Assembly: GCF_000518285.1 (NCBI RefSeq)
Contig: NZ_JADH01000002.1
Coordinates: 1-64,000 of the forward strand
Source of the DNA: Williamsoniiplasma lucivorax ATCC 49196
GTDB taxonomy: Bacteria > Bacillota_I > Bacilli_A > Mycoplasmatales > Mycoplasmataceae
DNA length: 64,000 bases
Reading direction: 5' to 3'
Below, one piece after another: positions 1 through 64,000 of this stretch; positions within the stretch are counted from its first letter, which is position 1; each line of letters begins with the position of its first letter. Position numbers and translations under genes: made by a program. The notes under the pieces are model-generated. The model saw only the letters and a list, made by a program, of their open reading frames with translations, was not told where the DNA came from and ran no database searches.

Positions 1-163
1 ATCCTCAAACAAGACTATCATAACCAATTTTTTTTACTTGACGGTTTCAACGTAGAATACTATCTCTGCTAATATTGTATTTTTTAGCAATAGTAGAAGC
101 ATTAGAACTTGATAATTCAGATAATATTTTAATTTTTTCTTCTTTTGTTCATTGTTTTGCCAT
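1..163 (-). mobile_element. IS transposase OrfA, N-terminal part (runs off the left edge)
   Basis: On the minus strand an ORF starts with ATG at 163, preceded by a GAAAGGATG-type RBS, and continues past the window edge. The visible 54 residues begin MAKQWTKEEKIKILSEL and contain a helix-turn-helix of the IS3/IS150 OrfA type (SSSNASTIAKKYNISRDSILRW), with two TGA-coded Trp. OrfA proteins bind the inverted repeats of the element. The sequence between the start codon and about 225 (ending near GTGTCTACTTTA) probably contains the end of the element, because a different, decayed gene begins immediately after it. Family subgroup cannot be set from this fragment. Confidence 0.7.
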
Positions 164-228
164 ATAAAAAACATCCTTTCTAAAGTATTTTATTACAAAA
201 AATGTTGTTTTTTTGTGTCTACTTTATT

Positions 229-827
229 TTAGATGTTCAGTGCTTGGTAATTACTTTTTAGATCAAGAATGAACTAAAAAAAATACAAAAATAACAAGGG
301 GCAAAGATGGTTTAAATATTCACCATTTAGATGAAGACAAAGCTATTATGTTATCAACTTCTGCTTTTGCACAAGAAAACCCCTATGATTGGCAAAAAGC
401 AGAACGATTGGTTTATTGTAATCTTTTAGAGCATCTAGTTTTGCATATAAAAATATTTGAATTGCACATGTGGGCGGCAAGAACTAAAGCTGCTAAGAAA
501 ATGAAAGTTAAAAGTGCATAATCTCTTGTTTTGGTTGGGGTGTATGAAAATTGCCATTTGGGAATTGGTGGAATATATACCTTTATTGTTCCTGAATTAA
601 ATGATATTTATTCAGGAATCAAATATAAACAGCCATGAAAACAAAAAGTTATTGAAATGGTTTTGCCACATAAAAATGATTATTTAAAATGCATCAAAAG
701 ACTAGTTGATTGAAATTTTTCAGAAAACTTATTAACTTCTTTTGTGTACAATCAACCACTAGGTTGGTATAAGAATAAAAATCAAGAGCTTTTCGAAGAG
801 ATGAAAAAGCTTGGTGTAAGACACTAA
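229..827 (+). pseudogene. HNH-like nuclease family remnant, 5' end lost and internal stop
   Basis: One reading frame is clearly protein-like from about 229 to the stop at 825-827 but has no start codon and carries an in-frame TAA at 519-521. Before the stop it reads GKDGLNIHHLDEDKA, then LVYCNLLEHLVLH, an HH...LxxLxxH pattern like HNH nuclease folds. After the stop the same frame continues with ENCHLGIGGIYTFIVPELND and ends near FEEMKKLGVRH. Two TGA Trp codons lie in the second half. The IS at 1-163 abuts its left end, so insertion of that element probably removed the 5' part. The family name rests on the motif only; the pseudogene status is seen directly. Confidence 0.7.
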
Positions 828-871
828 AATTCTCAAAAAAACCTTCCAAAACGAGGGTTTTTTTGAGAATT
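828..871 (+). terminator. Rho-independent terminator
   Basis: A 16-bp perfect stem (AATTCTCAAAAAAACC at 828-843 with GGTTTTTTTGAGAATT at 856-871) lies just after the HNH remnant and before the rpsB leader. Confidence 0.7.
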
Positions 872-875
872 AAGG

Positions 876-1012
876 TATAATGGTTTTATTGTGTATGACT
901 TACAAACTATATACAAGACACACTTAGGGATTCATTAATCCAGTGCCCGAATTCAATAAAAAGGGTGATTGATGTTCGAACTATTTGGAAGAATAACGAA
1001 AGGGGACATTAT
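876..1012 (+). promoter_or_regulatory. rpsB promoter and long 5' leader
   Basis: A perfect TATAAT -10 box is at 876-881; no good -35 is visible because the preceding terminator arm occupies that position. About 120 nt of leader follows, with short self-complementary pieces (GGATT...AATCC near 928-941), ending in AAAGGGG before the rpsB ATG. Leaders of this kind can bind S2 for autoregulation in other bacteria; here that role is inference. Confidence 0.45.
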
Positions 1013-1873
1013 ATGTCACAAATTTTAACAAGAGATGAATTATCTCAAGCAGGTGTTCAATACGGACACCAAACTAAACGTTGAAACCCAAAAATGGCAC
1101 CATACATTTTTGGTTCAAACAAAAAAAATCATATTATTGATTTACAAAAAACAATGGATCAATTAGCTGTTGCTAATGCTCTAATTGAAGACCTTGCCAA
1201 AAAAGATGGAAAAATTTTATTTGTTGGAACTAAAAAAACTGCTAAATTAGCAGTTAAAGAAGCCGCTTTACGTTCAGGAAATTTTTATGTTAATGAACGT
1301 TGATTAGGTGGAACTTTAACTAACATGAAAACAATTTCATCAAGAATTAAAGCTTTATGAATGATTGAAAAAGATGAGGCTGATGGAAAATTAGCTTTAA
1401 GAACTAAAAAAGAGCAAATTATGATTTTGAAGGAAAAAGCAAAATTAGAAAGAACTCTTGGTGGAATTAAACAAATGCGTAAATTACCAGCAGTCTTAGT
1501 TGTTGTTGATCCAAAACAAGACGAAATTGCAGTTAAAGAAGCAAGAAAATTAGGTATTCCCGTGATTGCTTTAGTTGATACAAACATGGACCCAGATACA
1601 GTTGATATTCCAGTACCAGCAAATGATGATATGGCTGAATCTGTGAATATTCTAATTAACAACTTTGTTGATACATTTGCAGCAGCGACTAACTTAACAC
1701 TTGTGCCTTCGGCTTTAAAAGTTGTGGCAACTTTTAAAACAAGAGAAGAAGGAGAAGAAGGTGAAAGAAGACCTTACTTCAAAAAAGATGGTGAATTCAA
1801 AAGAGATGGTGAATTCAAAAAACAATGAAAAAAACCAAATCAAGGTTTTCACAAACCAACTAATAAAGAATAA
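1013..1873 (+). CDS. rpsB: 30S ribosomal protein S2
   Basis: Component of the 30S subunit that binds late at the platform/head junction and is needed for S1-like functions in bacteria. The 286-aa product starts [20 protein letters not shown] and has the family signatures [28 protein letters not shown] and [13 protein letters not shown], followed by [20 protein letters not shown]. Start is chosen for the AAAGGGG site 8 nt upstream. The C-terminal about 40 residues are a charged low-complexity tail with repeated DGEFK units, longer than usual for S2. It is followed by tsf 17 nt downstream, the standard rpsB-tsf pair. Confidence 0.97.
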
Positions 1874-1890
1874 TTAAGGAGATATTAAAG

Positions 1891-2790
1891 ATGGCAATTG
1901 ATGTAAATAAAATTAAAGAATTGCGTGAAATCACTCAAGCAGGGATGATGGACGCTAAAAAAGCTTTAGAAGAAACAAACAATGATATTGATGCTGCAAT
2001 CATTTGATTAAGAGAAAATGGTTTAGCCAAAGCTGCTAAAAAATCTGATCGAGTGGCTGCTGAAGGAGTAACATTAGCAAAACAAAATGATAAATATGCA
2101 ATTATTCTTGAAGTCAACTCTGAAACTGATTTTGTTGCTAAGAACAAAGATTTCTTAGCATTAATCGATGAAATCGCTGATGCTTTATTGGCTGCTAATG
2201 TCCAAACTGTTGAAGAAGCCCATGGTATTGAAACTGTGAAAGGAATTACAATTAAAGAAGCGCTAATTCATGCCACAGCAACAATTGGTGAAAAAATTGA
2301 ATTAAGAAGATTTGAACTAATTGAACTTAAACCAAACCACACAGCGGCTTTTTACAACCATGCAAACAGTCGTATTTCAGTTTTATTAGATTTCGAAGGG
2401 AATCTTGATAACAATGATGCTTACAATGTGGCAATGCATGTTGCTGCAATGGCACCAAAATACCGTTCAATTAATGAAATTCCAGTCGAATTCAAAGAAG
2501 CCGAATTACATGTGATTAGTGAAAATGCTAAAGAAGATCCAAAATTACAAGGAAAACCAGAAAATGTTTTAACTGGAATTTTACAAGGTAAATTATCAAA
2601 ACGTTTAGCTGATGTTAACTTATTAGATCAACAATTTGTAATTGATGAAAAATTCAAAGTTGGTGAATTCTTAAAATCAAAAAATGTTTCATTAAAAACA
2701 ATGATTCGTTACGAAGTTGGAGAAGGAATCGAAAAAATTGTCACTGACTTCGCTAGTGAAGTTGCTGCTCAATTAAACGGAGGAAACTAA
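1891..2790 (+). CDS. tsf: Elongation factor Ts
   Basis: Guanine nucleotide exchange factor for EF-Tu. The 299-aa protein has the N-terminal UBA-like domain with [12 protein letters not shown] (residues 17-28) and the exchange motif TDFVAKN (79-85), followed by the two core subdomains; length is normal for the family. An AAGGAG site precedes the ATG. Lies directly behind rpsB and 1 nt before the next membrane gene, so it is probably co-transcribed with both. Confidence 0.97.
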
Positions 2791-2791
2791 T

Positions 2792-3469
2792 ATGAACTTA
2801 ACCCAACGCATAGCAAGCTGAAATCCAGATGATGTTTTATCATCAAATGGTCTTGATGGTAACACGCCGCTCTTAATTTTAGGAATCATTTTAATGGTTG
2901 CTTCAATTATTATTTTAGGAATGTTTGTTTATTACTTATATCAATTTAAGCAAAGAAAAGCAAAAGTAAAAATTAAAAACCCCATAATGATTTATATTGT
3001 GATTGCAATTTTAGCAGTGGTTTTAATTTTAGGAATCATCGGGGTTGTTTTATTCACACAATCTCATGCAATTTTCTATGATCAATTAAAACCAGATACA
3101 AATTATGGAGCTGATACTGCAGTAATTGCTTTAATTGTTGTTTATGTGTTTGGATATATTGGTTTATTTGGGGTAATGGTCTTTATTTGATTTGGTTTAA
3201 ATAAATTTGCCATTTCCTTCACAGATGATGAAATTATGTTTCTTGGTGAAAAAATTGAATATGCAAAAATTACTAAAATTGTTCAAGATAATACTAAAAA
3301 CGCAGTTTATATTAATTTTGCGCAAGGGAAAAGAAGTTACCGCAGACAAAAATTTAGTCTAAATTCTTCAATTGGGGCTTGAGTTGTGAAACATGCTGAT
3401 TTAAGTGGACATCCAGTTGAAATTGGTGATGAAGACGAATACTTCAAAACTTTAATCAGAGCAAAATAA
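2792..3469 (+). CDS. Membrane protein of unknown function
   Basis: A 225-aa protein with three predicted membrane segments (about residues 25-50, 65-87 and 108-132) and a basic cytoplasmic linker KQRKAKVKIKN between the first two. The C-terminal 90 residues (FAISFTDDEIMFLGEKIEYAKIT onward) look like a small soluble beta domain resembling PH-like or bacterial pleckstrin-type modules, though that is only an impression. RBS GGAGG lies inside the end of tsf, so translation is probably coupled. I do not recognise a family; it interrupts the usual tsf-pyrH adjacency. Confidence 0.85.
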
Positions 3470-3470
3470 T

Positions 3471-3489
3471 CAGGGCATTGCCCTTTTTA
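3471..3489 (+). terminator. Short terminator-like hairpin
   Basis: AGGGC/GCCCT hairpin followed by TTTTTA directly after the membrane gene; a second AT-rich hairpin (TTTTCAAAAA...TTTTTGAAAA) follows. Confidence 0.5.
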
Positions 3490-3648
3490 TTTTCAAAAAA
3501 TATTTTTGAAAATAAAAATTTAATATCTTGATCACTTGAATAATGATTTTCGAGTACTTGAACGTTGATTAGATGTGTGATGGAATATTAAGTTATATAT
3601 TTAATATAATGAATAATTGATATAATTAATAAGATGAAAAGGAGTAAA

Positions 3649-4362
3649 ATGAGTTTAAAATACAAAAGAATTTTACTTAAGTTAAGTGGAGAAGCTTTAA
3701 AAAGCAATGATGAAATTTATGATAAACAAGCTTTAGAATCTGTCAGCCAACAAATTATTGAACTAACAAAACAAGGTTTAGAAGTTGGGATTGTCATCGG
3801 TGGAGGTAATATCTGAAGAGGGAAGTTAGGAACTGATCTCGGTTTACCACAAATTGAAGGTGATTATATGGGGATGATGGCCACATATATGAATGGTTTA
3901 GCTTTGGCTGGAACATTAAATCGTCTTGGTTTTACTAAAGTGGAAGTATATGCTTCTTTAGAATTAAAAACTGTCACACTTTCATACAACTTCAAAGAAG
4001 CTCGTCAAAAATTACAAGAAGGCTATGTGTTAATTTTTGTGGGAGGAACTGGATTTAGTTACTTCACAACTGATACAGCCTCAACAATTCGAGCAATTGA
4101 AATTGATGCTGATGCTTTATTAATGGCTAAAAATGGTGTGGCTGGAGTTTATGACAAAGATCCAAAAACTCACCCCAATGCAAAAATGTATCAAGTTTTA
4201 ACCCACAAAGAAGTGGCTGATAAAAACTTACGTGTGATGGACTTAACAGCGGCTACTTTAGCAAAAGATGCTAATTTGCAAATTGAAGTGTTTGATATGC
4301 AAGGCGAAAATAATATTGTTAAAGTAATGAACAATGAATTAGAATCAACAATAATTAAATAG
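3649..4362 (+). CDS. pyrH: UMP kinase
   Basis: Phosphorylates UMP to UDP; hexameric amino-acid-kinase fold enzyme. The 237-aa product has KRILLKLSGEAL at the N-terminus, GIVIGGGNIWRG for phosphate binding, DYMGMMATYMN, and the C-terminal NGVAGVYDKDPK and VMDLTAATLAKD motifs. An upstream in-frame ATG at 3634 is rejected because AAAAGGAG at 3637-3644 is placed exactly as RBS for 3649. Precedes frr by 10 nt, the conserved pair. Confidence 0.96.
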
Positions 4363-4372
4363 GAGAGAAAAA

Positions 4373-4927
4373 ATGATTGATATTAAAAAAGTTTTAAATG
4401 ATGCAGAACAAGAAATGAACAAAACTGTGCAAGCATGAGTTGAGCATTTAGCAAAAGTCAGAACTGGACGTGCTAATGCTAATATGTTGGATGGAGTGAT
4501 GGTGAATTATTATGGAACACCAACCCCAATCAACCAAACTGGACAAATTACTACTCCAGAACACCACTTAATTGTCGTAAAACCATATGATCGTAACATG
4601 GTTGGAGAAATTGTTGGAGCAATTAACAAAGCTGATTTAGGTTTAAATCCAATTGCTGATGCAGAAGTTGTGCGTCTTAAAATTCCAGCCCTAACTGAAG
4701 ACATTAGAAAAGAACTTGTCAAAAAAGTTTCTAAAGAATTAGAAAGCTACAAAGTCAGAATCAGAAACTCAAGAAGAGATGCGATTGATGTTGTGAAAAA
4801 AGATAAAGAATCATCAGAAGATCTAGTTAAAGGAACTGAAAAAGATATTCAAGTTTTAACAGATAAGTTTATTAAAGAGTTAGATGAACTAACTAAAGTA
4901 AAAGAAAAAGATTTATTAACAATTTAA
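4373..4927 (+). CDS. frr: Ribosome recycling factor
   Basis: Splits post-termination ribosomes together with EF-G. The 184-aa protein has the expected length and the conserved [14 protein letters not shown] segment and [10 protein letters not shown] near the C-terminal helix bundle. Start is supported by AGGAGAG at 4362-4368. Closely follows pyrH. A weak hairpin (CATTG/CAATG at 4948-4962 followed by TTTTT) may end the transcript before argS. Confidence 0.96.
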
Positions 4928-5014
4928 GATTGCATTAAAGAATTAAGCATTGTAGAGCAATGTTTTTCTTTATATGAGTTAAAATATTGATATATTTTTA
5001 AAAAGGAGGACACA

Positions 5015-6673
5015 ATGAAAATTATTGAAATTTTTAAAAATGATTTAAGTACCATTTTGAAAGGGATGAACATCGATCTTGAACCAATTGTTGAAATCAA
5101 CAAAGGTAAAGATAATGGTCATTTTTCCACAACGGTTGCTTTAATGTCAGCCAAGCAGGTTGGTAAAAATCCCATTGAATTAGCAAAAACAATTACTGCT
5201 AAATTAGGTGAAAAAGATTATTATTCATCAATTAAAATTGCTGGACCTGGTTTTATTAATGTTGAAATCAAACCAGAAGTTTTATCAACAATTATTTTGA
5301 ACATTATGCATGAGAAAGATAGCTATGGTCAAAATGAAAACAAAAACTATATTATTAATTTAGAAGAAGTTTCTGCTAACCCAACTGGATGATTACATCT
5401 TGGTCATGCAAGAAATGCTGTGACTGGAGATACATTAAGACGCATTTGAGAGAAAGATGGTTATGAAGTGCAAACCGAATACTATACTAACGATGCTGGT
5501 AACCAAGTCAATGTTTTAGCTGTGACTGTTTTTGTGTACTACTTAAATATGATTGGTGTCGAAGCTGAATTACCAAGTGTTGCTTATAAAGGTGATGCTT
5601 ATGATGATGTGGCTGCTAGTTTTGTTAGTGAATATGGTGATAAATTCAAAGACATCAAATTTACTGATAATCAAATTTTGGATCCTCAAGTGCATGATAT
5701 TTTTAGATATAAATCTGTTGCATATTTTATGGAAATCATTAAAGACCAACTAAAACAAATTGGTCTAGAAATTGCTCACTATTCTAGTGAGCAAGAAATG
5801 TATGACCATCATGAGATTGAAAAAACATTAGCATTATATAAAGAAAAAAATGCGACATATGAAAAAGATGGCGCAGTTTGATTAAGAACTACTGATTTTG
5901 GTGATGATAAAGACCGTGTTTTAGTTAAATCTGATGGAACTTATACTTACATCGTGCCTGATTTAGCAACTCACCGCATCCGTATTGAAAGAACCAAAGC
6001 TGATAAATTAATTAACGTTTGAGGTGGAGATCATCATGGTTATATTAACCGTATGCGTGCTGGTTTAGCACTTTTAGGGGCAAAACCAGATATCTTAGAT
6101 ATTGAAATGGTCCAAATGGTGCGTTTAGTCAAAGATGGCCAAGAATTTAAAATGTCTAAACGTAAAGGAACAGCTGTTTGAATGATTGATTTACTAGAAA
6201 TGGTTGGTAAAGATGCTTTAAGGTATATGTTAGCTTCAAAATCAAGTTCAGCACATATGGAATTAGACATTGGTTTAGTCCAAGAAAAAACTAGTGCTAA
6301 CCCAGTTTACTACGCTCAATATGCCACAGCGAGATGTAATTCAATTTTAAATCAAGCCAAAGAAAAAAACATTGAACCTAAAATTGGGAAGACTCATTTA
6401 TTGAATCATGAAAAAGAAATTCAATTATTAGTCACTTTAGATAATTTCTCTGAACTTGTCCGTATTGCTTCAAAAAACAAAGCACCACAATTAATTTGTG
6501 ATTACATTCAACTGATTGCTAAACAATTCCATTCATACTATTCTGAGATTAAAATTATTAATGAAAATGAATTAGAACTAACCCAATATCGTTTAGGATT
6601 TATTCAAAGTATTTTACAAGTTTTTAAAAATACTTTTGATTTAATTGGTCTTGAAGTTGTCAGCAAAATGTAA
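5015..6673 (+). CDS. argS: Arginyl-tRNA synthetase
   Basis: Charges tRNA-Arg. The 552-aa class I synthetase has the N-terminal additional domain, the HIGH-type motif WLHLGHARN (residues 126-134), a catalytic-core segment [11 protein letters not shown], and the KMSKS-type motif KMSKRKG around residue 380; the C-terminal helical anticodon-binding domain is complete. Several TGA codons are read as Trp, for example in TGWLHLGH and VWGGDHH. AAAAGGAGG lies 6 nt before the ATG. The window also encodes a tRNA-Arg(UCU) substrate at 53729. Confidence 0.97.
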
Positions 6674-6684
6674 CAGGAGCATCA

Positions 6685-8208
6685 ATGCATTTATTTAATT
6701 GAGATTTGTATATTATCAATCCAATTTTCATTTTTATTGGGATTTTCCTCTTGTTTTTACTTGCTAAAAAAGAAAAAGAAAATAAGTTTTGGTGATTATT
6801 TTATATTGAAACATTAGCTATTTGAATCGTTAATGGTTTTTTGATGCGTAATAATCTTGTCCAAATGGGTATCGGAACAATGAATATGTCGATTACTGCA
6901 ATTGCTGTATTTACAATTTTTGTTAGTGCTTTTCTTATTGGTATGATTTTAAAACCATTAGCAATTTGGTTGACTCATAAAGCACAAAATCGTCGTATTT
7001 GAATGTGAATGGGGATCATGACCACGTTAGTGGCTTTGATTTTAGCAACAATCTTTATGAACAAACAAACACCACTTGTCGTCTTGGTCATTTCCACTTT
7101 ATTTATTGGTTTTTCTATTTCCACCCAAACTTTATACTTCTTACTACCCAACGAACAGTTTTACTACCGTTTATTCCCTATTTTTACAAGTTTAAAAATG
7201 GGGATGGTGACCAGTTTAGGAGCTTATATTGGTTTATTCTTGTTTTCCATTAATGGTGCGATTTCTGGTTATCAAGAAGTAAACACGCATAATTTCCCTA
7301 ACATTAATTATGCTGTTGTGATTACCATTCTCTTCTTATTAATTGGTGTTTCCTTTGCAATGTCTTTTTTTAATTTAGAAAGAACTAAATTTATTAATTC
7401 TTTTGATCAAACAATTAATAAACAACTCCAACCTTATAGATTTAAAGTGCTTATTTTAATTGTGCTTGCTGCTTTTTGGTTAGGGGTTATGTCTGGTTTA
7501 ATTCAAAACCAATTACTTGATTTTATGATCGCTTCTTCTTTAAAACAAACTAATTATAGTGATTCATTTATTTATAGTATGGTCTCATTTAATAAAGATG
7601 CCTTCCTTGTACCTGGTTTCTTATTTGGTTATTTCATTTATCGCGTCATTTTCAAAAAAATGACTGTTGTGCAAACTTTAACTATTTTATTTGTGGTTTC
7701 AGGTATTGCGGCTGTTTTAGCCAGTTTTACTAACTATTTAGAAGTGATGGTTTTTGCCAACATTATTTTTGGAATTACTATTTCGATTACCTTCTATTTA
7801 TTAATTGGTTATTCAATGATGTGAAATTATCGTAACAAAGCTGTTTTAGTCACTGGTTTTGTTGTTTCAGCTAACATGTTAGGAATCTTTTTAATGGAAA
7901 CAATGTGAACTATTTTGAAATCAACTTATTTTGTTGATTCATTTGCTTTATTTTCAATTCACAACATTTTGCATGCCAATCCCGCCACGATTGCGATCTT
8001 CTTAGACAAGATTAATCATGTGCTAACAATTGTTTATGCTGTTGTCTTTACCTTAATTGTTTTCTACTGTATTTTTATTGTTACTTGAGCAAAACAATTT
8101 ATGGCTGAAATGAATGATATTCAAAAAGGAACTTTAAAAATGGCAACTATTGAGAAAAAAATCATGGTTGGTAAAATGAAAAACAAAGTGCTTGAGTTCA
8201 ATGATTAA
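6685..8208 (+). CDS. MFS-like polytopic membrane transporter
   Basis: A 507-aa very hydrophobic protein with about 12 predicted membrane helices spread over the whole length, short basic loops (THKAQNRR, NLERTKF) and a cytoplasmic C-terminus (AKQFMAEMNDIQKG). This layout fits the major facilitator superfamily proteins of unknown substrate common in Mollicutes. It uses both TGG and TGA for Trp, sometimes side by side (KFWWLF). CAGGAGC precedes the ATG, 11 nt after argS, so the two may be co-transcribed. Substrate cannot be told from the sequence. Confidence 0.75.
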
Positions 8209-8240
8209 TTAACAATGATGTATTAATCCCCAATTTTTAG

Positions 8241-8270
8241 GCCAAGCTATTTGCTAATAGCTTGGCATTT
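8241..8270 (+). terminator. Rho-independent terminator
   Basis: 11-bp perfect stem GCCAAGCTATT/AATAGCTTGGC with a 4-nt loop, followed by ATTTTAAT, after the transporter gene. Confidence 0.75.
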
Positions 8271-8308
8271 TAATATAATTTATTTACAAAATATAGAAAG
8301 GGTAAAAA

Positions 8309-8572
8309 ATGAAATTACAAAGATTTATCGCTTCTTTTTTAAATACAGCCTTAGTTTTGGTGAACATTGTTTTATTATTGATTGAAATGCCATTACTTGG
8401 TGAAATGATAGTGAATGTTCCTTTACCAGAAGGACGTCGTAAAAAAGTTCTTTTTGGACTAATTACATTTGCATGTTTCTTCTTTATTATTCCTTGAATT
8501 ATTAACATTGTTTTTTGATTTCAAGAAGAAGCTTCAGTGCCAACAAGAATATTTAATAAATTTGTTAAATAA
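8309..8572 (+). CDS. Small two-helix membrane protein
   Basis: An 87-aa protein with two membrane segments (about 9-32 and 49-72) separated by a polar turn LPEGRRKKV, ending in a short basic tail. GAAAGGG precedes the ATG and terminators lie on both sides, so it is a monocistronic unit. No family recognised. The C-terminal 25 residues depend on TGA being read as Trp (PWIINIVFWFQ). Confidence 0.7.
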
Positions 8573-8599
8573 TTTTTCAACATTTTGAGAAAATGTTAG

Positions 8600-8629
8600 A
8601 AAAAACTCGATTAACAATCGAGTTTTTTT
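8600..8629 (+). terminator. Rho-independent terminator
   Basis: AAAAAACTCGATT / AATCGAGTTTTTT hairpin with a U-tract, just after the small membrane gene. Confidence 0.75.
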
Positions 8630-8844
8630 GCCCTTTTTTGATTAAAAAAGATAGTAAATTAAATCGAAGAAAAAATAAAAACAAAGGCAATGATCACCTT
8701 AGTTTGTTATTTGTTGGATTTCTTTGTTGATGATCTGATATAAAATCAATTCTTGAAGAATATTAGATCAATTAGTCAAATAACCCAAGGGTATTATCAG
8801 CTAATGCATATCCTTATTTTTAGATAAAAGGTTATAATTAAAAT

Positions 8845-9699
8845 ATGAATAAAGAGACACCCAAACTAATCGAACAATTGGAAATAATAGTGCACTATTT
8901 AAAAACTAAAAAATATCAAGAAGTGGAAATTTTAAGAATTAAAAAAGCTTTAAGTTCAATCGTTGATTTTTTAATTATTAATTCTAATGATTTTGTTTTT
9001 TTATTGGATCAAGAAGATAAAAGAAATGGTTTAAATTTAAATTTTAATGTGAATGCTAAAAACAAAAACTTAATGTCATTTCATGAGGTGACAAAAATCC
9101 TTTATTATTTAAAAACTATTTTTGCGATGTTATTAAGTTACTTGCCTGATTTCTTCAATTACTACATTTATTCAGAAGTAAAATACATGTTAATGTTTTA
9201 TGTGAAAGAAACATTAGATGATCCGAAAATTGAAGCAGTTAACAAAAGACATAAGATTTCAGATACTTATTACCATAAGCAAAGTGCATTGTTTAAATAT
9301 ATTTACTCAATTTATGATAAATTATTATATGTTAACTTACATGTAACACAAAAGTTTGAATTAAATAATTTAACCGAACAAAAACATTATCAATTTAGTG
9401 CTGATTTTTTAAAATCATCATTACCATTAATTAAAGATGGAATCATGGCTCGCAAAATGGAAGTTTTTTTAAAAGCTTTAGATCGCAGTAGTGCATTTCA
9501 CTACATTCGAATTTTAAGAAATAACGTCGAACATAACTTTATTAATCCAGAGTTGCGATTCAATTATGCACTACAAACACAATTACTCTTTATTATGTTA
9601 ATGAAAATTGTTATTGAAATTGAGTTTCATTTTAAACGTGATAGTGATATCTATGAATTATTAACAACAAATCATACTAAAAATAGTAAAATCAAATAA
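8845..9699 (+). CDS. Uncharacterised alpha-helical protein with HEPN-like RN-x3-H motif
   Basis: A 284-aa soluble protein, rich in Leu, Ile, Lys and Tyr and predicted almost all-helical. Near the C-terminus (about residue 231) it reads RILRNNVEHNF, matching the R-[polar]-x(3-5)-H signature of HEPN-domain RNases and HEPN antiphage or toxin proteins, with the motif near the last helices as usual in that fold. No other domain is recognised. It lies 18 nt upstream of scpA in the same direction, so it is probably in the scpAB-rluB transcript, but contributes no known chromosome-segregation role. No RBS of usual strength is visible (TAAAAGGTTATAATTAAAAT), and the ATG is taken from the ORF limits. 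Function unknown; HEPN assignment is motif-based inference. Confidence 0.75.
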   Translation: MNKETPKLIEQLEIIVHYLKTKKYQEVEILRIKKALSSIVDFLIINSNDFVFLLDQEDKRNGLNLNFNVNAKNKNLMSFHEVTKILYYLKTIFAMLLSYLPDFFNYYIYSEVKYMLMFYVKETLDDPKIEAVNKRHKISDTYYHKQSALFKYIYSIYDKLLYVNLHVTQKFELNNLTEQKHYQFSADFLKSSLPLIKDGIMARKMEVFLKALDRSSAFHYIRILRNNVEHNFINPELRFNYALQTQLLFIMLMKIVIEIEFHFKRDSDIYELLTTNHTKNSKIK

Positions 9700-9717
9700 G
9701 CAGAAAAAGGTGAGAGA

Positions 9718-10548
9718 ATGCAACATTGAGACGAAATAAGAATAGGAAGTTTTTCTGGTCCGCTAGACTTGTTATTAACAATGGTGAGAGAAAAGAAAAT
9801 TAATATTATGGATATTAATTTAATCGAATTAGCTGATCAATATGTCGACTATATTCAAAAACAGCAATCATTAGATATTGAGATTGCTAGTGAATATTTA
9901 ACGATGGCAGCCCAATTGATTGAAATGAAGTCACATTTATTACTGCCAAAAGAAGAAGAATTTATCGAAGAAAATAATTTATATGAAGATTTCTTATACC
10001 AGTTAACACAATATGACCAAATTAGAAGTGTGGCTGATTACTTTCTTAAAAAACAAGAAGAGTTCTTTTTATCATTTTCCAAAAATAAATCTAAAACTAA
10101 ATTTTCAATAGCTGCTGCTCAAGCCAATGAAGATGAATTATTAGTAGAACCATTAACAATGGATATGGACATGTTTGCCCAAATTTTTAAAGACATCATG
10201 ACGCGTTCGACACTAGAACATGATAACCTCTTAGAAGATTACGATGATTATTTTAATACAATTACAACTGATGTAATTTCTCCCCAAGAAATTACTCACA
10301 TGATTTTAATGATTATGCGAACAGACCCCAAAAAACGTTGAAGATTAGAAGAATTAATTTCTAAAGATATTTTAAATTTAAAAAATCTGATCTCAACATT
10401 TTTAGCAGTACTTGATATTGTCAGATATCAAGTTGCAACCATTCAACAAGAAGAGAAAACTTTATATGTTGAATTTACTCAAGAAGCTTTGGATGACCAA
10501 AGCATTATCGAAGGATTGGAGAATAGAAATTATGATGCACAAGAATAA
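9718..10548 (+). CDS. scpA: Segregation and condensation protein A
   Basis: Kleisin subunit of the SMC-ScpAB condensin; its N-terminal domain binds the SMC neck and its C-terminal winged helix binds the SMC cap. The 276-aa product starts MQHWDEIRIGSFSGPLDLLL, the typical ScpA opening, and contains the conserved SEYLTMAAQLIEMKSHLLLP helix region (written here within 20 residues). An internal TGA is Trp at about residue 208. AAAGGTGAG precedes the ATG. Overlaps scpB by 17 nt, implying coupled translation. Confidence 0.95.
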
Positions 10549-11170
10549 ATTAATGGCGATTATTGAAGGATTGCTTTTCCTTTATGGAGATGAAGGAATT
10601 GCTTTAACTGATTTAGAAAATGTTTTAGAAAACGAAAAGCCATCAGAGATTAAAGGTGCAATTAAAGCTTTAGAAGAGAAATATTATGAAGATGAAAGTT
10701 CAGCTTTCTCAATTCAAAAATTTAGTACTAATAAATACCGTTTACAAACTAAAACTACTTTACATGAATGATTTGCGAAATTAGAAGATATTAATATTCA
10801 AACTAAGCTTTCGATGTCAGCGATTGAAGTTTTATCAATTGTTGCTTATAAAGGGCCAATTTCGAAAGCTGAAATTGATAATATTCGTGGTGTTGATTCC
10901 ACTTATCAAATTTATAAATTAAAAGATCGTCATTTAATTCGTAGTGTTGGGAAAACTGAAGGAACTCGAGCCAACCTTTATGCAATTACTGAAAACTTCT
11001 TTAAATTATTTAATTTAAATGGTGGTAAAGAATTACTACCCCAAATTTCAGATGATGAGCTTGCTCATGAAGTGGAAGTTAAAAAAGAACACCATAAAAG
11101 TTCTGGTTCAAGTATTTTTGCAACTGATGATGACAATCAGAATATGGAAGAATTGTTTGGTGATCACTAA
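10532..11170 (+). CDS. scpB: Segregation and condensation protein B
   Basis: ScpB dimer bridges the ScpA kleisin in the SMC complex and contains two winged-helix domains. The 212-aa product has IIEGLLFLYGDEGI at the start and SAIEVLSIVAYKGPISKAEI with RGVDS in the second domain, both strongly characteristic. Start is taken at the ATGATG after GGAG inside scpA; 10553 (ATGGCG) is an alternative. The C-terminal tail is acidic and variable. The stop overlaps the rluB ATG by one base (TAATG). Confidence 0.94.
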
Positions 11171-11925
11171 TGAGCACCAAACAAGAACGTTTGCAAAAAG
11201 TGATTGCGAATCGTGGCGGGGCTTCTCGACGTGCAACTGAAAAATTAATTGCCGCTGGGCAAGTCAAAGTTAATGGTATTGTGATCACTGAATTAGGCAC
11301 AAAAGTGGATGTTGATGCCAAAATTGAAATTAATGGCCAAGAAATGCTGAATAACAAAGAAAAATACTATTTCTTGTTCAATAAGCCGCGCAGAGTCATT
11401 TCAACGATGTATGACCCTAAAAAACGCAAAATTGTCGCTGATTTCTTTCAAGATGTTGATGCCAGAGTTTATCCAGTCGGAAGATTGGATTATGACGTCT
11501 CTGGTTTACTAATTATGACCAATGATGGTGACTTTGCTAATTTTGTGATGCATCCCCGATATGAGTTTTTAAAAACTTACCAAGCACTTTGTGATGGGGT
11601 GGTTTCCAAACACCAAATTCGGAGTTTATTAAATGGTGTGATCATTGATGAAGATTATAAAACTAGTGCAGTTTTAGCTAAAATGGCTAATTACAATAAA
11701 GAACGCAACCAATCAATTATTGAGTTAACAATTGCTGAAGGTAAAAAGCACCATGTTAAAAAAATGTTAGCTGCTGCTGAGATTAATTTATTAAAGTTAA
11801 AAAGAACCCAAATTGAGTTTTTAACTGATGAAGGCTTAGAAGTTGGGGCATACCGTAAGCTGACTCCACATGAAGTGAAACGTTTTTATGGAATTTATCA
11901 TTCTGTCAAAAGAAAAGGTGACTAA
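11170..11925 (+). CDS. rluB: 23S rRNA pseudouridine synthase B-type
   Basis: Isomerises a uridine of 23S rRNA helix 89 in the RluB family. The 251-aa protein has an N-terminal S4 RNA-binding domain (RLQKVIANRGGASRRATEKL) and a RsuA/RluB catalytic domain with the motif GRLDYDVSGLLIMTNDGDFA, in which the Asp after GRL (about residue 106) is the nucleophile. Start overlaps the scpB stop, the conserved scpA-scpB-rluB operon. RluB versus RluF/RsuA substrate choice rests on this context. Confidence 0.93.
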   Translation: MSTKQERLQKVIANRGGASRRATEKLIAAGQVKVNGIVITELGTKVDVDAKIEINGQEMLNNKEKYYFLFNKPRRVISTMYDPKKRKIVADFFQDVDARVYPVGRLDYDVSGLLIMTNDGDFANFVMHPRYEFLKTYQALCDGVVSKHQIRSLLNGVIIDEDYKTSAVLAKMANYNKERNQSIIELTIAEGKKHHVKKMLAAAEINLLKLKRTQIEFLTDEGLEVGAYRKLTPHEVKRFYGIYHSVKRKGD

Positions 11926-11955
11926 TTGTGGTAATTTTTATAAAAGGTGAACAAC

Positions 11956-12570
11956 ATGAGAATTGCAATTTTTGGCACTGTTGGTGCTGGTAAAACAACT
12001 ATTAGTCACGCGTTAGCTGCTAAATATGGCTATTTGCTTTTTCCAGAACCAATTGAGCAAAATCCTTATTTTGCTGCACATTATCATGATATGGCCAAAG
12101 ATGCTTTTAAAATGCAAATTTACATGTTGACTGCACGGAGCCAACAATTAAATGAAGCGCAAGATTTACAAAACGTGATTTTTGACCGCACTATTTTAGA
12201 AAATTTGATTTTTGTGGAAACCAATCATAAATTAGGTTATATTAATGATATTGACTTTAAAACTTATGTTGATTTTTATCAAACAGTCATCATGGCTAAA
12301 ATTAGTGCCACTAATCCTTTTGATTTAGTCGTTTATTTAAAAGTTTCGACTAAAAAAGCATTAGCACGAATTAAAAATCGTAATCGAGCATTTGAACTAA
12401 ATCTTTCCGATCAATATTGAGAAATATTAAATAGCAATTACGACAAGCATTTCACAATCTTAAAAAACAAATTTAATTTTGTAGTTATTGATGCTGATGT
12501 TGATGATGTTAATGTGCAATTAGCACAAATTGCTTGTGCCATGCAAAACATTAAGTCAAAAAATAATTAA
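11956..12570 (+). CDS. Deoxynucleoside kinase (first of a tandem pair)
   Basis: Salvage kinase converting deoxynucleosides, probably purine ones, to 5'-monophosphates. The 204-aa product has a P-loop FGTVGAGKTT (residues 6-15), the substrate-binding EPIEQNPYF, the conserved ARSQQL region and the DRTILEN motif (Asp at 77), then a lid with RIKNRNR. Start is the ATG after AAAAGGTG; a GTG 9 nt upstream overlaps that RBS and is rejected. The adjacent gene is a close paralogue, so this is a tandem duplication. Mollicutes rely on such enzymes because they lack de novo nucleotide synthesis. Confidence 0.9.
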
Positions 12571-12593
12571 AGAGAGAACAAGAGGAATAAATA

Positions 12594-13205
12594 ATGAGAA
12601 TCGCCATTTTCGGAACTGTTGGAGCAGGTAAATCAACAGTTTCTCAAGCAATTTCTGACAAATATGGGTATGAAATTTTCCCAGAACCAATCGCGCAAAA
12701 TCCTTATTTTGATGATTATTATCGTGATATGAAAGCACATGTGTTTAAAATGCAAATTTATATGTTGACTGCCCGCAGTCAACAATTAACTGCAGCTAAA
12801 GTTTTAGAAAACGTGATCTTTGACCGCACAATTTTAGAAGATCCAATTTTTGTGAAAGTTAATCATGACCTAGGAACAATGAATGATGTTGATTTTAAAA
12901 CATATAATGATTTTTATGAGCAAGTGATTATTCCATCATTGGCTAATCGAACTGAATTTGACTTAGTGGTTTATTTAAAAGTCACAACTGACAAAGCCAT
13001 TGAACGCATTAATGAACGCGGGATTAAAGCTGAAATTGATACACCAAGAAGCTATTGAGAAACTTTAAATAAGCGTTATGATGATTATTTTAATTTAAGA
13101 AGTAAACATTTTAAATTTTTAGTTGTTGATGCCAACACTGATGATTTAAATTCAAAAATGCAACTTATCTTTAATAAAATTGATGAAGTTAAAGCTGAAA
13201 AATAA
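12594..13205 (+). CDS. Deoxynucleoside kinase (second of a tandem pair)
   Basis: A 203-aa paralogue of the preceding gene with the same P-loop (FGTVGAGKSTVS), EPIAQNPYFDDYYRDM, ARSQQL and FDRTILEDP motifs. Differences concentrate in the C-terminal lid (ERINERGIKAEIDTP) and in the position after the DRT motif, which may set different base preference. AAGAGGAAT precedes the ATG, 23 nt after the first kinase. A strong terminator follows, so the pair probably ends the transcript that begins upstream. Confidence 0.9.
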
Positions 13206-13206
13206 T

Positions 13207-13254
13207 GAAAAAAAGTACTTTCGTGGTCATGAAAGTACTTTTTTTTTTTTTTTT
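13207..13254 (+). terminator. Strong rho-independent terminator
   Basis: 15-bp stem AAAAAAAGTACTTTC / GAAAGTACTTTTTTT with a loop of 8 nt and an uninterrupted run of about 18 T. Confidence 0.9.
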
Positions 13255-13299
13255 GTAAGAGGTCTCGACTTTCGTTTAAAAAACATAAATACAATGGGT

Positions 13300-13319
13300 A
13301 AGAGAGATTATATTCTCTT
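13300..13319. promoter_or_regulatory. Inverted repeat, possible operator
   Basis: AAGAGA-N8-TCTCTT, a perfect 6-bp inverted repeat, sits between a possible -10 (TACAAT at about 13289-13294) and the epimerase gene at 13367. Repressor binding is an inference only. Confidence 0.3.
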
Positions 13320-13366
13320 TAATAGCCTAAAAAATTATAAATTAGTAAATTCTGAAAGGTAGAAAA

Positions 13367-14338
13367 ATGAAAAAAGTTCTAATTACAGGAGCAAACGGTC
13401 AAGTCGGAAATGAAATGACTGCAAGATTGAGAAAAGATTTAGGAAGAGACAATGTCATTGCCACTGATCTAAAAATTAAAGAAGGTAGTGCCAACGCCAC
13501 AGAAGGAATTTTTGAAGAATTAGATGTTAGTGATGCTAAACGTTTTAGAGAATTAGCTCACAAATACCAAGTTGATGCGATTATTCATTTAGCTTCTTTA
13601 TTGTCTGTGAGTTCAGAAAAAGATCCAGTTTTCGCATGACAACTTAACACAGGTTCAATTATTAACGGATTAGAAATTGCTAAAGAACTAAAAGCACAAT
13701 TCTTTTTCCCATCATCAGTTGCTGCTTATGGGGTTGATGCAATGCCACGTTTTAATACACCACAAGATACATTTATGCATCCCATTACAGTTTATGGAGC
13801 AAGTAAATATGCTGGGGAAATGTTAGCTAATTACTACCACTGAAAACATGGAGTAGATGCTCGTTCTGTGCGTTTTGGAAGATTAGTTTCATACAAAGTG
13901 AGACCTGGTCAAGGAGCTACAGATTATGCTGTTGCCATTTATTTTGATGCCGTTTTAAAAAGTAGTTATGAATGTTACTTGCGTCCAGACACAATGTTGG
14001 ACTTTACATATGTTGATGATGCAATTGATCAAGTTGTTAAATTTTTAAATACACCTGCAAGTCAATTAAAACACTTTAATGGATTTAATTTAACAACTTT
14101 CTATGCCACTCCAGAAGATATCGCTAATTCAATTAAAAAAATTATGCCAGATTTTAAAATCACTTATAAATTAGACCCAGTTCGTCAAGAAATTGCTGAC
14201 TCATGGCCACAACATATGGATGATAGTTGAGCAAGAGAAGAATGAGGATTAAATCCAAAAATTGGTTTAGATGAAATGACTGAAATTATGTTAACTAATT
14301 TAAAAATCAAATTAAAAGCTGAAGGAGAAATAAAATAA
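13367..14338 (+). CDS. L-threonine 3-dehydrogenase-like NAD-dependent epimerase/dehydrogenase
   Basis: Short-chain dehydrogenase of the extended GalE-like subfamily; relatives oxidise L-threonine to 2-amino-3-ketobutyrate with NAD. The 323-aa protein has the Rossmann motif GANGQVG (residues 8-14), IIHLASLLSV, FPSSVAAYG, MPRFNTPQDT, and the catalytic YGASK (Tyr143, Lys147), followed by ANYYHWKHGVDARSVRFGR. The pattern matches the UDP-galactose-epimerase-like threonine dehydrogenases better than true sugar epimerases. GAAAGG precedes the ATG. The next gene, an AEC permease, follows 21 nt later and may move a related substrate. Substrate is inferred. Confidence 0.8.
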
Positions 14339-14359
14339 TCTCTATTTTATAAAATTATT

Positions 14360-15505
14360 ATGACATTTGATAAATTAATCGATGCGACATTTAAAAACTT
14401 CGCATTTTGATCAGTCTTAATTGCCGCCTTACTCATCATTGGTATTGGATATTTTATTGAAAAGAAAAAAATTATTCCTAGTGGCTGAGAAAAAGTTCTA
14501 AGTAGATTAGACTTGGTTATTGCTATTCCAGCATTAGCTTTAAATAGTTTTTTTGTTGATAAAGAAGGGCGTGATATTGGAGAAATTCTAATTATCATTC
14601 TTGCTGGATTTGTGTTTTACTTACCGATGACTTTTTTAGCAAAATATTTTTTCTTAAAATCTAATATGTCACGACAATTGAGTTTAAGTATGGTAGTGGT
14701 TCTACCAGCTGGTTTATTCTTTGGGTTTCCAATTTTAAATGCAGCATTTCCAGGGCCTAAAGACGAAGCGACTATTAAAATCATTACTGGTGTATTTCAA
14801 ATTTCGTTTTGGATTTTCTTAGCAACAGCTGCTCAACACGTTTTCACCAAACCAATTGTGGAAAAAACCGATGATTTAGCGGTTGCAGAAAAAAGAAAAT
14901 ATAAATTAACTTGAAATTGGAAAGGTATTAAACCTTATATTTCCAATCCTGTTTTAGGAGCATCATTAATTGGTTTCATTTTATGAGTTATGCAGTTTAT
15001 TCCCGGAATTGCTTTTGTTCCTAGTTTAACCGATCCTAATAAACTGGTTTCAATCACTAGATTTGATCAATATATTCCTGGATTTGGTAAAGTTTTATCA
15101 CTAGTTTCTACACTAGCAGCACCACTTGCTTGATTGGCAATTGGGGTAACTGTTGGTAAAGTGGCTTGAAAAGTTGCTTTAAAACAAAAAATTGTTTGAT
15201 ATGTAGTTGCATTAAAAAACTTTATTGTACCATTCATCTTTTTCTTAATTATGGCCTTTTTTGCTTGAATTGGAAAAGTTAGTGGTGGCTACCCAATTTC
15301 ATTAATGGCCTATATGGCCGTGATGTCAATTGTTGCATCTCCAACAGCTACTGCGCTGATTAGTTATGCAATTTTGAATAAACGAGAACCTGAGTTGGTT
15401 TCACAAAGTATTTCATTTTCAATAATGCTTTCATTTATTAGTTTGCCAATTTGAATGGTATTTGGAACAATGTTAGCAATTCAAATGAATGTTTTTGTCG
15501 GGTAA
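14360..15505 (+). CDS. AEC (auxin efflux carrier) family transporter
   Basis: A 381-aa polytopic protein with about ten membrane helices arranged as two similar halves, as in AEC family permeases that carry organic acids such as malate or lactate. The N-half contains LVIAIPALALNSFF and the C-half SIVASPTATALISYAI and SISFSIMLSFISLP, typical of the family. The RBS is poor (a GGAG lies 30 nt upstream, in the end of the previous gene), so translation may be coupled to the epimerase. It precedes the dihydroxyacetone kinase genes by 28 nt. Substrate unknown. Confidence 0.8.
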
Positions 15506-15533
15506 CCACTTTAAAAATAAATAAGGAGAAAAA

Positions 15534-16529
15534 ATGAAAAAATTTATTAACAAAATTGAAGATATTGTAACCGAAATGATCGAAGGACAAGTGTTAGCTA
15601 GTCCTGAAATTTTGCAACATATTCCCAATACAAAAGTTATTGCTCGTAAAAATATTAACAAAAATAAAGTAGCAATTATTTCTGGAGGAGGTTCAGGACA
15701 TGAACCTAGTCATGGCGGATTTGTTGGTGTTGGAATGTTAGATGCTGCTGTTTTTGGTGAAGTCTTTACTTCACCAGGACCAGATCGTATTTTAGATGCT
15801 ATTCAAAATGTTGTGGGAGAACCTGGTGGTTTGTTACTTGTAAAAAACTATACTGGCGATGCAATGAATTTTGGTATGGCTTTAGATTTAGGAAAAAACC
15901 TTGGATTCAATTTGGAAAAAGTGATGATTACTGATGATATTGCTTTAGAAGGTGCAAATCTATCGACTGGTAAACGTGGTATTATTGGTACATTATTTGT
16001 GCAAAAAATTGCCGGGGCAGCTGCTGAGGCTGGTTTGAATTTACTAGAAATCAAACGTATTGCTCAAAAAGCGGTTGATCATACTGCATCGTTTGGTATT
16101 AGTTTAAGCGGTTCAATTGTTCCTGCTAATGGTAAACCCGGTTTCATTGTTCCAGAAGGAGAAATGGAAGTTGGTTTAGGAAATCATGGAGAACCAGGAT
16201 TAAGACGTGAACAACAAAAATCTGCAGATGAATGTGCTGAAATGATTATGAAGAATATTGAACAATATTTAAAACTTCAAAAAGGGGATGAGGTTGCCTT
16301 AATTGTCAATGGATTGGGTGGCACTCCAATGATGGAATTAAATATTCTTGCTCGCCAAGCAATAAAAATTTTACAAGCAAAAAATATTAAAATTCACAAA
16401 ACATTTGTTGGTAGTTTTATTACAGCAATTGATATGAAAGGGTTTTCATTTTCAGTTATTAAATTAGATGCTGAGTTAAAAAAATTCTTAAATGCACCAG
16501 TTGTCACTAGCTCAATGGTTGGAAATTAA
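15534..16529 (+). CDS. dhaK: Dihydroxyacetone kinase subunit DhaK (copy 1)
   Basis: Binds dihydroxyacetone covalently as a hemiaminal and receives phosphate from ADP-bound DhaL to make DHAP. The 331-aa product keeps the substrate residues at the same numbers as the E. coli enzyme: His56 in GGGSGHEP, Asp109 in NYTGD and His218 in GNHGEPG. It is therefore not a DhaQ-type paralogue lacking the histidine. AAGGAG precedes the ATG. A second complete dhaK lies 159 nt downstream; this copy sits closer to the AEC permease and has no dhaL directly behind it. Confidence 0.95.
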   Translation: MKKFINKIEDIVTEMIEGQVLASPEILQHIPNTKVIARKNINKNKVAIISGGGSGHEPSHGGFVGVGMLDAAVFGEVFTSPGPDRILDAIQNVVGEPGGLLLVKNYTGDAMNFGMALDLGKNLGFNLEKVMITDDIALEGANLSTGKRGIIGTLFVQKIAGAAAEAGLNLLEIKRIAQKAVDHTASFGISLSGSIVPANGKPGFIVPEGEMEVGLGNHGEPGLRREQQKSADECAEMIMKNIEQYLKLQKGDEVALIVNGLGGTPMMELNILARQAIKILQAKNIKIHKTFVGSFITAIDMKGFSFSVIKLDAELKKFLNAPVVTSSMVGN

Positions 16530-16551
16530 TTTCAAAACTTCACATAAAGAT

Positions 16552-16614
16552 GTTTTAAAAGTATTCATTTTCAAATAATTCTTTGTTTTAAAACTTTTTA
16601 TTAGGTTTTAAAAC
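16552..16614. repeat. Three GTTTTAAAA(C/G) palindromes upstream of dhaK2
   Basis: GTTTTAAAAG at 16552-16561 and perfect palindromes GTTTTAAAAC at 16585-16594 and 16605-16614. The last two are spaced 20 bp start to start, two helical turns, and end just before a promoter. They look like binding sites of a regulator. Confidence 0.5.
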
Positions 16615-16617
16615 AAG

Positions 16618-16647
16618 TTGAAAAATTGGAATGAATATTTTTATAAG
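16618..16647 (+). promoter_or_regulatory. Promoter for dhaK2-dhaL-dhaM
   Basis: TTGAAA at 16618-16623, an 18-nt spacer and TATAAG at 16642-16647, 42 nt before the dhaK2 start. It lies directly after the two GTTTTAAAAC palindromes. Confidence 0.5.
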
Positions 16648-16688
16648 ATAAAATTATTTTGACTAATGAGTCTAAAAAAGAGGATAAA

Positions 16689-17684
16689 ATGAAAAAATTT
16701 ATTAACAAAATTGATGACATTGTCATTGAAATGATCGAAGGATTAGTTCTAGCAAATCCAAATATCTTAAAACACACCCCAAATTCTAAATTTGTTACTC
16801 GTAAAGAAATTAACAAAGAAAAAGTTGCTTTGATTTCTGGAGGGGGTTCTGGACACGAACCTGCTCATGCTGGTTTTGTTGGCACAGGAATGCTTGATGC
16901 TGCTATTTTTGGCGAAATTTTTACTTCACCAGGACCAGATCTTATTTTGGAGACTATTCAAAATGTTGTTGGAAAAGCTGGTGGTTTACTAATTGTTAAA
17001 AATTATACTGGAGATGTAATGAATTTTGCAATTGCTGCAGAGATGGCAAAAGATTTGGGTTACAACATTGAAACCGTGATTGTGAATGATGACATTGCTT
17101 TAGAAGGTTCGAATTCATCAACTGGTAAGCGTGGAATTATTGGAACTATTTTTGTTCATAAAATTGCCGGAGCTGCTGCTGAGGCTGGTATGAATTTACA
17201 AGAAGTAAAAGAGATTGCTCAAACAGCTATTAACAACATTGCTTCATTTGGAATTAGTTTAAGTGGATGTGTTGTACCTGCTAATGGTCAACCAGGATTT
17301 ATCATTCCTAATGGAGAAATGGAAGTTGGCTTAGGAATCCATGGTGAACCTGGTTTATATCGTGAAAAACAACTTTCTGCAGATGAATCTGCAGAAATGG
17401 TGATCAATAAAATCAAAAAAAGTTTAAAACTTAAAGCTGGTGATGAAGTGGCTTTGATTGTTAATGGTCTTGGTGCAACACCAATGATGGAATTAAATAT
17501 TCTGGCTCGTCAAGCAATTAAAAATTTACAAGCAAGTGAAATTAAAATTAGTAAAACTTTGGTTGGTAATTTTATGACTGCCATTGATATGGTTGGTTTT
17601 TCATTTTCAGTGATTAAGTTAGACGATAAGTTAAAAAAATTTTTAAATGCACCAGTTATAACGTGTGCGATGGTTGGAGTGTAA
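16689..17684 (+). CDS. dhaK: Dihydroxyacetone kinase subunit DhaK (copy 2)
   Basis: A 331-aa paralogue of the preceding dhaK with the same length and closely similar sequence, again with His56 (GSGHEP), Asp109 (NYTGD) and His218 (GIHGEPG). An in-frame TTG at 16659 is rejected because AAAAGAGG fits the ATG at 16689. It is followed 2 nt later by dhaL and then dhaM, the complete PTS-dependent kinase operon, and has its own promoter. Differences from copy 1 lie mainly on surface positions and near the C-terminus. Whether the two copies form mixed oligomers or serve different substrates is open. Confidence 0.95.
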   Translation: MKKFINKIDDIVIEMIEGLVLANPNILKHTPNSKFVTRKEINKEKVALISGGGSGHEPAHAGFVGTGMLDAAIFGEIFTSPGPDLILETIQNVVGKAGGLLIVKNYTGDVMNFAIAAEMAKDLGYNIETVIVNDDIALEGSNSSTGKRGIIGTIFVHKIAGAAAEAGMNLQEVKEIAQTAINNIASFGISLSGCVVPANGQPGFIIPNGEMEVGLGIHGEPGLYREKQLSADESAEMVINKIKKSLKLKAGDEVALIVNGLGATPMMELNILARQAIKNLQASEIKISKTLVGNFMTAIDMVGFSFSVIKLDDKLKKFLNAPVITCAMVGV

Positions 17685-17686
17685 AA

Positions 17687-18283
17687 ATGAATTATATAAA
17701 TGTTATTAAAGAAATATTCTTTAAGTTAAACGAAAACAAAGTTTTACTAAATAGTCTTGATCAAGCGATTGGAGACGGGGATCATGGCACAAACATGGTG
17801 CGAGGTTTTCAAGCAGTAGTTGATGATGCAGAGATCTTAAAAGATTTAGAACCAAAAATTTTCTTTCAAAAAGTTGCATTAATTTTAATGTCTAAAATTG
17901 GGGGTACTTCAGGTCCTTTGGTTGGAACTTTTTTCATTGCATTATCTAAAAATTGAACAGGTGTAACACAAACCGAAATTGCTAATGCTTTTAGCCAGGG
18001 TGCTAAAAGTTTGCAACAATTTGGTAAAGCTGAATTAGGTGAAAAAACAATGGTCGATGCTTTGAATCCGGCTATTGATGCGTTAAATCAAAATATAAAC
18101 TTACCAATCCAAGATTTTTTTAAACAAGGATATTTAGCAGCTGAAAATGGAATGTTAAAAACTAAAGACATGCTCGCTAAAAAAGGAAGAGCATCATATC
18201 TTGGCGAAAGATCTATTGGCCATATTGATCCAGGTGCAATGTCTATTAAGTTAATTTTTGAAGCACTTGCTGAGGTTGCTTAA
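17687..18283 (+). CDS. dhaL: Dihydroxyacetone kinase subunit DhaL
   Basis: ADP-binding subunit that is rephosphorylated by DhaM and transfers phosphate to dihydroxyacetone on DhaK. The 198-aa product has the Mg-ADP ligand motif AIGDGDHGTNM (about residues 27-37), KIGGTSGPLVGTFF and the C-terminal GRASYLGERSIGHIDPGA segment. One TGA is Trp at residue 90. GGTTGGAGTG inside the end of dhaK2 serves as RBS. Its stop overlaps the dhaM ATG by one base. Confidence 0.96.
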
Positions 18284-18681
18284 TGGTTGATATTTTAGTA
18301 GTGTCTCATTCTGAGAATTTAGCAAAAGCTGCAATTGAGTTCTTGAGCGAAATGAAATATGAAAATTTTCAATTAGATTATTGTGCAGGCATAATTGATG
18401 GTGATCAAAAAGCATTTGGTTCTGACCCAATGCTAATCGCTGCAAAAATTGAAAAAATTTATACTAAAAATGATATTTTAATCATTTGTGATATTGGTTC
18501 TTCATATATGAATAGTGAAATGGCATTATCATTTTTGATCAATGAAATTTCCCCACATGTTTTAATTCATCATGGACCTTTTTTTGAAAGTTTATTGATT
18601 GGGATTGTAAGTAATGATGAAAAAATGACAGCTCAACAACTAAGTGAAAAAATCAGTTTTGATTTAAAAGAAACCAATTAA
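18283..18681 (+). CDS. dhaM: PTS-dependent dihydroxyacetone kinase phosphotransferase DhaM (EIIA domain only)
   Basis: EIIA-Man-like protein that takes phosphate from HPr and passes it to DhaL-ADP. The 132-aa product has the active histidine in VVSHSENLA (His9) and IICDIGSSYMNSEMAL. It is the short single-domain form seen in Firmicutes, without the HPr and EI domains of the E. coli protein. It implies a PTS (EI and HPr) elsewhere in the genome. Translation is coupled to dhaL, and a terminator follows. Confidence 0.92.
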   Translation: MVDILVVSHSENLAKAAIEFLSEMKYENFQLDYCAGIIDGDQKAFGSDPMLIAAKIEKIYTKNDILIICDIGSSYMNSEMALSFLINEISPHVLIHHGPFFESLLIGIVSNDEKMTAQQLSEKISFDLKETN

Positions 18682-18701
18682 TTCCATAAATAATGAAATA
18701 T

Positions 18702-18742
18702 AAACCAAATTAATTAAAAAAATTTAATTAATTTGGTTTTTC
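18702..18742 (+). terminator. Rho-independent terminator
   Basis: 15-bp stem AAACCAAATTAATTA / TAATTAATTTGGTTT followed by TTT, at the end of the dha operon. Confidence 0.8.
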
Positions 18743-18839
18743 AATGTTGACCTTTCATATCAAATGGATTTTAAAAAACAAAAAGGAGTTTTTCTTATAT
18801 AATAAATAAAGATTAAAGATTAATTAAAGGAGAATAAAT

Positions 18840-19550
18840 ATGGGAAGAGCGCATGAGGTTCGTGCCGCCTCAATGGCTAAAACTGCTGCAAAAAAAGCAG
18901 CAGCAAATGGAAGAGCTGCTAAAGAAATTTATATGGCAGCAAAAGCTGGAGGTGGAGATCCAACTGCTAATCTAGCGTTACGTTCATTAATTGATAAAGC
19001 AAAACAAAATCAAATACCAAGTGAAGTTATTCAAAGAGCGATTAAACGTGCTCAAGGCGGGGATGCTGAGAACTATGTTGCTAATCGTTATGAAGCATTA
19101 GGACCTGGGGGATGTGCTTTGATTATTGATGCCTTAACTTCAAATGTCAATCGAGCAGCAGCCAACATTCGTGAAGTATTAAATAAAAATCATGGGAATC
19201 CAGAAGGCAAAGTTGCTTTTGGTTTTAAAGATAGTTCAATCTTTGCTTTTGAAGGGAAAACAATTGATGATGTCCTAGAAGCATTAATGCTAGCTGAAGT
19301 GGAAGTTGATGATGTTGAAGAAGAAGATGGTGTAATTATTGTTTATGCTCCATTCAAAGAGTTTTTTAATGTAAAAAAAGCTTTAGATGCTTTTGGGGTT
19401 AAAGATTACTTAATGGCTGAAACCCAAATGATTTCAATTAATGAAAATATTAAGTTGTCTGATGAGCATCATCAACAACTAAAAATGCTTTTAGATAAAC
19501 TTGATGAATTAGAAGATGTCCAAAATATTTATCATAATGTTGATTTGTAA
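18840..19550 (+). CDS. yebC: YebC/PmpR family protein
   Basis: Members act as transcriptional regulators or, in more recent work, as factors that relieve ribosome stalling on proline stretches. The 236-aa product has the signature N-terminus MGRAHEVRAASMAKTAAKKA, the AAKAGGGDPTANLALRS motif, and the acidic domain-2 region VEVDDVEEEDG. Length is normal. AAAGGAG precedes the ATG and terminators lie on both sides, so it is monocistronic. Confidence 0.93.
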   Translation: MGRAHEVRAASMAKTAAKKAAANGRAAKEIYMAAKAGGGDPTANLALRSLIDKAKQNQIPSEVIQRAIKRAQGGDAENYVANRYEALGPGGCALIIDALTSNVNRAAANIREVLNKNHGNPEGKVAFGFKDSSIFAFEGKTIDDVLEALMLAEVEVDDVEEEDGVIIVYAPFKEFFNVKKALDAFGVKDYLMAETQMISINENIKLSDEHHQQLKMLLDKLDELEDVQNIYHNVDL

Positions 19551-19574
19551 AAACACAAAAATGTGTTTTTTTAT
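19550..19574 (+). terminator. Rho-independent terminator
   Basis: AAAACACA-AAAA-TGTGTTTTTTT hairpin directly after yebC. Confidence 0.7.
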
Positions 19575-19588
19575 TTTATAATTTACTT

Positions 19589-20368
19589 ATGCAACAAGTT
19601 CAATATTTAAATTTAGTGCTTTGAATTATCGACACAACCTTTATTGCTATCCTGGGTGTCGCCTATCTTTTTTATATTCGTTTTTATAATAATTGAAATA
19701 TTCCACAAATTAATAGTGCCAATGATGTGATTAGTAATGAGAGCATCAAAACAGTGATTAATACTTTTTTAAAAGAATATAAACTTGAAGATTATGAAGT
19801 AGTTTTCACTGATCACCATTCACATTTCAAACCTTTTTCCAATCTCAAAAAACATAAAAAACAAATTTTAATTAGTAAGCATCTTTTTGTTTCAGTTGGT
19901 TATGAATTAGATTATATTGTTTCTAAAATTTGATTAAGTGCTCAAGAAATCAAAAAAAATCCGCGTGCCATTTTTTATAAAATTAGTATTAAATGAATGA
20001 ATTGAACTTTAATGATTATTGCGATTTTAGCTTATCTTTTACAAACTGTGATTAGCTTTTATTTAATGGTTGTGAATGATTTGACTGGGATTTCTAACTT
20101 TTTTGCGTTCTTATTAACAAGTTCAATCGGTACAATTTTATTATTAGCAACTTTCGTTTTTTTTCTTTTTAATTATTTATTATCATGAAAATTAAAAGAA
20201 CAAATGGAGTTGGCATATAACAAAGACACAGTCATGATTTTTAAAAATACCCTATCCGAATATTATTTTGATTTTATTGCCGCTAGAGAAATGGCTACTA
20301 ACATTCGTTCCCCACTAATTAATTTCGGTAAAAAAACAACAAAGTGATTTGGTCCCTTTGTGATCTAA
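19589..20368 (+). CDS. Membrane protein, possibly a degenerate YugP-type zinc metallopeptidase
   Basis: A 259-aa protein with one N-terminal membrane segment (about 8-31), a soluble part of about 100 residues, two strong membrane helices (about 141-165 and 176-202) and a cytoplasmic tail. This topology, and a segment TDHHSHFKPFSNLKKHKKQ followed by SVGYELDYIVSKIWLSAQEI, resembles YugP-family neutral metallopeptidases. However, where that family has HEVGH the sequence reads SAQEI, so zinc binding is not expected. The family link is weak inference; it may simply be an unknown membrane protein. The RBS is weak and the start is set by the first ATG after the yebC terminator. Confidence 0.65.
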
Positions 20369-20434
20369 AAAGTATTGGAAAAATTAATAAAAAAATGATT
20401 TTTTTTAGAACTTTTTATTAAGTAATTATATGAT

Positions 20435-20463
20435 TTGACAAAAAAATGTAATAAATATATCAT
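20435..20463 (+). promoter_or_regulatory. Promoter of the DUF285 lipoprotein gene
   Basis: TTGACA at 20435-20440, 17-nt spacer, TATCAT at 20458-20463; the gene starts at 20500 with GGGAGAAAAA as RBS. Confidence 0.65.
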
Positions 20464-20499
20464 AACCAAGTTGATAAAAACATCTATTTGGGAGAAAAA

Positions 20500-21942
20500 A
20501 TGAAAAAAATATTAAGTCTATTATTTAGCCTTGCAGTATTTAGTCCAAGTGCTTTACTTGTTGTTTCTTGTGGAAAAAATATTAATAATTCTGAGAAACA
20601 ATTAATTGCTGTTTCTTCAATCGAAGGTGAATTAACAACAATTCTTACATCACAATCAGAACAATGAGATTTAAACCAATTACAAAACCAAATTGATACT
20701 CAATTTGGAGATGGTGAAATTACTGTGAGAAGAGTACCACAATCTCAAACTAAAAATTTTGATAGCCAAGAAATTAAAGATAGTTTAATTTTTAAAGGTA
20801 ATGCTGATATTAGTAATAGTTATGTTTATTTTGATGAGATTTCACTTGATCATACTTACACAATTAAAGAAGATACTACTATTTATTTTGATGATGAAAT
20901 GATTCAAAAATTTAATGAGATTTTAAATTCGGAAGACTACTTATATCAACCTTGAACAGTCGAAGCTTTCCAAGCTGAACTTATTAAACAAGGGATATGC
21001 GATGAAAATGTAAAAATAACTAAAACTGATTATGATTGACTTGAAGGAGATGAACAAAAAGAAGCGACATTTACAATTCAAGGTCTTGGAAACATAGATA
21101 ATCTGGATGTATATGGTGGTTCAGTTTCAATAAAACATAAGTATACTCACAAAATTTTAATAGATATTAATAAGATTGTTGAAATTGTTTCTGATGATTT
21201 TATTCATGAATATATGTTTCAATCACTTGAAACTTCAATTATTCAAACAGAGTTGAATGAAAATCACGGAGAAAACCAAATAATTGTTAATGAACCAGTA
21301 AGAAACTCAGAAACTATTGATGATTCTAAGATTATAATTCATACTGATACATATGAATTGAATGGGCAAGCAAAACCAACAAATTCATTACTTTATTATG
21401 GCACTAGAACTTTAACACATCACTGAATTGAAAATATTGAAGATCCTTCATTTGCAAAAACCAAAACAATTTATCAAGCAAAAGGTAAAGTAGAAATTAC
21501 AGAGAGCCAAAATTTTAGTGAAATTAAGGCAGACATAATTTATAAATTGGGAATTCACCAAAAAGGTAATGATTTTGGAACTTTAATTGGTGTTAAAGCT
21601 AAAATTGTTCCTTCAACTCTACCTAAAGAAATTACTAATATCAGTCAAATGTTTCAAGGTAATCAATATCGAGAGATTAAGGGAATTGAAAACTGAGATA
21701 CAAGAAATGTTAAAAATATGACTTCAGTGTTTGAAGATGCTGATTTGTTTAATGGAAATATTACCAATTGAAGTGTTTCTAAGGTAACTAGCATTTCTAA
21801 AATGTTTAAAAATGCTAAAGTCTTTAATCAAGATTTATCAAAATGAAGAATTTTTACTTCTAAAGTTGATACATCTGAGTATGATGCTGGACTATCATTT
21901 AATAGCTGAGCACAAAAAAACAGACCAAGATTCCTACCATAA
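20500..21942 (+). CDS. DUF285 (BspA-like) surface lipoprotein
   Basis: A 480-aa predicted surface lipoprotein. The signal peptide MKKILSLLFSLAVFSPSALL leads to a VVSC lipobox with Cys near residue 27. The middle contains two related blocks of the ELTTIL...NQID...ITV kind. The C-terminal 120 residues carry DUF285 repeats: ISQMFQGN, IENWDTRNVKNMTSVFED, ITNWSVSKVTSISKMFKN and FNQDLSKW. Such repeats form leucine-rich-like folds in surface proteins and are abundant in the mycoides/Entomoplasma group. Most repeat Trp codons are TGA. A strong promoter precedes it and it is monocistronic. Role in adhesion is plausible but not shown. Confidence 0.88.
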
Positions 21943-21994
21943 TTTTGGTATTTTATATTTTTGTAATAATTACTAAAAAGTTATTTAGATATTA

Positions 21995-22021
21995 AAAAAC
22001 AGAACGTTTGTTCTGTTTTTT
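21995..22021. terminator. Bidirectional terminator between convergent genes
   Basis: AAAAACAGAAC-GTTT-GTTCTGTTTTT, A-tract on the left and T-tract on the right, between the lipoprotein gene and ppa, whose stop codon lies inside the right arm. Confidence 0.8.
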
Positions 22022-22580
22022 AACCTTGTCCTAAACCTTTGGCTTTTCATTCTTCGAGAATCAAATCTCTTTGCCCAAGTGCTAAACGGTCTTTATATTC
22101 GATGAATCTTTCTTTACATTCTTCTAATTCATGTAAAGCTTCTTGTTGGTTTCCTCAACCATTAATCAGAACTGTTTTCTTTTGTAATGCTTTATATTGA
22201 AGGAAAAAGTTTTCAATTTCATCACGTAAATGTTGGGGAACATCTTCTAATTTTTCATATGCTTTAAATCTTGGGTCATCATTAAAAACGCCAAATAATT
22301 TAGTATCAATTTCACCAGCATCAATCATTTTGATTGAACCTAAGATACGTACATTAACTTCCACTCCTGGAAGGGTTGGGTAAGTACATAGACTAATGAC
22401 ATCTAATGGATCTCCATCTCAGTCTAAAGTATTTTCAACCATTCCATATTCACCAGGATAAAAGTTTGCACCATATAAAACACGGTCTAATTTAATTTTC
22501 CCAGTCACACCATCAACTTCATATTTATTTGATGAACCTTTAGGAATTTCTACTATCATTGGGATAACATTTTTACTCAT
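22020..22580 (-). CDS. ppa: Inorganic pyrophosphatase
   Basis: Hydrolyses PPi to drive biosynthetic reactions; soluble family I enzyme. The 186-aa product has VEIPKGSSNKYEVDG, the EYGMVENTLDWDGDPLDV active-site block with the Mg-binding aspartates, and GEIDTKLFGVFNDDPRF. Length is typical. The gene is divergent from the one at 22664, and its start has GAGGAAAAA upstream. Confidence 0.96.
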
Positions 22581-22663
22581 TTTATTTTTCCTCTTCTTTT
22601 ATTTACTATTTTATATTAATTTCTTTAAAATATACATATTGGAAAGTTGATATTTAGAAATTG

Positions 22664-23347
22664 ATGAAAAAAGATTATAAAGATTACCAAAGCCAGCAAA
22701 ATGTGATTTGAGGATATAAATTAGATACAGCTGAAATTAATAAACGTAATCGCAAAATAATTATTCGTAATTATTTTGCTTTACCAGTGAAAAAGATTTC
22801 TTTAATTGCGATGATTCTTGCTTTAAATGTGGTGGTTTCGATTTTTTCTAAATTTGTTAACTTTCACTTTTGGTTCTTTGTTTTAGAAGTTTCGTTTTTT
22901 ACAATTTTAATTTTTCTCTTCTTTTCGAACTTGTTTTATACAATCATTTTTATTCAAATTGCCACCTGGTTTCGTGTTTTATTTGGAGATGAATGAGTTG
23001 GACTGTTGGCAATGGATTTAATTGATTGCTTTTTCATAACACTGACAGCTACCATTTTATTTTGAGCAAAATTTGTCATGGTCAGATTACAAACTTCCAA
23101 TATCTTAAGTAAAATCTTTTGGGTGCAAATTCCACTCTTAATTTTAATTATTTTGATTACTGCTGGTTTTGGAACTTTATTAAACTGATGATTTTTATTA
23201 TCAGCTTATAAAGTTCCAGTCGAAACTCGAGCTGGTTATTTACCAATCATTTTTGGTTTAAATATTGCTAAATATGCGATTAATGTTTTTATTTTCATTT
23301 TGATTTATAAACCAGTTTTATTATTAATTAAAAACTATCGCCTCTAA
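22664..23347 (+). CDS. ECF transporter S component-like membrane protein
   Basis: A 227-aa protein with about six membrane helices after a charged N-terminal stretch of 40 residues (DTAEINKRNRKIIIRN). The size, the helix pattern and the segment LVKKISLIAMILALNVVVS, resembling the first helix of S components with its small Ala-rich motif, suggest a vitamin-specific energy-coupling-factor subunit. Substrate cannot be read from it. It is followed 56 nt later by a second S-component-like gene; no EcfA or EcfT gene is in this window. The RBS is poor. Confidence 0.65.
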
Positions 23348-23403
23348 CCATTGCAAAATTTTTATTCTTATTTATAATTTTTATAAATAGAGGCTAAGTT
23401 AAA

Positions 23404-24222
23404 ATGAAAAATAATCCAGATGAAACTAAAAAAGATTTACAATCTGAAGAATCACAAGTAGAACATTCAGAAAACAGAGATCATTATCATGACCAAAAAC
23501 ACTTTGATGTTAAAGGAAATGTTGACTATATTACGAGAGATGAATTTAAAATGAGAAATCATTTTAAATACTCACGTAAAAATCTCATTTTAAAAATTTC
23601 TATGACCAGTGTGTTTTTAGCATTGTCTGTTGTTGCTGCTGCTATTGATATGGGATTAGAAATCTTAGCTGTCCCAATTGGTCAGCTAAGATTACCAACA
23701 CGTTTTTTTGATATGATTATTATCTTTTTATCACTACCAATTGTTGGCCCTGTTTTTGCAATGTTAATTGCTTTTGTTGAACCTTGAATTCATTTGCTAA
23801 TCGATCCCCATCATCTACCATTACAAATTTTAGTTGATAGCATCACTAATCTAATTGTTGTTTTCACTACTTGATTTGTCTTCTATATTCTTTTTAAAAA
23901 CTCACCAATTCATAAAGAACCAAATAAGAAAAAAGATTTACTTAAAAGAACCCCTCCATTAGTCATCATGCTCTTTGTTGCTTCAATCATTGCTACAGCT
24001 CTCTTTGTCTTTGTATTATATATTCAAGATAAAAATATGGTGGTTGATGATCACGCTCGTCATGACCATGGTCATGAAGAAGGACAAATCACTTGGGATA
24101 ATTTTAATTGAACCGTTATTGGAGTTGTTTTAGGAATGAACTTCTTAAGGTTTGCAATTGCTTACACTGTCTTCTTTTTAGTTGAGATTAGAATGCGCCC
24201 AATTAACCATAGATATCGTTAA
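23404..24222 (+). CDS. ECF transporter S component-like protein with His-rich loops
   Basis: A 272-aa membrane protein. About 60 N-terminal hydrophilic residues contain NRDHYHDQKHF. The first helix is ILKISMTSVFLALSVVAAAI, typical of the S-component fold, followed by RLPTRFFDMIIIFLSLPIVGP and FVEPWIHLLIDPHHLPLQ, which resemble the conserved loop regions of riboflavin/folate-type S subunits. Before the last helix there is a His/Asp cluster VDDHARHDHGHEEG that may bind a metal. It is a downstream neighbour of another S-like gene. Substrate unknown; the His-rich loops point to a metal but equally could be a regulatory feature. Confidence 0.7.
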
Positions 24223-24249
24223 AACCATTATTTTAAAGTGGTTTTTTAG
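24220..24249 (+). terminator. Rho-independent terminator
   Basis: AAAACCATT / AAGTGGTTTTTT hairpin (one G-T pair) with T-tract after the second S-component gene. Confidence 0.6.
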
Positions 24250-24276
24250 TATAATTAATAAGTTAAAGGGGAATTT

Positions 24277-24978
24277 ATGTCAGATCAATTTATATCACGT
24301 AATGAAATTCATAAAGAAACCATTGCCTCAACGAATAAAGAAATTGAAATTTTAAAAGTTCAAACCCAAAATAATCGTTATTTAACTTCAATCACTGATT
24401 CTTTAAACACAATTGATAAAGAACATTTTTCTGCAGTTTTAGCAGAAATCAATCAAACTCTCCAATTAGTGAATTTTTATATTGAAAATGACAATTCTAA
24501 AAAAATTATTAACCCTGAGAATCAACAAATTTTAGAAGATTATTTAAATATTTTAGTTAAGTCTGAACAAGTTAATGAGAGTGATTTGAATAATTTTTTA
24601 AAAGCTAAAACAGAAGGTAAAATTTCCCAAGACGTTTTAACCTCTTTATCTTTGCAAAATCTTTTAGACCGCATGAAAATGATTACTGAAGAAAGAAGTC
24701 ATCGTTTAGAAGAATGATCAAGACAAAATATTCATGATCGCACAATTGCTTCTAACCCCTTTGCTGATTCACGAACTTTAGAGAATCTAATTGAAAAAAA
24801 TAAAGATGTTGAAATTGCAACTTTAGTCAAAGAAACCAAAGCACAAATGCATGATCGTGTTTCACGGTTAAATAACGAAAAAAATAAATATAAAATTAAA
24901 TATAAATGGTTTTTAATTTTGGTACCAATTTTATTTATTGGGATGATTTTAGCCTTGGCTTTACCATTTATTTTTTAG
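24277..24978 (+). CDS. Tail-anchored coiled-coil protein of unknown function
   Basis: A 233-aa hydrophilic, Lys/Glu/Asn-rich protein with long predicted helices, and a single C-terminal membrane segment (KWFLILVPILFIGMILALAL) ending four residues before the stop. This is a tail-anchor topology with the body in the cytoplasm. AAAGGGG precedes the ATG. It lies 10 nt upstream of cmk in the same direction. No family recognised. Confidence 0.75.
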
Positions 24979-24988
24979 AAAGGAATGT

Positions 24989-25663
24989 ATGAGAAAATTA
25001 ATTATTGCCGTTGATGGCACTGCTGGTTCTGGCAAAACCGAAACAATGCAACAAGTTGCTCAAAAAATTAATTATCATTTTATTGACACTGGATTAATGT
25101 ATCGAGCTTTTACATTACTTGGTTTAAAAAGAAAGATTAATTTTAATAACCGTCAAGAAATCATTGCATTAATTCCTGATTTCAATTATGAAATCAGGAA
25201 TAATCTTGTTTTTTTAAATGGTGAAAATGTTAATGACCAATTACAAACTAGTGATGTTTTAAAAGAAATTAACAAAGTAACAGTGATTGGTGAAATTAGA
25301 GCAATGATGGTTGTCAAACAACGCCAAATTAGTAATGTCCCGGGCACAATTGCCATTGGGCGTGATATCACGAGTGTGGTGTTAACGAATGCTGATTTGA
25401 AAATTTATTTAGATTGTTCTTCACAAATTAGAGCAGTCAGAAGATATGTTCAAAATCTGAAAAATAATATTTTAGACATGAGTGTCGAACAAATTGAAAA
25501 GATGATTATTGAACGTGATTTCAATGATAAAAATCGTCAAGATGGTCCTTTAACAATTGTTAAAGATGCTTGAGTGATTGACAATTCAAACTTAACTTTA
25601 GATCAAACTGTTGATTTAATTGTTGAAAGAATCAAACAAATAGAAAGAGGTCAACATGGCTAA
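24989..25663 (+). CDS. cmk: Cytidylate kinase
   Basis: Phosphorylates CMP and dCMP. The 224-aa product has the P-loop DGTAGSGKT (residues 9-17), the NMP-binding segment [38 protein letters not shown] and the lid [13 protein letters not shown]. Some segments are shorter or diverged compared with Bacillus Cmk, but all functional parts are present. GAAAGGA precedes the ATG. It overlaps der by 8 nt, the usual cmk-der operon of this class. Confidence 0.92.
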
Positions 25664-26966
25664 AAAAGGAATTGTGGCGATTGTTGGTCGCCCAAATGTC
25701 GGAAAATCATCACTTTTTAATCGTGTTATTCGTGAGAAAAAATCGATTGTTGAAGATATACCTGGTGTGACTCGTGATCGGATTTATGGTGATGCGGAAT
25801 GATTAACCCGTGAATTCATGGTCATTGATACTGGAGGAATTACTTTAAAAGACCAAGTATTTGCTAAAGAAGTAAAAATTCAAGCTGAAATTGCGATGCA
25901 AGAAGCTGATGTAATTGTTTTTGTTTTAAACTTTAAAGAAGGTTTAACTAATGAAGATAAAATGGTGGCCAGAATTTTATATAAAACACATAAACCAATC
26001 ATTTTAGCAGTCAATAAATATGATAAAAAAGGTTCTGAAAATGATATGTTTGAATTTATGTCATTAGGATTAGGTAACCCAATTATGATTTCTTCAACAC
26101 ACGGAATTGGAATTGGAGATTTGCTAGATGGCATTGTTCACCAATTACCTAAATATGAAGTACCAGCTAAAAATGACATTCCTAAAATTGCAATTATTGG
26201 TAAACCGAATGTCGGAAAATCATCATTAATTAATTCTTTAGTGGGTGAAGAACGGATGATTGTTTCTGATATTGCAGGTACCACTCTTGATTCGGTGGAT
26301 ACACCAATCCAATATAATAATAAAAAATATGTTTTGATTGACACTGCTGGAATTCGAAAAAAAGGTAAAATTTATGAAGGGATAGAAAAATATAGTTTTT
26401 TAAGAAGTCTTGGTTCAATTAATCATGCTGATGTTGTTGTTTTAATGGTTGATGGCACCCAAACGATTACTGACCAAGACACCAATATTGGTGGTTTAGC
26501 ATTTGAAGAACGCAAACCAATCATTATTGTGGTAAATAAATGAGATTTAGTGCAAAACAAAGAAAAAGCGATTTTACAAAAAGAAGAAGAAATCAGAAGT
26601 TATTTTAAATATTTACAATATGCTAAAATTCTCTTTATTTCTGCTCATGATAAAACGAGAATTGGAAAAATTTATGAAGCTGTTGATAGTATTAATGAAG
26701 CTTTAAAGAAAAAAATCAAAACATCAGTTTTTAATGAAATTTTAAACCGTGCGCAACTCTTGAACCCAGCCCCAGATCATAACGGGGGAAGATTAAAAAT
26801 TTATTATGGATCACAAGTTGAAGCATATTTACCAACGTTTGTGATGTTTGTTAATAATCCTAGTTATGTCCACTTCTCATATAAACGCTTTTTAGAAAAC
26901 CAAATTCGTTTACAATTTGGTTTTGAAGGTGTACCAATTACTTTACTATTTAGGGAGAGAAAATAA
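25656..26966 (+). CDS. der: Ribosome-associated GTPase Der
   Basis: Essential GTPase of 50S assembly with two tandem G domains and a C-terminal KH-like domain. The 436-aa product has P-loops GRPNVGKSS (residues 11-19) and GKPNVGKSS (about 183-191), DTGG and DTAG switch II motifs, and NKYD / NKWD guanine-binding motifs; the second NKWD uses TGA for Trp. AAAGAGGTCAAC precedes the ATG within cmk. The stop overlaps gpsA (TAATG). Confidence 0.97.
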
Positions 26967-27976
26967 TGAAAAAACAAATTACAATTATTGGAACAGGTGC
27001 TTATGGAACTTGTTTAGCTAATGTTTTAGCCGACAACGGGCATGATGTTGTGATGTATGGAATTATGGAACAACAAGTTGATGATATTCAAATTCGTCAC
27101 CAAAATGCAACGTTTTTTGGTGATTTAAAAATTAACAAAAATATTAAAGCAACCACTGATTTATCAGCAGCTTTAGCCAAGACAGAAATTTTAATTTTAG
27201 GAGTGCCAACAAAAGCTTTAAAACCTGTGATTCAACAAATTATTGCTTTGTTGAATCACAAAGTGATTGTGGTGAATACTGCTAAAGGATTAGAAGAAGA
27301 AAGTTTGGGCTTATTGTCAACTCTTGTGAAAAAAGAATTTGCCCAATCTAATTTATTAGAAACTTATGCTGCGATTTATGGACCATCAATTGCTAGTGAA
27401 GTTGCCAATCGTAAACCAACTGGCGTGATGATGGTGAGTGATGATTTAAAAGTTAGTCGCGAGTTAGCAAAAATCTTCAGAAATGAATATTTTGCTGTTG
27501 AACCTTGAGATGATCTTGCCGGTTGTGAAATTGCTGCAGCTTTAAAAAATTCCATTGCTATTGGAGCTGGAATTTTAGATGGTATGGAAATTGGTGATAA
27601 TGCTCGTGCATCACTAATTACAGTGGGTGTGCAAGAAATGTATGCAATTGCCAAAACATTTAATGCCAAAATTGAAAGTTTCTTAAATTTTGCTGGATTA
27701 GGGGATTTAATTCTAACTGCCACCTCACCAAAATCTCGTAATTATTCATTAGGAAAGCTAATTGCTGTGGAAAATAATCCAAAACAAACACTAGAAAATC
27801 ATAAATTAACAGTTGAGGGTGTAAATGCTACGAAAATTGCTTATAATATGTGTATTGAGTTGAATATTAGTTCAGAAATTTTTAAAAATTTATATGAAAT
27901 TCTATTTAATTACAAACGACCAATTATTTTGGTCAACAATTTTTTAAGAACAAAAGAGGAGAAAACAAATGACTAA
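26966..27976 (+). CDS. gpsA: Glycerol-3-phosphate dehydrogenase [NAD(P)+]
   Basis: Reduces dihydroxyacetone phosphate to sn-glycerol-3-phosphate for lipid synthesis. The 336-aa product has the Rossmann motif IIGTGAYGTCLA (residues 8-19), LGVPTKALKPV, NTAKGLE with the catalytic Lys, GPSIASEV and the C-terminal GLGDLILTATSPKSRNYSLG signature. DHAP may be supplied in part by the DhaKLM system in this window. Start overlaps the der stop, and its end overlaps hup by 8 nt. Confidence 0.96.
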
Positions 27977-28241
27977 AAAAGAATTAGTTGAAGCAGTGAT
28001 TAACGCTGAAAATTTATCAAAAGCACAAAGTGAGAGAATTATCACATTGATGTTTGAAGAAATTGCTAAAGGATTAAAAAATGGAGAAGAAGTTGCGATT
28101 GCTAACTTTGGAAAATTCTCAGTTTCTAAACGTGAAGCACGTCAAGGAATCAACCCATTAACAAAAGAAAAAATTACCATTGCAGCATCAAATTCAGCTA
28201 AATTTAAACAAGCTAAACAATTAAAAGAATCTTTAAATTAA
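27969..28241 (+). CDS. hup: HU-family DNA-binding protein
   Basis: Nucleoid protein that bends DNA. The 90-aa product starts MTKKELVEAVINAENLSKAQ and carries the beta-arm region NFGKFSVSKREARQGINPLT with the conserved Pro, then KFKQAKQLKESLN. Length is exactly typical. GAGGAG in the end of gpsA is the RBS. A terminator follows before the convergent recU. Confidence 0.95.
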   Translation: MTKKELVEAVINAENLSKAQSERIITLMFEEIAKGLKNGEEVAIANFGKFSVSKREARQGINPLTKEKITIAASNSAKFKQAKQLKESLN

Positions 28242-28254
28242 GCGTCATGATAAT

Positions 28255-28284
28255 AAAAAAGTTACCTTTGGGTAACTTTTTTAT
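28255..28284. terminator. Bidirectional terminator between hup and recU
   Basis: AAAAAAGTTACC-tttg-GGTAACTTTTTT hairpin with A and T tracts on both sides. Confidence 0.8.
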
Positions 28285-28772
28285 TTTTTGAGAATAGCTT
28301 TGTCTAAACAATTTAAATAGTCTAACTTTAATTGACTATTGAGATTAATTTGTTGAGCATTAATTTCAAATCACTCATGAGCGATGTGCTGTTGATTGGC
28401 TTCAACTCATTTTTTTAAGAGTAAATAATCCACATAATAAAAAGCATCGTATTTACCAAAATAAATAATCAAAAAAGTAATTCCTTGGTTTTGAATAATC
28501 TGATTCATTTTAATCAGTTGATTTGTCCGAATCATTTTTCAGTCAAAATAATCTTTATAAGTTTCTTTGGCTTCAAATTCAAAATAAAAACCTTGGTAAT
28601 TACCAATATAATCACAAGCTTCATGTCTTAAAAATGAATGATCATTGGCTTTTGTCACAATTCAATTTGTTGGAATTTTAATGACTAAACACTCGTTATC
28701 ATTTTTAAATTTTTCATGAGTAATATTTAAAATTGTTTCTAAAAACATTCCTTGTTGGTTTAATGGTTGCAT
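28281..28772 (-). CDS. recU: Holliday junction resolvase RecU
   Basis: Cuts four-way junctions in homologous recombination. The 163-aa product has the nuclease-core signature CDYIGNYQGFYFEFEAKET with the metal-binding Asp and Glu-x-Lys, and later GITFLIIYFG and LKKWVEAN. It is shorter than the Bacillus enzyme (about 200 aa), as is usual in Mollicutes. Translation uses several TGA Trp codons. It is divergent from gpsB, 50 nt apart, and the recU-gpsB-rnpB order matches Bacillus. Confidence 0.92.
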
Positions 28773-28822
28773 AATCCCCCCTTATTAGATTAGAAAAATG
28801 TTAAAATATTTTTGGTGAAAAT

Positions 28823-29179
28823 ATGAAAAAAATAAAAAATTTTACAATTGAAGATCTACAAACGTATGAATTTCCAATTGAATTACAAGGTTATAAAATG
28901 GAAGATGTAAATGTTTTGTTGGATGAAATCCAACAAGATTACATTGCTTTTCAATCAGAAATTGACGAATTAGCTCAAGATTTGAGTCAAACACAAGCAG
29001 AGTTAAAACGGACTAAAGAGGAAAATGTTAATTTAAAAGAACAAAACAAAGACTTTTTAACCACGCATAATAAACAAATCAAAGAGAACTTATCGAATTC
29101 TGATATTTATGCACGGATTTCTAATTTAGAATCAGCGATGAATAAAATTTTGAACCATTTAGAAAATAATAAAAAATAA
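28823..29179 (+). CDS. gpsB: DivIVA/GpsB-type cell division protein
   Basis: Small coiled-coil protein of the DivIVA family. The 118-aa product has the N-terminal membrane-binding type segment YEFPIELQGYKMEDVNVLLD (residues 15-34), which fits the conserved F..-..GY...VD.FLD pattern, followed by a coiled coil to about residue 75 and a C-terminal helix (YARISNLESAMNKILNHL) like the GpsB trimerisation domain. Position between recU and rnpB equals that of gpsB in Bacillus. In an organism without peptidoglycan its partners must differ; GpsB is used on context. Confidence 0.85.
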   Translation: MKKIKNFTIEDLQTYEFPIELQGYKMEDVNVLLDEIQQDYIAFQSEIDELAQDLSQTQAELKRTKEENVNLKEQNKDFLTTHNKQIKENLSNSDIYARISNLESAMNKILNHLENNKK

Positions 29180-29186
29180 CCTTTTG

Positions 29187-29226
29187 AAACAATCATTTCT
29201 ACTGAAATGATTGTTTTCATTTTTAA
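29187..29226 (+). terminator. Rho-independent terminator
   Basis: 12-bp stem AAACAATCATTT / AAATGATTGTTT followed by TCATTTTTA. Confidence 0.75.
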
Positions 29227-29287
29227 AGCTAGTTATTTTTGACATAATATTTTTTATAATTAATATGACTAAGGAGCTTTTAAAAAA

Positions 29288-29923
29288 ATGAAAACATATA
29301 AATGAATCATCGCTAATGATAAAGATATCCAATTGTTTCGAGAATGTCTGGTCAAAACACCCTATTTAGATTTTATGAATCCAAAAGATTTTGATAAATT
29401 ATGAAGTAAAGACTATATACCTATTTTAATTCACAAAACAGCTAAAATAGATATCAAAATTCAACCAAAAATATATCAATTAGTTTTTAATGAAGAATTG
29501 GCTAATGGTTTAACTAAATTTTGTATTAATGCGAATAAATTTGCACCATTATTCGGTTCGCCAAATTCTAGTTATTTTGAAAAACAAAAAGGAGAGGCAA
29601 GTGCAACAATTTCTTCACTGGTGCAAAAATGAAGTTATCATCCAAATCTTTCTATTCTTGATGTTGCTGCAGAATTAATGTATGATTTAGCAACAAAACA
29701 TAAGTTTGCAGATGGTAACAAGAGAACTGCTTTGATTACTACTTTGTTTTTTCTTAAAGCATGTGGTTTATATCTTTTAAAACAAAATCCTAATGATTGA
29801 GATGAATTTACTGCTGGAATAGTGGTTGATCATTCATCTGGTGTGGATGGTGAAACTTTAAAAGAGAGAATTAGAAATGCATTAAAAAATGGAATAACTA
29901 TTTCTTTTAAATGAGGTGAATAG
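29288..29923 (+). CDS. Fic/Doc-family protein (Doc-type toxin-like)
   Basis: A 211-aa protein with the Fic-fold active-site motif HKFADGNKR (His138 to Arg146). The NKR ending, in place of NGR, groups it with Doc-type toxins that phosphorylate EF-Tu rather than with AMP-transferases. Upstream lie about 110 residues without recognised domain (KTYKWIIANDKDIQLF onward). AAGGAG 11 nt before the ATG selects this start; an ATG at 29265 overlaps the RBS. The gene is followed 63 nt later by a 39-aa ORF that could be a partner. No Phd-like antitoxin lies upstream. Confidence 0.85.
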
Positions 29924-29986
29924 TTTAAAATTTGAATATAAATATGTTATATTAACTATATAAAAATGAAATTGGAGATAAAATGT

Positions 29987-30106
29987 ATGAAAAAAACAAG
30001 AACATTAACATATAAAGATATGATGGACTCTCTTGAAGATGCAAAAAAAACAATTTTAAATGATCCAGGAATGGTTGATGCTCTAAAAAGATTGGCCGAT
30101 AAATAA
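29987..30106 (+). CDS. Small 39-aa protein downstream of the Doc-like gene
   Basis: MKKTRTLTYKDMMDSLEDA begins a 39-residue, highly charged, probably helical peptide ending KRLADK. GGAG lies 8 nt before the ATG at 29987; an in-frame ATG at 29966 overlaps poorly with any RBS. A hairpin terminator follows at 30119. Its position suggests an antitoxin for the Doc-like protein, in reverse of the usual Phd-Doc order, but it lacks the S/T-x3-E-G/N inhibition motif of FicA-type antitoxins. Function is inference. Confidence 0.55.
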   Translation: MKKTRTLTYKDMMDSLEDAKKTILNDPGMVDALKRLADK

Positions 30107-30118
30107 TTATTGAATTTC

Positions 30119-30147
30119 AAAAGTATGTGATGAACATACTTTTTTAT
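30119..30147 (+). terminator. Rho-independent terminator
   Basis: AAAAGTATGT-gatga-ACATACTTTTTT hairpin after the 39-aa ORF. Confidence 0.8.
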
Positions 30148-30203
30148 TTGAAAATAAAAATAATTTCCAAGAATGCTTGCAAAATTAGGAAATTTATTCA
30201 ATA

Positions 30204-30370
30204 CTATTATTGAGGTTAGGGTTTCCTTTCCTCAAAGTTTATTGTTCTCATATTTGAAGTATATTTATTTAATCCAAATAAATATAACTTATTGAAAAGC
30301 GACCTTCCTTAAGGAACGCAATTAATAAAAATATTTTCTCAACTCCCATCTTAAAAAGATGGGATTTTTA
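30204..30370 (+). ncRNA. Candidate structured small RNA upstream of rnpB
   Basis: No protein-coding frame fits this 160-nt stretch, but it holds four consecutive hairpins: TTGAGG/CCTCAA at 30210-30235; ATATTTATTT/AAATAAATAT at 30261-30285 with loop AATCC and an extended base; a TTCC/GGAA hairpin enclosed by GCG/CGC at 30299-30319; and TCCCATCTT/AAGATGGGA at 30344-30364 followed by TTTTT, a standard terminator. A possible promoter precedes it (TTGCAA at 30177 and TACTAT at 30202). The region has terminators on both sides, so it looks like an independent transcript of about 155 nt. It does not match SRP RNA, tmRNA or 6S RNA as I know them. Identity unknown. Confidence 0.45.
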
Positions 30371-30392
30371 ATAAAAAAGTATACAATTAAAA

Positions 30393-30740
30393 AGAGATTT
30401 TGATAGTCGACCGCTATATCTGAAAAAAGATATAGAGGAAACTCCACGCTTGCACAATCTGCGATGATTGTAGTGATTATGCTAAATGAAAAAATAAATT
30501 TAGGCATCAAATGATGACGGCAAAACTAACCTAAGGGTAACTATGGAATGGTTTGAGGTGCCACAGAGACGAGTAAAGGGAAACCTGGAAATGGAACGCG
30601 GTAAACCCCATAAGCAAGAAACTCAAATTTTGGTAGAGGAACTTAACGACAAGAATTGAATTGAAGTTAGGATCGAAAGATAGATAGATGGTCGACACAG
30701 GAAACTGGACAGAACGTGGGTTATGCAAAATCTCGTATTT
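30393..30740 (+). ncRNA. rnpB: RNase P RNA (bacterial type B)
   Basis: Catalytic RNA of RNase P, which trims tRNA 5' ends. Ends pair as P1: GAGATTTT at 30394-30401 with AAAATCTC at 30727-30734. The conserved P4 and neighbouring segments are visible: GAGGAAACTCCACGCTTGCAC (near 30433-30453) and, at the 3' side, GACAGAACGTGGGTTATGCAA. The internal GAGACGAGTAAAGGGAAACC region is also typical. Length about 345 nt fits type B. Position after recU-gpsB matches Bacillus. The exact 3' end is approximate; a TTTTTT run lies at 30738-30743. Confidence 0.93.
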
Positions 30741-30755
30741 TTTAATAGGTTATTT

Positions 30756-31235
30756 ATGGAAAAATTAGGAAAACAAATTATTGAAATTTTAAAAGCACAA
30801 AATTTAAAATTAGCTAGTGTAGAATCATTTACTGGTGGCATGTTTGCCAATGAATTGACAAACATTCCAGGCGCTAGTGAAGTCTTTTATGGTGGATATG
30901 TTGCTTATTCTAATGAATTTAAAATCAAACACTTAAAGGTGAAAAAATGAATTATTAAAAAATATGGTGTTGTCAGTCAAGAAGTGGCTGAAGAAATGGT
31001 GAAACAATTAATTAAACAAACTAAAGCACATGTTGGGGTGAGTTTTACTGGTAATGCTGGGCCAACAACAAACAATCAAGAACAAGTTGGGGTTGGTTAT
31101 ATTTGTGTGTGATATTTAGGTTCAATGACCAGTTTTAAGGTCGTTGAACCTGAATTAAGCCGTATTGAGTTCAAAATTAACGCAATTTCTGTCGCTTTTT
31201 CAGAAATATTGCAAAAAATCCAAAAAAATTTCTAA
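30756..31235 (+). CDS. CinA C-terminal domain protein (NMN amidohydrolase-like)
   Basis: A 159-aa protein consisting only of the C-terminal domain of CinA/PncC, which in other bacteria deamidates nicotinamide mononucleotide. Motifs are LASVESFTGGMFANELTNIPG, YGGYVAYSNEFK, YGVVSQEVAEEM and GVSFTGNAGP. The stand-alone form is common in Mollicutes. Upstream in-frame codons lie inside rnpB and are excluded; the ATG at 30756 follows AATAGG. It precedes recA as cinA does in Bacillus. Confidence 0.88.
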
Positions 31236-31257
31236 TCTAATAGTGGAGGAAGAAAAA

Positions 31258-32307
31258 ATGGAATTAATTAAAAATCCAGGAGAAACAAAAATGACATCTA
31301 AAAATAAGAATGTTTGAGAAGACGAAAATTTAAAAGATGTCTTAAAAGAAATTGAGAAACAATTCGGACAAGGAACAATCATGAAACTTGGCGATGATAA
31401 TCAAAACTTAAAAGTTGAAGCTATTTCAACGGGGAGTTTTCTGATTGACAACGCGATTGGAATTGGTGGTTTTCCAAAAGGTAGAATTATCGAAATTTAT
31501 GGACCTGAATCATCAGGGAAAACAACACTTGCTTTACATGCAATTGTGGAAGCGCAAAAATTGCATGGGAATGTGGCATTTATTGACACTGAACATTCCT
31601 TAGACCCGAAGTATGCAAAAAATATCGGGGTGGATATTCACAACTTATTAGTTAGTCAACCAGACAATGGCGAACAAGCTTTAGATATTTTAGAAATGCT
31701 TGTGCGTTCAAATGCAATGAGTGTGGTTGTCTTAGATTCAGTGGCTGCTTTAACGCCAAAAGCAGAAATGGAGGGTGATATGGGTGACCAATCAATTGGT
31801 TTACAAGCAAGATTGATGTCGAAAGCTTTACGGAAGTTAAACGGGATTATTGCTAAAACCAACACAATTGTCATCTTTATTAACCAACTAAGAGAAAAAA
31901 TCGGGATTACTTTTGGTAATCCAGAAGTGACAACTGGAGGAAGAGCGTTACGTTTCTATTCTTCAGTGCGTTTAGAAGTTAGAAAAGGCGAATCAATTAA
32001 TGAGAATGGTGAAATTGTGGCTAACAAAGTCAAAGTCAAAGTTGTCAAAAATAAAGTTGCTCCCCCATTTAAAATGGCTGTCATTACAATTAACTACAAT
32101 CAAGGAATTGATCGAATGACAGAAATCATTGAATTAGCTGTGACTTATGAGATTTTGAAAAAAGCCGGAGTTTGGTATTCATTTGGTGATCAAAAAATTG
32201 GTCAAGGTAAAAGCGCTGTTGAACAATGGCTGAAACAAAACCCAGAAACTGCTCAAGACATTGAAAATCAGATTATTTTGAAGGTCAAAACAGACAATCA
32301 AGACTAA
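31258..32307 (+). CDS. recA: Recombinase RecA
   Basis: Strand-exchange ATPase. The 349-aa product has Walker [10 protein letters not shown] (about residues 82-90), [16 protein letters not shown]-type Walker B context ([12 protein letters not shown]), the L1/L2 loop regions [12 protein letters not shown] and [21 protein letters not shown]. Two in-frame ATGs have good RBS: 31258 (GGAGGA, 7 nt) and 31291 (AGGAG, 8 nt), giving 349 or 338 aa. The longer start is used. In place of the usual rny/cinA neighbour on the right, an accessory region follows. Confidence 0.96.
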
Positions 32308-32329
32308 AAATTAAAAAACTGTAAGATTT

Positions 32330-32395
32330 CCTCTTTCGGGGCATATAATTTCAATCAAAAAAAATGATTGAAATTATAGTAACGGAAGAGGTTTT
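32330..32395 (+). terminator. Long two-part hairpin after recA
   Basis: Outer stem CCTCTTTCG (32330-32338) / CGGAAGAGG (32383-32391) and inner 12-bp perfect stem ATAATTTCAATC / GATTGAAATTAT (32345-32377), followed by TTTTATT. It probably ends the recA transcript, but is much longer than the other terminators here. Confidence 0.5.
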
Positions 32396-32576
32396 ATTAT
32401 GTAGAAGTTGAATGGTAACGATAGCATTTTATATCCCAAACAAATAATTTCTAATTAGAGATTCTTTAAACTTTTTTTGTTTTCTAAGATAGTTTATAAT
32501 CAGTGATCAAGGTAAACTAGAACATTGTTGTATTCAAAATGAATGTTACTGAATACTAAGTGAAAATTTAAAGATT

Positions 32577-32907
32577 ATGGGGAAGCTTGGAGCAAAACAA
32601 ATAATTAAAGAGTTAGATTTAAGTGTTTTAAAAGTTTGCACACAAATGGATTCTTAGAGTTTAAAAAAGATGATGGACTTCACATTAAAACATATAAAGA
32701 AATGAGATTTTTGAAAAAGTCACTTTTAAAAGTTGATCAGTCAGGTGTATTGAAAATTAGTTCCATTATTGTTTTGAATAATGATTTGAATTTAATTACA
32801 CCAATATAGAAAAATATGAATTTGTGGGGCTCAAACCAAGGATGTTGAGAGTTGATAAATTAACTGATACTAGGCTTATGAAAAATTTTTGCAGTATATT
32901 AAAATAA
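32577..32907 (+). pseudogene. Decayed gene of unknown family in the recA-rny interval
   Basis: Protein-like sequence is spread over three frames. It starts ATG at 32577 (MGKLGAKQIIKELDLSVLKV), stops at 32655, continues in another frame as NGFLEFKKDDGLHIKTYKEM up to a stop at 32807, and shifts again to EKYEFVGLKPRMLRVDKLTD ending at 32907. Each piece has normal composition and the pieces join without gap, so two frameshifts in one former gene is the simplest reading. No family is recognised. The rest of the 810-nt space after recA holds the long hairpin and otherwise nothing I can support. Confidence 0.4.
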
Positions 32908-33117
32908 AAAGCATTCAAACAAAATTATGTCTATGCTCTTTTTGAAAAATATTGACTCAATTGAATATGCTAAAATGTGCATGCTTTAAAATGATACATT
33001 TAATAGACATTATCTTTGGTTTTTGGGAAAATAGAAAATTTTATTTTTTTCGAAACAATGTAAAATAAGTATTAAGGTTTATTTTCAAAATATTAATAAA
33101 CTTATGAAAGGAAAAAA

Positions 33118-34266
33118 ATGACTAAATTATTTTTAGCAATGTTGTCTATGTCTGGAGCTTCTCCGGTTTTAGCAAGAGCAAACACCGTAACACAAAAAAA
33201 CAATAATGTATTACCAAATAATCCTATTTTAGAAACAAAACAACATTTAACAAATTTAAATGAAAATGATAAAGTAAATTTAACGCAAATTAAATCAGAG
33301 TCAGTATCTATTGAATTAGGAAATTTAACAGGACAAAACCCCATTGAATTAAAAGAATACATTCTTTTAGAAATAGGAACCCAAAATTCTAAAAATTCAG
33401 AAATTATGGATGCTATGATAGATATTATTTACAATGAAAATCAATGAAAAATATTAGGAATTCAATTTGAAATACCACCCAAACATAAGGAAATAAAATA
33501 TAAAGCAAAATTTATGGCTAATAAAAAAAATCCATCTTTTACTGGAGTTTTGTCTATTGATGTCACATTAACTAATTCAGGTAGTCCTAATGATTTATTA
33601 AATCACATTCAGACCAAACATTTAGAAGAAATTCAAAATCCAACAAGTAGGTTAATTTTAGACAAGGTTAAAGAATGTAATTCAAATTTAGATATAAATG
33701 AAGTAGAAGTAATTAATGCTAACTATAAAAATGCTTTAATTAAAGCAAAAGATAACTCTAAAAAATATGAAGGTCAGGTAAAAGTTACATTTAATTCTAA
33801 CATTATTATAAATATTAAAGATATTGCAGAAAATGGTAAAACAGAAACTAAATATGCAAAAGTTGAAGCATATAATTCTACTCAGAATGATCAAGATGAC
33901 TTAACTTTTACATACAAACCTGAATTTGGGACATCAGCATTATTGAATGCTTATAAAGGGGCAAAATTTAAATTTTCAGGAAAGGGATATGTTTATGATT
34001 CATCTAATGAAAAAGCAATTGATGATTCAATAGAAATTCTTTGAAATCAAAAAGAAATGACCCTAAAAAATGATGAATACCCAGGGAGTGTAAATTGAAA
34101 TAAATATTCATCTAATATATCAAATTCAATTAATCATGGAGAAAATAATGTAATTTGAAAAGTAAAAGTAAGTGCAACAGCATATGCATCATGAATTAAT
34201 GCCTATTGATCATATGCCGGAATTCAAATAAAGGTTGATTCAATTGAGTTACTTCCAGCAAACTAA
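33118..34266 (+). CDS. Secreted or surface protein, not lipidated
   Basis: A 382-aa protein with a Sec signal peptide MTKLFLAMLSMSGASPVLA ending in an AxA site (about residues 18-20). Unlike its neighbours' lipoproteins it has no lipobox cysteine. The mature part has two similar modules: ELKEYILLEIGTQNS...MANKKNPSFTGVLSIDVTLT and ILDKVKECNSNLDINEVEV...KYEGQVKVTFN, a pattern seen in Spiroplasma/Entomoplasma surface proteins. The C-terminus is Trp/Tyr-rich and uses many TGA codons. GAAAGGA precedes the ATG. The following ABC genes overlap or abut it, so it is the first gene of an operon. Function unknown; export or immunity by the ABC system is inference. Confidence 0.75.
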
Positions 34267-35068
34267 TGAGCCAGTAATTGAATTTAAAGAGATAACAAAA
34301 TTATTTAAAGAAGGAAGAGGTATTCGAGACATCTCTTTTGATATAACAAAAGAAAATAATATTGTTGGTCTAATAGGCAATAATGGAGCTGGTAAAACAA
34401 CTCTATTGAAGACACTTTTTAAAGAATATACTGCACAAAATGGTGAAATTTTAATTAATGGTGAACCATTAGAAAATAAACATTTGAAAAAAATGGCTTT
34501 TTTCCCTGATCAAAATAATTTTCCTAAACATTTCAATATTATAGAATTTGCAAAATTCTCAGCTGAATTAAAAGGAATAAAACCTAAAGATTATGTTGAT
34601 AAATTAGAAAAATTAATTAGATTTTTAAAATTAGAAAACTTCAGAAAAAGTAAATTTACTAAACTTTCTGCCGGACAACAAAAACGAGCATTATTGTTAA
34701 GTGTTTTAATAACTAATCCAAAAATCATTGCTTTAGATGAACCAACAGCTAATTTAGATGTTGATGCAAGGATAGAATTTCAAGAAATATTAAAAACGTT
34801 AGCAAATGATTTAAAAATTTCAATTATTATTACAAGTCATATTATTGATGAAATGGAGAATTTAATTAATAAAGTGGTTTTGATTAAAGATGGGGTGATT
34901 GTTTATGATAATAATTACTCTCTTGTCAAAGACGGAAAATTAGAAGTATTATATAAAGATTATGTTACTTATCAAAAACAACAAATTAAAGTCGATAAAC
35001 AAAAAGCAGGGAACAAATCTAATGTAGCTTCATTAGTTGATATTTTACGAAATGAGGATGATGATTAA
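34244..35068 (+). CDS. ABC transporter ATP-binding protein (ABC-2 type)
   Basis: A 274-aa ATPase with Walker A GNNGAGKTT (about residues 45-53), the signature LSAGQQKR, Walker B IIALDEPTANLD and the H-loop TSHIIDE. No ATG exists in frame before the conserved start of the domain; TTG at 34244, 9 nt after AAAGG, is the best start, inside the end of the preceding gene (23-nt overlap). A TTG at 34235 is too close to the RBS. Partner permease starts 2 nt after its stop. Order and overlap suggest coupled translation. Confidence 0.85.
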   Translation: MSYFQQTNEPVIEFKEITKLFKEGRGIRDISFDITKENNIVGLIGNNGAGKTTLLKTLFKEYTAQNGEILINGEPLENKHLKKMAFFPDQNNFPKHFNIIEFAKFSAELKGIKPKDYVDKLEKLIRFLKLENFRKSKFTKLSAGQQKRALLLSVLITNPKIIALDEPTANLDVDARIEFQEILKTLANDLKISIIITSHIIDEMENLINKVVLIKDGVIVYDNNYSLVKDGKLEVLYKDYVTYQKQQIKVDKQKAGNKSNVASLVDILRNEDDD

Positions 35069-35070
35069 TT

Positions 35071-36825
35071 ATGCAATTAACAATATTTAAATATTTTTAT
35101 CGATCAACTTTAAAATCTAAATTTTTGTGGATTAGTTCCATTTTATTTGGGTTAGCTTTTTTGATTGTATTAGCAATTTTCACATTTGCGTTACAAGGAA
35201 ATTCGAGTGTTTTAACTCAATGGTCTTCTTTAGAAATGATTCTTTTATTTTTAATAGCAATAGCTCAAATAACAGCATTAAACCTTTATATTTTTTCTAA
35301 ATATTTTTCAAATTCTATAAAAGATGGGACTATGAGTCTGGAAATTAGAAGTGGTATTTCTAAAACTAGAATATTTTTCGAAAGAATACTTTTATCAAAA
35401 GCATGAACAATTGGAATATATATCTTTTTTACAATGATTGTTTTAATTTTTGCTTTAACAGCTTCTTCTCTAGTTTATTCAACCTTTCTTATGAACTTAT
35501 CAGTTGGTTTCATCATAGTATTCTTGTATGATTTATTTTTAACAGCAGTATTAGCTACTTTGTCAACTTTTGGTTTCAATCTCGCTCTAGGAATGTTTGG
35601 CGTTTTAATTTTTTTATTAAGTGCCATAACACCATTAGTTCCATCAATTGGGCAAATGATTGATAAAACATGAACTAGCCAATATACAACTTCTGGAGAA
35701 GCATATAAAAATTATGAATCATATATAATTGCAAACGATGTGAGAACTTTAGCCAATAAATATCCTAAAGGATTTACTGAAAAAATGTTAAATTCATACT
35801 CCGATTTAAAAGGTTCTATTTTATTAAAAGAGGATTCTTCTATAAGTAACCCAAATGATGAATATAAACCCATCGAGGAACAAAAAAAAATTTATGATAT
35901 TGCTATTTCGGGTCTTTTAACAGAGTTTAAAGAAGGAATTTTGCGAAAAGAGGGCGAATACAAATCTAGTGATTCATTTAATAAATCCGCAATTTTTGAA
36001 CACTTATCAGCAATTAAAGACATTTTTCCCAAACAAGTTTATGACTCATCTAATGACTATGGAGAAAAAATTTGGGAAAAAAGTTTCTATCACACAATTA
36101 CCCCTAAGATACCTAATTCAAAATTTGATTTTGCCTTTGATTCAGAGTATGGTTTTAATAACTTATTTAAAAAATTAAATGAAAATGAACAAGATCAAGA
36201 AAAGAAAGAATTTTATAAAATTATTGATAGGATTATTAAAAATTCCTTTGTAATATTTAATGGTGACCACCTGTTTTTAGATACGAGAACTTGAGATAAA
36301 TGAAATATAATTATTGCTAAAAATGGCGACAATTGTAAAGATGAAAATAAGTGACTAGAACAAGTAAGTATTACAGTTGGAGCTAGAATGTATCAAACAG
36401 CTTTTATTAAAGCGATTAATTCAGCAATTAACTTACCTTATCCAGTTAATTCAAATAATACTGAACAGAATTTAAGCACTTACTATTACAAAGCAAAAAT
36501 TGATTTATACATGAATCCTTGAACTATGTTTAATAAAATACTGAGTGCTAATTATTATGGTGATGTTCTTATCGGAAATAGAATAGAACAAGAAGCATTT
36601 AATAAATCATGAGTAGATAAAGAAGTAATTCTCGAACTTGACAATGAAAAGCCAAATAAAGAAGAGATATTTAATAATTTAAAGACTTCCAATTTTGTAA
36701 AACTCGAGATTAAAAATAAAGTCTTTCATCCAATTATTGCCATTGTTGTTTACACTTTAATATTAATTTTAATAACTTTTGGATCGTTTTTCATTTTTAA
36801 ATTAAAAATGAAAAAAGCCTCTTAA
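35071..36825 (+). CDS. ABC-2 type permease with large extracellular domain
   Basis: A 584-aa membrane protein. Five helices lie in the first 190 residues (about 17-41, 53-75, 111-135, 142-163, 165-188), then a hydrophilic domain of about 360 residues with no membrane segment, then a last helix (FHPIIAIVVYTLILILITFG) and a basic end KLKMKKAS. The middle domain is Lys/Asp/Asn-rich and not recognised. Such ABC-2 permeases with big ectodomains occur in bacteriocin-immunity and lantibiotic or lipoprotein-linked systems. It forms an operon with the ATPase and the secreted protein upstream. Substrate unknown. Confidence 0.8.
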
Positions 36826-36899
36826 AATAGTACTTTATAATTGGTAAAAATTAATTATAGAAGATAATTATAGATGAATATAAGATTGGAGTATGTTAA

Positions 36900-37143
36900 G
36901 GACACAACTTTAATTTTGAGACATTGTTATCTACCTATTGACAGTTTTTTATAGTATTTTTTTTATTAGCTATGCAAAAATTCTCCTTATATAATTCATG
37001 ATATGTTTTTTATCATTTTGCATACTTAGGGAATTATATTCATTAGTGAATTTAACTCGCTTTTTTCTGTTAATTTTACTCGAGAATCACAAATTTCCCC
37101 TTTTTTATATTATTATATAATAAGCATATGAAAGTATGTGTCC
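36900..37143. repeat. Imperfect inverted repeat pair bounding a 244-nt gap
   Basis: GGACACA-ACTTT at 36900 and its inverse AAAGTATGTGTCC ending at 37143 (reading inward GGACACATACTTTC) bracket the non-coding space before rny. The pair could be the ends of a small non-autonomous element or IS scar; the interior has no coding sequence I can support. The 347-nt gap otherwise contains only an AT-rich probable promoter (TATTATATAATA near 37111) for rny. Confidence 0.3.
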
Positions 37144-37172
37144 ACACTTTTCGAATAGAAAAGAGTAATTAA

Positions 37173-38684
37173 ATGACTGAATTAATTATAATTGGTTTAC
37201 TACTACTAGTGATAGTTGCATTGATTGGTTGACTCCTTTGAATGTATCTTTCGCAAAGTAGAAAAAAAACTATTGAAACTATTAAAAAAGAAGCAAAACA
37301 AGAACGTAAAACGATTGTTGCCACTGCTTATAAAGATATCAGTGGGATGAAAATCGCTTTCCAACGTGAAAGAGATCAAAAAATTCATGAAATAGAATTA
37401 ACTAAAACTCGTCTGGCAACAGAGTGCGAAGCTTTAGAAAAAGATCAAGAAATTCTAAAAATTAGACAAGAGAGATTAAATGGTTATGAAATTGCTTTAG
37501 AAAAACGAAGCAAAGAATATGACCATAAAATTTCTGAAGTTATTGATGCTTTAGAATCTATTTCTGGATATTCCAAAGAAGAAGCAAAACAATATTTGCT
37601 GCAACAAGTTCAACAACGAAGCAAACAAGAAGTAAATACTTTTTTAAAAAATGTTGAATTGGAATCTCACAGCAAAGCTAAAACTATTGCAACAGCAATT
37701 TTAGTGGAAGCGATGGAAAAATCAGCCACAAATATTGTGGCTGAAAAAACAACAAACATTGTGCGTTTACCAAATGATGATGTTAAAGGTCGTATCATTG
37801 GTAAAGATGGTCGCAATATTAAAGCATTTGAACAATTTGGAGGGGTTGAAATCATTATTGATGAGACTCCTGAAATTGTGACAGTTTCATCTTTTAACCC
37901 AGTTAGAAGAGAAATTGCAACGAAAACTTTAGAAAAATTAATTCTTGATGGTCGTATTCAACCATCAAGAATTGAACAAGAATTAATCAACCAAGCTAAA
38001 GAAATTGAACAAATTATTGAAGAAACTGGACAAAAAGTTGTTCATGAATTAGGAATTTTGAATATCGATATGCAGTTGGTTAAATTAATTGGAAAATTAA
38101 AATATCGTACCAGTTATGGGCAAAGTGTTTTACTCCATTCCCTTGAAGTTGCAAAAATGGCTGGTGTCATTGCTGCAGAATTAGGATTAGATGTGAAAGA
38201 TGCGATACGTGCTGGACTCCTTCATGATATAGGAAAAGCTGTGGATTTTGAAAATGAAGGTAGTCACACTGCACTAGGTGTCGAGAGAGCAACACTTTAT
38301 GGAGAAAACGAAGTTGTAATTAATGCGATTGCTGCTCACCACGAAGAAGTGCCTAAAAATTCAGTAATTGCTGTCATTGTGGCAATTGCTGATACAATGA
38401 GTGCAGCAAGACCTGGTGCTCGTAACAACACTATTGATGAGTTCTTTAAGCGTATGAACACATTAGAAAAAGAGATTAATAAACTTCCTGGGGTTGATAA
38501 AACTTATGCTTTACAATCTGGAAGACAAATTAGGGTGATTGTTGATCCCAACCAAATTGGGGATAATGATATGGCTAATTTAATTGAAGAAGTTAAAGAA
38601 AATGTCTTGAGTAATGTGATTATTCCTGGTGAAATCACTGTCACAGTGATTCGGGAAACTCGCGAAATTAAAATTATTAAGTAA
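37173..38684 (+). CDS. rny: Ribonuclease Y
   Basis: Membrane-anchored endoribonuclease that initiates mRNA decay. The 503-aa product has an N-terminal membrane helix (about 4-24), a long coiled coil (to about 190), a KH domain (NDDVKGRIIGKDGRNIKAFE) and an HD domain with RAGLLHDIGKAVDFE (HD near residue 351). Length and order are typical. AGAGTAA precedes the ATG. In Bacillus rny lies close to recA; here the accessory ABC island separates them. Confidence 0.96.
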
Positions 38685-38715
38685 AACCAAGTCTTACCAA
38701 GGCTTGGTTTTTATT
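38684..38715 (+). terminator. Rho-independent terminator
   Basis: AAACCAAG / CTTGGTTT stem with a T-run, after rny. Confidence 0.7.
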
Positions 38716-38750
38716 TGGTATAATAAAGTTTAGAAATAAAGGAGACTATT

Positions 38751-40112
38751 ATGGGATTTGGTGATTTTTTATCAAAACGCATGAAGCGTTCAATTGAAAA
38801 AAACATTCAGAAATCAACTTTAACCAATGATAATATTGCCGACACTTTAAAAGAAATTCGTTTAGCTTTATTAGAAGCTGACGTCAATGTTGATGTCGTA
38901 AAAGAATTGATTTCAAGAATTAAAACAAAAGCTGAAGGTGGCTATATTCAAGAGGGTGTCAAAGCACACCAACAAATGGTGAAATTAGTTCATGAAGAAT
39001 TAATTGAAATTTTAGGAAGAGAATTAGCTCCTTTAGACTTAGCTAAAAAACCAACAGTGATTATGATGGTGGGGTTACAAGGTTCTGGAAAAACCACCAC
39101 AGCCAATAAACTGGCTAATTTAGTGCGTAAGAAAAATAGTAAAAATCCTTTATTAGTTGGATTAGATATTTATCGACCAGGAGCGATTGATCAACTTGTT
39201 GAACTAGGTCAACAATCAAACATTCCGGTTTTTGAAAAAGGAAAACAAGACCCAATTAAAACTGCTCTTGAAGCAATTGGATATGCTGAAAAAAACCACC
39301 ATGATGTGGTGATTTTAGATACTGCTGGGCGTTTACAAATTGATAAAAATTTAATGGATGAATTAAATGAATTACGTAAGCAAACTTCGCCAAGTGAAAT
39401 TCTTTTAGTTGTTGATGGAATGATTGGGCAAGAAATTATTAATGTCACTAATGAATTTAATAAATTATTAAAACTAACTGGAGTTGTGGTTACTAAATTA
39501 GATGGAGATGCGCGTGGGGGAGCAACTTTATCAATTAGTTATATGACAAAACTACCAATCAAATTCATTGGAGAAGGAGAAGGTGTCAAAGCACTAGCTC
39601 CATTCTATCCAAAGAGAATGGCCGACCGTTTACTTGGAATGGGTGATATTGAAACCCTTTATGAAAAAGCAATTGAAAATATTGATGAACGTTCAATTCA
39701 AAAAACTATGAAAAGAATGTTTATGGGTCAATATGATATGGAAGATTTACGTAATCAATTAGCCCAACTTGCCAAAATGGATAGTCTTGGTGGGATTATG
39801 AAAATGCTTGGCGGACAAAACAAAGTGAGTGATGAAAAATTAGCTGACGTCCAACGTAAATTAGTTGTGTTTTCAATTTTGATGGACTCAATGACTTTAA
39901 AAGAACGTCGTGATCCACGTTTATTAAAAGCACTAACACGTAAAAACCGTATCATTAAAGGTTCTGGACGTAATGAAAAAGAATTCAATGAATTAGTGAA
40001 TAACTTTGAAAAAGGAAAAAAACAAGTGATGGAAATGACTAAGATGATGAAGTCTGGCAAAATGCCTAATTTCCCCGGCATGGGCGGGGGAAAAGGATTT
40101 GGTTCTTTTTAA
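38751..40112 (+). CDS. ffh: Signal recognition particle protein Ffh
   Basis: SRP54 GTPase that targets membrane proteins to FtsY. The 453-aa product has the N domain, GTPase motifs GLQGSGKTTTANKLA (about 106-120), DTAGRL, TKLDGDARGG, and the Met-rich M domain ending MKSGKMPNFPGMGGGKGFGS. AAAGGAG precedes the ATG, and a TATAAT lies at about 38718. In Bacillus rpsP follows ffh; here about 2.6 kb of minus-strand genes and rlmH intervene. Confidence 0.97.
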   Translation: MGFGDFLSKRMKRSIEKNIQKSTLTNDNIADTLKEIRLALLEADVNVDVVKELISRIKTKAEGGYIQEGVKAHQQMVKLVHEELIEILGRELAPLDLAKKPTVIMMVGLQGSGKTTTANKLANLVRKKNSKNPLLVGLDIYRPGAIDQLVELGQQSNIPVFEKGKQDPIKTALEAIGYAEKNHHDVVILDTAGRLQIDKNLMDELNELRKQTSPSEILLVVDGMIGQEIINVTNEFNKLLKLTGVVVTKLDGDARGGATLSISYMTKLPIKFIGEGEGVKALAPFYPKRMADRLLGMGDIETLYEKAIENIDERSIQKTMKRMFMGQYDMEDLRNQLAQLAKMDSLGGIMKMLGGQNKVSDEKLADVQRKLVVFSILMDSMTLKERRDPRLLKALTRKNRIIKGSGRNEKEFNELVNNFEKGKKQVMEMTKMMKSGKMPNFPGMGGGKGFGSF

Positions 40113-40169
40113 TACAAACAAAAAAGTAGACCGAACCCATAAGAATAGAAATTGAATAAAAAGAATGCG

Positions 40170-40208
40170 ACAACTTATTTTTACTCATTTAGAGTAAAAA
40201 TAAGTTGT
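40170..40208. terminator. Perfect 17-bp hairpin, bidirectional terminator or IS end
   Basis: ACAACTTATTTTTACTC (40170-40186) and GAGTAAAAATAAGTTGT (40192-40208) form a perfect stem. It can stop ffh transcription; it also overlaps the 3' end of the dead transposase. Confidence 0.6.
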
Positions 40209-40754
40209 TCTTTCGATGATTATTCCAATCGAAAATATATTGTACATTCCATAGTTTAACAAACTCTATAAAACTTGATGCAAATTGCTCTAGAGAATCA
40301 TAAACATTTCCAAAAAATAAGAAAAATTTATTTTTAACTCAGCCATTTAATGATTCTGTTGGAACATTGGGGCATTGTGTTTGAAACCGGCATTTAACAT
40401 TGAATTGTACTGGTCAATTTCTCTTTTATTAGCAAAAGCTGTTCATAGATCTGATGGCACAATCATTTTTTTGATTGTTATTTTCAGCATATTTTTGCAT
40501 TTGTAAACCAATTGTGGACCAGAGTTTAAATTATATTTTCAAACTAATTCTTTTGAACTAATTCAACTAAGATATTCTTCAACAACTTCGATTTTTGAAT
40601 CTTCACGATAGTGTTTATCTTTCATGTTTTTTTCTTTCTTGCGAAAGAATCATTATTGTTCTAAAAGTAAACTTACGTTATCTTATGCTTCTAGTAAAGA
40701 TGTAATATCTTCTGGTATTTTTCCATCTAATAATTTGGAATTAAATTTAATCAT
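40189..40754 (-). pseudogene. Dead IS3-type transposase (OrfA start fused to OrfB end)
   Basis: Reading from ATG at 40754: MIKFNSKLLDGKIPEDITSLL, in-frame TAA, DNVSLLLEQ, in-frame TAA, then KEKNMKDKHYREDSKIEVVEE with a helix-turn-helix (WISSKELVWKYNLNS). After a frameshift, an internal deletion joins it to a DDE-domain C-terminus: CPNVPTESLNGWVKNKFF ... LWNVQYIFDWNNHRKN, stop at 40191-40189. The PTESLNG...K segment is typical of IS3-family OrfB around the last catalytic Glu. Most of the catalytic domain is gone, so the element is inactive. It fills the 633-nt gap between ffh and the next gene. Confidence 0.7.
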
Positions 40755-41337
40755 TCTGTAAATCCTCATCATTAAAAATTTTTAAAATATTTTTTTTAAA
40801 ATGTTCTAATGAGCCATTATTGTCAATGATATTTGTTGCTATTTTTTTCACTTCCAAAACTCCTTTAGAGATCTTGAATGCATCTTTATTTTTAGTTTGT
40901 TCTAAAACATTTTCTATTGTAATATTTGAATTTATTGTTTTAATTTTTTCAAATTCTCTTTGTGCTCTTTTGTTGATATCAGCATCAATATAAATAATTT
41001 TAGTATTAAATCTAGAATCATGTAAAAAAGATGTAGCTAAATTTGCCCTATATAAGGATTCTAATGAAATAGACTCACATTTGTTAGCTAGCATAAAATC
41101 ATAAATATAATTACGAAATTTTAAGCACATCTCACTTTCATTAGAATACATATATTTTATTGCGTCTTCCATTTCAATTTTATTTGTAATAGAGATACCT
41201 TCTAATTGAGCAATCATTTTTTCAAAATAAATTATTTTTAATCTAAAAATACCATTTTTTGTAGCTCATTCACCGGCTTGAGATTTCCCACATTCACTTA
41301 ATCCAGATAAAAAAAATATTTTTTTCTTTTTTTGCAT
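40747..41337 (-). CDS. P-loop kinase-like protein of unknown substrate
   Basis: A 196-aa protein starting MQKKKKIFFLSGLSECGKSQ. The Walker A motif GLSECGKS (residues 12-19) and the later IIYIDADINKRAQREF (a kinase-type strand and Arg-rich lid region) suggest a nucleotide or small-molecule kinase of the dephospho-CoA / thymidylate kinase-like P-loop group. It has no DRT or classic NMP motif, so the substrate is unknown. One TGA Trp occurs in GEWATKNG. A GAGATAAAA RBS is weak. It sits beside the dead transposase and hpt on the minus strand, in a region that breaks ffh-rpsP synteny, so it may be acquired. Confidence 0.7.
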
Positions 41338-41488
41338 TTTTATCTCTTTTCTTGTTTTTCAACATTATAAAGTCTTATTAAGACATTTATATTTTACAAC
41401 AACGAAATTTTATTATTAATTAACAAATAACAATAATAAAATAAATTAGTAGATCAAGTATTAGATCTTATAATAAGATAAAAAAACT

Positions 41489-41535
41489 TTAAAACAAAAA
41501 ATGAGTTTTTATCGAACCCATTTTTTGTTTTAAAT
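41489..41535 (-). terminator. Terminator of hpt
   Basis: TTAAAACAAAAAATG...CATTTTTTGTTTTAA hairpin just after the hpt stop (minus strand). Confidence 0.7.
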
Positions 41536-41545
41536 GTTTTTAGTA

Positions 41546-42076
41546 TTAATCTTCAACTGTATAAATTTGATCTAATTGACGGTAATTATCATCGAATTCT
41601 AATCCATAACCAACAATAAATTTATTTGGTACATTAAATAAAGATTGGTATGGATATTGGAAATCGGGATGAGTTCCTTCTTTGTCTAATAAAGTAATTA
41701 AACTTAAGCTTTTTGGTTTTAAACTTAAGAGATAATCATAAATTGCTGTTAATGTTAAACCTGAATCAATAATATCTTCAATCACAATTACATCGTGATC
41801 GGTCACGATTGGTTTGTTAACTTTTTTATAAAAAGTGATTTCTCTTGTTGATTGTTGGCCAACATAACTCGCAGCACAAATGGCATCAACTCTAATTCTC
41901 ATATCCAATTGTTTTAGAAGGTCTGCGTAAAATAGCACTCCTCCATTCATAATTACAAGCACACTTAGTTCTTTATCTTTGTACTGAGCATTCAATTGGT
42001 CAGCCAAAGCTTTAATTCTTGCTTGAATTTCTTCTTTGGTTAATAGAATTTTTAAGTTGTGTCTAAATTTCATCAT
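41546..42076 (-). CDS. hpt: Hypoxanthine phosphoribosyltransferase
   Basis: Salvages hypoxanthine and guanine to IMP and GMP with PRPP. The 176-aa product has the PRPP-binding motif VIVIEDIIDSGLTLTAIYDYL, the family motif VLVIMNGGVLFYADLL near the N-terminus, and the C-terminal FIVGYGLEFDDNYRQLDQIY, in which GLDxxxxxR is the base-contact region. Two adjacent start codons (ATGATG) follow GAGGAAAAC. IMP made here can feed guaB-guaA in the same window. Divergent from rlmH. Confidence 0.95.
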   Translation of the reverse strand: MMKFRHNLKILLTKEEIQARIKALADQLNAQYKDKELSVLVIMNGGVLFYADLLKQLDMRIRVDAICAASYVGQQSTREITFYKKVNKPIVTDHDVIVIEDIIDSGLTLTAIYDYLLSLKPKSLSLITLLDKEGTHPDFQYPYQSLFNVPNKFIVGYGLEFDDNYRQLDQIYTVED

Positions 42077-42167
42077 TTTTTTGTTTTCCTCGCTATACTT
42101 AGGTTATTGTAAACTATAAATTTAAAAGTGAGTTAATTTTGCTTATAATTTTAAAAAGAGGTTTTTA

Positions 42168-42635
42168 ATGAATATCAATATAATATGTTTTGGCAAAATG
42201 GATGATAAAAATAGCTTAGCTTTATTGCTTAATTATCAAAACAAAATTAAATTTTATAGCAAATTAAATTTTGTCGAATTGAAAGAAGAAATTAATCTTG
42301 ATCTCAAATCAGCACAAGTTAAAAATGAAAAATTACTCGAAGAAAAGTTAAACAATTTTAAAAATACGACAATCATTTTAGCGGACATTCAAGGGGTTGA
42401 CGTCACTAGTGAACAGTTGGCAAAAATGATTGAAACTAATAAAGATTTCCAAGGAGCAAATTTAACTTTTATTATTGGACCAAGTGATGGTTTTAGTGAT
42501 GAATTTAAAAATAAATATCCTCATAAAATTAGTTTTGGCAAGATTACTTTACCCCACCAACTTTTTCGAATTATTTTATTAGAACAAATCTTTCGAAGTT
42601 TCAAAATTATCAATCATGAAAAATATCATAAATAA
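42168..42635 (+). CDS. rlmH: 23S rRNA (pseudouridine-1915 N3)-methyltransferase RlmH
   Basis: SPOUT methyltransferase acting on helix 69 of assembled 70S ribosomes. The 155-aa product has the family end pattern FIIGPSDGFSDEFKN, KISFGKITLPHQLFRIILLEQIFRSF and KIINHEKYHK, with the terminal YH box. Length is exactly typical. AAAGAGG precedes the ATG. A hairpin terminator follows before rpsP. Confidence 0.95.
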   Translation: MNINIICFGKMDDKNSLALLLNYQNKIKFYSKLNFVELKEEINLDLKSAQVKNEKLLEEKLNNFKNTTIILADIQGVDVTSEQLAKMIETNKDFQGANLTFIIGPSDGFSDEFKNKYPHKISFGKITLPHQLFRIILLEQIFRSFKIINHEKYHK

Positions 42636-42637
42636 TG

Positions 42638-42676
42638 AAGTGTTAAGTAAAAAACCTTTACACTTCTATTTTTTTT
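42638..42676 (+). terminator. Rho-independent terminator
   Basis: AAGTGTTAAGTAAAAAACCTTTACACTT-type hairpin (AAGTGT/ACACTT core) with a run of T after rlmH. Confidence 0.6.
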
Positions 42677-42724
42677 ATGTATACTTAACAAGTATTTAAT
42701 TACAAGAAGAAGAGGAGGACAATA

Positions 42725-43066
42725 ATGGTTAAATTAAGATTAAAAAGAATCGGGAAAAAACGTGCACCATTCTACAGAATAGTAGCAGCTGATGCTCGTG
42801 TTAACCGTAACGGCCAATACATTGAACTAGTTGGAACATTTGATCCATTAAAAGATGAAGTTAAAATTAATGATGAATTAGTTTTAAAATGATTAAAAAA
42901 TGGAGCTCAACCAACTGATACTGTGCGTGACTTGTTTAGTAAACAAGGAATCATGAAAGCTTATCATGAAGAAAGAGTTGCTCTTGCTAAAACAAATAAA
43001 GATAGCAAACCAGCCCAAGCTGCACCAAAAAAAGCTGCACCCAAAAAAGCTGCAGCTAAAAAATAA
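42725..43066 (+). CDS. rpsP: 30S ribosomal protein S16
   Basis: Early-assembling 30S protein. The 113-aa product starts [20 protein letters not shown] and has [20 protein letters not shown]; the C-terminus is extended by an Ala/Lys-rich repeat tail ([15 protein letters not shown]). GAGGAGG precedes the ATG. First gene of the rpsP-rimM-trmD-rplS operon. Confidence 0.97.
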
Positions 43067-43075
43067 CGAGGAATT

Positions 43076-43567
43076 ATGCAAGAAAAGTTAATGCGAATTG
43101 GTGAGGTTGTGAATACTGTTGGGATTAAGGGAATGGTGAAAGTTCTCCTTGATTCTAATTTAGAGGTTAATGACTTAGCTAATTTGAAATTATGCTTTTA
43201 TCAAACAAGTGCAAAAAGTTTTATCCCATTGCAAATTAAAACCTTGGAATTAAAAAAGAATACTTTATTAATAGCTTTTCATGATTTGAATCATATTAAT
43301 GATGTTCAAAAATTCAAAAACTTAATTTTATATGTTCCTTTAGCTAATCAAGCATTTAGTTTGATGCCAATCTGAACTGAATATAAAATTACCTCTGAAC
43401 TTGGGGAGGGGAAGATTATTGATTGAATGAACAATTCAATCCAAAATTTAATTAAAATCCAAATCCAAGATCACCAGTTTTGAGTTCCAATGGTGGATGA
43501 ATATGTTGTTTGCCAAAATGATGAAACTAAAATCATTCAATTAAAAAACATTAAGGGGTTGATGTAA
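43076..43567 (+). CDS. rimM: 16S rRNA processing protein RimM
   Basis: Maturation factor that binds S19 in the 30S head. The 163-aa product has an N-terminal beta-barrel ([20 protein letters not shown]) and a C-terminal PRC-barrel-like domain ([28 protein letters not shown]). It is short and diverged relative to Bacillus RimM but placed between rpsP and trmD as expected. CGAGG precedes the ATG, and the stop overlaps trmD by one base. Confidence 0.9.
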
Positions 43568-44289
43568 TGAAATATTCAATTATTACATTGTTTCCAAAAA
43601 CAATTCAAGCTTATATCGAAGAATCAATTATTAAAAAAGCTTTAGAGCGCAACTTAATTGCAGTGGAAATTATTGATTTAAGAGATTATACAACCTTAGC
43701 ACACAATCAAGTTGATGATTATCAATTTGGCGGTGGCAAAGGGATGGTTTTAATGGTCGAACCAATTGTTCGTGCTATTGAAGCTGTGAAAACTAAAAAT
43801 TCGTGAGTTGTTTTGACAACTCCCCAAGGTCAAACTTGGCAACAAACTTTGGCTAAACAATTTGCCAAACAATATGAACACTTAATTATTATTTGTGGTC
43901 ATTATGAAGGGTTTGATGAACGAGTTTTAGAATATGTTGATCAAGAAGTTTCCATTGGTGATTATGTTTTAACAGGAGGAGAAATTGCAGCATTAGTGAT
44001 AGTTGATAGTATCACACGTTCAATTCCTCATGTGATTAAAGAAGAATCATTTGCCCAAGATAGTTTTGAAAACAACCTTTTAGATTATCCGGTTTATACT
44101 AAACCTGTCGAATTTAGAGGAAGTAAAGTTCCTGATGTCCTATTAAGTGGACATCATGCCAACATTCAAAAGTTTAAAGATGAACAACAAGTCATTAACA
44201 CTTGGAAAAAAAGACCAGATTTAATTGATGAAAAGCAATTAAATCAATATCAAAAAGAAATATTAAATAAACTAAAGAAAGGAGAATAG
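43567..44289 (+). CDS. trmD: tRNA (guanine-37 N1)-methyltransferase
   Basis: Methylates G37 of tRNAs with CNN anticodons using SAM; trefoil-knot SPOUT enzyme. The 240-aa product has [57 protein letters not shown] and the C-terminal [15 protein letters not shown] precedes the ATG inside the end of rimM. Length is normal. Confidence 0.97.
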
Positions 44290-44291
44290 TT

Positions 44292-44708
44292 ATGAGTACA
44301 AAACAAACAAAAGTAACTAAATCAAAATATGATGTTGTTAATAACCAATTAAGAACAGACTTACCAGACTTTAACTCAGGAGACACAATTTGTGTTGATG
44401 TAAAAATTAAAGAAGGGGAAAAATTCCGTATTCAATCATTTGAAGGATTGGTAATTAAAACTCAAGGATCAGGAATTTCATTTTCAGCAGTTGTGCGTAA
44501 AATGAGTAACGGAATTTTTGTTGAACGTACATTCCCATTACACTCACCAATTATTGATAAAGTAACCATTATCAAAAAAGGACGTGTGCGTCGTTCAAGA
44601 ATTTACTACATCCGTAACCTATCTGGAAAAGCTGCGCGTATTAAGGAAATTTTACCAACTTCAGCAAAAGTTAAAAAAGTTGAAAAACCAACTAAGAACA
44701 AAAAATAA
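44292..44708 (+). CDS. rplS: 50S ribosomal protein L19
   Basis: Located at the 30S-50S interface. The 138-aa product has [51 protein letters not shown] and [20 protein letters not shown]. Compared with usual L19 it has about 15 extra residues at the N-terminus and a Lys-rich tail. GAAAGGAG lies before the ATG, 2 nt after trmD. A terminator follows. Confidence 0.97.
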
Positions 44709-44727
44709 TTTAATTTATCAAACATTG

Positions 44728-44755
44728 AGCATCACTAAGCAGTGATGCTTTTTGT
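44728..44755 (+). terminator. Rho-independent terminator
   Basis: AGCATCACT-aagc-AGTGATGCTTTTTG hairpin after rplS. Confidence 0.85.
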
Positions 44756-44877
44756 ATGCTAGAAAAGCTACCTGGTCTTTTTGCATTTTTTCTTTTTTAT
44801 CATTAAATTGGTTTTTTGATCAAAAATGATTAAAAAACCACTAAAATAAAGATAGAGAAAACATTAAGAAGGAAAAA

Positions 44878-45168
44878 ATGAAAAAAATGTTAATCCTATT
44901 AAGTGGTTTTACAATCACGATGATGACGGCATCAACTGTTGTTGCTTGTAATCAACCTTCTAAAATGAGTGCTCTCAATGAACAGATTAAAGAAGCTGAA
45001 AAACTTTTAGCAATTAATAGCGGAAAATCTGAATCAGCAAAAACAAATTTTCAAAACGAAATTAATAAAGCTAAAAAAATTAGTGAGAAAAAAGATGCTA
45101 CTGACCAAGAAATTGAAGATGCTAAAATTGCATTAGGGGTAGCCAGATTGACTTTTGAAAATGCTTAA
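44878..45168 (+). CDS. Small lipoprotein (first of a tandem pair)
   Basis: A 96-aa predicted lipoprotein: signal MKKMLILLSGFTITMMTAST then VVAC lipobox with Cys24, followed by a short acidic/basic helical segment (EQIKEAEKLLAINSGKSESA) that resembles one three-helix repeat of FIVAR-type bundles. AAGAAGG precedes the ATG. The next gene encodes a similar protein, so the two are probably duplicates. Surface location is predicted; function unknown. Confidence 0.8.
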   Translation: MKKMLILLSGFTITMMTASTVVACNQPSKMSALNEQIKEAEKLLAINSGKSESAKTNFQNEINKAKKISEKKDATDQEIEDAKIALGVARLTFENA

Positions 45169-45268
45169 AGTGAATTAGAAGTGTTTATTCAATAAAGTAT
45201 TAGATGACCAACAGCATAAACTTTAAAATTGTTCGATGATTAAAAAATAATCAGAAAGAAGACAAAAT

Positions 45269-45586
45269 ATGAAAAAATTTTTAACTATCTTAGGTGGGGT
45301 TGGTTTAATGGCAACAACAGCAACATCTGTTGTTGCCTGCAACAAAAATTCTGCATTAAATGATTTAAAAAATGAAATGAAAAAAGCAGAACAATTATTA
45401 AAAGAACAACCAAATAAACCACAAGAATTGCGTGCTGCATTGGCATTGGCGGTTGCTATGGGTCAAGTGATTTTGGAAACAAAAAATGTTAGTGATGAAG
45501 TTATTGAAAAGACTATCACAACAATCAAATTAGCTATGGAAGTTTTAAAAATAACACCTGATGAAAGCGTTACCCCTCAAACTTAA
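45269..45586 (+). CDS. Small lipoprotein (second of a tandem pair)
   Basis: A 105-aa predicted lipoprotein with signal MKKFLTILGGVGLMATTATS and VVAC lipobox (Cys24), followed by SALNDLKNEMKKAEQLLKEQ, which parallels the SALNEQIKEAEKLL of the preceding lipoprotein. Beyond this shared start the C-terminal half differs. AGAAAGAAG precedes the ATG. Only one short helical bundle remains, so these may be cut-down versions of larger surface proteins. Confidence 0.8.
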   Translation: MKKFLTILGGVGLMATTATSVVACNKNSALNDLKNEMKKAEQLLKEQPNKPQELRAALALAVAMGQVILETKNVSDEVIEKTITTIKLAMEVLKITPDESVTPQT

Positions 45587-45792
45587 AAGAAATTAAGTGT
45601 TGCTTGATTTTTCAACCAAAGCGATTACCTTATTTTAATCCCCTCCTTTTTTAGTAGGAATTTTTGAATTTAATTAAGGATAAAACTGATGATTTCAAGT
45701 TGAAAAAGGCATAGCATTTAGCAGACTCAATAACAAAAGGTGCTTCTTTTGTATAAAAATTGTTATAATTAATATTATTTAAAAAGGATATT

Positions 45793-46716
45793 ATGAGTGC
45801 AGAATTTAATTGATTCCCCGGACATATGAATAAAGCTTTGAAAGATATTGAAGCAAAAATTCCTGTTGTTGATTTAGTGATTGAAGTGGTTGATGCTCGT
45901 GCTCCATTTTCATCACAAAATTTAACTTTTCGCAAATTATTAGAAAACAAACCAGTGTTATACGTTATTTCTAAAGCGGATGTCGCTGATCCTAAGGTTA
46001 CCAAACAATGAATTAACTATTTTAGTAAAGAAGGGCGCTTAACCCATATTTTAGATTACAAAAATAAGAATATTGTTAAAATTTTAATTGAATTAATTAA
46101 TGTGGCTACTGCTGAAAAACAAGCTAAAGATAAAAGAAAAGGTTTAGTCAATTCATTGATTAATGTTTTAGTGATTGGGATTCCTAATGTTGGTAAATCA
46201 ACATTTATTAATAAAATCATTCGTGACAAATCAGTTAAAGTGGGAAACAAACCAGGTGTGACACGCGGCATTCAAACTTTACACTTAAATCAAAATATTA
46301 CTTTAATGGATACAGCTGGGGTGCTACCTTCACGTTTGAACAATGAACTTGTGGCTGCGCATTTATGCGCGATTAATTCTATTAAAGAAGGGGTCTTTCC
46401 TTTAGAACGAGTGGCTGGTTTATTAATGAAAAATATTTATGACCATCATTATCAAGTGATTCAAGAGTTTTATAAAATTAAAGCAGATATTAAACCACCA
46501 GTTTCTTTTGAAAAAATCTATTTGATTTTTGAACAAATTGCTAAAGCTAAAAAATGATTATTAAGAACTGATTTACTTGATATTGAACGCGCTATGGTCA
46601 ATTTTTTAGCCGATTTGGCTAATGGTAAATTAAATCTCTCATTAGAAACTCCTGAAGATCTCGAAGAACTTACCTTAAATCCTTCTAGTCATGAAAGTGC
46701 GAAAAATGAAAAGTAG
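45793..46716 (+). CDS. rbgA: Ribosome biogenesis GTPase RbgA
   Basis: Circularly permuted GTPase (YlqF) needed late in 50S assembly. The 307-aa product starts MSAEFNWFPGHMNKALKDIE, has the G4 motif as SKADVADP and the G1 motif GIPNVGKST followed by G3 DTAGVL, in the permuted order G4-G5-G1-G2-G3. AAAGG precedes the ATG; a TATAAT lies at about 45766. It overlaps rnhB by 26 nt, the conserved rbgA-rnhB pair. Confidence 0.95.
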
Positions 46717-47314
46717 AATTTTATTTGACCAGCAAATTCGTCAAGATTATCAAGTTGAAATCATTTCAGGAAGTGATGAAGCTGGAAGAGGGGCGATGGC
46801 TGGACCAATTGTGGTGGCTAGTGTTATTTTGCCCCTGGATTATGAAAATGGCGAAATTAAAGATTCTAAACAGCTTAGCGCATTAAAACGCAAGCAACTT
46901 TTTGAAGAAATTCAAAAAGTTGCTTTGAGTTTTGCTATTGAAATTATCCCAGCAAACCAAGTTGATGAATTAAATCCGAAACAAGCGAGTGTTGTCGGGA
47001 TGATTAATTCAATTCAAAAATTGCAAATCACTCCCGAATTAAGTTTAATTGATGGTGAAAAAATTAAGCATCCGACAATTAATGCTTTACAACTGATTAA
47101 GGGTGATAATTTAAGTCAAAATATTGCTGCAGCTTCAATTTTAGCGAAAGTGACTCGCGATTTAATCATGCAAGAACTCGATCAAAAGCATCCCGGATAT
47201 GCATGGAGTCAGAACAAAGGTTATGTGACAAAAAGACATCAAGAATGCTTAAAAAGTCTTGGAATTAGCCCAGAACACCGAAAAACATACTCTCCAGTGA
47301 AGAAATTTTTATAA
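46691..47314 (+). CDS. rnhB: Ribonuclease HII
   Basis: Removes ribonucleotides from DNA and RNA primers. The 207-aa product has the catalytic start SGSDEAGRGAMAGPIVVASV, KDSKQLSALKR, AAASILAKVTRD and YVTKRHQECLKSLGISPEHR, with the conserved Asp and Glu residues. Start is ATG 46691 or, 15 nt later, 46706; neither has a strong RBS and both overlap rbgA, so translation is coupled. Confidence 0.95.
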   Translation: MKVRKMKSRILFDQQIRQDYQVEIISGSDEAGRGAMAGPIVVASVILPLDYENGEIKDSKQLSALKRKQLFEEIQKVALSFAIEIIPANQVDELNPKQASVVGMINSIQKLQITPELSLIDGEKIKHPTINALQLIKGDNLSQNIAAASILAKVTRDLIMQELDQKHPGYAWSQNKGYVTKRHQECLKSLGISPEHRKTYSPVKKFL

Positions 47315-47385
47315 ATTTTGCAAAAAATGAAAAATTTCACAACTTTTTTTCTAATCTATAGTGGGTAGCACCCAAGGAGAAAAAA

Positions 47386-47688
47386 ATGAATAATGTAAAT
47401 ATTATCGGACAAATTGAAGGAGATGCACAAATTGCATACACTTCACCAGACGGTACTCGCAAACTATATAAATTTGTTTTAAAAGTACCAAGACCATTCA
47501 AAAAGAATGATAGTGTGATTGAAGACTTAATCAATATTAAGTGTTGATCATCAAAAGTTGAAGATGAAGATAATCTTCATGACCAAGCTTATGTGGGAGT
47601 AGAAGGGCGTATTCAATCATTTGGCAATGATGAATATAAAACTCCCGTCAATGAAGTAATTGCTTTAAAGATTTTGTATTTAGAATAA
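47386..47688 (+). CDS. Small single-stranded DNA-binding (OB-fold) protein
   Basis: A 100-aa protein starting MNNVNIIGQIEGDAQIAYTS, with a five-strand OB-fold pattern as in SSB/PriB (VNIIGQIEGD..., FVLKVPRPF, NIKCWSSKVED, AYVGVEGRIQSF). It lacks the acidic C-terminal tail of the main SSB, so it may be a second, competence- or repair-linked SSB-like protein. AAGGAG precedes the ATG. Its stop overlaps the dprA start by one base, which supports a role in DNA processing. Confidence 0.8.
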
Positions 47689-48455
47689 TGGATAAAGTTT
47701 TATTATACTTCTCATTAAAATACCAAGGTAATTGAGAAAAAATTTATGAAGCATTGGAACGCAAAGAAAAAATTCCCAATGCCGATTTAGAAAATGTTGA
47801 AAGTAGGATTGAGTGTAGTTATCTCACAATTATTAATACACTCTATCCAAGTAATTTAAAACATACCCATAAACCACCCTTCTTGTTATATACATATGGG
47901 AACGTGTCTTTATTACAAAACCACTACCAAATTATTGGGGTTAGTGGCGATCAAAATTTTGATGAATATGGTTCTAAAAATACCAAAGATTTAATTAAAG
48001 ATTTGACCAATGAAAAAAGAACCATTTTAACTGGTAGTGCAAGTGGCATTGAACACGAAGTTGTGAAAATGGTTTTAGAAAATAAAGCTAAATTAATTAT
48101 TGTGGCTGAAGAAGGGATTAAAAACTTCTTAACCACCCATCAAGAATTAATCAAAGCATTAGAACAAAATACTGATTTGTTGATTATTTCTGAAACTTAT
48201 GAAAATGATCAGTTAGATCATTTAACTAATGAACACGCTTCACGTTTAAAGGTTGGTTTAATGAAAGTGTTAGTTTATATTCAAATTTCCACATTGGATA
48301 AAAATTATCAAATGAGTGAATATGCTTTAAACGAAGGCAAAGATATTTTTGTGGTTCCTGAACCAGTTAAATCAAGATTTAAAGGAAATAATATGCTTAT
48401 TCGTCAAGGGGCTAAAATCGTCGAAAGTGGTAAAGATATCTTAAATGAAATTTAG
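47688..48455 (+). CDS. dprA: DNA processing protein DprA/Smf
   Basis: DprA binds single-stranded DNA and loads RecA. The 255-aa product has the N-terminal segment, YTYGNVSLLQNHYQIIGVSG as the Rossmann-fold entry, ILTGSASGIEHEVVKMVL in place of the usual SGLARGID motif, IVAEEGI, SEYALNEGKDIFVVPEPVKS and GNNMLIRQGAKIV. It is diverged in the phosphate-binding loops, as in other Mollicutes. It is coupled to the SSB-like gene upstream, and a terminator follows. Confidence 0.85.
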
Positions 48456-48464
48456 TTAATCAAC

Positions 48465-48492
48465 AAAAAAAGTGCAATGCCACTTTTTTTGT
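48465..48492 (+). terminator. Rho-independent terminator
   Basis: AAAAAAAGTG-caatgc-CACTTTTTTT hairpin. Confidence 0.85.
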
Positions 48493-48568
48493 TTTCAAAA
48501 TTTCATTTTTTTTCCTCACCATTTGAACCTTAAAAATGTTAAAATTAAATAATGAGTGAGGTAAAAAA

Positions 48569-50458
48569 ATGATAAAAAAAGCAAAAAAAATTGAAGATAA
48601 CATTTTCGAAATGCAAAAATCTCAAGAACAAATTGCTGCTGAAAAAGCTGAAGAATTAAGAGAACAAGAAGGTTCATTTCTTAAGATGACTGCTAAAGTT
48701 GTCATGCGTTATAAATTAAAATCTTGAATCGTTCTGATAACCGTTATCATTTCATCACTATCTGTTGCCCTAACCCCTTTAGTCACTCAAGAACTAATGA
48801 AAGTTGCTCAATTAGTGACTAGTCTTCAAGGTATATCTAATGCGACTGGTAGTTGAGGAATGACTTGAGAAGCATTAATTGGTTTACAAGTTGGTTTCAT
48901 TGTCACAAACATTGTTGCTAGTTTCTTTGCCCAATATATTTCTGGGATGCTAGGGAAACAAATGGAAGTGGATTTAAGGAATCAAGCTGTTGAAAAATTA
49001 ATTGAAGAAGATATGTCTTATTACTCTGATAAAAAAATTGGAGAAATTTTAACTAAAATTGTTTCTGACACACAAATTATTGGTGAACAAATTTCAATCA
49101 TCATTATTACTGCTTTAAATTCAATTTTAACTTTTGTAGTGGCTTTAGTTTCAATGTTTATTGTTGATTGATCATTAACTTTAGTTTCTTTAGCTTTGTT
49201 TGCGATTATGATTACTGCAATGGGATTAACCTTAGTCCCTTTAAGAAAAAAAATGACTAAAGTACGTCGAGAAGTAACTGAGTTAAATGGAGATGTTATT
49301 GACCGTATTAACACTATTAAATTAATTAAAGCGATGGGAACTGAAAGGTATGAATCAAAAAGAGTAGAAAAACTTCATGAAACATACTATCGTGATTTTA
49401 AAAATATGAACTACTTTTTAGCATTGTTGATTGCCTTTTTATTTGTTGGTGTTTCATCAGTCCAAGTAATTGTGACATTAGCTGCTGGATTTCTTTATCA
49501 ATCTAATCCTTTAAAATTAATTTCTTTAATTCCAACGTTTATTATTTCTGTCGGAATTTTAATTGGTCCAATTATGCAAATGATTCGAGTCATGATTGGA
49601 GTGGTGCAAGTTGCAACTGCTTCCAAACGTTTACATGCTATTTTAACTACTCCAGTTAGATTTAACAATCACTATAAAGATCAGGCAGGAATCAACATTG
49701 ATCATTTAGATGGGGATATTGTTTTTAAAAACTTAGAATTTAGATATCCAGAAAAACCAGAAAAAGTTATTTTACCTAAATTTAATTTCACCTTTAAAAA
49801 AGGTGAATCATATGCCTTTGTTGGTGAAACTGGTTCAGGAAAATCTTCAATTGCTAAATTGTTATTAAGATTTTATGACCCAAGTCAAGGTGCTGTTTTA
49901 ATTAACGGGAAAACTGATTTAAAAGATGTTAACTTATTTTCTTATTTAAAACATGTTGGTTATGTTGAACAAGAACCAGCAATTATTTTAGGAAATGTTT
50001 ATGACAACATTCGTTATGGAAGTTTTGAAGCCACTGATGAAGAAATTGTGAAAGCCGCTAAAAAAGCTAACTTACACAACTTAATTATCACTTGACCAGA
50101 AGGTTACAACACCACTCTTGGAGAACGAGGATTCATGCTGTCTGGTGGGCAAAAACAAAGATTAGTTATTGCAAGAATTTTCTTAAAAAATCCACAAGTT
50201 TTAATTTTAGATGAAGCAACTTCTGCTTTAGACAACATTGTTGAAAAGGAAATTCAAGCTGAATTAAATAAATTGATGAAAGGGCGTACATCATTTACAA
50301 TTGCGCACCGTTTATCAACAATTAAAAATGTCGATCACATTTTAGTTTTAGAACCAGGTAAAGGAATTGTTCAACAAGGAACTTATCAAGAATTGAAAAA
50401 AGTTGAAGGTCGATTCAAACGCTTGTATGAAGCTGGAAAATTAATAGAAAAACAATAG
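48569..50458 (+). CDS. ABC exporter half-transporter (first subunit)
   Basis: A 629-aa ABC-B-type protein: about 50 hydrophilic N-terminal residues, six membrane helices (to about residue 350) and a nucleotide-binding domain with GETGSGKSS (Walker A), the signature LSGGQKQR, Walker [13 protein letters not shown] and the H-loop [10 protein letters not shown]. Six-helix domain and NBD fused in one chain. The adjacent gene encodes a second full half-transporter 12 nt downstream, so they probably form a heterodimeric exporter like BmrCD/LmrCD. Substrate unknown (drug, lipid or peptide). GAGG precedes the ATG. Confidence 0.9.
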
Positions 50459-50470
50459 AAAGGGGTAATT

Positions 50471-52333
50471 ATGCAAAAAACAGAAAAAAAGAAATTTAAA
50501 AATCCGCTGAAATTCGAGAGTGAATTTGCTTTTAGTTGGAAAAAAATGGGTTCATTTTTTGCCATCACGATGCAAACTGCTAAAAAGAACCCATTGCTTT
50601 TTATTACGATGTGTTTTACAACTTCATTAAATGCTGTGATTGCCACAGTTTTACCATTATTTGCCTCAAGAGCAGTTACTTTATTAATTACTCCTCCTGA
50701 ACAAGTGCATAACTTACCATCTAAAATAACTGATTTTTTAGGAATGGAGATGATCTGAACTAGTTGAATTATTGTGGCTGCCGTCTTCTTTGTCATTATG
50801 TTATTTTCTGAATATATTACTGATTACACCATTGGTTTATTTTCTTTGAAAATTGAAATCAATGAACGTATTAGAATTGTGCAATCACTTGTCAAACAAG
50901 ATGTCGATTTCTATTTTGACCATGTTTCAGGGAATATTTTGACAAGATTTGTTGCTGATACCCAAAACTTAGCGCAAGGAATCCAACAATTTTTAAGTAA
51001 CTTAATTTATTGTTTTGCCGCCTTTATTGCTGCCGCTGTCATCTTATTTTCTGAAGGTTATTACTTTATTGGTGGCATTTCAATTGGGTATGTTTTATTT
51101 GTTTTAATTATTGCCTCATTTATCTTTGTCTTTTTCCGTCGAGCAATGATTAGACAATTTGATTTTAAACGTGAAGTTGATGCAGATATTACAGACCGTA
51201 TTAATAACATCACTTTAATTAAATCAACTGGAACAGAAAGTTATGAAGTGAACCGTATTGAAGAAAAAAACCATCAATATAATTTAAAAGGAAATCGTGG
51301 GGTGTTGTTGTCAACAATTTTAAACCTTTGATTAACAGCCACTATTACTTTCCTAACCACTTTGATTACTATTGTAGCGATTGTGGGAAGCATTCAAAAA
51401 ACTGTGAATGCTAACTTACTCCAAGAATTAACAACTGGATTACCAATGGCCTCAACAATGGCTTTATCAATTATTATGTTAGTCCCATCACTACGTGCTG
51501 CTACTCGTGCTTCTAATGCTGCTAATCGCATTGGTGAATTAACTGAACCAGTCCCACATATTCAACCAAATCATGATGGTCCAAAAATTAAAGCTATCAA
51601 TTCCATTGAATTTAAAAATGTTGATTTTGCTTATCCTAAAAAAATTGACAAAATCATTATTCCAAATTTAAATTTTAAATTTGAAAAAGGGAAATCGTAT
51701 GCTTTTGTCGGTGAAACTGGTTCTGGTAAATCAACGATTGGAAGAATGCTTTTAAGATACTATGAACCAAAAACTGGTGAAATTATTATTAATGGTCAAC
51801 ACCAATTAAAAGATGTTAATCTGCCATCATATTTAGACCATATTGGTTATGTTGAACAAGATCCGCAAATTTTTTATGGAAACTTTATTGAAAATATTAA
51901 GTATGGACGTTTTGCTGATACTAAAGAACAAGTGATTGAAGCTGCTAAAAAAGCAGATTTACATGATTTTATTATGTCATTACCAGAAGGTTATGAAACA
52001 CTAATCGGACAACGTGGATTCTTGTTAAGTGGTGGTCAAAAACAACGTTTAGTTATTGCTAGAGTGTTTTTAAGAGATCCAGATTTAATTATTTTAGATG
52101 AAGCAACTTCAGCTTTAGATAATATTGTCGAAAAAGAAATTCAAGCTCAATTAGATAAATTAGTCGTTGGTAAAACATCAATTACAATTGCACACCGTTT
52201 ATCAACAATTAAAAATGTTGATCAAATTATTGTTTTAGGAATGGGTAAAGGTGTTGTGCAGGTTGGAACATTTGCTGAATTAATTAAGAAACCTGGTCAT
52301 TTTAAAAATCTTTATGAAGCAGGAACGATTTAA
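50471..52333 (+). CDS. ABC exporter half-transporter (second subunit)
   Basis: A 620-aa paralogue of the upstream gene with the same domain order: a hydrophilic N-terminus of about 40 residues, six membrane helices and an NBD with [28 protein letters not shown] and [10 protein letters not shown]. Both NBDs keep the canonical catalytic Glu after Walker B (DE). AAAGGGG precedes the ATG. It ends 1 nt before the trmFO start, so these genes share a transcript. In Bacillus topA lies between dprA and trmFO; here the exporter pair takes this place. Confidence 0.9.
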
Positions 52334-52334
52334 C

Positions 52335-53651
52335 ATGAAACAAGTTCAAATCATCGGGGCTGGATTAGCAGGTTGCGAAGCAAGTTATTATCTTGCTAAT
52401 AAGGGTTACTCAGTAACTCTTTTTGAATCTAAAAATATCAAACCAAACCCTGTCCAAGTTTCTAAGGGTTTTGCTGAATTAGTTTGTTCTAATTCTTTAC
52501 GTAGTAATGAATTAACTAATGCTGTTGGTACTTTAAAAGCAGAAATGCGTTTATTAAATTCTTTAATTATTCAAGCTGCTGAATTTGCTCAAGTACCAGC
52601 TGGAGCATCTTTAGCTGTCGATCGGGTTAAATTTTCTGAATTTATCACCAGCAAAGTTAAGCAACACCCGAACATTAAAGTTGTTGAACAAGAAGTTGTT
52701 GACTTTGACCTTACAATTCCCACAATTATTGCCTCAGGCCCATTAACTACCCCAGATTTACAAACCCAAATTCAAAAATTATTAGACAATGACGATTTTT
52801 ACTTTTTTGATGCAGTCGCCCCAATCATCAAAAAAGAATCAATTAATATGGAGATTGCCTTTCGTAAAAATCGTTATGAAAAAGGTGATACTTCTGATTA
52901 CATTAATTGTCCAATGAACAAAACACAATATGATCAATTTTATGATGCTTTAATTCATGGTGAAGTGGCGATTAGCCATTTAGCTGGTGAACAAGAATTA
53001 AAATATTTTGAAGGCTGTATGCCTGTGGAAGCTATGGCTAAACGTGGCCCAAAAACACTTTTATTTGGTCCAATGAAACCAAAAGGGTTAAGAAATCTTG
53101 ATGGAACTAACAATTATGCTGTGGTCCAATTAAGACAAGATGATGCCAAAGATAGTCTTTACAATCTTGTTGGTTTTCAAACCAATTTAAAATGACCAGA
53201 ACAAAAAAGAATTTTTCAAATGATTCCTGGTTTAGAAAATGCTGAGTTTGTGCGATATGGGGTCATGCATAAAAACAATTTTATTAATTCACCCAAACTC
53301 CTTAATTTAGGTTTACAACTAAAAACTAATCCCAAAATCTTTTTTGCTGGGCAAATTACTGGGGTCGAAGGTTATGTTGAATCAAGTGTTGTTGGTTTGA
53401 TTGCGGCAATTAATTTGGATCGTTTTACCCAAGGCCTAGAATTATTATCCCCTCCCTCAACAACAGTATCGGGAGCTTTAATTCATTATATTAACAATGC
53501 TTCGCCGATAGATTTTCAACCAATGAAAGCTAATTGAGGGATTGTTGATGAGCTAGAAAACTTCAATAAACAAGATGGTAAAGTGCAGAAAAAAACCTTA
53601 CTCTCGGAAAGAGCAATTAGCGAGATTAAGAAATATATTTCCCAAATTTAG
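52335..53651 (+). CDS. trmFO: Methylenetetrahydrofolate-tRNA-(uracil-5)-methyltransferase TrmFO
   Basis: Folate- and FAD-dependent enzyme forming m5U54 in the T-loop of tRNA. The 438-aa product starts [20 protein letters not shown] with the FAD-binding GxGxxGxE pattern, and has [40 protein letters not shown] and [20 protein letters not shown]. The catalytic cysteines lie in these segments. Start is ATG 52335, after the stop of the exporter gene (AGGAACGATTTAAC gives an RBS AGGA 10 nt away). Confidence 0.96.
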
Positions 53652-53728
53652 TTTTTCTGTCATTAAATTTAAATTTGTTTATTAAATTTACTATTAAAAT
53701 ATGGTATAACCTATATGTAAATTTATTT

Positions 53729-53805
53729 GCCCATGTAGCTCAGTTGGATAGAGCACGCGCCTTCTAAGCGTGAGGTCGGAAGTTCGAGCCTTCTCGTGGG
53801 CACCA
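53729..53805 (+). tRNA. tRNA-Arg (anticodon UCU)
   Basis: A 77-nt cloverleaf: acceptor GCCCATG/CGTGGGC, D-arm AGCTCAGTTGGATAGAGCA-type sequence, anticodon loop CTTCTAA with TCT at 34-36, T-arm with GTTCGAGCC, discriminator A and encoded CCA. It reads AGA and AGG, the main Arg codons in this AT-rich genome. A possible -10 TATAAC lies at 53705. A terminator follows at 53816. Confidence 0.97.
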
Positions 53806-53815
53806 ATAGAAATCC

Positions 53816-53842
53816 AATCATGCTTAGGCATGATTTATTTTT
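53816..53842 (+). terminator. Rho-independent terminator
   Basis: AATCATGC-TTAG-GCATGATT stem with T-rich tail directly after the tRNA. Confidence 0.8.
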
Positions 53843-53864
53843 TTATGAGAAAGGAATTTGAATA

Positions 53865-54590
53865 ATGTTTTATGAAGAACTAAAAAGTGAAATTGAAAAA
53901 TTATGTGTCGAAAAAAAATACGACCAAGCTTTAGTCTTAATTAATTCAGAATTACAAATGCCTTATGTGCCTCAAGACTTTGAACAATATTTAATTACTT
54001 TAAAAAAGGAAATTTCGCTGCATCTAATTGATACTAAACATCAAAAACAATATGACTTAAACGAAATTGTTGGATTATTACATGATGAACAAGACCTAGT
54101 TAGTCAAGCACTTGCTATCAAAGCTTTAGAACACATTAATGCGCGTGCAATTTTAAAAGAAATTGAACAGTACTTAATGAATTTAAACATGCCTGATGAA
54201 AATAAAACTTTAATTTTATTTGCACTATATTCACAACAAATTGACCAAGAATTAAAAATGCAAAAACATAACGGAAGTTATTTGATTAAACCAACTGAAC
54301 TAAAAATCCAAGCCTTTAATGAGGATTTTGACAATGTGGCGATGACTATTGAACAAATTATTGGGGTTGAAAATCCAAGTATTTCGCAAATTGCTTGCTC
54401 TTCTGCTTTGATTTATATGTTAGTTAATTTTCCTGCCCCCCACCAAGTTTCTTTAAATAATTTAACAGCCGCCATGATTTTGCAAGCTTATCATTTTTTA
54501 GGGTTAGAATTATCTTATGAACAACTCCAAACAATGATTACTTTTGATGTGGAAGTTGTTAAATTAATTTTAGGAGGGAAAAATGAATAA
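53865..54590 (+). CDS. DUF3196-like helical protein
   Basis: A 241-aa soluble, almost all-helical protein with TPR-like repeats at the N-terminus (EIEKLCVEKKYDQALVLINS, VSQALAIKALEHINARAIL). This pattern matches a Mollicutes-specific family (DUF3196 type) of unknown role. GAAAGGA precedes the ATG. It overlaps the next gene by 8 nt. The family call is by general resemblance only. Confidence 0.7.
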   Translation: MFYEELKSEIEKLCVEKKYDQALVLINSELQMPYVPQDFEQYLITLKKEISLHLIDTKHQKQYDLNEIVGLLHDEQDLVSQALAIKALEHINARAILKEIEQYLMNLNMPDENKTLILFALYSQQIDQELKMQKHNGSYLIKPTELKIQAFNEDFDNVAMTIEQIIGVENPSISQIACSSALIYMLVNFPAPHQVSLNNLTAAMILQAYHFLGLELSYEQLQTMITFDVEVVKLILGGKNE

Positions 54591-54900
54591 AGTTAATTTC
54601 AATGCTCAGGCATATGAAAAATTTTATGATTTTAAAGATGTGATGGTCCAAGCTTTTGGCATTGGCTGTTCATTATGTGGAACCGAAGAAATTGAATATG
54701 TTTATCAAAATCACCCACCAACAATTGGAAATTTAATTAAAAATCAAGCTAAAAATTTAACTGATCAAGAAGTTGATCAGTTAATTGAAAAACCTTTATT
54801 GAATTGACAAACATTTGATGAAACTAATGCTAATCAAATGATTCCAACATTTTTATGTGTCAATTGTTTTGACATAGAAAGCGATTATGATGAAAAATAA
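54583..54900 (+). CDS. Small putative zinc-binding protein
   Basis: A 105-aa protein with two CxxC pairs, IGCSLCG (about residues 29-34) and LCVNCFD near the C-terminus, separated by a helical segment; together they could bind one zinc. GGAGGG before the ATG lies within the upstream gene. It also overlaps the permease start by 14 nt. No family recognised. Confidence 0.7.
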
Positions 54901-56410
54901 GAAACGTCTTTTTGAATTCTTAACGATTTTCACAGCTGTTGTTGGTACAATGGTTGGGGCTGGAATTTATGTCAAAAATGACAACGGTAATGGTCATGTT
55001 TTAGGAAATGTGCAAAACCCAATTATGGCCATTATTTTATGAGGCATCATGGCTGTGGTTTTAGTTTTTACAATCATTGTGTTTTTAGAAATTGCTAGTT
55101 CGACAACTAAAGATGGTAATGGCACACTGGCCAATTGAGCAAGAAAATTTTGAAATCGTCGTATTGCTAGTGGGGTGAGCATCTTTTTTACTTTTATTTA
55201 TTTACCAATGAACTATGCCTTTTTTTCGACTTTAATTGTCCAATATTTAATGCAAGCAGCAGGAGTGGAATTAAATCTCACTCAAAAATATATTTTATAT
55301 TTAATTGTTCCAGCGATTTTCATTTTATTTATGGGAGCGATTAACTCATATGCCAGAACTGTTGGAAAACATATCCAAATTTTTGGCACCTTTTTTAAAT
55401 TTATTCCTTTATTCTTAGTTTTTGTCGCTTTTATTGTTCCTGATACTACTTGAGGTGTTTTATTTGGTACTCATCAAGATATTGGTACAGGTAATTCGTG
55501 ATCGACCAGTTTTGAAAATTTAAATGGGGTTAAAGTTTTATCTGGGTTTGCCCCCATCTTATTTGCTTTTAATGGTTTTATTTATGCTGCTAATATGCAA
55601 TCTGAAACTGAACATCGTGATGTCGTTGCCAAAGGAATTCTCTTTGGTGTCCTTTTCACGGGAATTTTTTATGTCTTAATTGCTTTTGCTTTATTTACAG
55701 GTTCTAAAGATGGTAGTGTGGTGAGTTTTTTTACTTATTTATTTTCCGGATTTAATGATCTTGCAACTGTCAGTTCCACAACCAAAAATATGGCTGTTTT
55801 ATTTTCTAATTTAATTTTAGTTTCTGTGACTTTTTTAGGTGTTAATTCTTATACGTTAACTGGAACAAATAATATTTATACTGATACTCAAAAAGGGATT
55901 TTGTGGTCGAATTCTAAATTTATTCGTCGTGCTCATGCAGGAATGATCCAAGCTGGCATTGGTTTAATCTATTTATTTGTCTGAATTCCTGTGTCTTTAG
56001 CTAAAGGTCAACAACCAGGTTATATGTTGGACCAAATGTCCAATTTTGGTGCCACAATTTGTTTTACGATTTATACAATGCTCGTTGTTTTAGCGATGGT
56101 CAATCGTAAAACAAATAAAGTTGAAGTAAGTAAAATGAAGAATGGTTTATTTTGAATTTCAGCTATCATTGCCACGACAATGCTTTCCTTGATTATTGCT
56201 TTTCAAATTTATGATTATTTCTCTTCTAGTGAAATCATTAAACCAATTATGGCTGGAGTTGTTCTTGGTGTGTTTGTTGTTGTTTGAATCACAAATGAAA
56301 TTTTGATTTGTAAAAAACCAATTAATCTTGAGCAAATTGAACTTTTAAAAATCAAGTCTGAAGCAAAAGAAAGTATAATAATTAAAAGAAGACGTAAAGA
56401 GGTAAAATAA
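54887..56410 (+). CDS. APC-family amino-acid permease
   Basis: A 507-aa membrane protein with about 12 helices. The first helix carries the APC superfamily pattern TAVVGTMVGAGIYV (substrate/Na-site region GxGI), and helix 6 region NGFIYAANMQSETEH matches conserved ANxxxE-type motifs of amino-acid permeases in Mollicutes. Two adjacent start codons (ATGATG) overlap the previous gene; RBS is weak, so translation is probably coupled. Its stop overlaps the obgE ATG (TAATG). Confidence 0.85.
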
Positions 56411-57708
56411 TGAAATTTATTGATAGTGCTAAATTTTTAGTTAAAGCCGGAAAAGGTGGAGATGGTGCTGTTAGTTTTTTACATGAATTGTATGTAGAAA
56501 ATGGTGGTCCTAATGGCGGAGATGGTGGAAATGGCGGGGATGTCATTTTCATTGGTGATAGTGGTAAGCATTCATTGTTAGATCTTAAAGTGCAAAAAAT
56601 TTATAAAGCTCAAGATGGGAATAAAGGTGGCATCAAAAATATGCATGGTGCTGCTGGAGATGACAAAGTCATTAAAGTGCCGGTGGGAACTGTTTTAATT
56701 GATGAAGCAACAGGTAACATTTTAACTGATATTGATGCTCATGATAAAAAAGTGATTGTTGCTAAAGGTGGACATGGTGGTAAAGGAAATGCTCGTTTTG
56801 CTAATTCACGTAACAAAGCTCCCACTATTTTTGAAGCTGGAGAACTTGGTCAAGAATTTAATGTACGTGCTGAATTAAAAGTGTTAGCTGATGTTGGTTT
56901 TGTTGGTTTACCAAATGCTGGTAAATCAACATTACTACGTGCCATTTCTAACTCAAAACCAGAAGTGGCAGACTACCCATTTACCACTTTAAATCCCCAA
57001 CTTGGGGTGGCAAAAGCACAAAGTGGACAAACATTTATAGTGGCTGATTTACCTGGTTTAATTGAAGGGGCAAGTTTAGGTAAAGGACTTGGCCATGAAT
57101 TTTTAAAACATATTGAACGTTGTCGTATCATTTGTCATGTGATTGATTGATCAGGAAATTATGGTCAAGAAAGTATTATTAAAAACTACGAATTAATTCG
57201 TAAAGAATTATTGGATTACAATATGAATCTAGACAAACGTACTGAAATTATTGTTGCCAACAAAATGGACATTGATGAAGCGCAAATCAATATGATGGAT
57301 GAAGAAATTTTAAAATATTTTAAAGACAAAAAATTGGTGCAAGTTTCTGGATTGACACGCCAAAATACCAACCAATTATTAAACATCATTGCTGAAGAAT
57401 TAAAAACAGCTCAAATGATTCCTCTATGAGAAATGAGTGAAAACCAAAATCCTGGGGTTAAGGTTTATACCCTTGATGAACCAGTTGTGGACATTCAAAT
57501 CTTTAATCGTGGGAATGGTCGATGAGAAGTTGCTGGGGATACTGTTTTTAGAATTTACCAAAAAACCCCAATTGCCACTCATGATAACTTATTACTCTTT
57601 AATGAAAAAATGAAAAAAATTGGTGTTTATGAACAACTAAGAAATCGCGGTGCTAAAAAAGGTGATTTAGTTAAAGTGTTTGAATATGAATTAGAGTGAA
57701 TGGATTAA
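56410..57708 (+). CDS. obgE: GTPase Obg (CgtA)
   Basis: Essential GTPase of 50S maturation and stress control. The 432-aa product has the glycine-rich Obg fold (AGKGGDGAVSFLHE, GGNGGDVIFIGD, KGGHGGKGNARFA; residues 1-157), a G domain with GLPNAGKST (about 166-174), DLPGLIEGAS and NKMD, and the C-terminal OCT domain. Trp codons at TGA include VIDWSG and EWMD near the end. GAGG precedes the ATG. nadE begins 1 nt after its stop region. Confidence 0.96.
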
Positions 57709-57709
57709 G

Positions 57710-58447
57710 ATGAAATTAGAAAAATATTTAGATTATCTTGTCGAATGAATTCGCCAAGCCGTTAAAGAGGCCCATGCTGATGGGGTGATTGTTGGAGTGA
57801 GCGGTGGCATTGATTCTGCTGTGGTCGCTCATTTAGCTAAAAAAGCTTTTCCAAATAATTACTTAACAGTGTGAATGCCAATTAATTCTAGTCACCAAGA
57901 TTGAGCATGCCAAGAGATTTTAGTGGAACAAAACCAATTTAAATGTGTCACTGTTGACCTTTTAAAATCATTTAAACAAATGAGCAAAGTTTTGAAAAAA
58001 ACTGGTGTTGAGTTAAGTGATCTTGCTTTGAGTAACACCAAAGCCAGATTAAGAATGTCAACGTTATATGCTCTAGGTCAATCCAAAAAATATTTAGTTT
58101 TAGGAACTGATAATTTAGATGAATGACACATTGGTTATTTCACTAAATATGGTGATGGTGGAGTGGATTTGGTTCCAATCATTCATTTATTAAAACGCGA
58201 AGTGAAACAAGCTGCTAAAATCTTTGGTGTACCTGATGTAATTATTGATCGTCCTCCCACAGCTGGTTTATGAGAAAACCAAACTGATGAAGCTGAAATC
58301 GGCTTTAGTTATGATGACATTGATGCTTATTTAATTGGGAAAAATAATAATCCCGATTTGAAAAAACGCATTGATGCAATGCACCTAACTAGCGAACATA
58401 AACGTAATTTGGCTGCACAACCACAAGAATTTTTAAGGGATAAATAA
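57710..58447 (+). CDS. nadE: NH3-dependent NAD+ synthetase
   Basis: Amidates nicotinic-acid adenine dinucleotide to NAD. The 245-aa product has the PPi-loop [14 protein letters not shown] (about 28-41), [24 protein letters not shown] (within conserved region), and [21 protein letters not shown]. It is the short ammonia-using form without a glutaminase domain. It is tightly linked to obgE; RBS is within its end (GGATTAAG). Confidence 0.95.
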
Positions 58448-58496
58448 CAATTAGACGCCTGTTTTGTTAAAATAAATAAAAGTGTGAGGTGAATTA

Positions 58497-58772
58497 GTGT
58501 TTTTAGCATCGTTAGAAGTTTTCGGAATTAATATTTCATTAAAAGTTTTGCTTTATGTCTTTATTTCTATTGCTGGATTAGCATTATTGATTTATTTATT
58601 AAACTTGCTTTTTCACAAAACATCAAAATCAACACAGACTAGTGAAGAACTAGCCAATCTTAAAAAAATTGAAACTGATATTCAACATGTCGAAGATGAA
58701 ATTCAATCAATTTTAAAAGATCGTAAGAAAGGGAAAAAATGGACTTCTTTAATAAAAAAAATGAGAACTTAA
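58497..58772 (+). CDS. Small single-helix membrane protein (GTG start)
   Basis: A 91-aa protein with one membrane helix (about 14-40) and a C-terminal coiled-coil cytoplasmic tail (SEELANLKKIETDIQHVEDE). No ATG is available; the GTG at 58497 follows GAGGTGAA at suitable distance. It overlaps the next gene by 34 nt. No family recognised. Confidence 0.65.
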   Translation: MFLASLEVFGINISLKVLLYVFISIAGLALLIYLLNLLFHKTSKSTQTSEELANLKKIETDIQHVEDEIQSILKDRKKGKKWTSLIKKMRT

Positions 58773-59686
58773 ATCATCAAAAACCAACTGAACAGACTCC
58801 AGTGTATGTTAATGATGCCAATATCAAAAATCCATATCAACAATCACAATTTGTCAATCAAAATTTAAACAATGACCAATTAGCACAAAACTTAGGTTTT
58901 AATCAACCAGTTCATAGTCCAGTCAGACCGAATTTTACTAAAAAAGAATTAGAGCATGTTGAGGTTCCCAACCAAATTGCTAAAGAAATTCGTTTGCAAA
59001 AACTTTCTTTAGCAGGCATTATGTTTATTGGTTTTGTCTTGTTATTTGTTTCAACTTTCTTTGTCTTAGTGCATTATTTAGCACCAATTGTTGATCAAGC
59101 TCAACTAAAAATTCCTTTAAGTTTTATTCCTAATCCAGTTGTGATGATTATTTTAATGATTGTCTCATTATTGTTCTTCATTATTGGTTTAATTGATTCA
59201 AATCATTTAAGAATTGGCTTAAAAAGTTATAAAACCGATTTATTAATGGGTGTTGAAAAAATTCCATTCTTTATTATTCGTAATTATAAAGCTCTAATTG
59301 CTCGTCCAATTTACATGAATTGAATTTCTTTTAGTATTTACTTTTGAGGGGGCATTGTGATTGGGATTTTCTTCATTATTAAAACTGCTTCTAAAAATAA
59401 TCCCTCAATGAATACAGAAATCATTATTATGATTGCTATTCTTGGTTCGACATTATTTATTCATATTGTTTCGCTATTTTTTACGAGAGCAAGAAAAGGT
59501 AATATTAATGCCTATTATGGTTATGAAATTGTTCCCTTTGACCAAGTCAAAGATGTGAGAAAAAGAACTAATCGTATTTGTATGGTCATCTTTTTCATCT
59601 TATTAACCTTAGTCTTATTTATTGTGATTATTCCTTGAATGATTGTCAGAAAAAACAAAAATAAAGCGATCATCCCCTTTCTTTAG
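58739..59686 (+). CDS. Membrane protein with proline/asparagine-rich N-terminus
   Basis: A 315-aa protein. The first 85 residues are polar and Asn/Gln/Pro-rich (NQNLNNDQLAQNLGFNQPVH); then four to five membrane helices follow (about 92-117, 130-155, 198-219, 227-248, 282-303), ending in a basic tail VRKNKNKA. AAGAAAGGG precedes the ATG inside the upstream ORF, so the two are coupled and may act together. Unknown family. Confidence 0.7.
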
Positions 59687-59716
59687 TAAAACTTGTCAGT
59701 TGACAAGTTTTTCTTT
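59687..59716 (+). terminator. Rho-independent terminator
   Basis: AAAACTTGTCA-gt-TGACAAGTTTT stem followed by TC and T-rich sequence. Confidence 0.75.
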
Positions 59717-59790
59717 TACTAAAGAAAATAAATTTCCTTTTTCAAATGCCTAATTTTTTGTTAATATATAGAGAACAATTGAATAAATAG

Positions 59791-59905
59791 GCCAAAAACT
59801 TATATATGCTAGAATAAAGGTCTAGCGTCTCTACCCTTAACCAATTAAGGACTATAGGTTATCTAAAGTAAGTTTTTGTCAATCACAAAAACTTACTTTT
59901 TTTGG
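59791..59905 (+). promoter_or_regulatory. Purine-class riboswitch with intrinsic terminator, upstream of guaA
   Basis: P1 AACTTATA (59797-59804) pairs with TATAGGTT (59853-59860). P2 GCTAGA/TCTAGC (59808-59826) has a 7-nt loop ATAAAGG with GG. J2/3 contains GTCTCTACC. P3 CTTAA/TTAAG (59836-59849) has a short loop with CC, able to kiss the GG of loop 2. J3/1 reads GACTAT, with C at the base-reading position, which in this class selects guanine-type ligands. A strong terminator (AAAGTAAGTTTTTGT/ACAAAAACTTACTTT, 59865-59899) follows. The 5' sequence AAAAACTTA can pair with the terminator's first arm, giving an antiterminator. Expected logic: ligand stabilises P1, terminator forms, guaAB off. A 2'-deoxyguanosine variant as known in Mesoplasma cannot be excluded. 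Confidence 0.85.
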
Positions 59906-59921
59906 TCTTTGAAAGGAAGCA

Positions 59922-61463
59922 ATGCACAAAACACAAATTATTATTTTAGACTTTGGAAGTCAATATACCCAACTACTAGCACGTCGAATCCGTGAGTTAA
60001 ATGTTTATGTTGAAGTTGTTGATTACCAAATTTCTGCTCAAGAAATTAAGGAATTTGCCAACTTAAAAGGGATTATTTTTTCCGGAGGACCAGCTAGTGC
60101 TTATGATGCAACTGCTTATCAAATTGATCATCAAATTTATAGTTTAAATTTACCAATTTTAGGCATTTGTTATGGCATGCAATTATTGGCTCATGATTTT
60201 AATGGTGTTGTTAGTCAAGCTGACAAACAAGAATTTGGTAAAGCAATGATTAACATTACAAAACCTTGTTTATTAACTGAACAAGTACCGCCTAATTCAA
60301 TAGTTTGAATGAGTCATGCTGACCACATCGACCAAATGCCAACAAGTTTTGAAGTCATTGGCACTTCAAATCATTCCATTGCTTTAATTAAACATAAAAC
60401 AAAACCTTTTTATGGGATTCAATTCCATCCTGAAGTTACCCAATCTGAATTTGGTTTAACAATGTTAAGTAATTTTATTTTCCAGGTTTGTCAAAGCACC
60501 AAAGATTGATTTATTAGTGATTTCATTACTGATGCCATTAAAGATATTCAGCAAACAGTTGGTCAACAACATGTTGTTTTAGGATTATCTGGTGGAGTTG
60601 ATTCTTCAGTCAGTGCCGCTTTAATTCAAAAAGCTATTGGTCATCAACTAACTTGTGTGTTTGTTGATCATGGATTATTACGTAAAAATGAAGCTGATGA
60701 AGTGATTGGTTTTTATGAAAAACATTTCGATATGAAAATTGTCAAGATTGATGCTAGTGAAATGTTTTTCAAACATTTAAAAGGTGTTGTTGAACCTGAA
60801 GCAAAACGTAAAGTTATTGGTAAATTATTTATTGATGTGTTTATGAATTATATTGAAGAACATAACCAAGAAATTAACTTTTTAGCGCAAGGCACAATTT
60901 ATCCAGATATTATTGAATCTTCAAAAAAAGGACACAGTTCCAAAACAATTAAATCACACCATAATGTTGGTGGTTTACCGAAAAACTTAAAATTAACCTT
61001 GCTTGAACCAATCAAAGATTTGTTTAAAGATGAAGTGCGCCAAGTTGGTAAACAACTTGGTATTGACGATAAATTAATTAATCGTCATCCTTTTCCAGGA
61101 CCCGGATTAGGAATTCGCATTATTGGGGAAGTGACTAGAGCAAAATGTGATTTACTTCGTGAAGTTGATGCCATTTTTATTGAAGAATTGCATAAAAATG
61201 ATTTATATAATCATGTCTCACAAGCATTTGCCACACTTTTACCAGTTAAAACAGTCGGAGTCATGGGAGATAATCGCACTTATGATAGTTTAGTTGCTTT
61301 ACGTAGTGTGAATACAATTGATTTTATGACTGCCCAAGCAACCCATTTACCATGAGACTTTATCGACCATGTTGTTAGTCGCATCATTAATGAAGTTGAC
61401 GGTGTGAATCGGGTGGTTTATGATGTGACCTCAAAACCACCAGGCACAATTGAATGAGAATAG
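59922..61463 (+). CDS. guaA: GMP synthase (glutamine-hydrolysing)
   Basis: Converts XMP to GMP. The 513-aa product has a class I glutamine amidotransferase domain with GICYGMQL (nucleophile Cys near residue 85) and the HPEV triad part, an ATP-pyrophosphatase domain with [10 protein letters not shown] (about 223-232), and the C-terminal dimerisation domain with [11 protein letters not shown]. Controlled by the riboswitch upstream and followed 8 nt later by guaB. GAAAGGAAG precedes the ATG. Confidence 0.97.
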
Positions 61464-61471
61464 GAGAACCA

Positions 61472-62602
61472 ATGAAAAATTTAAAAATTCAAAATATTGA
61501 ACAAGCCTTAACTTTTGATGATATTTTAGCAGTTCCTGCTTATAGTGAAGTTTTACCAAAAGATGTTTGTTTAAAAACTAAACTAACTAACAAAATTAAA
61601 TTAAATATTCCTTTAATGTCATCAGCTATGGATACTGTGACAGAATCTGCAATGAGTATTCAATTAGCCTTACTTGGTGGTGTTGGTGTAATTCATAAAA
61701 ACTTATCAATTGCCCAACAAGCCCAAGAAGTTAAAACAGTTAAAACTTTTAAAGTTGAAAAAGAGCAATATCCATGTGCTAATTTTGATGAGCAACAACA
61801 ATTAATTGTTGGTGCAGCCATTTCCACCAGTGAAGATGCTTTAATGCGCCTACAAGCTTTAATTGAAGTTGGGTTAGATTTTGTGGTCATTGATTCTGCT
61901 CATGGACATTCTTTAGCAGTGATTAATTTAGTAAAAAAAGCCCGTAGTTTATATCCTGATTTACAAATCATTGCTGGTAATATTGCGACATATCAAGCAG
62001 CTAAAGATTTACATGAAGCTGGAGTTGATGCTGTGAAAGTCGGCATTGGTCCAGGAAGTATTTGTACAACCAGAGTTGTTGCTGGAATTGGTGTTCCCCA
62101 AATTACAGCCGTTGCTAATGTTTATGCCTATTGTCAAGCATATGATTTGCCTTTAATTAGTGATGGAGGGATTAAATATTCTGGAGATTTAATTAAAGCT
62201 TTAGGAGTTGGGGCTGATGTTGTGATGCTTGGTTCAATGTTTGCCGGAACTAAAGAAGCACCAGGAAATGTGATTACAATTAATGATCAACATTTTAAAT
62301 CTTATGTTGGTATGGGCTCAATGATTGCTATGGAACGTGGAAGTAGTGATCGTTATTTCCAAAAGGACATTAAAAAATTAGTGCCTGAAGGAATTGAATC
62401 ATTAGTTAAATATAAAGGTGAAGTGGCTAATATTATTTATCAATTAGTTGGTGGTTTACGTTCTGGAATGGGATACACCGGATGTAAAACGATTAGTGAA
62501 ATTAAAGATAAAGTGGAATTTGTGCGCATTACTTATGCTGGGCTGAGTGAATCTCATCCCCATGGTGTTGAGATGGTAAAAGAACCACCAAATTATAAAT
62601 AA
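61472..62602 (+). CDS. guaB: IMP dehydrogenase lacking the CBS domains
   Basis: Oxidises IMP to XMP, the committed step to GMP. The 376-aa product has the barrel start [32 protein letters not shown], the catalytic loop [17 protein letters not shown] with the active Cys, and the flap region [16 protein letters not shown]. Usual IMPDH is about 490 aa: here [20 protein letters not shown] runs directly into the next barrel strand (LIVGAAI), so the Bateman (two CBS) module is absent. AGGAG before ATG 61472 rules out the upstream in-frame ATG at 61454. Confidence 0.96.
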
Positions 62603-62604
62603 GT

Positions 62605-62630
62605 AAAAATAGCCTTATGGCTATTTTTGC
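62605..62630 (+). terminator. Rho-independent terminator
   Basis: AAAAATAGCC-TTAT-GGCTATTTTT after guaB. Confidence 0.85.
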
Positions 62631-62839
62631 TCTATTTTAATGATATTTAAGCCAAACTATTTTTATCACACTTCTATAATTTTATCATTTTATCAATTGT
62701 AAATTGATGCTTGCAAATGGAAAATTTAAATTCCAAAAACAAAAAAATTATTTTTTAAAAAAGTAAATTAATTTACCTTTTTTTCTTTGTTTTTTCCTTA
62801 AAATATAGATGAGAGAAAATTAAAGAAAGGAACACTTTT

Positions 62840-62923
62840 ATGTATATAGATTTAAATAACGAGCACAATACTTTCGTTGATTTTTTTCTAGAAACTGTTG
62901 TTCTGATTTGGAAATCATTTTAA
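62840..62923 (+). CDS. Possible 27-aa peptide
   Basis: MYIDLNNEHNTFVDFFLETV begins a 27-residue frame ending in WKSF. A good RBS (AAAGAAAGGAA) lies 9 nt before the ATG and a possible promoter (TTGTTT ... AAATAT) further up. No family recognised; it could be a leader peptide for the membrane gene downstream, or chance. Otherwise the 362-nt space after guaB holds only the terminator and AT-rich sequence. Confidence 0.3.
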   Translation: MYIDLNNEHNTFVDFFLETVVLIWKSF

Positions 62924-62964
62924 AAAATTAATTTGGTAAATTATTAGTGTGATTAGTCACAGAA

Positions 62965-63846
62965 ATGAGTAGTAAAATGTTAAAAAAAGAAATTATACTT
63001 TCATCTAAAAATCGCATCCCTTTTATTATTGGCTTGATTGGTTCTGGGTTATCGATGTATACAGGCTTATTTATAATATCATTGCCTTTAATTTTTAAAT
63101 TAAGTCCTAATATTAATAGTCATATTGATTGAAAAATTTGATTAATGGGAGCTTCTGTTTTGGTCACTGGCTTGTTGTCAACCGTTGCTCATTCCTTAGT
63201 TATTGCTTGTCGTTTTACAATGAGAAAAAAATTTTATATTGCTCTTGTTGTTGTCTTAGTTTTTTGTTCCATCCCTTTTATCAGTGCTCCATTTGCTTGG
63301 ATTCCTAATATTGTTGTTTTGGTTTTGCTAATTATTAATCGTAAACAAGATGAAATTTTTGCCCCAAAAAGTGACCAAGTTGATTTTGATGAAAAGGTGA
63401 TCAAAATCAACAAAACTTTAAAAACTAAAGCACAGTTCACTTTACAAAATCGAACTTTGTTTATCATTGGTTTAGTCTTTAATGGTGTTGCTCTATTAGC
63501 AACTCTCGTGTTTTTGTTAATCTTATTGGCTTCTACTTATAAACCAAATCTAAGAGAAGATTATTTGAATGAAACAGCTTTATTTACAATCTTTGCAATT
63601 TACGCTTTATTAGAAATTATGATGGTAATTATGTTTTCATTAATTCTGGGTGAAAAATTAGTGATTAGCAAAAACTCTTATTTATTTTTTATGGTTGTAC
63701 TAGTGATCAGTTCGATTCCTTTTGTGAGTTCAGCTATTGCAGTGGTACCAAATTTAATTATCACCATCTTTTTAGTTATTCAACAAAAACAAGAAAAAGA
63801 TGTTGTGCATAATTTTAAGACCAAAAATCAACAAGTTAATCAATAA
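62965..63846 (+). CDS. Membrane protein with internal duplication
   Basis: A 293-aa protein with about eight membrane helices in two similar halves. NRIPFIIGLIGSGLSMYTGL in the first matches NRTLFIIGLVFNGVALLATL in the second, and FCSIPFISAPFAWIPNIVVL matches ISSIPFVSSAIAVVPNLIIT; each half ends with a charged NRKQDE / QQKQEK segment. This is a clear duplication of a four-helix unit. The RBS is weak. A strong terminator follows. Function unknown. Confidence 0.75.
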
Positions 63847-63873
63847 ATGTTTTGTTTAATAGTTAAAAAAAAT

Positions 63874-63907
63874 AAAATGACCCCAAATTTTTGGGGTCAT
63901 TTTTTTG
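63874..63907 (+). terminator. Strong rho-independent terminator
   Basis: AAAATGACCCCAAA / TTTGGGGTCATTTT stem with run of T. Confidence 0.9.
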
Positions 63908-63942
63908 CATTTAAAGAAGATTATTTTTTTAGCACTCTATAC

Positions 63943-64000
63943 TTTACATTGCTAAAAGTAATGTTATAATTTTTTTAGTTAATACATTTGGAGGTAACTA
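63943..64000 (+). promoter_or_regulatory. Promoter and RBS of the next gene beyond the edge
   Basis: TTTACA at 63943-63948, 16-nt spacer, TATAAT at 63965-63970, then GGAGGT at 63990-63995. The gene it serves starts just outside the window. Confidence 0.8.

Follow-up and report, generated by a model that had tools for sequence, protein, structure and literature searches.

Mollicute small RNAs are poorly known, and many of them are predictions only. Among firmicute trans-acting small RNAs, those of the Staphylococcus aureus Rsa type pair with Shine-Dalgarno sequences through C/U-rich loops. MCS4 of M. capricolum is an uncharacterized mollicute small RNA. In M. hyopneumoniae, 47 intergenic small RNAs, with an average length of 128, were predicted from composition and free energy (PMC5088518).

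The locus described here lies upstream of the RNase P RNA gene in the window, a stretch of 64,000 nucleotides from Williamsoniiplasma lucivorax ATCC 49196 (contig NZ_JADH01000002.1). Like MCS4, it would encode an as yet uncharacterized mollicute small RNA, and like the M. hyopneumoniae predictions it is intergenic, of about the same length, and from a mollicute; this likeness is one of position, length, and host group, and the RNA described here differs in being conserved in a second species. It resembles RNAs of the Rsa type in its several hairpins, its intrinsic terminator, and C/U-rich sequence that is kept while stems change. However, its motif is CCUUCYUU or UUUCCUUUCC rather than UCCC, and no Rfam family matched it, either in sequence or by covariance. 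We consider it likely that the locus specifies a functional, independent RNA, whether this acts by base pairing or by binding protein. It would exemplify a small RNA that only some species of a genus with reduced genomes have gained (or kept).

A putative small RNA gene upstream of rnpB

The putative gene extends from 30208 to 30369 on the plus strand, as do all of its parts described below, and its predicted transcript would be ∼155 to 160 nt long, with an uncertain start between 30208 and 30215. Structure prediction placed hairpins P1, P3, and P4 and the terminator where the initial annotation had them. P1 (30210 to 30235) contains the 6-bp stem that had been described (TTGAGG...CCTCAA; 30210 to 30215 paired with 30230 to 30235), together with an inner stem of three pairs (AGG...CCT) and the pyrimidine-rich UUUCCUUUCC inside. 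It is followed by an unpaired linker, AAGTTTATTGTTCTCATATT (30236 to 30255), which is identical at 20 of 20 positions in Williamsoniiplasma luminosum and is a candidate seed or protein-binding stretch. P3 (30260 to 30286), recognized from the fold and from comparison with W. luminosum, corresponds to the second stem of the initial annotation, for which 10 pairs plus an extension were given; there are 11 pairs in the minimum free energy (MFE) structure (30260 to 30270 with 30276 to 30286). P4 (30299 to 30319; centered on 30303 to 30314) has fast-evolving flanks and a retained hairpin, with a conserved CCTTC[C/T]TT at 30303 to 30310. Next to it is a mostly unpaired stretch, AATTAATAAAAATATTTTCT (30320 to 30339), again identical in W. 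luminosum at 20 of 20 positions. The last hairpin is, as proposed, a standard terminator: a stem (30344 to 30364) that is invariant in W. luminosum and a run of five T's form the intrinsic terminator TCCCATCTT-AAA-AAGATGGGA-TTTTT (30344 to 30369). The stretch had also been described as lacking coding potential, and no sense-strand frame starting with ATG, GTG, or TTG is conserved between the two species; reading frames are broken because of a 2-base insertion.

The predicted fold of the whole stretch is considerably more stable (MFE, −38.3) than those of dinucleotide-shuffled sequences (−23.9 ± 3.3; z, −4.38; 0 of 200). The orthologous stretch of W. luminosum gave a similar value (z, −4.27). 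When the terminator was left out, the MFE was −26.3 compared to −17.0 in the shuffled sequences (z, −2.85; 3 of 200). The minus strand folds equally well, as is expected because the stems are perfect, but the last stem is followed by a T-run only on the plus strand, which alone also carries the promoter-like boxes.

Conservation of sequence and fold

The RNAs of W. lucivorax and W. luminosum are identical at 138 of 159 positions (87%), and the match in the homologue search was 83% over the query. In the neighboring genes gpsB and cinA, 27 of 48 four-fold degenerate sites are identical (∼56%), and identity at third codon positions is 56% and 72%, respectively; that of rnpB is 95%. Intergenic conservation alone is not special, because the spacer between recU and gpsB (28773 to 28822 in the window), which is probably a promoter region, is also 85% identical to its W. 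luminosum counterpart (41 of 48 positions).

All of the hairpins outlast the 21 substitutions and two insertions that separate the two species, and the changes are mostly in loops or in P4. In P1, one U-A pair is U-G in W. luminosum, and the P3 loop of that species has a 6-base insertion that makes the stem longer. Both arms of P4 have been rewritten, and yet the hairpin persists and CCTTC[C/T]TT is unchanged. P4 was not counted as covariation, because the register of its hairpin has shifted and a pair-by-pair alignment is not possible.

Random placement of the same changes gave a mean of −24.9 ± 3.9 kcal/mol, compared to the observed −41.0 kcal/mol, and none of 1,000 randomized sequences matched that stability. 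When the columns were kept and filled with random letters, the observed stability was reached in 16 of 1,000 cases, and when the derived letters were permuted among the changed columns, it was reached in 63 of 1,000. The random-letter and permuted-letter tests are the stricter ones, and they provide moderate support for conservation of the fold. The fold is kept under substitution, but RNAalifold detected no pair changed on both sides in the aligned columns of the two homologues, a number with which formal covariation cannot be shown.

These results bear on whether there is a gene at all. A mere AT-rich spacer, containing a terminator and chance hairpins, might give a z score of only −2.85 once the terminator is removed, and might be missing, as the RNA is, in the two further Williamsoniiplasma species examined. 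However, conservation well above that of neutral sites and a fold conserved under change make this explanation improbable.

Comparison with known RNA families

The size of the RNA and its place between housekeeping genes might suggest a diverged form of a known RNA, such as the signal recognition particle (SRP) RNA, tmRNA, 6S RNA, a CRISPR tracrRNA, or MCS4. However, a covariance search against Rfam gave no match at the gathering score and only chance-level matches up to an E value of 10. The initial annotation had found no resemblance to SRP RNA, tmRNA, or 6S RNA, and this was borne out in each case. There was no match to RF00169 or RF00023, and the genes for SRP RNA (G000:C9:46114-46210) and tmRNA (G000:C8:2495-2905) are located elsewhere in the same genomes. 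6S RNA was not among the matches up to an E value of 10, and the fold consists of separate hairpins rather than a rod with a central bubble. A tracrRNA was rejected, as no Cas9 RuvC_III domain was detected in four genomes of the genus. The suggested kinship with MCS4 gained no support either, the RNA core being absent from the 318 other genomes of the order in which it was sought. We regard a diverged known RNA as highly improbable. The suggestion of an uncatalogued structured RNA upstream of rnpB is upheld by the negative Rfam search, by conservation far above that of neutral sites, and by retention of the fold.

Evidence on a putative independent transcript

The promoter-like sequence that had been reported upstream of the RNA was recovered in part. 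The hexamers TTGCAA and TACTAT, 19 bases apart, are conserved, but the promoter is weaker than had been implied and was not listed by a generic promoter scan. TTGCAA (30177 to 30182) is the putative −35 box and is kept in W. luminosum. TACTAT (30202 to 30207) is the putative −10 box, which would put the start inside the 5′ arm of P1; AATACT (30200 to 30205) is an alternative −10 box, with a spacer of 17 from TTGCAA. The sequence at the −10-like region, CAATACTATTATTGAGG, is unchanged between the two species. Promoters of M. florum mostly have TAWAAT with a TGN extension (PMC7745072).

Of the two terminators that had been thought to flank the RNA, the downstream one was verified. Upstream, a hairpin (30120 to 30142) with a T-run is visible, but it was not listed by the terminator scan, its scarcity of G-C pairs being the probable reason. 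In W. luminosum, the RNA directly follows gpsB. In W. lucivorax, gpsB and the RNA are separated by a Fic/DOC-family gene (29288 to 29923; PF02661), a 37-amino-acid open reading frame with no Pfam match, and the terminator-like hairpin. This segment (29288 to 30147 in the window), including the hairpin, is absent at this place in W. luminosum and is a possible toxin-antitoxin-like insertion. That the RNA and TTGCAA...TACTAT are kept in both species despite the insertion favors a promoter belonging to the RNA itself.

Downstream, rnpB (RNase P RNA, class B; 30397 to 30728, plus strand; RF00011, 228.7 bits) begins 27 bases after the end of the terminator and is a separate gene. This short distance, and the lack of a terminator between gpsB and the RNA in W. 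luminosum, would fit a gpsB 3′ untranslated region or an attenuator tuning read-through into rnpB, comparable to a riboswitch-like leader with its terminator. However, rnpB has its own −10-like box, TATACAAT (∼30381 to 30388, plus strand), read from the sequence, which lies past the terminator in both species and also in related species, and inspection of the sequence upstream revealed no antiterminator complementary to TCCCATCTT. Furthermore, the Fic module and its terminator-like hairpin split gpsB from the RNA in W. lucivorax, where the RNA is nevertheless retained, and the promoter-like pair is conserved. We regard a 3′ untranslated region or attenuator as unlikely. For an independent gene, transcription would proceed rightward from a weak sigma-70-like promoter of its own and end at the intrinsic terminator upstream of rnpB.

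Distribution

W. lucivorax is a firefly-gut mollicute, and W. luminosum is likewise a mollicute of fireflies. W. luminosum provided the sole homologue that was found, and it is in the same position upstream of rnpB. Examination of the interval between gpsB and rnpB in relatives located the RNA in this species, but in W. somnilux and in a fourth Williamsoniiplasma species it was missing from the region before rnpB. A core pattern allowing ≤3 mismatches was present in 2 of 320 genomes of the order and absent in the other 318. It was also absent from viral and genome collections, from which the sister genome was possibly left out, and no relative was detected among the phages and plasmids searched. 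When 60 genomes of the family were searched with a covariance model built from the two sequences, no further convincing member emerged. The extra matches of the model in other genera were weak (best E value, 0.0015); the two best-looking ones that were inspected proved to be ordinary terminators, one, in L096, overlapping the end of the enolase gene, and the other, in L098, being an AT-rich terminator-like hairpin. An unfiltered search of the loci upstream of rnpB in five relatives gave chance-level matches only.

Potential mode of action

Our tentatively preferred reading, which we hold at close to an even chance, is that of an independent, lineage-specific small RNA gene whose product probably base pairs with other RNAs in trans, independently of Hfq. 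Hfq itself was not detected above the Pfam cutoff in these genomes. The RNA would pair with mRNAs, and P1, as the 5′ hairpin, and the terminator may protect its ends. Candidate contact points are the invariant linker (30236 to 30255) and two C/U-rich stretches, namely, UUUCCUUUCC within P1 and CCUUCYUU within P4. These two stretches are complementary to Shine-Dalgarno-like sequences, and the complement of the linker, AATATGAGAACAA, contains a start codon.

Complement searches with the linker and P1 gave no target of long complementarity common to both genomes; short seeds would escape such searches. In W. lucivorax, 13-mer complement matches were found at several start codons, including those of a tpiA-like gene, a methyltransferase-like gene, and others. 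No target is claimed, because these matches had no orthologous match in W. luminosum. It is quite unlikely, if conceivable, that the RNA is an Hfq-independent, lineage-specific regulator that arose in the ancestor of the two firefly mollicutes and silences many mRNAs at their translation starts through the linker and the Shine-Dalgarno-complementary stretches.

An independent structured RNA might also act mainly through binding of a protein, or serve as a guide or scaffold, rather than pair with mRNA. The binding site would then be made up of two invariant segments, the linker and the 3′ stretch, possibly joined by long-range pairing. Both unpaired stretches are 100% conserved, and they can pair weakly (UUUAUUG with CAAUUAAUAA), a pairing that is present in the MFE structure of W. 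luminosum; the failure to find a shared mRNA target also fits. However, there was no match to a known protein-binding RNA family, and the C/U-rich stretches suit pairing with Shine-Dalgarno sequences equally well. Action mainly through a protein is possible but rather less than probable. Because the homologue comes from a second species in which close to half of synonymous sites differ, the conserved parts of the RNA show directly which positions to mutate.

Other features of the window

An open reading frame of 382 amino acids (33118 to 34266 in the window) begins with a signal-peptide-like segment and has no match in Pfam. A further Rfam match was to the 2dG-I aptamer (59798 to 59912 in the window; 52.1 bits, with a cutoff of 51), which is followed by a terminator and then by guaA-guaB. 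Its J2/3 UCUACC and GACUAU presumably resemble those of the ordinary guanine class, and the element probably belongs with the guanine riboswitches and not with those for 2′-deoxyguanosine.
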